Below are positions 1 to 38,459 of a stretch of DNA of 38,459 bases, piece by piece (the first letter of the stretch is position 1; each line of letters begins with the position of its first letter). The DNA is from Chloroflexota bacterium. Its GTDB lineage: Bacteria; Chloroflexota; Dehalococcoidia; CAUJGQ01. Made by a program: the position numbers and the translations under genes. Location: the NCBI GenBank assembly GCA_963170165.1, contig CAUJGQ010000075.1, forward strand, positions 1 to 38,459, given 5' to 3'. The notes below the pieces were generated by a model. That model was not told the DNA's origin, did not search any database, and was given only the letters and a program-made list of their open reading frames with translations.

Positions 1-108
1 TTCAACCCCTACTTCGGCGTCTACCAGCTGCAGTTGGTGCAGGTGTTCGTGCCGGTGGTGTTCACCCCGGTCGTCTACGGCTACCCCTACGGCTATCGCG
101 GCTTCTAG
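1..108 (+). CDS. Small aromatic/valine-rich protein (3' part, copy 1 of a tandem pair)
   Basis: The window opens inside a reading frame that stays open from base 1 and stops with TAG at 106-108. It encodes 35 visible residues beginning FNPYFGVYQLQLVQVFVPVV and ending in a Tyr/Gly tail. The start codon lies before the window. The first 23 codons align without gaps to codons of the complete gene at 183-317, with nine synonymous differences and one conservative change (Phe/Tyr). This supports a real protein rather than a chance frame. By comparison only about nine N-terminal residues should be missing. I do not recognise the family. The alternating beta-branched and aromatic residues could suit a beta-strand or a surface-associated peptide, but no function can be assigned. 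Confidence 0.6.
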   Translation, partial: FNPYFGVYQLQLVQVFVPVVFTPVVYGYPYGYRGF

Positions 109-182
109 CGCCGCAGCCGGTCACCCAACACAACAACCCAGGTGGCGTCACCCGCGCCGCGGAGACATAGAGGAGCACGACC

Positions 183-317
183 ATGTGGCAGTGGCAATAT
201 CGGTGGGTGTTCAATCCGTACTTCGGCGTCTATCAGCTCCAGCTGGTGCAGGTGTTCGTGCCAGTGGTCTACACGCCAGTGGTGGTCTACGGCGGCTACG
301 GCTACCCGCGCTTCTAA
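183..317 (+). CDS. 44-residue aromatic/valine-rich protein (copy 2 of a tandem pair)
   Basis: A complete 44-codon gene starts at ATG 183 behind a strong ribosome binding site (GAGGAG at 170-175, seven-base spacer) and ends with TAA at 315-317. The product starts MWQWQYRWVF, continues with the same NPYFGVYQLQLVQVFVPVV core as the upstream copy, and ends in a YGGYGYPRF tail. About a quarter of the residues are aromatic and there is no Cys or acidic residue. It lies 74 bases after copy 1 and is followed 27 bases later by an intrinsic terminator, so the two copies probably share a transcript. The family is unknown to me. The excess of synonymous over amino-acid changes between copies is the main evidence that it is translated and selected. 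Confidence 0.65.
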   Translation: MWQWQYRWVFNPYFGVYQLQLVQVFVPVVYTPVVVYGGYGYPRF

Positions 318-344
318 GCCGGCCGCGTTACGCAGCATCGATGG

Positions 345-371
345 ACACCGCCCCCACGGGCGGTGTTCTTT
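345..371 (+). terminator. Intrinsic terminator after the small-protein pair
   Basis: A perfect 9-bp stem (ACACCGCCC at 345-353 with GGGCGGTGT at 358-366) closes a 4-base CCAC loop and is followed by TCTTT. It sits 27 bases past the stop of the 44-residue gene, and it also separates that unit from the convergent adenosine deaminase gene, which ends at 398. Confidence 0.75.
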
Positions 372-397
372 CGTGTGCGCCGCGCCCAACCCAGCGC

Positions 398-1444
398 TTA
401 CGCTTCGCCATTGACTCCGCGTGCCAGCGTGTCCATCTCCGCCGCATGCGTGGCCAGGAGCGATTGCTTCTCCGCTGCAGGTAGGAAGCTGTGACGCACC
501 CCGTTGAGCAGGATGTCGCGGACGGCGGACAGCGCCAAACCGAACGGCTCCGCCAGCAGTGCGGCCTCGTCGAGCAGCGTGGTGTTGAACAGTGGTGGGT
601 CGTCGCTGTTGATTGTGACCGGCACGCCCGCTGCCAGCAGCGCCGGTAACGGGTGCTGCGCCAGCGACGGTACGACCCCCAGCCGCAGGTTGCTGGTCGG
701 GCAGATGTCGAGCGCGATGCCCGTCCGCGCCAGGTGCGCCACGAGCACGGGATCATCGATGGCGCGGACGCCGTGCTCGATGCGCTCCGCACCCAGCACC
801 CGCAGCGCTCCCCAGACGCTTTCCGGCCCGGCCAGTTCGCCGGCATGGGGGACGCTGTGCATCCCGGCGGTGCGCGCCCGCTCGAAGTACGGGGCGAACA
901 CCTCCGGCGGGTTACCGGGCTCGGTACCACCCAACCCCAACGCCACGACACCATCGGCCATACCGTCCAGCGCCGCCGCCAGTGTCACGTCGCTGTCGCC
1001 GCGAGCCACTGCTGTGCGGTCGCGCACGATGTCAAAGATCCAGTTGATGCGCACGCCGTATTCTGACAGCGCCCGCTCGCGTCCCCGGCGCAGCCCCGCT
1101 GTCCACTCTGCCCGCGGCACGCCCAGCGTGTGATGCATGGAGGGAGAGAAGGTAGCCTCGACGTAGCGCACGTTCTGGCGAGCCTGCTCAGCGGCGAAAG
1201 CTGTCACGATGAGCTCATAGTCGGCGGCGGTGCGCAGGCAGCGGGCGATCGTGACATACACTTCGACAAACCGGGCAAAACTGGTGAAGGTGAACCAGCG
1301 GCGCAGCCCGGCGGCGTCATCGGCTGGCAGGCTGACGTGATTGCGCCGTGCCAGTACGAGCAGCGTCTCCGGCCGGATGGCGCCCTCCAGGTGCACATGT
1401 AGCTCGGCCTTGGGCGCGGCGGCGATAAAGCGGGCGAGGGACAT
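398..1444 (-). CDS. add: Adenosine deaminase
   Basis: The 348-residue product matches the usual length of the zinc-dependent adenosine/AMP deaminase family, which hydrolyses adenosine and deoxyadenosine to inosine and ammonia in purine salvage. Visible motifs are HVHLEG (metal ligands H16 and H18), GLGGTE at about 170-175, the HAGE block (H200 metal ligand, E203 catalytic), the conserved H224 in IEHG, PTSN, and NSDDPP with D281/D282. No signal peptide is present, so it is cytosolic. A TATGCT box on the minus strand (1474-1479) could be the -10 of its promoter; the leader between carries a CAGCGG-type repeat. The gene stands alone. A related specificity (adenine or aminodeoxyfutalosine deaminase) cannot be excluded, but the motif set best fits adenosine deaminase. 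Confidence 0.9.
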   Translation of the reverse strand: MSLARFIAAAPKAELHVHLEGAIRPETLLVLARRNHVSLPADDAAGLRRWFTFTSFARFVEVYVTIARCLRTAADYELIVTAFAAEQARQNVRYVEATFSPSMHHTLGVPRAEWTAGLRRGRERALSEYGVRINWIFDIVRDRTAVARGDSDVTLAAALDGMADGVVALGLGGTEPGNPPEVFAPYFERARTAGMHSVPHAGELAGPESVWGALRVLGAERIEHGVRAIDDPVLVAHLARTGIALDICPTSNLRLGVVPSLAQHPLPALLAAGVPVTINSDDPPLFNTTLLDEAALLAEPFGLALSAVRDILLNGVRHSFLPAAEKQSLLATHAAEMDTLARGVNGEA

Positions 1445-1836
1445 GGCGCGGCTCTCAGCGGCTTTCAGCGGTTAGCATACCGTGCACCGCTGTAGCGCGT
1501 ACGGTGCGGCACGCGCCGGCGCTCGTCGCTGCTCGCCGCCAAAACGAGGGCCGCCGCCCCCGCTGCAGGACAGGGGCGGCGGCCAGAGGGGGAAGGCGGA
1601 GCCGGAATCACCACCGCGGAGGAGGCGGCTACCGCGGTGAGACGTTGGCGCGGCTCACACTCAGAAGCTACACCGCTTGTGTTTCAACAACGTTTCCGGC
1701 GGGTTAACGTTGCCCGGGGCGTCTGGACTTGCTGCGCGGTCCGGCTTCCGCGCAGACGCGGGCATGCGCTGGTAAGGCTCGGTTGCAGCGCCTGCAACAG
1801 CGATCGTACTGGGAACTGACGGCCGGAGCTATGCTG
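1445..1836. other. Structured intergenic region between divergent add and DUF1848 genes
   Basis: This 392-base region has no convincing gene. It holds a minus-strand TATGCT box (1474-1479), a CAGCGG repeat (1451-1476), and a perfect 12-bp GC hairpin (GGCCGCCGCCCC at 1549-1560 with its complement at 1573-1584, 12-base loop). On the minus strand that hairpin is followed by CTCGTTTT, so it could terminate or attenuate transcription entering add. Further along are two short ACCGCGG elements (near 1613-1619 and 1631-1637) and a GTGAG...CTCAC stem. Confidence 0.4.
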
Positions 1837-2829
1837 ATGGCAGACCGCGCGCCGGCCGAGGTGCCGCCCATGCGTGTTATCAGCGCCAGCCGCCGGACAG
1901 ACATCCCCGCCTTCTACAGCCGCTGGTTCATGAACCGGGTGCGGGCGGGTTACTGCCACTGGCTCAACCCCTTCGGCGGACAGGTCCAGCGTGTCTCGCT
2001 AGCGCCGAATGACGTGCTGGCCGTCGTGTTTTGGACACGCAGCTTCCGGCCGCTGCTGCCGCACGTGCCCGAGCTGCGGGAGCGCGGGCTGCCCTGCTAC
2101 GTCCATACCTCGCTCACCGGCTACCCGCGTGAGCTGGAGACGCACAACCCGCCGCTCGATGCCGCCGTCGCCTCCTTCCGCGAGACAGCCGCCGCCATCG
2201 GGTCGCAGTTCGTACATTGGCGCTATGACCCGATTGTCATCAGCGCGCGCACGCCCGCCGCCTACCACATCGAGCAGTTCGATCGCATCAGCGAGCGGCT
2301 AGCTGGGTCCACCAGCCGCTGCTATTTCTCGTTTGTAGACCGCTACGGCAAGACGGAGCGTGGCCTCGCGCGGGTGGAGCGCGAGCACGGGTTGGGACTG
2401 GTGGATCCCACTCGCGACGAGCAGCGGGCGCTGGTCCACCGGCTGCGCGACATCGCTGCCCGGCGCGGTATCACCCTGTACGCCTGCTGCGAGAGCGGAC
2501 TGGTGGGAGACGGCATCAAAGAGTCCAGGTGCATCGACCTGGATACGGTGAAGCTGTTGCGCCGTGGGCGTGACCTCACGCTCAAGCGTGCGCCTACCCG
2601 GGCAGCCTGTGGCTGTGTTGAGGCGGTGGACATCGGCGCGTACGACCTGTGCCTGTTCGGCTGCGCCTACTGCTACGCCACCAACAGCCGCGCCGCTGCC
2701 GAGCGCCGCCACCGCGAGCATGACCCCGAGGACAGCCTCCTCTGGCGGCCCGCTGCCCTCCGCGGCGTGGATCTGTCAACGCGCGAGTTGCGGTCCAAAG
2801 CCCGGTCACCGTTGCCCCTGTTCACCTAG
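1837..2829 (+). CDS. DUF1848 family protein
   Basis: The protein carries the DUF1848 N-terminal signature VISASRRTDIPAFYSRWF (about residues 14-31) followed by NPF, WTRSF and FVHWRYDP blocks. I chose ATG 1837 because GGAG at 1825-1828 lies eight bases upstream; ATG 1870 (MRVISASRR) would also keep the whole domain, and the open frame runs further upstream to 1729. The result is 330 residues, near the family's usual length of about 300. The C-terminal part contains CGC (C258, C260) and CLFGCAYC, a CxxxCxxC arrangement at C272/C276/C279 that resembles the 4Fe-4S site of radical SAM enzymes. The function is not established, and a metal or Fe-S cofactor is inference. It is a single gene with a terminator-like hairpin directly after it. 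Confidence 0.85.
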   Translation: MADRAPAEVPPMRVISASRRTDIPAFYSRWFMNRVRAGYCHWLNPFGGQVQRVSLAPNDVLAVVFWTRSFRPLLPHVPELRERGLPCYVHTSLTGYPRELETHNPPLDAAVASFRETAAAIGSQFVHWRYDPIVISARTPAAYHIEQFDRISERLAGSTSRCYFSFVDRYGKTERGLARVEREHGLGLVDPTRDEQRALVHRLRDIAARRGITLYACCESGLVGDGIKESRCIDLDTVKLLRRGRDLTLKRAPTRAACGCVEAVDIGAYDLCLFGCAYCYATNSRAAAERRHREHDPEDSLLWRPAALRGVDLSTRELRSKARSPLPLFT

Positions 2830-2837
2830 CCATTGAC

Positions 2838-2893
2838 CGGCACGCGCAGGTGGCACGTGCCGTTCTTCCTCGCTGGTCCGTCAACAAGCGAGG
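2838..2893. terminator. Convergent terminator region between DUF1848 and amidase genes
   Basis: For the plus strand, CGGCACG (2838-2844) pairs with CGTGCCG (2856-2862) and is followed by TTCTTCCT. Overlapping it, CCTCGCT (2868-2874) pairs with AGCGAGG (2887-2893), which would serve the amidase transcript from the other side, though without a clear U tract. Confidence 0.5.
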
Positions 2894-2916
2894 GGACCGG
2901 AGGGTAAGGTGCGGCG

Positions 2917-4374
2917 CTACTCCAGCACCGGCGGCCGGCGGTGCTGGGTGGCCCGTTCGTAGGCGTAGGCCAGGCGCAGCAGCGCCGCCTCGCTCCACTC
3001 CGGTCCGAGCAGCTCCAGGCCCACCGGCAGGCCGCCATCCGTGAAGCCGGCCGGGACGGTGAGCGCCGGCAGGCCGCTGTGCGCGCTCAGCCGGCAGTTA
3101 ACGCCCGGCTGCGGCCCGGCGCCGATGGCCACCGCCTCACGCTGCACGCTGGGGTAGGCGAGCGCATCGAGCTGGTGATCAGCCAAGAGCGCCAGCGCGG
3201 CCGACCGCACCTCAGTACGGCGCGCCAGCTTCTCTGTGTATTCCGGCGTGTCTATGTCCGTTGCCTGGGTCAGCAGCAGCACCCCTTCGATGCCGGGGTG
3301 GTACCGGCCGGAGCTGATGATCTCGTCCAGGTTGCGGACGGGAGCCGTCGGGCGCGAGGCCAGGTAGGCGTTGAGATCCGCCTTGAACTCATCGCGGATC
3401 ACGCTGGAGTAGCTGCCCGCGGTTAGATCCGGCAAGGACGGCAGGCTGATCTCGACGACCTCGGCGCCGGCGGCACGCAGGCCGGCAGCGGCGCGGCGGA
3501 TGACAGCGGTGACCGGCTCCTCCTCCGGACCGCTCCCCACCAGCTCGGTGAACAGGCCAATGCGGGCGCCTTGCAGTCCGTCCTCCCGCAGCGCAGCGGC
3601 GTACGGCGTGACATGGCCGCCGGCGGCGGCCGTGGTTGGGTCGGCCGGGTCGAATCCGGCCAGCACATCCAACAGCACCGCAATATCGGTGACGGTGCGC
3701 GCCATCGGGCCGCCGGTGTCCTGGGTGTGGGACAGCGGGATGATGCCGGCGCGGGAGAGCAGCCCTTGGGTGGGCCGCAGCCCTGCCAAGTTGTTGTGGG
3801 CGGAGGGCACGCGTACGGAGCCACAGGTGTCGCTGCCCATCCCCGCCGCGGCGAAACCTGCCGCCACGGCCGCGCCGGTGCCGCCGCTGGAGCCACCCGG
3901 CACACGGTCTAGCGCGTACGGATTGCGCGTCTGACCGAACAGTGAGCCGTACGTCTCCCAGCTCCACGCCCACTCGTGCATCGTCGCCTTGGCGAGGATG
4001 ATGGCGCCCGCCGCCCGCAGCCGGGCGACGAGGGTAGCGTCGTTGGGCGGAATCCAGCCCTTGAGCAGGATCGAGCCGGCGGCGGTCTGCATATCAGCGG
4101 TTTCGTAGTTGTCCTTGACGATGATGGGGATGCCGTGCAGCGGGCCACGCGGACCGCGCTGCTGCCGCTCGGCATCGAGGGCATCGGCCTGGGCGAGGGC
4201 GTCGGGGCTGAGGGCGCTGACCGCGTTGAGCGCCGGCCCCTGCTGGTCGTATGCGGCGATACGCGCCAGGTACATTTCGACTAGCACCCGTGAGGTGACG
4301 TGTCCGGCGGTGAGCGCCGCTTGCATCTCGGGGATGGTCGCTTCCAGCAGAGCGTCTGCCCGCATCATCGCCAT
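2917..4374 (-). CDS. Amidase signature family protein
   Basis: This is a Ser-cisSer-Lys amidohydrolase of the amidase signature family, which cleaves amide bonds; the substrate is unknown. Counting from ATG 4374, the catalytic Lys is K87 in IVKDNYE, the cis-Ser is S163 in PGGSSGG, and the nucleophile is S186 in SDTCGSVRVPS (a Cys replaces the usual second Gly). The 485-residue length is typical. I chose 4374 because AGGAGGA sits six bases upstream. An in-frame ATG at 4503 overlaps the upstream stop as ATGA and would add 43 residues resembling a weak signal peptide (CLAALLWVSGHAAGA), but it has no ribosome binding site. The gene is last in a minus-strand run with a phosphatase-like gene and a dipeptidase-like gene, which suits a peptide or amide catabolic setting but does not prove one. 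Confidence 0.88.
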   Translation of the reverse strand: MAMMRADALLEATIPEMQAALTAGHVTSRVLVEMYLARIAAYDQQGPALNAVSALSPDALAQADALDAERQQRGPRGPLHGIPIIVKDNYETADMQTAAGSILLKGWIPPNDATLVARLRAAGAIILAKATMHEWAWSWETYGSLFGQTRNPYALDRVPGGSSGGTGAAVAAGFAAAGMGSDTCGSVRVPSAHNNLAGLRPTQGLLSRAGIIPLSHTQDTGGPMARTVTDIAVLLDVLAGFDPADPTTAAAGGHVTPYAAALREDGLQGARIGLFTELVGSGPEEEPVTAVIRRAAAGLRAAGAEVVEISLPSLPDLTAGSYSSVIRDEFKADLNAYLASRPTAPVRNLDEIISSGRYHPGIEGVLLLTQATDIDTPEYTEKLARRTEVRSAALALLADHQLDALAYPSVQREAVAIGAGPQPGVNCRLSAHSGLPALTVPAGFTDGGLPVGLELLGPEWSEAALLRLAYAYERATQHRRPPVLE

Positions 4375-4499
4375 GCCTGTTCCTCCTGTGGCCGGTATCT
4401 GGGGGGATCGGTGCGCCTGGTGAAGCCTAGCGCCGGCGGCGTGCCCTGATACCCACAGCAGCGCTGCCAGGCACGACCGCATGACCAGCTGTTGCACGT

Positions 4500-4928
4500 T
4501 CATCGCTCGGCGTTGATCGTGCCGAAGCGGCGGCGCTGGATGTGGTCCAGGATGCGGCCGGTGCGGTCCATGCCGGCGCTACAGTGAATCAGCACCGGCT
4601 TGGGCAAGCGCTCGAACGCCTGCCAGGCGGCCTCCAGCTGCGCCGGGGTATAGGGATGGGTTTGGCCGTCGGGCGTGGGGATATGCGCCACGGCAAACCC
4701 GGCGGCGGCGTAATGACCAAGCAGTCCGTCCGGCAGCGTGCGCTGATACAGGAACAGCTGGTCTTCGTCCAGCAGGCAGAGGATCGAGGCGACGCCCATC
4801 CCCTGCACCCGTGCTACCCAGGCATCGACCCGCGCGCGCGGCACCGAGAACTCCATCCCCGAAGCAAAACCGGGGCGCGCCGCTCGCGCCAGTACCCCTT
4901 CTTCCACCCACTGCACCCAGACGGACAT
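4500..4928 (-). CDS. Tyrosine/dual-specificity phosphatase-like protein
   Basis: The 142-residue product carries the cysteine-phosphatase P-loop HCSAGMDRTG with C116 and R122 (CX5R), which forms a phosphocysteine intermediate in this superfamily. D87 in TPDG is a plausible general acid at the usual distance. The protein is small and has no export signal. ATG 4928 has GAGAG five bases upstream; ATG 4943 is an alternative adding five residues. It lies between the dipeptidase-like gene (about 80 bases upstream) and the amidase gene and is probably co-transcribed. The substrate (phosphotyrosine, another phosphate ester or a small molecule) cannot be told from sequence. Confidence 0.8.
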   Translation of the reverse strand: MSVWVQWVEEGVLARAARPGFASGMEFSVPRARVDAWVARVQGMGVASILCLLDEDQLFLYQRTLPDGLLGHYAAAGFAVAHIPTPDGQTHPYTPAQLEAAWQAFERLPKPVLIHCSAGMDRTGRILDHIQRRRFGTINAER

Positions 4929-5006
4929 GATGGCTCTCAGCATGTAGCGGTCAGCTTTCAGCGTACGGCACGCGCATCTTTCGCGTACGCCGTGGCCGGC
5001 TAACCG

Positions 5007-6101
5007 CTACGTCCACACCTGCTCAAAGACGCGCAGGAAGTTCCCGCCGAGGATGCCGTGCACATCCTCGTCACGGTAGCCACGCGCAAGCAGCCGCTCG
5101 GCTAGATTCAGCACCTGGGAATAGCAGTTGAAGTCGCGCAGGGCGCGGCGGGGCGAGCGGACATCGGCGGTGATCAGCCGCGCGTAGCGTGCGCCCGCCG
5201 GTGCATAGGCGGGGGCGCCCCAGGGCTCCGGCGCATGCAGCGGATAGGTGCCGAGGCTCATATCCGTGCCAATGCCGATGTGGCGGGTGGAGCTTGTCAT
5301 CTGCGCCAGGTAGTCGATATGGGTCACCAGGTCATCGACCGACGGTTGCTCGTCGCGGTCGTCGGTCAGAAGAAACGGTCCAAAGTTGGAGACGCCGATC
5401 ACGCCGCCGGTCGCCACGCAGGCGCGGATCTGCTCGTTGGTGACGTTGCGCGGGCCGGGGCAGAGCTGGTCAACATTGGCGTGGGTAAACACCACGGGCC
5501 GGCTGCTGCGCTCCATCATGTCCAGCGTGGTGCGGCGGCCAACGTGCGCGCCATCCAGCAGCAGGCCGAGGCGGTTGCACTCATCCACCACCCGTTCACC
5601 GAAGCGGGTAAGGCCGCTGTCCTCGCGGTCCAGGCAGCCGGCGCCGATGTGGTTGGTGGCGTTGTACACGGGCAGCATCACCCGCAGCCCCAGCCGGTAC
5701 AGCGCCTCGATGCGGTGCAGCTGCCGCCCGATCCAATCACCATCCTGCGCGCACAGGAAGAACGCGGCCCGTCCCTCCATGCGGGCGCGGCGGATGTCAT
5801 CCGCGGTCACCGCCACCAACACGTTTGGGTGCAGGCGCGCCATCAGGTGGAAGAACATCACGTCATCCACTGCCCGTTCAAAGGTGCTATCCGCCGTGCG
5901 GCCGGTATCGACCTCCGAAGTACGGGGCAGGATGGCGGTGACACCGTAGGCAGTGACGCCGTGCCGGTGGGCGTTGGCGTAGTCCGCGTCGCGCCACGCC
6001 TGCATACAGGCATCGACAAACAGATACGGGATGGGCGCATCGAGCAGCGGATGGAAGCCCTTGTTGTCCCGGGCGAGTGGATCGGGGGCGGCATGTGTCA
6101 T
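5007..6101 (-). CDS. Membrane dipeptidase (peptidase M19) family protein, divergent metal site
   Basis: The 364-residue protein follows the M19 dipeptidase fold through most of its length: DSGLTRFGERVVDECNRLG (161-179), GAHVGRR (H186), FTHAN (H207), LCPGPRNVTNEQIRA (213-227), GGVIGVSNFGPF, HIGIGTDMSLG (D280) and C-terminal GGNFLRVF. Classical members use two zinc ions to cleave dipeptides. Here the N-terminal HxD ligand pair appears as VDACMQAW (29-36), and the usual bridging Glu segment reads FLCAQDGDW (115-123), so several metal ligands look replaced. No signal peptide is visible. It may be a subfamily with altered chemistry rather than a standard dipeptidase. GGAG lies a few bases before ATG 6101. 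It is flanked on the same strand by the beta-helix gene and the phosphatase gene. Confidence 0.82.
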   Translation of the reverse strand: MTHAAPDPLARDNKGFHPLLDAPIPYLFVDACMQAWRDADYANAHRHGVTAYGVTAILPRTSEVDTGRTADSTFERAVDDVMFFHLMARLHPNVLVAVTADDIRRARMEGRAAFFLCAQDGDWIGRQLHRIEALYRLGLRVMLPVYNATNHIGAGCLDREDSGLTRFGERVVDECNRLGLLLDGAHVGRRTTLDMMERSSRPVVFTHANVDQLCPGPRNVTNEQIRACVATGGVIGVSNFGPFLLTDDRDEQPSVDDLVTHIDYLAQMTSSTRHIGIGTDMSLGTYPLHAPEPWGAPAYAPAGARYARLITADVRSPRRALRDFNCYSQVLNLAERLLARGYRDEDVHGILGGNFLRVFEQVWT

Positions 6102-6161
6102 GGCGGCGGCTCCTGCGTTGCGTGTGAGCGTACCCTGCTTTCCCCGTTGCCGCGAGCGCGG

Positions 6162-7820
6162 TCAGCCGCCGGCTGGCAGCTGCACGCTGCCGCCGCAGAC
6201 CGCCGGACTGTCGCTGCGGTTACCGCGCAGGTCGTTGCCGCCGGCCTCCACCGCCGATCCGGCAAACACGCACAGCCCCCAGTTGCCGTTGTCCAGGATG
6301 CGGCTGTCGTGGACCTGGCCGGTGGAGCGGTTGACGTAGGCGACGCCGATATCGCGGTTGGCCTCCACCGTCACGCGCAGCAGCGACATGCGTGAGCCCT
6401 GCGCCAGCAGGCCGCCGCCCAGCACCGGCGCCGCATCTGCGCTGCCCAGCACCGCGCCTTGCAGCGGCCGTGTACCGCGGATGACCGTGTCTTGCACGGT
6501 CCCCTCGGCGGCGCGGATGACCTCGCGACGGGGGTCCGGGAAGGCGCGGTACTCGATGGCGTGCTCGGCGTTGTCCTCGAAGGTGGCGCCAGCGATGTCC
6601 ACCGTCGCACCCCAGGCAAACATCCCCGTCAGCTCGCAGCGGGTGAAACGGCTCTCGCGAATCTCCGCCCGGCTGCCAGGAAAGAACACCAGGCAGGGAC
6701 CCTGTGTGTCCGCCATGTGCAGCCGCTCTAGCGTGACGCGGGCGGTGCTGATCTGTCCTGGTAGGTCGTCATAGAAGCACGGCGGGATCTCCAGCGAGGC
6801 GGGAGGGAGGTCGGCGCAGCCTGCCACACCGGCGAATAGCCCCGCAGCCACCACCCGTTCGATGCGGCTGTCACGCAAGGTGAACGGTCCCGGGCCGTTG
6901 ATCAGCGACACGCCTGTCCCCTTCGCGTCCAGCACGTACATACCACTGCCATTCACCGTTGCGCCGCGCTGCACCAGCAGCCCCACCCCCGTGCTGTTGA
7001 GGATGCCGACATCGGTCAGTGTGGCCGGGGTGTTGTGGTCCAGGTGCAGACCGAAGACGGCGGTGTCGATGCGGACGCGCTGCATCGTGAGCGCGCGGGC
7101 GTTGGCGACATAGATTCCGGCAGGCGTGCCACCGTGGACGGTGACATCGATGAGGGTGAAGGCCGCGTTGCCGTTGAGCACCAACGCCTCCCCCTTCGTG
7201 CCCGGCAGCGCCCCGCTGATGGCGGCCCGCCGCAGTGTCAGTCCTCCCGGCTGGTCGACGGCGGCCACGCCGATACCGCGATGCTCCTCCACCGTCAGCC
7301 GATCCGCAGCGACCGAAGCCGCTCGTCGCACCAGCAGGCCGAACTCGGCCGTCTCGCGGAAGTTGACCTCCACCAGCTCGGCGGTGGCGCCACCCTCCAG
7401 GTGCACACCGATGGCGGACTGCTCCACCTCCACCTTCTCCAGGCGCAGCCCGCGCACGCGGGAGGCGTACAGCCCGGCGGGGTTGCCGCCGCGTAGCGTC
7501 AAGTCTCGGAGGGTGATGCGCTCGCTGGTCATCAGGTCCACGGTGTTGCGGCGGACAGACTCGATCACAGTCTGGCCTGCCCCATCCCCGGCCAGTGTCA
7601 CCCCGGGGCGCAACGTGGCCACGGAGAAGCCAGGATAGGTACCGGCGGTCAGGCAGACGGTGGCATCTGCCGGGGCGTCGAGCAGCGCCCGGCCGATATC
7701 ACCGCCGGGCGGGACGGTCATGGTGCATGGGCCGGATGCCGGCGAATGGCGCGCCCGCAGCCAGCCCAGCGCGCCGCCCAGCCCCAGCACCGCGATCAGC
7801 AGCACCCCGGCCAGCTTCAT
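6162..7820 (-). CDS. Exported right-handed parallel beta-helix repeat protein
   Basis: The 552-residue product starts with a signal peptide or anchor (MKLAGVLLIAVLGLGGALGW). After a Pro-rich linker it has a PPGGDIGRALLDAPADATVCLTAGTY-type opening, as in proteins with pectate-lyase-like helices. From about residue 75 onward it shows many imperfect 20-24-residue rungs (for example ITLRDLTLRGGNPAGLYAS and LTMQRVRIDTAVFGLHLD), the pattern of PbH1 repeats. Four Cys occur in the C-terminal half. These folds often bind or cleave polysaccharides, but no catalytic site is recognisable, so a surface scaffold or carbohydrate-binding role is only inference. It is the first gene of the minus-strand run leading to the amidase. 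Confidence 0.82.
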   Translation of the reverse strand: MKLAGVLLIAVLGLGGALGWLRARHSPASGPCTMTVPPGGDIGRALLDAPADATVCLTAGTYPGFSVATLRPGVTLAGDGAGQTVIESVRRNTVDLMTSERITLRDLTLRGGNPAGLYASRVRGLRLEKVEVEQSAIGVHLEGGATAELVEVNFRETAEFGLLVRRAASVAADRLTVEEHRGIGVAAVDQPGGLTLRRAAISGALPGTKGEALVLNGNAAFTLIDVTVHGGTPAGIYVANARALTMQRVRIDTAVFGLHLDHNTPATLTDVGILNSTGVGLLVQRGATVNGSGMYVLDAKGTGVSLINGPGPFTLRDSRIERVVAAGLFAGVAGCADLPPASLEIPPCFYDDLPGQISTARVTLERLHMADTQGPCLVFFPGSRAEIRESRFTRCELTGMFAWGATVDIAGATFEDNAEHAIEYRAFPDPRREVIRAAEGTVQDTVIRGTRPLQGAVLGSADAAPVLGGGLLAQGSRMSLLRVTVEANRDIGVAYVNRSTGQVHDSRILDNGNWGLCVFAGSAVEAGGNDLRGNRSDSPAVCGGSVQLPAGG

Positions 7821-7906
7821 CGTCGCCGCTCCTCACCGGCCACCGCGTGGCGGCCGCCGCCTGCCGCGGGTGCGTCCCATCCTACGCTGCGCTACCATAG
7901 CAGGGT

Positions 7907-8290
7907 ATGGTGACCGAAACCTCCCCGCTCGCCGGGCGGTTGCTGACGGCCATTTCGGGGGCGCATGCGGCGCTGCTGGCGCATACCAGTGCTCCAGAGG
8001 CCGTACGCAGTGGCCTGGCGGCGGTGTATGACGCACTTGCCGCAGGCGTGGTTGGTCTCAACGACGATGACCTGCTCGCCACCCCCTCCCCCGATGAGTG
8101 GTCCATGGCCGAGATCTTGGACCATGTCGGTGAGCATGACCGCGTCTACGATGAGGCGCGCCGTCTCGGTGTGGAGCACTACGTCGAGCACGCCATCGAG
8201 CATGCGTTGCAGCTGTGGCGGCTGCGCGCGGTCGTCCTCAACGGCGAAGCCCACCCCAGCAACGGCCGTGGTCCCGTCCTGCCCGCCTGA
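7907..8290 (+). CDS. DinB-like (DinB/MDMPI superfamily) protein
   Basis: The 127-residue protein contains the DinB-type helix EWSMAEILDHVGEHD (residues about 64-78) and a later His-rich helix EHYVEHAIEHALQLW (94-108), matching the scattered His ligands of this four-helix, metal-binding superfamily. It is shorter than most members (150-170) and lacks a clear fourth helix. No ribosome binding site precedes ATG 7907, but TACCAT at 7893-7898 ends eight bases before it, so the mRNA may be leaderless. Members act as thiol-dependent transferases or hydrolases; the exact role is unknown here. It is divergent from the beta-helix gene. Confidence 0.65.
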   Translation: MVTETSPLAGRLLTAISGAHAALLAHTSAPEAVRSGLAAVYDALAAGVVGLNDDDLLATPSPDEWSMAEILDHVGEHDRVYDEARRLGVEHYVEHAIEHALQLWRLRAVVLNGEAHPSNGRGPVLPA

Positions 8291-8469
8291 CGGCGCCCCC
8301 ACGCCGGCCACGGTTGCGTCATCCCCTCCGCTCCGGCCCTGACCGATGCCGGCGCCAGGTCAGAGACCCCCGCGCCACGTAGAGGGCGCGAGCGAAGGGA
8401 TCAGGCTCCGGACAGCGCAGGACCGCCGGCCCCCTTGCCCAACGGAAATCGCTCCTGCACAGGGGACCA

Positions 8470-8518
8470 GGAGATCGGTGATGAGTTGCGAATGGGGTGC
8501 GCGGGGGCTGGTTGGTTC
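8470..8518 (+). repeat. Dispersed intergenic repeat, copy 1
   Basis: The segment runs from GGAGATCGG through TGATGAGTTGCGAATGGGG and CGGGGGCTGGTTGGTT. It matches, with small gaps and substitutions, the segment at 13222-13275, which lies in another gene-free region. This indicates a dispersed non-coding element. Confidence 0.45.
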
Positions 8519-8534
8519 CCCGCTGACCGGTTAA

Positions 8535-8587
8535 CGGAAACGCGGCCCGCGCGTCCGAGAGGGGGACCGGACGGGGCCGCGTTTCCG
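8535..8587. terminator. Long GC hairpin between convergent genes, possible bidirectional terminator
   Basis: A perfect 14-bp stem pairs 8535-8548 with 8574-8587. Directly inside is a second 6-bp stem (CGTCCG 8552-8557 with CGGACG 8568-8573). There is no long U tract on either side, so factor-independent termination is uncertain. Confidence 0.5.
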
Positions 8588-8610
8588 GTACGGTGAGTCT
8601 GTGCGGAGCG

Positions 8611-8865
8611 CTAGCCGGCGCCGGCGAGCACGAACTCTCGCTCGTCGACCGGTTCCATCGGGATGCTCGTCTCGGGGTCAATGCCGTAGTCAGCGACGAG
8701 CGCGGCGATCTCCTCTAGCTCATCGGGGGCGTGGCGGATGTACGGGGCGCCCTGGGTGAGCGCTACCTCCTCGTAGATGGCCTCCATCCCGGCGATGTAT
8801 GCGGACCACCGACGGGCTTGCTCAGTGCCATCCTCCGGTCGTACGGCGAGCGGTTGTGCGACCAT
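8611..8865 (-). CDS. Small acidic protein of unknown function
   Basis: An 84-residue frame starts at ATG 8865 behind GGGAGGA, four bases upstream, which is a strong start signal. The product is acidic, with a central EEVALTQGAPYIRHAPDELEE-like stretch and no Cys, membrane segment or signal peptide. The small size and helix-rich composition would fit a cytosolic accessory protein. I do not recognise a family. It is transcribed alone, with a hairpin downstream at 8535-8587. Confidence 0.6.
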   Translation of the reverse strand: MVAQPLAVRPEDGTEQARRWSAYIAGMEAIYEEVALTQGAPYIRHAPDELEEIAALVADYGIDPETSIPMEPVDEREFVLAGAG

Positions 8866-8990
8866 GACGTCCTCCCTGTGCCGGAACCGGGCAGGGGCGG
8901 TGGTGCCTGTAGTATCCGCAGCCAGGAGGGCGGGTGGCTGTCAGGCAGCCTGCGCCAAATGGTGAGAGGTATTGCAGGACAACCCCTGTA

Positions 8991-11789
8991 CTAGCCGGTA
9001 GCCGGCGTCTCTGCCAGGGTCAGCAGGTGGACGCGCTCCGCCCACAGGGCCGGGTTGGCGGCTCGCAGCGCGTCGTGGCGGGCGCGGTGACAGCTCAGCA
9101 GCACGACCTGGTGACGCGGAACGATCTCATCCAGCAGGAAGCGCAGGCCGTCTGCGCTGCGCTCATCATCGCTGGTGGCAAACGGGTCATCCAGGATCAG
9201 CGGCAGCGGGTCGCCTTCCGGCGAGCAGTAGCCGGCCAGTGCCAGGCGCACGGCCAGGTAGATCCGGTCACGTACGCCGTTGGATAGCCGTCCCTGCACC
9301 TCTGCGGCGCTCCAGGCGCGGCCGCCGGCATCGATGAGCTGGAGTTCCAGCCGCTTGGAGAAGCGGGCCTCAGGATAGCCAGGGGCGAGCGGGCCGAGAG
9401 CGGCGGTGGCGCCGGCGTTCAGTTCCTCCGCCCACGCCTCGTGTGCCTCACTTGCTACCTGCTCCATCGTCTGCTGCGCCAGGGTGACGGCATCCTTGTA
9501 GCGGCGGACCGCGCTCAAGCGCTGCTCGCGCTCCTGCTCGGCTTGCAGCGCTTGGGGAAGGTGGTGGCGGACCTCGTCCAGCACGTGCGCGAGATCCAGC
9601 AGCAGTTGCTGGCGCTCGGCCTGGCGCTGCTCGCGCCGCGCTTCCAGGGCGCGCAGCTCGTGCTGGTAGCTGAGCGCGTCGCGCTCCGGCGCCAGGTCCG
9701 CCAGTTCCGGGTACGCAGCGCGCAGGGCTGCGACTGTCTCGGTGAGGGCCGTGATACGTGCCTGGTCGTCCGGCCCGCTGCTCAGGTCAATGCGCATCGT
9801 GCGCGCGGCGAGCGGCGCCAGTGCGCGGAGCTCCTGCTCCAGCCGGTCATGCTCTTGCCGGCGTTCGGCCCGGGCACGGGCGGTGGCAATGGCGGCCGGC
9901 GGGTCGTCGCGGTTGACCTCCAACGACCGGCAAAGGGAACGCCAGCCGGCCCGCGCGTCGCGCAGGGTCGCGGCGGCGCGCTCCGCTTCCTCTTCGGCGG
10001 CGGCGTGGCGGGCGGCGCGGCGCTCAACCTCCTCGGCGCAAGCGCGCACGCCGTCTGCCAGACGCAGCAGCTCATCGGTGGCGATGGCGTCTATCTGCTC
10101 CGGCGCGAGCGGCCGGCCACCCGCCGCCCACCAGCCTGCCAGTGCCGCCCGCGCCTCGGCGGCGGCCTGTTGGGCGCTGTCGTGCGCTTGCTGAGCATTG
10201 CGTAGCTCGATAGCGGCGCCGTGGGTGACGAGGTACTGGCCCAACGCCTCGGCGGCGGCGGTGGGTGTCGCCATCTCCACCATCGCCGCCAAGCGCATCC
10301 CCTCGCGCTCTACCTCTGCGACCGGGGAGGGGGTAGCCGGCTCTGAGTGCGCGGGGGCAGCGAGGAACCAGCCCGCCGCCAGCAACAGCACGCCGATCAC
10401 CGCCAGGGCGATACCCAGGGACAGCATGACGAACGCCGCGCCCGCTCCCGCGAGCAGGAAGGCGGCGCCCGCGATCAGGAGCGGCACGCGCTTCCCCCCT
10501 AGCATCGCGGCCGGGCCAGAGCGGCGGCGCGCGGCCTGCTGGTGGGCGGCGGCCAGCGCCGAGGGGTAGCCCAGCAGGGCACGACGGTCGGTCTCGGTCA
10601 GCCGGGCGAACGGGGATGCGTCCTGCTGGGCGCGCAGGCGGGTCTCCTCGGAGGCGTTGTGATAGATGCGCTCCCAGCTGGCGGCGGTGGTGGCGGTGGC
10701 GTGTTCGGCATGGGTCAGACGTTGCTCGGCCGCGAGGATGGCGTCGCGGTCCTGCGCGCTCCAGCTAGCGGCGGGGCCCAGCTCCGCCAGGTGGGTCTGT
10801 GCTGCCGCGGTTTCCTGCTCGGCGGCGCGCATCGCATCCTGGCGGGCACGCAGCGCCGTTTGGGCATCGGTCAACGCGGCCAGCGCCGCTTCCAGCCGGG
10901 CCGCGCCATCGATGGGGGCGCCGCGGTCCGCGCTCAGCGCCGCGATCTGCTCCTGGAGGGTGGCGGCCCGCTGCTCGCGCGCTGACCGGCCGGCGCGTTC
11001 CGTCTCCAGGGCGGCAAGCTCGGCGGCAGCCGCCAGGTACGCCAGCCGCTGCGCAGCGACCGTCTCTCCGGCCTCCTCCGCCTCCAGCTCGCCCAGGCGG
11101 CGGGCGCCGGTGTCGACGCGGTCGCGTTCCGCTTCGTAGCGGTGGCGTTCCGCGCGGGCGGTCTCCGCCGCTTTGGCCAGGCGGTCGATCTCGGTATCCA
11201 CCTTGCCGGTCTGGACCATCTCGCCCTGGAACTTGGTCAGGCCGAGGGTGAGGGCGTCGACGGCGGCGCGGGCGGTGCGTTCGCCCCCCGAGGTGTCCAC
11301 CAGTGCTTCGATGCGTTGGGTGAGGGTGGCGCCGTCGCGCACGTCACCAACCTGCCCCTGCCGCACCAGGCACACGCGGAGAAACTGCTCGCGGTTGAGG
11401 CCGGTAAACGCCTCGCCAGGGGTGCGCTCGGACTTGCTGGGGGCCAGCTCGGCGGTGACATCGGCGCCCTGGTCGCGGTCGGTGATGGATACGACATCCT
11501 GGCCACCGCCGTTGATATCGCGGCGCAGGCGCAGGCGGCGGCCGAGGGCCGTTAGCTCCAGCTCGACAAAGCAGGGGCCGCCGGTCAGCGGCAGGAAGCG
11601 GTCGCGCTCACGCAGGCTGTCCCCCTCGCGCTGGCGCGGCGGAAAGCCATACAGCGCGGCGAGCACCGCCTCCGTGAGCGTGGTCTTGCCGCGTTCGTTG
11701 TCCTCAATCACCAGGGTGAGTCGCTCGGGGTCGAGCGTGAACTCCCCGTCGAGGCGGCCAAACCGGCAGCGGATGGCATGGATGTGCAC
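8991..11789 (-). CDS. SbcC/YhaN-like AAA ATPase with coiled coils and central membrane segments
   Basis: The 932-residue protein has the layout of an SMC/Rad50-type ATPase split by long coiled coils. An N-terminal P-loop (IEDNERGKTT, 28-37, K35 and T36) and the ELTALGRRLRLRRDI block lead into Ala/Glu/Arg-rich coiled coil. A C-terminal ABC-like signature (LSNGVRDRIYLAVRLALA, about 831-848) and a Walker B (PLILDDPFATSDD, about 861-873) follow. Between the arms, about residues 430-480 form two adjacent hydrophobic helices, as in YhaN-type proteins rather than classical SbcC. The first Gly of the usual GxNxxGKT loop is Glu or Asp here. It starts with GTG 11789 behind GGGAGGGAG, 20 bases after the SbcD-like gene. 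A DNA end-processing or repair role with that nuclease is inferred from family and pairing. Confidence 0.85.
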   Translation of the reverse strand: MHIHAIRCRFGRLDGEFTLDPERLTLVIEDNERGKTTLTEAVLAALYGFPPRQREGDSLRERDRFLPLTGGPCFVELELTALGRRLRLRRDINGGGQDVVSITDRDQGADVTAELAPSKSERTPGEAFTGLNREQFLRVCLVRQGQVGDVRDGATLTQRIEALVDTSGGERTARAAVDALTLGLTKFQGEMVQTGKVDTEIDRLAKAAETARAERHRYEAERDRVDTGARRLGELEAEEAGETVAAQRLAYLAAAAELAALETERAGRSAREQRAATLQEQIAALSADRGAPIDGAARLEAALAALTDAQTALRARQDAMRAAEQETAAAQTHLAELGPAASWSAQDRDAILAAEQRLTHAEHATATTAASWERIYHNASEETRLRAQQDASPFARLTETDRRALLGYPSALAAAHQQAARRRSGPAAMLGGKRVPLLIAGAAFLLAGAGAAFVMLSLGIALAVIGVLLLAAGWFLAAPAHSEPATPSPVAEVEREGMRLAAMVEMATPTAAAEALGQYLVTHGAAIELRNAQQAHDSAQQAAAEARAALAGWWAAGGRPLAPEQIDAIATDELLRLADGVRACAEEVERRAARHAAAEEEAERAAATLRDARAGWRSLCRSLEVNRDDPPAAIATARARAERRQEHDRLEQELRALAPLAARTMRIDLSSGPDDQARITALTETVAALRAAYPELADLAPERDALSYQHELRALEARREQRQAERQQLLLDLAHVLDEVRHHLPQALQAEQEREQRLSAVRRYKDAVTLAQQTMEQVASEAHEAWAEELNAGATAALGPLAPGYPEARFSKRLELQLIDAGGRAWSAAEVQGRLSNGVRDRIYLAVRLALAGYCSPEGDPLPLILDDPFATSDDERSADGLRFLLDEIVPRHQVVLLSCHRARHDALRAANPALWAERVHLLTLAETPATG

Positions 11790-11809
11790 CGTGCCGCTCC
11801 CTCCCCCGC

Positions 11810-13033
11810 TCAGCCACCACGCATTTGGATGCGGTCGCCGCGGATGGCGTCTAACCCGTACTCGATGGCCTGCTGGACGATGGCCGCGCCACCCTCGTCG
11901 CCCGCCTCCAGCAACTCCGCCAGCCGCGCCTGGAGCCGGCGCACGAACCGGCCCTCAGTGGTGTGCGCCTCGGCTGCGCCTGTCGCATAGCGGTCCAGGT
12001 CATAATCTGGCCGCAGCGCCGAGAGGTCCGCCTGCACGTGGAAGAACCGGCCGCGCAGGGCAGACAGGTAGCCATCCGGCAGGCGCGGTTGCAGGCCTGG
12101 CGGAATGGCGCCCGTCGCTTCGATGTAAACGAGGTCCTCGGCGGTTGCGCCGCACCCGGCCAGGCGCTCATCGATGCGGTTGACGATCCCCTCGCCCGAG
12201 AGCGCGCCGGTGCAGTTCACACTCAGGCGGTGGATGGTGCGCCGGTCGATGCGCACGGGGCGGATACTGGCGCGGCCGGTGGCGTCGATCTCGCCGGCCA
12301 GCACGTGTTTGGGGCCGCACTCATCCAGGCCGCGTCCGGCGGGGCAGCCGGCATAGGCGCCCAGCAGGCGGCCGTGATGCTCGATGCGTGCCGTGTCGTG
12401 GTAATGGCCGATGGCGGCATAGGCGCAACCGGCAGCGGCCAGCTCAGCGTCGGTGAAGGGGAGCGTCTGGAGCTTACCGGGCGGGGCGCTGCCGTGGCGC
12501 GAGCCATGGAACAGGAGCACGCGTGTTCCCTTGGCTGCGGCGGGCAGCGGTGCGCCGAGCAGCCGTTCGGTAAGCGGCACGTGGGTCTCGAAGCCGAGGC
12601 CGGTGAAGGTGACGTCGGGCAGCTCCGGCACCGTCAACGTTTCCCACGTCTGGCGGCGAAAGACGTGGACGTTGCCCGGCCATGCGATGCGATGGCGGCG
12701 GCGCAGCAGCACCGGGTCGTAGAACGAGGCGGGCGAGACCCAATCATGGTTCCCCGGTGCAATGATCACGGGCCGGGCCAGCGCGCCGAACTGCTCGGCG
12801 GCGTAGCCGATCTCCTCGAAGTCCACCGCTTCATCGTCGAAGAGGTCGCCCGGGATGAGGAGGGCGCCGGCGTCTTCGTCTTTGGCCAGGGTGCAGGCAT
12901 CGCGCAGCACCTCGCGCAGCTCGCGCCGCCGCTCCTGCGCTTTGGCGGCAGGCAGCCGTAGCGCCGTGGCTGTCATGGGCGAGCCCAGGTGCAGGTCGGA
13001 GGTCTGCACGAAGCGAAAGGTGGTGGCAGCCAT
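11810..13033 (-). CDS. SbcD/YhaO-like metallophosphoesterase (DNA exonuclease)
   Basis: The 407-residue protein carries the calcineurin-like nuclease motifs in order: SDLHLG (D13, H15), GDLFDD (D63), APGNHD (N95-H96-D97), LLFHGS and GHYHD. These bind two Mn2+ ions in Mre11/SbcD enzymes. The C-terminal third, which would contact the ATPase partner, is less conserved. It is followed 20 bases later by the SbcC-like ATPase gene on the same strand, the usual nuclease-ATPase order. No export signal is present. By family it would process DNA ends or hairpins in the cytosol or at the membrane where its partner may be anchored. Confidence 0.88.
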   Translation of the reverse strand: MAATTFRFVQTSDLHLGSPMTATALRLPAAKAQERRRELREVLRDACTLAKDEDAGALLIPGDLFDDEAVDFEEIGYAAEQFGALARPVIIAPGNHDWVSPASFYDPVLLRRRHRIAWPGNVHVFRRQTWETLTVPELPDVTFTGLGFETHVPLTERLLGAPLPAAAKGTRVLLFHGSRHGSAPPGKLQTLPFTDAELAAAGCAYAAIGHYHDTARIEHHGRLLGAYAGCPAGRGLDECGPKHVLAGEIDATGRASIRPVRIDRRTIHRLSVNCTGALSGEGIVNRIDERLAGCGATAEDLVYIEATGAIPPGLQPRLPDGYLSALRGRFFHVQADLSALRPDYDLDRYATGAAEAHTTEGRFVRRLQARLAELLEAGDEGGAAIVQQAIEYGLDAIRGDRIQMRGG

Positions 13034-13221
13034 CGAGCGGCATCCAGCGCGAGCAGCGCAGCCCCAATACCGATGGGAGCGTAGCGCCGAAGCAGGGGCT
13101 GAGGCAACGGGGAAACCGGCGGCAACCTCCCCGTGATCCCCCTAAGTAAGGCCCCGTCGCGGCGTTCGCATCTGCCGAGGCGTAACCGGTGGCGTGCCGC
13201 TCGTGGTGATTAGCTCGTCGC

Positions 13222-13275
13222 GGAGAGGTGGTAACTGATGAACTGCGCATGAGGGGCGTGCGGGGGTGGTGTGGT
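13222..13275 (+). repeat. Dispersed intergenic repeat, copy 2
   Basis: The shared order is GGAGA, GGTG, TGATGA, TGCG, ATG, GGGG, CGGGGG, TGGT and TGGTT, as in the segment at 8470-8518 and on the same strand. Mismatches and one to four base gaps show it is an old copy. Confidence 0.45.
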
Positions 13276-13382
13276 TGTTACAGAGCGTTTACGTACCAGC
13301 GCCTGCGGGCGCTCATGCTGCCCCCCGCGCGAGCCGATGGAACACTTGCGCGGCGGAGGTAGCGACTGCCGCGCTCGGCACG

Positions 13383-13421
13383 GATGCCCGGCAGGGAGCA
13401 CACCACGCCCCGCCGGGCATC
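13383..13421 (-). terminator. Terminator-like hairpin after the FecCD permease gene
   Basis: A perfect 10-bp stem (GATGCCCGGC 13383-13392 with GCCGGGCATC 13412-13421) lies six bases past the permease stop in the direction of transcription. It lacks a U tract. Confidence 0.45.
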
Positions 13422-13426
13422 TCCGT

Positions 13427-14458
13427 CTACACTGCCCGCCGCAGCAGCCACAGCAAGAAGGGCGCGCCGGCCACGGCAGTGACGATGCCAATTGGCAGCT
13501 CGCGCGGCTCGATGATGGTGCGGGCGATGGCGTCGGCGCCCACCAGCAGCGCGCCGCCGAGCAGGGCCGAGACGGGCAGCAGGTATGCGTGGCGGGAGCC
13601 CGCCAGCCGCCGGGCAGCGTGCGGCACCAGTAGCCCGGCAAAGCCGACCAGCCCCGCCACCGCCACCGCCGCGCCGGTAAGCAGCGCCACCAGCACCACC
13701 AGCACGGCCCGCAGCCGGTGCACGCGCAGCCCCAGACCGGTGGCCGGCTCATCCCCCAGCGCCAGCACGTCCAGCTTGCGCGCCAGCAGCAGCGCGCCGC
13801 TCAGCCCGACTACCGAGTATGGCAGCATCGCCCTCAGGTGCGGCCAGCTGCGTGCGTTCAGCCCGCCGGCCAGCCATGACATCGCCGTCTGGATCGTGAT
13901 AGAGGAGGTGAGCAGCACGCCGGTGGTCAGCGCCGTCAGCAGCGCCCCCACGGCGACGCCGGCCAGCACCAGCCGCAGCGGCGAGACGCCACCCTTCCAC
14001 GCCAGCCCGTAGACCAGCGCCGCCCCCACCAGGCAGCCCAGGGAGGTGAGCAGCGGCAGACGGGTGAAGTCCAGTGCCGGGTTGATCTTGATGGCGATGA
14101 CGGCGGCGAGGCCGCCCCCGGCGGAGACGCCGAGCAGGTGCGGCTCGGCCAGTGGATTACGGGTCAGGGTTTGCAGCAGCGCCCCCGCCACTGCCAGGTT
14201 CATGCCGACGACGGCGGCCAGCAGCACGCGTGGCAGCCGCAGATTCCAGAAGATGCGCGCCCGACCGGCCGGCTCGTCGCCGGTCAGCCAGGCAGAGAAG
14301 GCCGCCCACACATCGGCGGGCGGCACACGCACCGCTCCCCACGCCGCCCCCGCGATGACCGCCAGGACGAGCAACAGCGCCGCGCCCAGCAGCACATACG
14401 GCCGCCGGTCAAGGCTTCTTGGGGAAGAGATCGGGGTAGAGATAGGCAGCGAGTTCAT
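13427..14458 (-). CDS. FecCD-family ABC transporter permease (iron-siderophore/cobalamin type)
   Basis: The 343-residue protein is the integral membrane subunit of a type II ABC importer. Family blocks are RLPRVLLAAVVGMNLAVAGA, LLQTLTRNPLAEPHLLGVSAG (about 110-130), the SWLAGGLNARSW region and VGFAGLLVPHAARRL near 280-295, which contacts the ATPase. About ten hydrophobic segments are visible, as expected for BtuC/FhuB relatives. The start overlaps the 3' end of the binding-protein gene by 50 bases, implying co-transcription and coupling. The ligand may be a ferric siderophore, heme or cobalamin. No matching ATP-binding subunit gene follows, and the next gene downstream is unrelated. Confidence 0.9.
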   Translation of the reverse strand: MNSLPISTPISSPRSLDRRPYVLLGAALLLVLAVIAGAAWGAVRVPPADVWAAFSAWLTGDEPAGRARIFWNLRLPRVLLAAVVGMNLAVAGALLQTLTRNPLAEPHLLGVSAGGGLAAVIAIKINPALDFTRLPLLTSLGCLVGAALVYGLAWKGGVSPLRLVLAGVAVGALLTALTTGVLLTSSITIQTAMSWLAGGLNARSWPHLRAMLPYSVVGLSGALLLARKLDVLALGDEPATGLGLRVHRLRAVLVVLVALLTGAAVAVAGLVGFAGLLVPHAARRLAGSRHAYLLPVSALLGGALLVGADAIARTIIEPRELPIGIVTAVAGAPFLLWLLRRAV

Positions 14459-15443
14459 CGATTTCCTGGCTCACCCGCGGGCCGGCGGCCTGGACCAGCG
14501 TCACCGGGTTGATCTCGTACACCCGCCCGGCCTTCACCGCCTTCAGCCCCGCCCAGGCGGGATTGGAGGCGAGCGCCTGCGAGGTCTTGGGCGCATTGGG
14601 GGCAGCGGCGGTGGCCACCAGAATCACATCTGGGTCCAGCGCTACCAGCTTCTCCATCGAGTATGCGGTAAAGCCGGGGAAGCCCGCGCCGTCCGCCCCC
14701 TCGGTTACCAGGTTCTTCGCCCCCAGCTTCGCCACCACGTCACCGACAAAGGAGGACGGCTTGGCAGCGAAGAAGGCATCGGGCACGCCGATCATGATGA
14801 ACGTGCCCGGGCGCTGCGCGGGTAGCTTCGCCTGGACATTCTTCAGCTTGTCCTCAATCTCCTTGGCCGCCTTCTCGCCCTGCTCCGGCCGGCCGGTGAT
14901 CTGGCCGGTGGTGCGCAGCCCCTCTGTGACGTCGTCCACGGTCAGCAGCCGCATGGCGTACACCGGCGCCACCTTCTCCAGTTCTTTGAGCAGGTCACCA
15001 CGTTGCAGCTGCTGGTCGGCAAGGATCAGGTCCGGCGCCAGCGCGGCAATCTGCTCGATGCTGGGCTGGTATGACGTGCCAACGGCAGGCAGCGCGCGCG
15101 CCGCCTCCGGGTAGCTGGCGGAGCTGACACGGGCTGCCGGCGGCGCCCCGACGGTGTACAGCATCTCGACGACCGACGGGCTCAGCGCCACCACCTTCTT
15201 AGGCGGCTGGGCGATGGTCATCACCTTGCCGTTGTCATCGGTGAACTGGCGGCTGGCCGACTGCGCCGGCGTGGCAGCGGGCGAAGCAGCGGCAGCGGGC
15301 GCGGTGGCGGCGCTGGTGGCGGCAGCAGCCGGTGACGGGACGGTCGTGGACTGGGCGGTGTCATCGCCGCTGCCACAAGCGGCAAGCAACGCAGCGGCGG
15401 CCAGCGCCGGCAGCATCAACCGGCGTGCGCGTGAGGGTAACAT
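14409..15443 (-). CDS. ABC transporter substrate-binding lipoprotein (Fe-siderophore/B12 type)
   Basis: The 344-residue protein is a periplasmic-binding-protein type 2 (BtuF/FhuD-like) lipoprotein. A basic N-terminus, hydrophobic core and lipobox LLAAC (C23) are followed by a long Ala/Pro/Thr linker to about residue 63. Then come ITIA-like QPPKKVVALSPSVVEMLYTVG and EQIAALAPDLILADQ, the usual binding-fold landmarks, and a C-terminal RVYEINPVTLVQAAGPRV block. ATG 15443 is chosen because GGAGG lies five bases upstream; the frame is open much further but only into the barstar gene region. It is the first gene of the unit with the FecCD permease and would deliver ligand to it at the outer face of the membrane. 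Confidence 0.88.
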   Translation of the reverse strand: MLPSRARRLMLPALAAAALLAACGSGDDTAQSTTVPSPAAAATSAATAPAAAASPAATPAQSASRQFTDDNGKVMTIAQPPKKVVALSPSVVEMLYTVGAPPAARVSSASYPEAARALPAVGTSYQPSIEQIAALAPDLILADQQLQRGDLLKELEKVAPVYAMRLLTVDDVTEGLRTTGQITGRPEQGEKAAKEIEDKLKNVQAKLPAQRPGTFIMIGVPDAFFAAKPSSFVGDVVAKLGAKNLVTEGADGAGFPGFTAYSMEKLVALDPDVILVATAAAPNAPKTSQALASNPAWAGLKAVKAGRVYEINPVTLVQAAGPRVSQEIDELAAYLYPDLFPKKP

Positions 15444-15553
15444 CGGAACCTCCGGAACAGACAAGTGGCGCATCCTCCCCAACGTACGCCCGTGCCATGC
15501 CAGCATCCAGATAGCTTTACCCAGATTTACCGATATTTCTGCGACAGCCGCCG

Positions 15554-15976
15554 TCAGCGCAGCAGCGTCCATAGTGGCGCGGCCCGCCCGGCCGGGGAGG
15601 GCGCTGCCGCATCGCGCAGAATGGCCATTGCCGTCTCGATTACGGCGGGTGCACGCGCTCGCAGCTTTAGCCCACCCTCGATCAGTAGCAGATATGCCTC
15701 CGCCGGTGCCCAGGAAAGGTCGTTGACGCACTCCTCGAAGGCGTCCCAGTTGCGGGCGGCGTATGCCGGAAACCGCATCGCAGCGGCAGCGGCAGCCAGG
15801 AATGCGACCTTCTCCGTTATCCCGTCCGCTTCCAGCACGAAGCAATGGCGGCCCGCCCGCGTGGCGGCCTGCTGGAAACAGGCGGCAGGGGTGCGCGAAG
15901 CTAGCCGGTAAACGCCCGGCGGCCGGCCCCCGCGTAGCGCCTCCCGCGGACGGAGTGCGGGCAGCGCAGCGGTCAT
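15554..15976 (-). CDS. Barstar-family ribonuclease inhibitor
   Basis: The 140-residue protein has a barstar-like core from about residue 45: CFVLEADGITEKVAFL, then RFPAYAARNWDAFEECVNDLSW (68-89), then AYLLLIEGG. In barstar this helix carries the acidic residues that plug the RNase active site; here D78 and E82 are the likely equivalents. No signal peptide is visible, so it should act in the cytosol. Its ATG overlaps the stop of the upstream RNase gene as ATGA, which fits tight co-expression of toxin and inhibitor. The N-terminal 40 residues are an Arg/Ala-rich extension not found in Bacillus barstar. Confidence 0.85.
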   Translation of the reverse strand: MTAALPALRPREALRGGRPPGVYRLASRTPAACFQQAATRAGRHCFVLEADGITEKVAFLAAAAAAMRFPAYAARNWDAFEECVNDLSWAPAEAYLLLIEGGLKLRARAPAVIETAMAILRDAAAPSPAGRAAPLWTLLR

Positions 15977-16446
15977 GGCAGCGTTACCCGGCGAAAGCTG
16001 TCGTAGTGGTCGTCGGTGTAGTAGATCTCGCCGCTGCGGCCGGTGACGATGCGGCGCGCGCCGCGGTCCGGTGAGCCGGGCGTCTGCACGGTATACTCGC
16101 GGTAGTAGCCGCGCCCCTGCAGCGGTAGCCGCCGCTCCCGGTTCTGGAATTCCGCACCGTCCTGGCGGTAGGGGAACGGCCCGCCCCGCTCAATCAGCCG
16201 GAGCGTCTCCCGCGCCTCGGGCGGCAGCCCGTCGTACGCTACGGCGCCCAGCGCCGCCACAGCTGGTGTGGCACTGGCCGTTGCAGGCGGCGGTGTGGCC
16301 GTGCCGGGGGGAGCAGCAGCCGGCTCCGCGCGGGCGGCCAGCCACACTAGTACCGCCAGCGCCAGCACGGTGGCCGCCACCGCCGGCATCACCCAGCCCG
16401 TCCGCCGCTGCGCGCTCACGCCCATCCGCCCCCGTGCCGTCATCAT
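15973..16446 (-). CDS. Secreted or membrane-anchored guanyl-specific ribonuclease (RNase Sa/N1 family)
   Basis: The 157-residue protein begins with a basic N-terminus and a hydrophobic helix (about 19-37), then an Ala/Pro/Thr linker to about 70. The C-terminal domain follows the microbial guanyl-RNase pattern closely: LPPEARETLRLI, GPFPYRQDGAEFQNRE, GYYREYTVQTPG, ARRIVTG and YYTDDHYDSF. The catalytic Glu (E117), Arg (R131/R132) and His (H147) are all present. The two Cys that form a disulfide in RNase Sa are missing. The enzyme should cleave RNA after G outside the cell or on the cell surface, with the downstream barstar protecting the producer. Two adjacent ATG codons (16446, 16443) make the exact start uncertain. 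It is divergent from the CoA-transferase gene. Confidence 0.87.
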   Translation of the reverse strand: MMTARGRMGVSAQRRTGWVMPAVAATVLALAVLVWLAARAEPAAAPPGTATPPPATASATPAVAALGAVAYDGLPPEARETLRLIERGGPFPYRQDGAEFQNRERRLPLQGRGYYREYTVQTPGSPDRGARRIVTGRSGEIYYTDDHYDSFRRVTLP

Positions 16447-16522
16447 ACCGTCCCGCTCGGCGTGGTTCCCTCTGACGCGGGCCGCCGGTAGAATCGGCGC
16501 GACATCCCGGGGGATAGGCGCG

Positions 16523-17809
16523 ATGGCAGAGCATCACACCGAGGACCAAGCGGGAGCGCTGGCGGGGCTGCGCGTGGTGGAGTTGGGCGGGCTGAACGCC
16601 ATGTACTGCGGCAAGCTGCTGGCCGATATGGGCGCGGCGGTGATTGCCGTCGAGCCACCGGGTGGGGGCGAGGCGCGGCGTACCGGTCCCTTCGCGGCGG
16701 ATGTGCCGGATGTCAACCGCTCGCTGTTCTTCTGGGCTTACAATACCAACAAGCGCAGCGTCACGCTCGACATCGCGCACCCCGATGCGGCGCCGCTGCT
16801 CCGCCGCCTGCTGGCCGGCGCCGATGCCGTCATCGATGGCTTCCCCCCCGGCTACCTGGACGGGCTGGGTCTGGGCTACGAGGCGCTGACCGAAGACGGA
16901 ACGCTCGGCCCGGAGGTGATCTATACCGCCGTGACGCCCTTCGGCCTCACCGGCCCTTGGCGCGACCTCAAAGCCGGCGACCTGATTCAGATGGCATTGG
17001 GCGGGCCCATGGCCTCCTGCGGCTATGACGACCAGCCCGGCGCGCCACCCATCCGCCCAGACGGCTACCACGCCCTCAATATGTCCGGCGTCTACGCCTT
17101 CATCGGTACGCTGGTGGCGCTGTATCACCGCGACCACACCAGCGAAGGGCAACTCCTGGACGTCTCCATCCACGAATCCTGCGCGTGCACCACCGAGGGC
17201 GCTTTTCCCAACTGGGAGTACTTCCGCCGAGAGGTCATCCGCCAGACGGGCCGCCATGCCGCCGCTGCCCCCACGCCGCATTGGCAGTTTGCCACCACCG
17301 ACGGCGGCTACCTGAACATGATCGGCGGTGGCATCCCGCGCAATCCCCGCTCCTGGCCGCAGCTGCTGAGCTGGATGGAGAGCAAGGACAAAGCCGGCGA
17401 CCTGCACGACCCGGTGTATACCGCCGTGATGACCGAGAACCCGTACGACCGCGGTGCGCACGCCCGCCACATCGCCGAGATGATCGGCGCCTTCGTCAGC
17501 AGCCTGACCGCCGAGGAGGGGTATCGCGGCGGCCAGGCGCTGCACATGCCCTACGGCCCCGTGCGCTACCCGGAGGAGAACCTCGCAGACCTCCACTGGC
17601 ACGACCGCGGTTTTTTCGTCGAGGCTACGCATCCCGAGCTGGGCCGCGCCGTCACCTACCCGGGCGCGCCTTACCGGATGACCCGCTCCCCCTGGCGCCT
17701 GCGCCGCCGCCCGCCCCTGCTCGGCGAAGATAACATTGCCGTGTATGCGGGCGAGCTCGGCCTTAGCAAGGATGATCTCAAGGCCCTGTTCGAAGCGCGG
17801 GTGGTGTAG
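16523..17809 (+). CDS. CaiB/BaiF-type CoA-transferase family III protein
   Basis: The 428-residue protein shows the family III CoA-transferase blocks: LAGLRVVELGG, GKLLADMGAAVIAVEPPGGGE (30-50), NTNKRSVTLDI (74-83), DAVIDGFPPGYLDGLGLGYE (101-120), and SGVYAFIGTLVALYHRDHTSEGQLLDVSIHE (188-218). Family members move CoA between carboxylic acids through an enzyme-bound anhydride on an Asp; at the expected place before SGVYA I see LNM instead, so that residue may be replaced. ATG 16523 has GGGGGA about eight bases upstream; the frame is open upstream only by chance. It is followed by a terminator-like hairpin and stands alone. The substrate is unknown. Confidence 0.87.
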   Translation: MAEHHTEDQAGALAGLRVVELGGLNAMYCGKLLADMGAAVIAVEPPGGGEARRTGPFAADVPDVNRSLFFWAYNTNKRSVTLDIAHPDAAPLLRRLLAGADAVIDGFPPGYLDGLGLGYEALTEDGTLGPEVIYTAVTPFGLTGPWRDLKAGDLIQMALGGPMASCGYDDQPGAPPIRPDGYHALNMSGVYAFIGTLVALYHRDHTSEGQLLDVSIHESCACTTEGAFPNWEYFRREVIRQTGRHAAAAPTPHWQFATTDGGYLNMIGGGIPRNPRSWPQLLSWMESKDKAGDLHDPVYTAVMTENPYDRGAHARHIAEMIGAFVSSLTAEEGYRGGQALHMPYGPVRYPEENLADLHWHDRGFFVEATHPELGRAVTYPGAPYRMTRSPWRLRRRPPLLGEDNIAVYAGELGLSKDDLKALFEARVV

Positions 17810-17838
17810 GCCGCCGCCGGCGTGATCCCGGTTGCAGA

Positions 17839-17879
17839 GGAGGGGAGATGCCCGCGGGGCAGCGGGCGGGCTCCCCTCC
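17839..17879 (+). terminator. Terminator-like hairpin after the CoA-transferase gene
   Basis: GGAGGGGAG (17839-17847) pairs with CTCCCCTCC (17871-17879), with an inner GCCCGC/GCGGGC stem (17850-17855 with 17862-17867). It lies 30 bases past the stop and has no U tract. Confidence 0.45.
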
Positions 17880-17890
17880 CGGATGCCGGC

Positions 17891-17922
17891 TTGCCGCTCC
17901 CACCGCGGAAAGGTCATATAAT
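17891..17922 (+). promoter_or_regulatory. Putative promoter for the epoxide hydrolase-MFS-hydrolase unit
   Basis: A perfect TATAAT (17917-17922) lies 42 bases before the epoxide hydrolase ATG. The best -35-like hexamer, TTGCCG (17891-17896), is at a long 20-base spacing, so the -35 assignment is weak. Confidence 0.45.
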
Positions 17923-17964
17923 GCGCCGGGGCATGACCGCCCGCCAGGTGGGGGAGGAGCGTAG

Positions 17965-19116
17965 ATGACTGCCGTGCGTCCCTTTCGGATAGAGGTGCCC
18001 GATGCCGTGCTGGCGGACCTCGCGGAGCGGCTGGCGCGGAGCCGGTTTCCGGGAGAGGTGGCCGGCAGCGGCTGGGAGTACGGCACGAACCTTGGCTACC
18101 TGAAGGAGCTGATGGCGTACTGGCGCGATAGCTACGACTGGCGGGCGGAGGAGGTGAAGCTCAACGCGTTGCCCCAGTTCATGGCGACGGTGCAGGGGCA
18201 GGATATCCACTTCGTGCACGTGCGGGGCAAGGGGCCGAATCCGGTGCCGCTGATCTTCAGCCACGGCTGGCCCGGCTCCTTCTACGAGGCGCACAAGATC
18301 ATCGGCCCGCTCACCGATCCGGCGGCCCACGGCGGCGACCCAGCGGACGCCTTCGACCTGGTGGTGCCCAGCCTGCCCGGTTACGGCTTCAGCCCCGATG
18401 CGGGCGCGCCGGGGATGAGCTGCGCCCGCATGGCAGACTTATTCGCCGCGCTGATGACGGAGGTGCTCGGCTATCCGCGCTTTGGTGCGCAAGGCGGCGA
18501 CTGGGGCTCCGTCATCACGGCGCGGCTGGGCTACGCCTACCCCGAGCAGGTGATCGCCATTCATCTCAACCTGCTGGGGGCGCGGCCGGCGGTGGACCCA
18601 GAGCAGCCGCTGACCGAGGCGGAGAAGGCGATGCAGGCAGCGGGCGAGCGCTACCGCCAGACCGAGACCGGCTACTTCGAGCAGCAGAGCACCAAGCCGC
18701 AGACGCTCGCCTACGCGCTGACCGACTCCCCCGCGGGGCTGGCCGGCTGGTTCGTGGAGAAGTTCCGCACCTGGAGCGATTGCGACGGTGATATCGAGCG
18801 GCGCTTCACCAAGGATGAGCTGCTCACCAACATCATGATCTACTGGGTGACGGGCTCCATCGGCTCGGCGGTGCGGCTGTACTACGAGAACCGGCGCAAC
18901 CCGTGGGGGCTGCGTCCGGGTGAGAAGATCGCTGTCCCCACCGGCTACGCGCGCTTCGCCGTCGAGATCAGCCGGCCGCCGCGGGAGTGGGTGGCGCGCG
19001 CCTGCAACCTGGTGCAGTACACCGATATGCCGCGTGGCGGCCACTTCGCTGCGCTGGAGGAGCCCGGCCTGCTGGTGGAGGATCTGCGCTCTCTGTTCCG
19101 CCCGTTGCGCGGCTAG
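17965..19116 (+). CDS. Epoxide hydrolase (EHN-type alpha/beta hydrolase)
   Basis: The 383-residue protein has the N-terminal EHN domain of microsomal-type epoxide hydrolases (RPFRIEVPDAVLADLAERLA, then the WEYGTNLGYLKELMAYW region) and an alpha/beta hydrolase core. Visible sites are the oxyanion-hole HGWPG (100-104), nucleophile D179 in QGGDWGS, the tyrosine pair in LYYEN (306-307), the likely charge-relay Glu E334 and H360 in GGHFAALEEP. It would open epoxides to diols through a covalent ester. GGGGAGGAG sits just before ATG 17965. It leads a three-gene unit with an MFS exporter (12-base gap) and a second hydrolase, which suggests detoxification or catabolism of an epoxide-bearing compound. 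Confidence 0.92.
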   Translation: MTAVRPFRIEVPDAVLADLAERLARSRFPGEVAGSGWEYGTNLGYLKELMAYWRDSYDWRAEEVKLNALPQFMATVQGQDIHFVHVRGKGPNPVPLIFSHGWPGSFYEAHKIIGPLTDPAAHGGDPADAFDLVVPSLPGYGFSPDAGAPGMSCARMADLFAALMTEVLGYPRFGAQGGDWGSVITARLGYAYPEQVIAIHLNLLGARPAVDPEQPLTEAEKAMQAAGERYRQTETGYFEQQSTKPQTLAYALTDSPAGLAGWFVEKFRTWSDCDGDIERRFTKDELLTNIMIYWVTGSIGSAVRLYYENRRNPWGLRPGEKIAVPTGYARFAVEISRPPREWVARACNLVQYTDMPRGGHFAALEEPGLLVEDLRSLFRPLRG

Positions 19117-19128
19117 GCGGCGCCGCGC

Positions 19129-20424
19129 ATGAGCATCACACCCCCCGCCATCGATGACTCGGACTTCCCGCGCTGGCGGCGCTCCGTGGCGGTGATCGCC
19201 CTGGGCGCCGGGCTTGCGTCCGGATCGATGAATTTCTGGGTGCCGTTCCTGCCCGTGTACATGAAGGAACTGGGTGCGCCCAATGACGCCGCCGCGCTGG
19301 CCTGGGTGGGCATCGCCTACTCCGGCACCGGCATCGCCCGGCTGATAAGCGGGCCACTCTGGGGGGTGCTGGCCGACCGCTTCGGCCGCAAGCGGATGTT
19401 CGTGCGGGCGCTGGCAGCCGCCACCCTCACCACGCTGATCGCCGCTGTGGCGCAGGCGCCGTGGCACTTCGTCGTCGCCTGGACCTCGCAGGGGCTGCTG
19501 TCAGGTTTCATCCCCGCCGCCGTGGCGCTCACCAGCGTCAGCGTGCCGCGCGCGCGGCTAACCGGGGCGCTGGGCAGCGTGCAAGGGGCGCAGTACACCG
19601 GCAACACCATCGGCCCGGTGCTGGGAGCGGTGTTCGCCGCGGCGCTGGGGCTGCGCGGGGCGGTCATCGCCGGGGCACTGGTGCCGGCCGTGGCGGCGGT
19701 GCTCGTCGCTTTGCTGGTCCCGCGTGACCGCACGGGCCACCTGACACCGCCCCTACCCGCCGATGGCCGCCCGGCCAGGCGCGAGGGGCGGCTTGCCACC
19801 TTCACCGGCGGCCTCTCTGGCCAGCTGGCGCTGGCGCTGCTGATCTTCTTTACCATTCACATGTCGGGCGGCCTGGTGCGCACCTCTGCCCCGGTGGCGA
19901 TTGAGCAATTGCTAGGCCGCCCGGATGTCACGTCGGTGACGGGCTGGACCTTCGCCGCCGGCGGGCTGGCATCGGCTATCGGCGCGGTTGGGCTGTCGCG
20001 GCTGCTACGCGCGCCGGGGCGGCTGCGGCTGACGCTGGTGGGTGTCATCGGCCTGGCGGCGGCAGCGCACACCGGGCTCGGACTGGCGGGCAGCGCCGCG
20101 GTGTTCATCGCTGCCTACTTCGTCACCGGGCTGTGTCAGGGGGCGATGCTGCCTGCCACCAACACGATCATCGCCTCCGCTGTGCCGTTCGAGCGGCGGG
20201 GGGCCGCCTTCGGACTGGCTAGCAGTGTGCAGGCGCTGGCGTTTGTCGCCGGCCCGCTGGGCGCCGCCTATTTTGCTACCGTGTCGCTGACAATGGGCTA
20301 TGCGCTGCTGGCCGGATACCTGGTGGCCGTCGCCGGGCTGACACTGGTCACGCTGCGCGAGCCGCCCGCGGAGGAGCGCGCCGCCCTCCGCGCGCCGGGC
20401 ACCGCCAAGGCCGCCTCGCGCTGA
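19129..20424 (+). CDS. Major facilitator superfamily transporter, MdtG-like multidrug type
   Basis: The 431-residue protein has twelve predicted membrane helices and the MFS motif A loop GVLADRFGRKRMF (about 82-94). The N-terminal half resembles drug exporters of the MdtG type (NFWVPFLPVYMKELGAP, then LAWVGIAYSGTGIARLISGPLWG). It would export a small molecule with protons at the cytoplasmic membrane. It begins 12 bases after the epoxide hydrolase stop and is followed 22 bases later by the alpha/beta hydrolase gene, so all three are likely one operon. The substrate is unknown. Confidence 0.88.
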   Translation: MSITPPAIDDSDFPRWRRSVAVIALGAGLASGSMNFWVPFLPVYMKELGAPNDAAALAWVGIAYSGTGIARLISGPLWGVLADRFGRKRMFVRALAAATLTTLIAAVAQAPWHFVVAWTSQGLLSGFIPAAVALTSVSVPRARLTGALGSVQGAQYTGNTIGPVLGAVFAAALGLRGAVIAGALVPAVAAVLVALLVPRDRTGHLTPPLPADGRPARREGRLATFTGGLSGQLALALLIFFTIHMSGGLVRTSAPVAIEQLLGRPDVTSVTGWTFAAGGLASAIGAVGLSRLLRAPGRLRLTLVGVIGLAAAAHTGLGLAGSAAVFIAAYFVTGLCQGAMLPATNTIIASAVPFERRGAAFGLASSVQALAFVAGPLGAAYFATVSLTMGYALLAGYLVAVAGLTLVTLREPPAEERAALRAPGTAKAASR

Positions 20425-20446
20425 CATCCCGGAGAGGAGACCGCCT

Positions 20447-21259
20447 GTGACCGCCGGATTCGTGCTGCTGGACCGCCCGGAGATCCTCTCGGTGATGTTC
20501 TACCCGCGCCGGGATATGACGCCAGGACCGCCGGAGTCGGTCGATCTGCGCATCTCGGTGGACGGTGCGGAGCTGCACGCCCGCTTCTACCCGAACGATC
20601 CGGCAGGGCCGGTGGTGCTGTTTTTCCACGGCAATGGCGAGGTGGTGGCCGATTACGATGACGTCGCGCCGGTGTATCACCATTTCGGCATGAGCCTGCT
20701 GGCGGCGGACTATCGCGGCTACGGCCAGAGCAGTGGCCGGCCGGCCTTCACGACGATGCTGGCAGATGCCCACGCCGTCAAGACGGCAGCCTTTGCCCAT
20801 CTGGATGCTGCCGGGTTTGGCGGCCCGCGCTTCCTGATGGGCCGCTCGCTCGGCGCGCTCTCGGCGGTGGAGCTGGCAGCAACGGACGCCGAGGGCTTCG
20901 CCGGGCTGGTGCTGGAGTCGGGGGCGGCCGGCATCCGTGGCTGGTCGCGCTTCGCCCGGCCGGGCGAGGACCCCGCCCCCTGGGAGGAGCTGCGCGCCGC
21001 CCAACTGGCGCGAATGGCGGCGGTGACGTTGCCCCTACTTACCATCCACGGCGCCGAAGACGAACTGATCCCCGTGCAGAGCGCGCTGGATGTACAGGCG
21101 GCGCTCGGCTCCGCCAGCAAGCGCCTGCTCGTGATCCCTCACGCCGGCCATAACGACCTGATGGCCGTGGGGCTACGCCAGTACTTTGAGGCACTGGCGG
21201 CGTTCGTGCAGGACGTCGGAGGATCGGCGAGCACCTCGCGGGAGACCGGACAGGGGTAG
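20447..21259 (+). CDS. Alpha/beta hydrolase
   Basis: The 270-residue protein has an alpha/beta hydrolase core: VLFFHGNGE (oxyanion loop), LAADYRGYGQSSGRP, nucleophile elbow MGRSLGA, acid residue in HGAEDELIP and catalytic His in PHAGHND. It resembles BEM46/YfhR-like esterases that lack a lid domain. It starts with GTG 20447, with GGAGAGGAG a few bases upstream. No signal peptide is evident. As the last gene of the epoxide hydrolase-exporter unit it may act on the same compound class, but substrate and reaction are not evident. Confidence 0.87.
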   Translation: MTAGFVLLDRPEILSVMFYPRRDMTPGPPESVDLRISVDGAELHARFYPNDPAGPVVLFFHGNGEVVADYDDVAPVYHHFGMSLLAADYRGYGQSSGRPAFTTMLADAHAVKTAAFAHLDAAGFGGPRFLMGRSLGALSAVELAATDAEGFAGLVLESGAAGIRGWSRFARPGEDPAPWEELRAAQLARMAAVTLPLLTIHGAEDELIPVQSALDVQAALGSASKRLLVIPHAGHNDLMAVGLRQYFEALAAFVQDVGGSASTSRETGQG

Positions 21260-21301
21260 CCCTCGGCGTGGTAAGCAGGCCGCCAGGGCGGCAGGCTGGC
21301 T

Positions 21302-21374
21302 CTCACCCCTGCCGCCGGAGGCACAGGCGGAACACTGCCCCCCCGCCGCGCGAGAGAGGGGGTCGGGGAGTGAG
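21302..21374. repeat. Intergenic inverted-repeat element, copy 1
   Basis: CTCACCCC at 21302-21309 faces GGGGAGTGAG at 21365-21374, enclosing a GC-rich interior that ends in GAGAGAGGGGG. The same ends (CTCACCCCC, GAGAGGGGGAGTGA) bracket the element at 37735-37805. Confidence 0.45.
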
Positions 21375-21438
21375 GGCCGCACCCCTATGTGGCCATTCCT
21401 CCTGATCGCGCACCGGCCCAGTAAGTGAGCCCGTGGTA

Positions 21439-21474
21439 GGGCTACGTTCCGGACATGCTGTCCGGCGTAGGCCC
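21439..21474. other. Stable hairpin in gene-free DNA
   Basis: GGGC-TACG-tt-CCGGAC (21439-21454) pairs with GTCCGG-CGTA-g-GCCC (21460-21474) around a 5-base loop. There is no U tract, so it may be an RNA or repeat structure and not necessarily a terminator. Confidence 0.4.
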
Positions 21475-21598
21475 GGTTGCGCTGTCCTCCAGTGGCTGAC
21501 AGCCAGCACCCGCCTCATACGGTTAGCATGCAAACAAGCGCCGGTGCGCGCGTAAGCCGGCACGCGTGCGGTGCGCCGTCTGGGAAGGGGTGCCTGCG

Positions 21599-22567
21599 AT
21601 GGTCACGGTCAGCGCGCCGCATGCAGCCTGGGACGTCCATACCGCTGCTGGGGACTTTCCGGCGGATGGCCTGGCCGCCGAACAACTGCGCTTTCTGCTG
21701 CGCTACGCGACCCTGGCGCCGTCCGTTCACAATACCCAGCCCTGGCGCTTTCGGTTGGCCGGCGAGGCGGTCACCCTGCTGGCGGACCGCTCCCGCCAGC
21801 TCCCCGCCGCCGACCCCGAGGCGCGGGAACTGCTGATCAGCTGTGGCGCGGCGCTGTATCACCTGCGGTTGGCGCTGCGCCGCCATGGCCTGCGCGACGA
21901 CGTGTGCTACTGGCCCGAGCCGGCCGAGCCCGAAGCTGTTGCCCGCGTGCAGCTGGGCGAGCCGGTCACACCGGCGGCGGAGGATGAGCTGCTGTTCGCC
22001 GCCATCGCCGCCCGCCGCACCGCCCGAACGCCGTTGGAGGAGCGGCGGCCGGCGCCGGCAGTGGTGGCGGCACTGCGAGCGGCGGCGCGCGCCGAAGGCG
22101 CCTGGCTCCACACTGTCTCCTCCGAGCGGGCGCGGCGCGACATCGCGGCGCTGATTGCCGAGGGTGAGCAGTACGAGCGGGCCGATATCACCCTCCAGCG
22201 AGAGCGGTCGCGCTGGGCTGCGGGCTCCATCCTGACCTTTGCCACCGCGCACGGCATCGCTACCGAGCCATGGGAGATTGCCGCTGGGACGCCGCTACTG
22301 GCGGTGCTAGAGACCGAGGGCAACCACCGGGAGGACTGGCTGTCTGCCGGGCAGGCGCTGGCCCGGGTGCTGCTGCGGGCGGCCGCCGAGGGCGTGCAGG
22401 CCTCCTTCCTCAACCAGCCGTTGCACCATTCCGGACTGCGCGGGCGGCTGCGCGATATCATCGGCGGCAGTGATCACCCGCAGCTGATCCTGCGGCTGGG
22501 CTACCGCGCACACGCCGAGCCCGCCACCCGGCGGCCGCTGGCTGAGGTGCTGGAGGTTGCAGACTAA
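21599..22567 (+). CDS. Nitroreductase/Acg-family FMN-binding oxidoreductase
   Basis: The 322-residue protein matches the Acg-like branch of the nitroreductase fold. Key blocks are LRYATLAPSVHNTQPWRF (near residue 35), RRTARTPLEERRPAP (about 140-155), the GVQASFLNQPL region and QLILRLGYRAHAEPATRRPLAEVL at the C-terminus. Members bind FMN, but many Acg-type proteins do not reduce nitro compounds and may sequester flavin. ATG 21599 is chosen because AAGGGG lies eight bases upstream; the frame is open 11 codons further. It stands alone before convergent genes. No export signal is seen. Confidence 0.85.
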   Translation: MVTVSAPHAAWDVHTAAGDFPADGLAAEQLRFLLRYATLAPSVHNTQPWRFRLAGEAVTLLADRSRQLPAADPEARELLISCGAALYHLRLALRRHGLRDDVCYWPEPAEPEAVARVQLGEPVTPAAEDELLFAAIAARRTARTPLEERRPAPAVVAALRAAARAEGAWLHTVSSERARRDIAALIAEGEQYERADITLQRERSRWAAGSILTFATAHGIATEPWEIAAGTPLLAVLETEGNHREDWLSAGQALARVLLRAAAEGVQASFLNQPLHHSGLRGRLRDIIGGSDHPQLILRLGYRAHAEPATRRPLAEVLEVAD

Positions 22568-22590
22568 CCGCACCGTCCTGCGCGGGGTTG

Positions 22591-23151
22591 TCATGGTGCG
22601 GCGCGCTCGGCACGGCCGGCACGGTCGGTGTGATACTCGTACGTCTTACCCGCCCAGCGCAGCGTGACGCGGAAGCCGGGTGTGACGGTCTGGGCGCAGG
22701 AGCGGCCGGCGGTGCCCAGACCCAGGCAGGCGTCTGGCCAGTCTTCGGCGATGACGTCGATGGTCTGAATCTGGCTGACATTGGCGCCCTCGGCGCGGGC
22801 CAGCGCGCGGCGGGCATACAGCACCGCCTGAGGCTGCCAGGCCATCCAGGTGGAGGCGCCATCGATCGTGTAGCGCAGGGCGGCTTTGGGCTGATCGCGC
22901 AGGCGGTAGGCGGGCACCCGGCGCGCCAGGCCCTCCAGCCGCGCTTCGCCGTGCTCTTCCAACCGGTCTTTCGGCAGCCGGTCGGTCCCCACGATCTCGG
23001 AGGCAATGTAGGCAACGTCATCAATCGTGGCGGTAGCGCCGGTCGCCGGCTTGAGCGCCGCGGTGCCCGCACGCTGCACGGCCGGCCCTTCGCCGCCGGA
23101 GCATCCGGCGAGCACCACGGCCGCCAGCAGCATGCCGAACCAGGACCGCAT
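22591..23151 (-). CDS. Lipoprotein with a conserved Cys/Trp C-terminal motif, function unknown
   Basis: The 186-residue product has a lipoprotein signal (MRSWFGMLLAAVVLAGC, C17). The C-terminal third reads DVIAEDWPDACLGLG, then CAQTVTPGFRVTL, then YEYHTDRAG. This spaced W-P-D-x-C-L-G, C-x-x-x-V-x-P-G and Y-x-Y-H-T-D pattern looks like a defined small domain, seen to my recollection in other bacterial secreted proteins, but I cannot name a function. The two Cys could form a disulfide. It should be anchored to the outer face of the membrane. It lies 47 bases after the UbiA gene on the same strand and may be co-transcribed. Confidence 0.7.
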   Translation of the reverse strand: MRSWFGMLLAAVVLAGCSGGEGPAVQRAGTAALKPATGATATIDDVAYIASEIVGTDRLPKDRLEEHGEARLEGLARRVPAYRLRDQPKAALRYTIDGASTWMAWQPQAVLYARRALARAEGANVSQIQTIDVIAEDWPDACLGLGTAGRSCAQTVTPGFRVTLRWAGKTYEYHTDRAGRAERAAP

Positions 23152-23198
23152 GGTACCCCCCTGTCATCAGCGTAGCGGAAACCAGCGCGGCCGATCCG

Positions 23199-24080
23199 CT
23201 ACGCCGGCAGCGCGGCCAGCCAGATGACCGCGACCAGCCCGGTGGCAGGGGCGAGCAGCGTCCAGCCCGTGTGCAGGGCGGCCGGACCGGGACGGCGCAG
23301 GTAGAGCGCCACGGCGATTGCCAGCAGCAACGTCGCCGCCGTCAGCCCGGGCAGCAGCAGCCGTCGGTCGTGTCCCAGCGCCAGCCCCAATCCGAGCGCC
23401 AGCAGAATGGCGGCGAGGAAGCCGCCCCAACAGGCGGCAATCGCCCCGCGCCGCCCCAGCCACTGGGCGGTGCCGCGGACGCCTCCGGCTGCGTCGCTCT
23501 CCAGATCGGGTAGGGCGTTGGCCAGTTGTAGGGCGCCGCCCAGCAGCACACCGACCGGCCATACCCACAGTAACGCCGGGTTGAAGCGCCCGGTGGCGGT
23601 CCACACCCACAGCGGCACCAGCGGCAGGGCTACGGCGTAGGTCATGCTGCTTAGTGACGTACGCTTTAGCCACAGGTCATACGCCAGCCCCACGCCCATA
23701 CCGGCAGTAGAGAATGCCAGCGCCGCCGGGCCAAAGGTCGCTCCCAGGGCGGTCGCCAGCGTCATCGCCAGCACGGCCAGTGCTCGCGCTACTGGCAGCG
23801 AAACGGCCCCGCGGGGAACCGGCTTCCAGGGCTTAGCGGCGGCGTCCAGCTCGCGGTCTATGATGTCGTTGACGATGCCGATGGCGCTCTGGGCGGCCAG
23901 CATCGTCCCGGCGAGGCGCAGCGCCACGCCCATACCGGGCCAGCCGCGCACCGCCACGGCGGCCAGCGCCACCGCGGCGGCGGCATTGAGGACCGTCGGG
24001 AACGGGTGAAGCAGGCGGACCGCGGCGATAACCGGCAGCAGGGCAAGGGATGCGCCTGCTCTGTGCTGCTCATGCGTCAT
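23199..24080 (-). CDS. UbiA-family prenyltransferase
   Basis: The 293-residue membrane protein carries both Asp-rich Mg2+-prenyl diphosphate sites of the UbiA superfamily: NDIIDRELDA (N71, D72, D75, D79) and NALPDLESDAAGGVRG (N188, D192, D196). About eight or nine hydrophobic segments are visible. Members attach prenyl chains to aromatic or other acceptors in quinone, heme, chlorophyll or lipid synthesis; the acceptor is not evident here. A lipoprotein gene follows. It is divergent from prs across a 151-base region. The link to PRPP metabolism is only positional. Confidence 0.87.
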   Translation of the reverse strand: MTHEQHRAGASLALLPVIAAVRLLHPFPTVLNAAAAVALAAVAVRGWPGMGVALRLAGTMLAAQSAIGIVNDIIDRELDAAAKPWKPVPRGAVSLPVARALAVLAMTLATALGATFGPAALAFSTAGMGVGLAYDLWLKRTSLSSMTYAVALPLVPLWVWTATGRFNPALLWVWPVGVLLGGALQLANALPDLESDAAGGVRGTAQWLGRRGAIAACWGGFLAAILLALGLGLALGHDRRLLLPGLTAATLLLAIAVALYLRRPGPAALHTGWTLLAPATGLVAVIWLAALPA

Positions 24081-24115
24081 CGTTTGATGTTCCCTTTTCC
24101 CTGTTCCCTCTCCCC

Positions 24116-24124
24116 TGGTATACT
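24116..24124 (+). promoter_or_regulatory. Extended -10 promoter element for prs
   Basis: TGGTATACT matches an extended -10 (TGn plus TATACT). No good -35 lies at 17 bases, which is acceptable for extended -10 promoters. Transcription would start near 24131, giving a leader of about 100 bases before prs. Confidence 0.5.
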
Positions 24125-24158
24125 GCCGCTGGTTGGTGGTGGGAAACGGGTAGAGGGT

Positions 24159-24204
24159 AGGACCGGGATCGCGCAGGGATCTGCTGCATGGCCGGTCCTT
24201 TTTT
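24159..24204 (+). terminator. Terminator-like hairpin in the prs leader (possible attenuator)
   Basis: AGGACCGG (24159-24166) pairs with CCGGTCCT (24192-24199), with an inner GCAG/CTGC stem (24173-24176 with 24181-24184), followed directly by TTTTTT (24199-24204). It ends 27 bases before the prs start. No plus-strand gene upstream needs termination, because the neighbouring genes on that side are on the minus strand. It therefore most likely acts on the prs transcript itself. Confidence 0.65.
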
Positions 24205-24231
24205 GTGGCCCGTGAAGGAGGAGAGCCGCCG

Positions 24232-25173
24232 GTGTATCAGGAGTTGAGTATCTTCACGGGCAACGCCCACCCTGCCCTTGCGCATGCCATCTGCGACTAC
24301 CTGGGCCGCCCCATCGGCCGGGCGAAGGTGTTTGAGTTCTCCAACGAGAACATCTTCGTCGAGATCGGCGAGAATGTCCGCCAGCGAGATGTGTTCATCG
24401 TGCAGCCCATCGTCTCACCCGTGAACACCCGGCTGATGGAGCTGCTGATCATGATCGATGCTTTCCGCCGTGCGTCGGCGGGGCGCATCACCGCGGTCAT
24501 TCCTTACTATGCCTATGGTCGCTCGGACAAGAAGGACCAGCCGCGCGTACCGATCACCGCCCGCCTGATCGCCAATATGCTGGAGACAGCGGGGGTTGAC
24601 CGCGTGCTGACCATGGACCTGCACGCTGGGCAGATTCAGGGCTTCTTCAACATCCCAGTGGACGAGCTGACCGCTGCCTACACCATCGCTGAGTACTTCC
24701 AGAGCAAGGCGCTGAGCGACATCGTGGTGGTGGCCACGGACCTGGGCGGGGCGAAGCGGGCCCGCAACCTGGCCGAGCGGCTGAGTGCACCGCTGGCCCT
24801 GATCGAAAAGCGCCGTGTCTCCAACGCCGACCAAACCGAGCTGATGACCGTGATCGGCGAGGTCAAGGGCCGTCGCGCCATCGTCATCGATGACGAGATT
24901 GACACCGCCGGCACGCTCATGCAGACGGTCCACGCCCTGTGTGAGCGCGGTGTCGTCGAGGTCTACGCCGCCGCCACCCACGGCATTCTTTCGGGCCCGG
25001 CCATCTCCCGCCTGTGTGGCAGCCCGCTGCGTGAGGTGGTGCTTGCTGACACAGTGCCATTGGCCGAACACAAGCAACTCGACGTGATCACCACGCTCAC
25101 CATCTCCCCACTGCTCGGCCAAGCGATCAGCCGCATCCACACCGGCCAGTCCGTGGGCGCGCTGTTTCACTAG
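24232..25173 (+). CDS. prs: Ribose-phosphate diphosphokinase (PRPP synthetase)
   Basis: The enzyme makes PRPP from ribose 5-phosphate and ATP, feeding nucleotide, His, Trp and NAD synthesis. The 313 residues match the normal length. Motifs are FTGNAHPALA, FSNENIFVEIGENVRQRDVFIVQ, YYAYGRSDKKDQPRVPITARL (92-112; the common form has YGYARQDRK), DLHAGQIQGFF (H131), DLGGAKRA, IEKRR and the PRPP loop VIDDEIDTAGTL (218-229). GTG 24232 is the start because AGGAGGAGAG lies just upstream; the frame is open to 24205. An extended -10 promoter and terminator-like leader hairpin precede it, suggesting transcription attenuation. It is monocistronic and cytosolic. Confidence 0.93.
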   Translation: MYQELSIFTGNAHPALAHAICDYLGRPIGRAKVFEFSNENIFVEIGENVRQRDVFIVQPIVSPVNTRLMELLIMIDAFRRASAGRITAVIPYYAYGRSDKKDQPRVPITARLIANMLETAGVDRVLTMDLHAGQIQGFFNIPVDELTAAYTIAEYFQSKALSDIVVVATDLGGAKRARNLAERLSAPLALIEKRRVSNADQTELMTVIGEVKGRRAIVIDDEIDTAGTLMQTVHALCERGVVEVYAAATHGILSGPAISRLCGSPLREVVLADTVPLAEHKQLDVITTLTISPLLGQAISRIHTGQSVGALFH

Positions 25174-25180
25174 CGAGCGT

Positions 25181-25216
25181 GTCAGCGGGTCAGCGGTCAG
25201 CGGTCAGCTTTCCGCT
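25181..25216 (+). repeat. Tandem GTCAGCGG repeat
   Basis: Several 7-8-base units (GTCAGCGG, GTCAGCGG, GTCAGCGG, GTCAGC) occur in a row shortly after the prs stop. Related runs lie at 1451-1476, 4944-4963, 37697-37726 and 37831-37864. Confidence 0.55.
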
Positions 25217-25435
25217 ACTGGTGAAACGATCCGAACACCTGCCTGCTACTCAGTGCCAACAATCGAGCGGAAGAGCCGTTTCGCGCGATCGCTGACAGAA
25301 GTAGCGAAGCATAGCGGCCTGGCCAGCGAGAGTATGCGTATCGCGTGGCGCTGCCCGCCTATCTGGCTAGGGTCTGCCAGGCGCTCGCCGCGCCCAGCCA
25401 GCCTCGCTCATTGGCGCGGCCTGACCACTACCTGT

Positions 25436-25473
25436 CCCTTCGTTCGCGTGACAGCGCATACGTGAACGAAGGG
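25436..25473. promoter_or_regulatory. Long palindrome upstream of the LuxR-type regulator
   Basis: CCCTTCGTTCGCGT (25436-25449) pairs with ACGTGAACGAAGGG (25460-25473) over 14 positions with one G-U pair, around a 10-base centre. It lies about 85 bases before the regulator start. No U tract follows, so an operator or RNA stem is at least as likely as a terminator. Confidence 0.4.
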
Positions 25474-25547
25474 GAGGGAGAGGATCTGAAGCGGTTAGCT
25501 GTATTCCTCTCCGCAGCAGGCCGAGAGACGTGCGATGCGCTGCTGGG

Positions 25548-25553
25548 TACACT
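25548..25553 (+). promoter_or_regulatory. Candidate -10 for a leaderless transcript
   Basis: TACACT ends six bases before ATG 25560, and there is no ribosome binding site before that ATG. This spacing fits transcription starting at the start codon. Confidence 0.35.
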
Positions 25554-25559
25554 TGCCCC

Positions 25560-27881
<2,322 letters not shown>

Positions 27882-27896
27882 GCCGCTCCCCGTCAC

Positions 27897-27918
27897 CGAT
27901 AGCAGGATGCTGTTATCG
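27897..27918 (+). terminator. Hairpin after the LuxR-type regulator gene
   Basis: CGATAGCAG (27897-27905) pairs with CTGTTATCG (27910-27918) over nine positions with one G-U pair, around a GATG loop, 15 bases past the stop. There is no U tract. Confidence 0.45.
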
Positions 27919-28030
27919 CCGGTGTGCTTCGGCATACCCGCGAGAATCACAGTGCCCTGCGATGGCGGCCCCTCCCCATCCTGCGAGGCTGTGGTCACGA
28001 GAGAACCACACCACAGGGAGGGACACGGCC

Positions 28031-28585
28031 ATGACGACGCAGACGACCACCAACCAGCCGAGCACGAAGGGCACGCGGGCATTTATCGGAGCGACGGTGT
28101 GCACCGTCGCCGTGCTGAGCGGCGCGGTCCTGTGGCAGGCGCGGCCCGGCGATCACGTGGCGCCCCCCGCCACAAGCCAGAGAGGCAGCACCAGCAACGA
28201 GGGCGCACCAGCGCTGGGCGGGCTGGCCGAACGGTACCGGGAGCAGGCGCGCTCGGCGGCGGACGAGCGGGAGGCGCGCGTGACGTCGATGGGCGGGATG
28301 GCGGAGTTGTACGCGGCGCAGGCGGGCTCGGGCAGCGACGGTGCGCCGGACGGTAGTGCGGAACAGACAGGAGCGGAGCCGCGCTACGTGTACCTCGTCG
28401 GCTCCCAAGTGGCGGCCACGGCGATACGACAGTTCGCGGTAGGGGCCGGCCAGATCCACGTGGTCGAGACCGAGGAGGACGCATCCCGGGTCCGGGCCGG
28501 CTTCATTGGGCGCGGCGTCACGGTCATTGACCTGCGCGGCGCGCCTGGCGCCTGCGGCACCGATTTCGTGCTTGCCTCCTGTTAG
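28031..28585 (+). CDS. Membrane-anchored protein of unknown function
   Basis: ATG 28031 has AGGGAGGGA upstream and opens a 184-residue frame. One hydrophobic segment (about 17-35) is preceded by a short polar Thr-rich N-terminus, so the rest is probably outside the membrane. The following low-complexity part contains two related units, GGLAERYREQA (63-73) and GGMAELYAAQA (88-98). The C-terminal 65 residues (PRYVYLVGSQVAATAIRQF onward) look like a compact alpha/beta domain and end in two Cys (C175, C184). I do not recognise the family. A pair of GC hairpins follows the stop. It may belong with the STAND regulator by position only. Confidence 0.62.
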   Translation: MTTQTTTNQPSTKGTRAFIGATVCTVAVLSGAVLWQARPGDHVAPPATSQRGSTSNEGAPALGGLAERYREQARSAADEREARVTSMGGMAELYAAQAGSGSDGAPDGSAEQTGAEPRYVYLVGSQVAATAIRQFAVGAGQIHVVETEEDASRVRAGFIGRGVTVIDLRGAPGACGTDFVLASC

Positions 28586-28611
28586 GCCTCGCTGCGATGC
28601 CGGCCGATTCG

Positions 28612-28670
28612 CCGGGGGTGGGCGGCTCACACGCCCGCACCCGGCGGACCGCTGCGGCCCGGCGCCGCAG
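28612..28670 (+). terminator. Tandem GC hairpins after the membrane-anchored protein gene
   Basis: An imperfect stem pairs 28612-28624 with 28632-28644, and a second stem pairs CTGCGG (28652-28657) with CCGCAG (28665-28670). They start about 27 bases after the stop. No U tract follows. Confidence 0.4.
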
Positions 28671-28927
28671 TGAGGGGAGTTGACGAGGTCTCACAAAGCC
28701 CGTTTATGGAGCTTCGCCGCCCGACCGTGGTTTCCGGCCCGCTTCCGGGGTGCGCCCGGTGCCACTGCTCACTCTGCGCCACCTTCGGCATCTCCGAGTC
28801 GACGTTCTATCGCGACGTAGCCCGGGACAGGACCGCGCCACTGCGGGTGCCACCAGCTGAGCCGGCCACGACACGGAGCGCCGAAGCATCAGCACACCAA
28901 GCCCTGAAAGTCACAGCAAGAGCGTAA
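28670..28927 (+). pseudogene. Possible remnant of an excisionase-like HTH gene
   Basis: An 85-codon frame includes FGISESTFYRDVARDRTAPLRV, which resembles the AlpA/HTH_17 helix-turn-helix common in excisionases and small phage or plasmid regulators (Gly-Ile/Val-Ser-x-Ser-Thr-x-Tyr). The residues before and after it do not look conserved, and no ribosome binding site precedes the frame's start. It could be a decayed fragment or a very divergent small regulator. It lies in a 382-base gap that otherwise holds only hairpins and a -10-like box (28941-28946). Confidence 0.3.
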
Positions 28928-28940
28928 CGGACCAGCAGGG

Positions 28941-28946
28941 TACACT
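28941..28946 (+). promoter_or_regulatory. Candidate -10 for the MFS exporter gene
   Basis: TACACT lies 21 bases before ATG 28968, the same hexamer seen before the STAND regulator. The -35 is not evident. Confidence 0.3.
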
Positions 28947-28967
28947 GGCGCGAGGGGCCGACGAACC

Positions 28968-30200
28968 ATGCGGGAATTGGTGCTGCGGCAGCAAATGGCC
29001 GGAGCGCGCGGCGGCATGTTGCGCTCGCTGCGGCACCGCGACTTCCGGCTGTTCTGGGTGGGGTTGGGGCTGGCGCTCACCGGCTTCCAGGTGCAGCGCG
29101 TGGCGCTCGGCTTTCTCGCCTATGACCTCACCGGCTCGGCGCTGTTCCTGACGCTCGTCTTCGGCGGTGACTCCCTCCCCATGATCGTGTTATCCCCCAT
29201 CGGTGGGGTGATGGTGGACCGCGTGAACCGGCGGACGCTGCTGCTGGTGACGCGCACGCTGATCGCCGCCACCGGCGTGGCCATCGGCGCGCTGGTGCTC
29301 ACCGGCCTGGTGGAGCCGTGGCACCTGCTGGTCTTCGCACTCGCCACCGGCGTGCTCTATGCCTTCGATATCCCCGCCCGCCAGGCGGCGATCCGCGACC
29401 TGGTACCGGATGAGGACTTCTTCAACGCTGTGGCGCTGTCATCCAGCATCATCCAGGCGTCGCGCATCGTCGGTCCGGCCATTGGCGGGCTGGCGCTGGT
29501 GACGACCGGGCCGGGCGGGGCGTTTCTGTGCATGGGCGCGGGCAACCTCGGGCTGGTGGTGATGGTGGCGCTGATGCGGCTGCCGCACCGGCCTCTGCCG
29601 CGCACACAAGGCACCCTGGCCAACCTCAAGGACGGCTTCCGCTTCATCCTGCGCAACGAGCCGGTGTGGATGCTGATGCTGATGTCCGCCATCCCGGCGA
29701 TGTTCGCGATGACCTATCAGTCGCTGACACCGGTATTCGCCGAGGATGTTCTCGGGCAGGGACGCGGCGCCATCGGTGCGATGCTGACAGCGGCAGGCGC
29801 CGGGGCGCTGGCCGGCTCGATGACGGTGGCCGCCGTGGGCGAGCGCTTCGGCCGGCCTTCCGCCTCAGCGATGGCCGCCATCATCTTCAGCCTGCTGGTG
29901 GTGGCGTTCGCCCTGTCACCCACATACCCGCTGTCGCTGGCGCTGCTGGTGGCGGTGGGGCTGGCGGGCGCGGTCTACTCCGTCTCCAACAGCACGCTGG
30001 TGCAGTCGATCACGCCGCGTGACCTGCAAGGGCGGGTGATGGGCGTCTATCAGTTGACCTGGAACGTGCAGCTGGCCGGCTCATTACTGATCGGCGCTCT
30101 GGCCGACGCGGCCGGTGCACCGTTAGCCCTCACCATCGCCGGTGTCATATCCGCCACCACCGTCGTCGGCCTGCTTGCCCTGCGCCGCAGCGTGGTGTGA
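28968..30200 (+). CDS. MFS transporter, EntS/MFS_3-like exporter
   Basis: The 410-residue membrane protein resembles the MFS_3 (enterobactin exporter-like) group. LRHRDFRLFWVGLGLALTGFQVQRVALGFLAYDLTGSALFLTL begins the core, VDRVNRRTLLLVTR lies in the position of motif A, and FDIPARQAAIRDLVPDEDFFNAVAL is a highly typical block. About eleven to twelve helices are visible. Members export siderophores, macrolides or other small molecules. GAGGGG lies about ten bases before ATG 28968; ATG 29016 (MLRSLRHRD) is an alternative closer to the conserved start. A HAD-like gene follows after 33 bases. Confidence 0.87.
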   Translation: MRELVLRQQMAGARGGMLRSLRHRDFRLFWVGLGLALTGFQVQRVALGFLAYDLTGSALFLTLVFGGDSLPMIVLSPIGGVMVDRVNRRTLLLVTRTLIAATGVAIGALVLTGLVEPWHLLVFALATGVLYAFDIPARQAAIRDLVPDEDFFNAVALSSSIIQASRIVGPAIGGLALVTTGPGGAFLCMGAGNLGLVVMVALMRLPHRPLPRTQGTLANLKDGFRFILRNEPVWMLMLMSAIPAMFAMTYQSLTPVFAEDVLGQGRGAIGAMLTAAGAGALAGSMTVAAVGERFGRPSASAMAAIIFSLLVVAFALSPTYPLSLALLVAVGLAGAVYSVSNSTLVQSITPRDLQGRVMGVYQLTWNVQLAGSLLIGALADAAGAPLALTIAGVISATTVVGLLALRRSVV

Positions 30201-30233
30201 GCCGGTGACCACCAACGTTGCCGTGGAGGGCCA

Positions 30234-30659
30234 GTGACTCGCGCCCGCATCTTCTTCGATGTCGATGACACGCTCCTCACCTGGGATCACCGGCTGCGCC
30301 CGCACGCGCGGGAGGTGATCGGCGCGCTGGCGGCAGGCGGGTTTGCTGTCTATCTGTGGTCCGGCGCGGGGGTGCGCTGGGAGGTGGCCTGGGCGCACGA
30401 CCTGGCCCGGCACATCACCGGCTGCTTCGAGAAGCCTCTGTCCCGTCATCGTGAACGGCTGGCGGGGTTAGGCGTGCCATTCGTGCCTGATCACGTCGTC
30501 GATGACGATGAGGACATCGTCCGCGTCTTCGGCGGTACCCACGTACCCGCGCCGCTGGAGCCGTTGCACGAAGACCGCCACTTGCTGCGCGTGCTGGCCG
30601 ATGTCGCTGCACGCTTCGGCCTGCCCGCACACGACGGCATACTGCATGAGACAACCTGA
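30234..30659 (+). CDS. HAD-like hydrolase superfamily protein
   Basis: The 141-residue protein starts RIFFDVDDTLLTWDH, with the HAD nucleophile pair D9 and D11, and has a motif II-like YLWSGAG Ser. The later VDDDEDIVRVFGG is consistent with an acidic motif IV. No cap domain is present, so it is a minimal member, probably a small-molecule or protein phosphatase, or a non-enzymatic relative. It starts with GTG 30234 behind GGAGGG. It lies 33 bases after the MFS gene and may be co-transcribed with it. The substrate is unknown. Confidence 0.75.
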   Translation: MTRARIFFDVDDTLLTWDHRLRPHAREVIGALAAGGFAVYLWSGAGVRWEVAWAHDLARHITGCFEKPLSRHRERLAGLGVPFVPDHVVDDDEDIVRVFGGTHVPAPLEPLHEDRHLLRVLADVAARFGLPAHDGILHETT

Positions 30660-30689
30660 CGGCGCGGGGCGGCCCGTACATTCGTTCCC

Positions 30690-30719
30690 TTGCTGACGGC
30701 CGGCGCTCGCCCCTATGCT
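30690..30719 (+). promoter_or_regulatory. Putative promoter for the 5'-nucleotidase gene
   Basis: TTGCTG (30690-30695) and TATGCT (30714-30719) are separated by 18 bases. The ribosome binding site GGGGAG (30735-30740) and ATG 30750 follow at suitable distances. Confidence 0.45.
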
Positions 30720-30749
30720 GACGGCGATCCTTGTGGGGAGTACAGCGGC

Positions 30750-32276
30750 ATGGCACGGCGCCGTTTGGTGGCACTGGTGGTGGGGCTGGCCCTGGTGACG
30801 ACGCTGGGCTGGGGGCGCGTACCGGAGCGCGCACGGGCCGGCCAGGCGGCAGGCGTGACGATCCTGTTTGATACACACCTGCACGGCAATCTGACCGGCA
30901 GCGGCGATGTGACGATGGCTCACTACGCCGGCCTCATCGCGCAGCGGCGGGCCGCCAACCCCGGCGCGCTGTTCCTGGGAGCGGGCGATGACCTCGGCTC
31001 ATCGGCGATGTCCTCCATCTTCAAGGGCAGGCAGATGGTGGATGCCTTCAACGCCATGGGCCTGGACGCCAATACCCTGGGGAACCACGAGTTTGACTAC
31101 GGTCCGGACAACTTCTTGGAGCAGGCACGGGCCGCCCGTTTCGCCTGGGTAACGGCCAACGTCACCGATCGCCGCACCGGCGGGCCATTCGGTGAGGAGG
31201 TAGGGGTCCGGCGCTTCGTCATCAAAGAGGTGAACGGCGTACGCGTGGGCATCACGGGCGTCGCCTGGTTGTTTACCTCGGCCACCAACGCCGGCCCCAA
31301 CCTGGTGGTAGACGACCCGGTCACGGCGCTGCGGTCGCTGACGCCGCGCATGCGGGCAGAGGGCGCGCAGCTGGTAGTGGTGATGTCGCACCTGTGCGGC
31401 GTCCAGGCGGAAGCAGTGGCCGCACAGGTGGACGGCATCGATGCCATCATTGGAGACCACTGTGCCGAGCGGCTGAAGGAAGCCAAGCTGATCAACAACA
31501 CCATCGTCGCCCGCCGTGGCGATGAGTTTGATGCGCTGGGTGAGCTGACACTGCGTGTGGAGAGCGGCCGCCGGGTGAGTTTCTCCTATACCGATCACGA
31601 GGTGACCAAAGACACCCCGGTAGACCCCGCGTTGACGGCGCTGGTGGCGGATTACCGCCGGCGCCTGGATGCAGAACTGGAGGTCGTCATCGGCGAGACC
31701 ACCGAGCCGCTGGACAACCGCCGGCCGGTGGTGCGCGGGGCGGAGTCCAACACCGGTAACCTCATCGCCGACACGCTGCACGCCTGGGGGAAAGCCGACG
31801 TCGCGCTGCAAAACGGCGGCGGTGTTCGCGGGGAACGCATCGTCCCGGCCGGGCCGGTGACACGCGCGACTATCCTGGAGATCCTGCCGTTCAACAACAC
31901 GGCGGCGCTGCTGCGGGTGACGGGCGTCCAGCTGCGCGCGGCGCTGGAGAATGGTGTCAGTGGCCAGGTGGGCACGGCGGGCAAGTTCCCGCAGGTCAGC
32001 GGCCTGACCTTCGTCTACAACCCCGACGCCCCATCGGGCAGTCGCGTGCTGAGCGTGGCGGTCGGCGGCCGGCCACTGGACCCGGCGGCCACCTACACGC
32101 TTGCCACTAACGACTTTGTGGCGGGCGGCGGTGACGACTACACCATGCTCAGGGACGCCGAGGTGCTGATCCCAGCCGCCGCCGGCCCGCTGGTCTCCGT
32201 GCTGGTGATTGAGGCCGTGGAGGCAGCGGGGACGATTGCGCCCAAGGTGGAAGGGCGGATCAACACGGGGCGGTGA
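30750..32276 (+). CDS. Exported bifunctional metallophosphatase/5'-nucleotidase (UshA-like)
   Basis: The 508-residue protein begins with a signal peptide (ARRRLVALVVGLALVTTLGW). A calcineurin-like domain has FDTHLHG (D41, H43), GAGDDLG (D80), LGNHEFDYG (N112, H113) and VMSHLCG; the last metal block reads IIGDHC where many relatives have GGHTH. The C-terminal nucleotide-specificity domain shows ESNTGNLIADTLHAWG, LQNGGGVRG, ILPFNNTAALLRVTG and TNDFVAGGGDDY. It should dephosphorylate nucleotides or related phosphate esters outside the cell for phosphate or nucleoside scavenging. ATG 30750 is preferred over the open frame start at 30690 because GGGGAG lies nine bases upstream and it places the signal at the N-terminus. 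A promoter precedes it, so it is probably monocistronic. Confidence 0.9.
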   Translation: MARRRLVALVVGLALVTTLGWGRVPERARAGQAAGVTILFDTHLHGNLTGSGDVTMAHYAGLIAQRRAANPGALFLGAGDDLGSSAMSSIFKGRQMVDAFNAMGLDANTLGNHEFDYGPDNFLEQARAARFAWVTANVTDRRTGGPFGEEVGVRRFVIKEVNGVRVGITGVAWLFTSATNAGPNLVVDDPVTALRSLTPRMRAEGAQLVVVMSHLCGVQAEAVAAQVDGIDAIIGDHCAERLKEAKLINNTIVARRGDEFDALGELTLRVESGRRVSFSYTDHEVTKDTPVDPALTALVADYRRRLDAELEVVIGETTEPLDNRRPVVRGAESNTGNLIADTLHAWGKADVALQNGGGVRGERIVPAGPVTRATILEILPFNNTAALLRVTGVQLRAALENGVSGQVGTAGKFPQVSGLTFVYNPDAPSGSRVLSVAVGGRPLDPAATYTLATNDFVAGGGDDYTMLRDAEVLIPAAAGPLVSVLVIEAVEAAGTIAPKVEGRINTGR

Positions 32277-32606
32277 GGCCCGCGCTCACCGGCTGCTGCG
32301 CGGACGGTCTTGCCTGCGAACACGACATGGGCGCCAGCGCGGACGTGACGGGGCGGGCAGTGCGGACGCAGGCAGCACGAGCCGGTTCCACAGGTCCCGA
32401 GCGGTGACGGGCGGGCGCGGAATGGGAATCTCGACGCGCGGCCCGGGAGCGCGGTGGAGAAAGACGGCGCGGGGAATCAGCGGGTCTGGTCGCATCATCG
32501 TGCTCGTCGGTCAGCGTTCATGGACGCCCGCCCTGCCCGGCTGGATGCCGGCTGCACGCGCTGACCTCATGGTAGTGGTTCCTGCGCCAAGGTGGGGATA
32601 CGGGGC
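32277..32606. other. Intergenic region between convergent 5'-nucleotidase and RDD genes
   Basis: No supported gene lies in these 330 bases. A 70-codon minus-strand frame (32286-32498) lacks a ribosome binding site and a recognisable motif. Repeated GCGGAC and GACGGGCGGG-like words are present but no clear terminator is seen. Confidence 0.35.
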
Positions 32607-33299
32607 TCATACCGCCCGCGCTGCCTGTGTCCCGCAGATAGCGCAGTAGCGCGCCCGGGGCAGCATGCCGCTGCCGCAGGCAGCGCACCAGCGCGTGCTG
32701 GCTGTCACCGTGGCGCGCTGCTCCGCTCCGGCCGTCAGTTCAACCGGTTCGGCATGTACCACCAGCGTTCCCGCCAGCTTGTCATGCAGGCACTGACGGT
32801 CTTTGTCCCACAGCAGCCAGCAGGCATCGAGCAGCCAGTAACCGGGGATGAGGAAGTTGAGCACCCCCGCGCCGATGGCTGAGCGCAGGAGCATCGTCCA
32901 CAGCCCGGCGATGCTGCCGTCGGTGCGTACCACGCGGAGCCCGAGTAGCAGCTTGACCGGCGTCTGCCCCTGTGGCGCCACAGCCAGCCACCAGCCGGCA
33001 TAGGCGCAGGCAGGCGTCAGGAGCAGGGCGATCAGCGCTCGTCCCTCGGCGTTGGTGTAGCGAAGGCTCCCGCCAAAGGCGAAGGTGACGATCAGGGCGA
33101 ACAGCACCAGGGCAGTACCGGCGAACACCGCCAGGGCCGGCAGAAACAGCGCCGCTCCAGCCAGCCGCCTCCCCGGCTCCGCCACCTGCCAGCCCCGGTC
33201 ATCTGGCGCCGCGAGCAGGCCGCAGGCCGGGCAGCGGCGGCCGCCGGCGCGGCCAGTGGCGCAGCGCGGGCAGGTAACGGCCGGCCGGTCAGCATCCAC
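32607..33299 (-). CDS. Zinc-ribbon RDD-family membrane protein (copy 1 of 3)
   Basis: The 230-residue protein has an N-terminal zinc ribbon (CPRC, C10/C13, and CPACG, C23/C26), then GRRLAGAALFL with three to four membrane helices. The RDD-type blocks are PQGQTPVKLLLGLRVVRTDG and DKDRQCLHDKLAGTLVV. A second ribbon closes the C-terminus (CAACG...CAICGTQ). RDD proteins are small membrane proteins, some linked to ion or proton exchange. GTG 33299 is the start and it follows the next copy by 15 bases, so translation may be coupled. The likely function is membrane-associated metal or ion handling, but that is inference. Confidence 0.82.
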   Translation of the reverse strand: MDADRPAVTCPRCATGRAGGRRCPACGLLAAPDDRGWQVAEPGRRLAGAALFLPALAVFAGTALVLFALIVTFAFGGSLRYTNAEGRALIALLLTPACAYAGWWLAVAPQGQTPVKLLLGLRVVRTDGSIAGLWTMLLRSAIGAGVLNFLIPGYWLLDACWLLWDKDRQCLHDKLAGTLVVHAEPVELTAGAEQRATVTASTRWCAACGSGMLPRARYCAICGTQAARAV

Positions 33300-33314
33300 G
33301 GAGCGTGCTCGCGG

Positions 33315-33977
33315 TTATGGTTGTGGCGCGGGCGCGGGCAGGTTGACGGTGTTCTCCCGTTTCCCGGGAGCCACACTCGCTGCCCTGACAGCATAGGTGC
33401 CGGCCAGCCGGTCATGCAGCGCCCGCCGGTCCGTATCGATCAACAGCGCCAGCAGATCAGCGAGCAGGTACAGCGGCCCGATCGCAGCGAGCGGCCACAG
33501 GCCAAGGCGCTGGACGATGTATGGGACGATCCCGCCCAACAGCCACATGCCGAGCGCCGCCCGTACGAACAGCCGCACACGACGTGCGGCGCGGCCATTC
33601 GCCGTGATCACCCGCATCCCTAGCCACCGCTTGATGGGCGATTGCCCCTGCCCGGCCAGCGCCAGCCAGCCGAGCCCGTAGAGAATTGGTATCGCCAGCA
33701 GCGCGCTCCACATCAGCGCTTCCTGAAAGCCGGAGGGATAGTCCTCGGAGTGCTGCAGCGTGGAGAGGACGGCGATCACTGCAAGGAAAAACGGAACGAC
33801 GGACAGCGCCATCGTGCCGGCAAACAGTGCCCCACCTGCCAGCCGCCGCCCCAGCCCGGCCAGCTCCCAGGCGCTGCCGTCCTGGGCAGTGAGGAGCCCG
33901 CACGCCTGACAGCTCAGCCCCCTGGCGCGGGCAGCCTGGCAGCGCGGACAGGTGAGGGCAGGCGCAGCCGTGGCCAT
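33315..33977 (-). CDS. Zinc-ribbon RDD-family membrane protein (copy 2 of 3)
   Basis: The 220-residue protein has the same build as its neighbours: N-terminal ribbon (CPRC and CQAC, C10/C13/C23/C26), GRRLAGGALFAGTMALSVV, then GQGQSPIKRWLGMRVITANG and DTDRRALHDRLAGTYAV. It lacks the C-terminal ribbon found in the other two copies and ends in a Pro/Ala tail. Three to four membrane helices are expected. It lies 15 bases before copy 1 and 71 bases after copy 3. Confidence 0.82.
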   Translation of the reverse strand: MATAAPALTCPRCQAARARGLSCQACGLLTAQDGSAWELAGLGRRLAGGALFAGTMALSVVPFFLAVIAVLSTLQHSEDYPSGFQEALMWSALLAIPILYGLGWLALAGQGQSPIKRWLGMRVITANGRAARRVRLFVRAALGMWLLGGIVPYIVQRLGLWPLAAIGPLYLLADLLALLIDTDRRALHDRLAGTYAVRAASVAPGKRENTVNLPAPAPQP

Positions 33978-34048
33978 GCTTCGGCTCCTGCGGGCGGGTA
34001 CTCCTTCACCAACGTCATCCGCGGGCGTCGCGTTTCACCGGCCGGACG

Positions 34049-34951
34049 TCAGGCCGCAGGCGTGCCACAGACGGCGCAGAAGCGCGCATCTGCTGCGAGG
34101 CCACCGCCGCAGGTCCGGCAGAAGCGGGCGGCCTGGGTCTGCAGTGCGGGCTGCGCTTGGGGCGTGGCGTAAGCGGGCGCCGCCCAGCTCTGCGGTGACG
34201 GCTGCTGGCCGCCGTATACCTGCTGCGGCTGCTGAGCGTAGCCCTGCGGCTGGTTGTAGCCGTGCCCTTGCTGGCCGTAACCCTGGGGGGCTGCCTGCGG
34301 CTGCTGGCCATAGAAGCCGGCGGACTGCTGATCGCCGCTCTGGACGGCGACAGGTTCGGCCAAGACCACGTACGTGCTGGCAACTTTGTCGTGCAGGCAC
34401 TGGCGGTCGCGGTCCCACAGCAGCCACAGGGCGTTAACCAAGCCGTATAGTGGCACGATATAGCCGATCACATGCTGGCCGATGATGGAACGCAGTAGCA
34501 TCGGCCCGACACCGGCCGGCGCGCCACTGGCAGTGACGACACGCATCCCCAGCAGCCGCTTGATCGGCGTTTGCCCCTCCGGGGCGAGCATAAACCACCA
34601 CACCCAGTAGGCGATGAACGGTGACATGAACGTCACGACCATCGCCCACACCATGCCAGTGGTCAGCTCATCTTCGTAGTAGTCATTGCCGCTGGAGAGC
34701 ATCATCGCGATTACGATGATCGTGGCGATGACGGCCACAACGGGAATGGCCCCCCACAGCAGCGCGCCCGCGAACCGGCGCCCGACCCCGGCCAGTTGCC
34801 AGCTCGTGCCGGTATGCCCGGCAAGCAGCCCGCAGGCCGGGCAGGTGATCCCCTCAGGCCGGGTGGTGCGGCAGCGCGGGCAGGTGATGGCGGGCATCAT
34901 CTGTGGATACTGCTGCGGATACCCCGGGTATTGCTGCTGCTGTTGATACAT
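34049..34951 (-). CDS. Zinc-ribbon RDD-family membrane protein with Q/Y/P-rich tails (copy 3 of 3)
   Basis: The 300-residue protein starts with a Gln/Tyr/Pro-rich stretch (MYQQQQQYPGYPQQYP), then a zinc ribbon (CPRC...CPACG), the RDD membrane part (GRRFAGALLWGAIPVV, PEGQTPIKRLLGMRVVTASG, DRDRQCLHDKVASTYVV), a long low-complexity Gln/Gly/Tyr/Pro linker of about 80 residues and a C-terminal ribbon (CRTCGG...CAVCGTP). The low-complexity parts are probably disordered. As the first gene of the array it likely carries the promoter. The role is unknown beyond the RDD family. Confidence 0.85.
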   Translation of the reverse strand: MYQQQQQYPGYPQQYPQMMPAITCPRCRTTRPEGITCPACGLLAGHTGTSWQLAGVGRRFAGALLWGAIPVVAVIATIIVIAMMLSSGNDYYEDELTTGMVWAMVVTFMSPFIAYWVWWFMLAPEGQTPIKRLLGMRVVTASGAPAGVGPMLLRSIIGQHVIGYIVPLYGLVNALWLLWDRDRQCLHDKVASTYVVLAEPVAVQSGDQQSAGFYGQQPQAAPQGYGQQGHGYNQPQGYAQQPQQVYGGQQPSPQSWAAPAYATPQAQPALQTQAARFCRTCGGGLAADARFCAVCGTPAA

Positions 34952-35098
34952 CGCCGCACCATGCCCTTCCGTTCAGGCGCCACCGTGTCCGAGAGCCTAC
35001 CACGCCGGATAACGCGCAGAAAGCCCACGTGCGACAGAGGGCGCGTCGTGGTGGCGTTCGCAGGCCGGTCGCTGCGAAACGCCCGGTAGTGCGTATCC

Positions 35099-35731
35099 TC
35101 ATTCGTTGGGTGGCAGACGGCCGGAACAGCGCAGGCCATCGAGAGCCATGGCGATCAGGGTGCCAGCGATGGCGTCGATGGAAAGGCGGCCGTCCTGGTG
35201 GTACCAGCGGGCCAGCCAGTTGCACATGCCGAGCAGGCCAAGGGTCGCTACCTTCGGGTCGAGATCGGGGCGCAACTCCCCGGCGGTGATACCTTCCTCT
35301 ACCAGGCCGCGCAGCGCTGCCTCGTAGGCGCGCGACAACCGCCGGTACTCGGCCTGCTGCTGAGCCGTGCTCGGCGACGTTGCCGGGTTGAGGAACCAAT
35401 GGGAGGACTCGGGGTAATAGCGGTCAAGATGGTGCAGGTGGGCGCGCAGGGCGGTGGCTAGTTTCTCGGCGGGTGTGGCGCTGCCCGCGGCGATCTGCTC
35501 GATCCCTGCGATCAGGCAAGCCGCCCGCTTGCAGTTCACAAGGAAGTACAACTCGGCCTTGCTGGAGACGTGGTAGTACAGGCTGCCCTTGAGGATGCCC
35601 AGCTCGGCGGCAATATCCTCCAGCCGCGCCGCCTCGTAACCCTTGCCGGCGAAGACGCGGGCAGCGGCCTCAATCACCTGTTCACGGTCACGTACCTTGG
35701 TCAACGCCGATGTCCTGTCATCATGTGGCAT
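35099..35731 (-). CDS. TetR-family transcriptional regulator
   Basis: The 210-residue protein has the TetR N-terminal DNA-binding domain: REQVIEAAARVFAGKGYEAARLEDIAAELGILKGSLYYHVSSKAELY (HTH about 36-56). The C-terminal ligand domain resembles regulators of lipid or CoA-thioester catabolism (KstR2/FadR-like: LVEEGITAGELRPDLDPKVATLGLLGMCNWLARWYHQDG). ATG 35731 (MPHDD) gives a typical length; the open frame reaches 35824 but adds an unlikely Cys/Pro-rich start. TATGCT (35737-35742 region on the minus strand) lies very close to this ATG. It is divergent from the peptide ABC unit, so it may control that unit, although its ligand-domain type points more to acyl-CoA sensing. Confidence 0.86.
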   Translation of the reverse strand: MPHDDRTSALTKVRDREQVIEAAARVFAGKGYEAARLEDIAAELGILKGSLYYHVSSKAELYFLVNCKRAACLIAGIEQIAAGSATPAEKLATALRAHLHHLDRYYPESSHWFLNPATSPSTAQQQAEYRRLSRAYEAALRGLVEEGITAGELRPDLDPKVATLGLLGMCNWLARWYHQDGRLSIDAIAGTLIAMALDGLRCSGRLPPNE

Positions 35732-35800
35732 CCAGCATACGCCGTCCCCGGCTTGTCCTGAAACGGGCAAACCCGCATCTGGAACGCGGCACCGACGTGC

Positions 35801-35829
35801 TTGACACTGCGTGAGCCCTGACACACAAT
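35801..35829 (+). promoter_or_regulatory. Promoter for the oligopeptide ABC unit
   Basis: A consensus TTGACA (35801-35806) is followed after exactly 17 bases by CACAAT (35824-35829). Transcription would start near 35836, about 120 bases before the binding-protein ATG. Confidence 0.6.
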
Positions 35830-35954
35830 CGGCCCGAGTCAGATTCTACCGCCGTCTGAAACAAGCGTCAGGGTCCATTGCCGGCAGCAGGGCGTGTGCC
35901 GGCCCAGCATCGGGCTGGGCACGTGGTGAGGGAGTAATGAGGAGGGAGCCAACC

Positions 35955-37694
35955 ATGGAGCGGCAGGTGCGGAGGGCGCTGCTGGGCAGGCGCGCCATGC
36001 TGCGGACGCTCGGCTTGGGCACAGCTGGAGCGTTCGTGGTGGCGTGCGGCGGCGGCGACGACAACAAGGGCGGCAGCGGCGGGCAGCCGGCGACGGGCAA
36101 CACCGGCGGCGCGGCCACAGCCAACCCGGGCGCGGCGGCGGCGGGCGAGCAGCCCAAGCGCGGCGGCCAGTTGCGCTATGTCTGGCAGGGCACGTCTCAT
36201 CTCGACGTGCATCAGGACAGTATCTCTGGCGCCCAGGCGATTGTCAGCGCCGTCTACGACCGGCTGCTGCGCTTCCAGGACAACGAGCAGATCCCGGAGC
36301 CGGATATCGCCGCGGCGATGCCGGAGCAGCCGGATCAGACAACGTTCATCTTCAAGATCCGGCCGAACGTGAAGTTCCACGACAAGGCGCCGGTGAGCGG
36401 ACGGGCACTGACCGCCAAAGACGTCGCGTACAGCCTGAACCGGGCGCGCACCAACGACCCGCTGTTCGTTCATCGCTCCGAACTGATCAACATCGACAAG
36501 CTGGAAGCGGTGGACGACCAAACACTGCGGATGACGACCAAGTCGCCGGACGCGGTCATCCTGACGACGCTGGCCTCTTACCAGTACATCATGATTGCTC
36601 AGGAGACGGTGGAGAAGTTCGGCGACCTCAAGTCCGCCGACGCCGCCATTGGCACCGGTCCCTTCCAGGTCAAGAGCTTTAGCCCCGACACCGGCGCCGA
36701 GCTGGTGCGCCACCCCAACTACTGGGTGGCCGGCCAGCCATATCTGGATACGGTCAAGCAGCTCATCCTCTCCCCAGCCGACGCCTGGTCGCAATTCCTG
36801 GCGGGCAACCTGGAACAGGCGGCGCTGGCGGCGGAGCAGTACGAAGGGCATGAGTCCTTCGACAGCTTCCTCAAGTCCACCAAGCTCAACGCCTACGCCT
36901 ACGACGGCGTCTCGCTCGGTTCGGCCCAGGCGCACTTCATGAACTCGGGCGATCCGATGTTCAAGGACCTGCGCGTGCGCCAGGCGCTGAACCTGCTGGC
37001 CGACCGGCAGCCCCAGCTCAAGTACGGCTGGCCAATCGGCGCCGTGCCCTCCATCGCCCTTGGTTACCAGCACCTGTCCTTCGGCCTGCCCAGGGCCGAG
37101 TACGACAAGCTGCCCGGCTTCCGCACGGGCAAGGCGGAGCGGGACAAGGACATCGCCGACGGGCTGGCGCTGCTCCAGCAGGCGGGCTACACCAAGGACA
37201 ACCCGGCCAAGTGGGAGATCATGGGCTGGTCTGTGCCCAGCCGCACGATCGGCATTGACGAGTTGCAGCTCGCGGCCGAGATGTACAAGAAGGTCTCCGG
37301 CGGTGTGTTGCAGCCGCAGGTGAAGGGGATGGAGTGGGGCGCCTGGAAGCAGGCCGAGGCCCGCTACCAGTTCCAGATGATCTCCTCCGCCTATAGCATG
37401 GGCGCCGACGCCCACGACACGCTCAGCAAGATGTATCACAGCCAGGGTGGCCGCAACTTCGCCCAGTTCAAGGACCCGCAGTTCGACGCCATGCTCGACA
37501 AGGAGCGGGCGATCTTCAACATCGACGAGCGCAAGAAGGCCGTTCAAGACATGCTCCGCTATATCAACGACCAAGCGCGCGTCGCCAACGTCTGGACCGG
37601 CACCGGACCGGCCAAAGGCGCTTCCGTCGCCAATCTCAAGGGACGGCCGGCGCTGTTCGACACCGGTAAGATCGGGCGGTTGCACTTCGTGTAG
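35955..37694 (+). CDS. ABC transporter substrate-binding lipoprotein, peptide/nickel (SBP_bac_5) type
   Basis: The 579-residue protein is the extracellular receptor of an oligopeptide-type importer. Its signal has a twin-arginine-like LGRRAMLRTLGLGTAGAF stretch and a lipobox AFVVAC (C31), then a Gly/Ala/Thr linker. The SBP family 5 blocks are PKRGGQLRYVWQ, DRLLRFQDNEQIPEPDIAAAMPEQPDQTTFIFKIRPNVKFHD, LTAKDVAYSLNRA and GTGPFQVKSFSPDTGAELVRHPNYW. ATG 35955 has GGAGGGAG six bases upstream; ATG 35937 and the frame start at 35811 are less likely. A TTGACA promoter precedes it. The permease gene follows after a 194-base repeat-rich gap. The ligand could be a peptide, nickel complex or sugar. Confidence 0.9.
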   Translation: MERQVRRALLGRRAMLRTLGLGTAGAFVVACGGGDDNKGGSGGQPATGNTGGAATANPGAAAAGEQPKRGGQLRYVWQGTSHLDVHQDSISGAQAIVSAVYDRLLRFQDNEQIPEPDIAAAMPEQPDQTTFIFKIRPNVKFHDKAPVSGRALTAKDVAYSLNRARTNDPLFVHRSELINIDKLEAVDDQTLRMTTKSPDAVILTTLASYQYIMIAQETVEKFGDLKSADAAIGTGPFQVKSFSPDTGAELVRHPNYWVAGQPYLDTVKQLILSPADAWSQFLAGNLEQAALAAEQYEGHESFDSFLKSTKLNAYAYDGVSLGSAQAHFMNSGDPMFKDLRVRQALNLLADRQPQLKYGWPIGAVPSIALGYQHLSFGLPRAEYDKLPGFRTGKAERDKDIADGLALLQQAGYTKDNPAKWEIMGWSVPSRTIGIDELQLAAEMYKKVSGGVLQPQVKGMEWGAWKQAEARYQFQMISSAYSMGADAHDTLSKMYHSQGGRNFAQFKDPQFDAMLDKERAIFNIDERKKAVQDMLRYINDQARVANVWTGTGPAKGASVANLKGRPALFDTGKIGRLHFV

Positions 37695-37696
37695 CT

Positions 37697-37864
37697 GGTC
37701 AGCTGTCAGCTATCGGCGGTCAGCGGGGATTTCCCTCACCCCCAACCCCCTCCGACCGGCCGGGACTGCGTCCCACCGGTCAGGCGTGCGGGAGAGGGGG
37801 AGTGATGGCCGGGGATAGGTATCCTTCGGCTGAACCGCTGAGTGCTGATGGCTGACCGCTGATC
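37697..37864. repeat. Composite foldback repeat between ABC genes
   Basis: The outer arms are TCAGC-rich runs in opposite orientation (37697-37726 and 37831-37864). Inside them, CTCACCCCC (37735-37743) faces GGGGGAGTGA (37796-37805). At the centre is a hairpin GACCGG-cc-GGGAC-tgc-GTCCC-a-CCGGTC (37754-37781). The inner element shares its ends with the one at 21302-21374. No coding frame is present. Confidence 0.6.
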
Positions 37865-37888
37865 ACGCGGACAGGCTGACGAGCTACT

Positions 37889-38459
37889 ATGGGCAAGTAC
37901 TTGGTCCGGCGCCTGCTGATGTCGCTCCTGTCGATGTTCTTGGTGGCGTGCATCGTCTTTGTCGCGGTGCGGCTGATGCCGGGAGATATCGTTGATCAGT
38001 TCTTTCGGGATACCGGCTCCTCACCGGGGCAGGCCGAGCAGCTGCGGAACCGGCTGGGGTTGAATGACCCGGTGTACGTGCAGTTCGGACGCTTCATCCT
38101 CGATGTGGCGCGGCTGGACTTCGGCAAGTCGCTGTGGACCGGCCAGACGATCCTCGACATGCTCAAGACGCGCGCGCCCGTCACGCTGGAGCTGACGCTG
38201 CTGTCGCTGCTGCTCGGCACCACGATTGGTGTGCCGCTGGGGGTGTTACTCGGCGGTGTTGCGCGGCTCGCCGTTCGACTACGTCACCCGCGTCCTGTCG
38301 ATCATGAGCATCTCCGTGCCCTTCTTCTGGATCGCCATCCTCACCGTGGCGGTGCCGGCGTATTACTGGCGCTGGTCGCCGCCGATCGGCTACGTCGAGT
38401 TCCTGGACAGCCCGGTGGAAAACCTCAAGCGCTTCGCCATCCCGGCGCTGGTGCTGGCG
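37889..38459 (+). CDS. ABC transporter permease, DppB-like (partial, apparent frameshift)
   Basis: ATG 37889 opens a gene typical of peptide/nickel ABC permeases: MGKYLVRRLLMSLLSMFLVACIVFVAVRLMPGDI, then LRNRLGLNDPVYVQFGRFI, LDFGKSLWTG and RAPVTLELTLLSLLLGTTIGVPLGVL. Near 38249 the conserved sequence moves to the +1 frame, where SAVLRGSPFDYVTRVLSIMSIS and PFFWIAILTV continue the family pattern to the window end. A single extra base (the C at 38249) would explain it. Both frames stay open to 38459, so the gene also runs off the window. Whether this is a mutation, a sequencing error or recoding cannot be told here. It would pair with the upstream binding protein. Confidence 0.8.
   Translation, partial: MGKYLVRRLLMSLLSMFLVACIVFVAVRLMPGDIVDQFFRDTGSSPGQAEQLRNRLGLNDPVYVQFGRFILDVARLDFGKSLWTGQTILDMLKTRAPVTLELTLLSLLLGTTIGVPLGVLLGGVARLAVRLRHPRPVDHEHLRALLLDRHPHRGGAGVLLALVAADRLRRVPGQPGGKPQALRHPGAGAG

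Follow-up and report, generated by a model that had tools for sequence, protein, structure and literature searches.

A predicted intrinsic terminator in the prs leader of a Dehalococcoidia bacterium as a candidate transcription attenuator of PRPP synthetase

PRPP is a precursor for making purines, pyrimidines, histidine, tryptophan and NAD. The described systems closest to the prs leader analysed here are the PyrR attenuators (RF00515), the PRPP riboswitch (ykkC subtype 2b), the T-box leaders (RF00230) and the orphan premature terminators. PyrR attenuators place a U6 terminator about 35 nt before the start of a PRPP-related gene, as is the case here, and the same genome holds an example at its pyrR. 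The PRPP riboswitch, which controls transcription termination, would be the logical sensor for prs; the text of the PRPP riboswitch paper (eLife 2018, PMC5912903) does not mention this gene. T-box leaders resemble the prs leader in the stretch GAGGGTAGGACCGGG and in the type of terminator, which is also that of ilvB in this genome. Orphan premature terminators across bacteria were reported by Naville and Gautheret (2010, PMC2965389), who stressed the fast evolution of such leaders and whose main text does not mention prs. The prs leader likewise has a 5' terminator before a metabolic gene and shows no recognisable signal in its sequence, but that study required synteny across relatives, a support that the prs leader lacks. 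A limited search of the open-access literature found no paper on attenuation of prs, and a search of the same literature found no transcript-end data for this bacterial group.

We propose that the leader at about 24131-24231 of the window (the whole stretch of 38,459 nt, from an uncultured member of the Chloroflexota, that was analysed) contains a genuine intrinsic terminator that attenuates prs transcription: some transcripts would end at the U tract, and read-through would yield PRPP synthetase. We assign this reading a probability of roughly 0.55. If it is true, PRPP synthetase joins the genes under premature-termination control. The features concerned are as follows.

23199-24080, minus strand: divergent gene for a UbiA-family prenyltransferase, the upstream neighbour of prs
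24116-24124, plus strand: extended -10 promoter element TGG-TATACT of prs, read directly from the sequence; relatives' prs genes have like elements
24131-24159, plus strand: 5' end of the transcript (predicted start at about 24131), G-rich and almost unstructured
24141-24167, plus strand: three-tier G-quadruplex motif GGGAAACGGGTAGAGGGTAGGACCGGG, overlapping the 5' arm of the terminator
24160-24198, plus strand: terminator hairpin GGACCGG...CCGGTCC with an inner stem, from sequence reading and folding
24174-24200, plus strand: alternative hairpin AGGGATC...GGTCCTT, which would exclude the terminator (folding, -10.8 kcal/mol)
24199-24204, plus strand: U6 tract, from a T-run scan of the 38-kb window
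24215-24223, plus strand: ribosome binding site AAGGAGGAG, 8 nt 5' of the start codon, from sequence reading
24232-25173, plus strand: prs, ribose-phosphate diphosphokinase (PRPP synthetase), GTG start at 24232, from gene product identification

Promoter, hairpin, U6 tract, ribosome binding site and gene stand in the right order and spacing, with the terminator (24160-24204) between the predicted transcript start and the ribosome site; across the genome this combination is seldom met, and where it occurs it is mostly in leaders. The preliminary description had placed a hairpin with six U residues between an extended -10 element and the prs ribosome binding site, and direct reading of the sequence finds every part of this arrangement. 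It had also argued that no upstream gene on the plus strand needs the hairpin. This holds: no plus-strand gene ends just 5' of it, since UbiA lies on the minus strand, and the nearest plus-strand gene upstream with a family match, a nitroreductase gene, ends at 22567.

The extended -10 promoter that had been called good is likewise supported, though no good -35 accompanies it (TTTCCC stands at the expected place). A set of 100 distinct regions upstream of prs, most of them taken from relatives, has the pattern TGnTAnnnT within 130 nt of the start codon in 56 cases, and the recurrence of this type of element indicates that the prs -10 is probably real. A stricter -10 pattern is found in 51 of the 100 regions at a median distance of 50 nt from the start, against 107 nt in the window, so the leader here is about 55 nt longer than usual.

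Within the hairpin (39 nt), GGACCGG at 24160-24166 pairs with CCGGTCC at 24192-24198 to form the outer stem. Folded alone, hairpin and T6 reach -22.3 kcal/mol (z -3.3 against shuffles), and this stable GC-rich hairpin is followed directly by the U run, as in an intrinsic terminator. Among all runs of at least five T in the 38-kb window, only the one in the prs leader is both intergenic and preceded by a hairpin. A terminator scan missed the element because loops of up to 8 nt are all that it allows. RNA 3' ends in the U run are the predicted output of such a terminator.

How often such an arrangement arises was judged from 2.08 Mb, about half of the genome (69% GC), scanned on both strands, with genes called by codon usage using a simple home-made script (1,843 genes, 85% coding). 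Runs of at least six T number 21; seven of these lie between genes, directly behind a hairpin with a folding energy of -12 kcal/mol or lower. Across 1,268 leaders in the 2.08 Mb, hairpins with at least six T located 10-60 nt before a start codon occur five times in sense orientation and never in antisense:

pyrR, sense, T run 36 nt before the start
prs, sense, T run 33 nt before the start
pyrE, sense, T run 26 nt before the start
membrane protein gene, sense, T run 43 nt before the start
small Cys/His protein gene, sense, T run 24 nt before the start

A sixth such terminator, further upstream of its gene, belongs to the T-box leader of ilvB (Rfam T-box, 102 bits), and the pyrR leader scores 43.9 bits (E 5e-5) with the PyrR family RF00515, below the gathering score of 54. 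The numbers are small, and they place hairpins of this type where attenuators lie. They suggest that hairpins with U6 tails in this GC-rich genome sit mainly in leaders and therefore form a short list of regulatory candidates. Because the prs hairpin exceeds the chance expectation set by this base rate, it is probably a real terminator in an attenuator position; the argument rests on few cases, since the pyrE, membrane protein and Cys/His protein genes are without known regulation.

A classical riboswitch for PRPP, a purine or ppGpp, or a T-box, would be an obvious device at such a position, and prs is the right gene for a PRPP sensor. At gathering score, however, Rfam returned no relevant leader match in the window, and at E≤10 the leader region gave only chance matches to unrelated families, whereas the real T-box of this genome was recovered at 102 bits. 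The leader shows no conserved aptamer of the PRPP, purine or ppGpp classes, and only 29 nt precede the hairpin. The T-box reading draws on AGGGTAGGACCGGG at 24154-24167, which resembles the T-box sequence AGGGTGGNACCGCG; yet the tRNA-pairing UGGN reads UAGG here and is thus destroyed, there is no room for stem I and a specifier, and neither these nor a AGGGUGGNACCGCG antiterminator is present. Leader size largely refutes this whole class of explanation, which we regard as exceedingly improbable. Premature termination of prs transcription, as first put forward, is well supported by anatomy and base rate, but its extension to a purine or PRPP riboswitch found no Rfam match, and 29 nt are too short for an aptamer. 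The PyrR attenuators differ as well: a PyrR binding loop (UCCnGnGAGG) is missing before the prs terminator, the prs leader does not match the family, which did detect the pyrR leader of the same genome at E 5e-5, and the stretch leading up to its U tract measures 68 nt, compared with about 136. A leader peptide at 24136-24153 (GTG GTG GGA AAC GGG TAG) was rejected as very short and without a ribosome site.

Folding of the leader points to the terminator as the preferred state. The segment 24131-24159 has a single C in 29 nt, folds at -2 kcal/mol and begins with a two-tier G-quadruplex motif. In folds of the leader that extend to the U tract, the terminator prevails at -25.2 kcal/mol; with its arms kept apart, the best fold reaches -21.8 kcal/mol through AGGGATC/GGTCCTT (24174-24200). 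The search for an antiterminator pairing suggested at the outset thus did yield an alternative fold, but 518 of 1,000 shuffles do as well, no better than chance. Three-tier G-quadruplex motifs in sense orientation occur in 10 of 1,014 leaders of 100 nt in this genome (2 Mb), and two of those ten share the prs/UbiA intergenic region. With quadruplexes enabled, the folding program does not choose the G-quadruplex and keeps the terminator, which leaves the motif at 24141-24167 as a possibility. The signal controlling the terminator is not visible in the sequence.

The hairpin might instead be a 5' structure that affects mRNA stability or translation and does not terminate in vivo. Consistent with this, the full-leader fold (24140-24215; -35.4 kcal/mol, z -3.4) extends the hairpin to ACGGG/CCCGT and leaves the ribosome site unpaired in a loop. 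An uninterrupted U6 in a genome of 69% GC, with 21 runs of at least six T in 2.08 Mb, argues against it, and we consider such a role unlikely.

The hairpin is not conserved. Searched as DNA against 393 genomes of the class, the leader gave no match to the hairpin, the only convincing hit being the prs coding start, and no convincing homologue was found elsewhere in its own genome. The comparison set includes one genome of the genus and two of the family, and the other family member (L006) has no T run in its prs leader. In about 100 other prs leaders no strong terminator separates the promoter from prs; family f70 shows only weak ones, after the distal promoter, and in L027 and L140 the terminator lies 5' of the promoter and of a second promoter, respectively. 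Most relatives have short and unstructured prs leaders. The 42 leaders compared from promoter to start have a median z of +0.3, and the window, at -2.7, is the lowest and hence the most structured. A strong terminator at this place is thus confined to the window in the set of roughly 100, and sequence comparison marks the hairpin as lineage-specific; since prs identity to relatives does not rise above about 72%, an element of recent origin would escape the comparison. The preliminary description had named a conserved hairpin in related prs leaders as one test of its idea, and the outcome speaks against conservation of this hairpin: it was not found in relatives, although some other families have a positionally similar hairpin with a different 5' box.

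This lack of conservation, together with an antiterminator no better than shuffles, speaks for a constitutive terminator, one that is unregulated and either damps prs to a constant extent or blocks stray transcription arriving on the plus strand through the UbiA region; a fixed damper needs no sensor. On the other side, the terminator lies 3' of the prs promoter and so taxes prs itself, and some other leader terminators of this genome belong to a PyrR leader and a T-box. We regard a constitutive terminator as rather unlikely, and it is the main rival. With no Rfam fit and the G-quadruplex a possibility only, the reading that we favour is an attenuator with read-through determined in trans. Transcripts would start at about 24131, and a portion would terminate within the U tract (about 24200-24204), so that PRPP synthetase would be made only from the read-through fraction; that fraction would be set by a trans-acting factor on the G-rich 5' segment, be it an RNA-binding protein, polymerase speed or ribosome behaviour. 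As almost no sequence precedes the hairpin, any regulation of read-through is most likely in trans and not by a classical aptamer. Actual termination, its partial extent and the regulation of read-through are inferences from sequence; the hairpin probably trims the expression of a central nucleotide-metabolism gene.

Other Dehalococcoidia showed a prs leader of another type. Ten prs genes (L344, L345, L346 and L348-L354, at about position 1500 of each) carry an undescribed box, CTACCAGnCArACGC, just 3' of the -10 element, where transcription is predicted to start. A promoter-anchored search of the 393 class genomes found the box pattern at 11 places, against two for the reversed pattern used as comparison; ten of the 11 lie upstream of prs, in families f66, f50, f19, f36, f70 and f33, and the eleventh is not at prs and looks coding. 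A slightly longer box pattern did not turn up in 263 genomes from the remaining Chloroflexota classes. A GC-rich hairpin of varying sequence follows in most of the ten leaders, beginning 32-39 nt after the -10, and the window hairpin, at 34-35 nt, falls within this spacing; neither alignment nor the promoter-anchored pattern in its own genome (G000) places the box itself at the window's prs start. The box is part of an apparent palindrome, TTGTCTaccAGACAA, whose left half is not kept in L346, L348 and L354; a one-sided conserved unit of this kind points, tentatively, to RNA and away from a symmetric DNA operator.

In family f70 the box leaders carry a T/C-rich tail after the hairpin and then a second promoter. 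This layout, a promoter-box-terminator unit followed by a second TGCTATATT promoter near prs (L350-L353), would suit a hairpin that ends an independent small RNA of about 74 nt, with prs served by its own promoter further down. In the window, the 27 nt between 24204 and 24231 include the ribosome site and contain no promoter-like element, and no homologue of such an RNA was found in the 393 class genomes or in the genome itself, which makes a small RNA very unlikely here. The box leaders and the window leader could be variants of a single scheme for attenuating prs, or could be unrelated. More speculatively, and with little likelihood in our estimate, prs in Dehalococcoidia could be under an undescribed, fast-evolving leader/attenuator family composed of a promoter, about 35 nt of single-stranded RNA with a signal-reading element and a terminator. 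The element would be the box in some families and the G-rich, G-quadruplex-capable stretch here, where a G-quadruplex at 24141-24167 would take part of the terminator 5' arm and so act as antiterminator.

Several other leaders of this genome carry comparable elements. The PRPP-using gene pyrE (L259, contig C17, about 8840-8924) shares the layout of prs: its leader spans about 58 nt, the T6 behind the hairpin lies 26 nt from the ATG, and Rfam gives no match; read by eye, the pyrE leaders of relatives do not conserve the terminator sequence, and L328 and L329 have hairpins near the pyrE start. Strong hairpins with T8 or T6 stand directly before the start of the multi-pass membrane protein (L308, C44, about 16200, minus strand; no Rfam match) and of the small Cys/His protein (L298, C144, about 9931, plus strand; no Rfam match at gathering score). 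The ileS leader (L202, C128:11819, minus strand) combines a T-box-like core, GGGGTGGTACCGCGG, with a terminator and scores below the Rfam T-box gathering score. A second prs-like gene (L052, G000:C6:3414-4334), 42% identical to the prs of the window, is without such a leader. At the locus itself, the prs -10 is nearly palindromic (GTATAC), and a polypyrimidine stretch at 24090-24124, ahead of the prs promoter, reads on the minus strand as a further G-quadruplex motif in the leader of the divergent UbiA gene.
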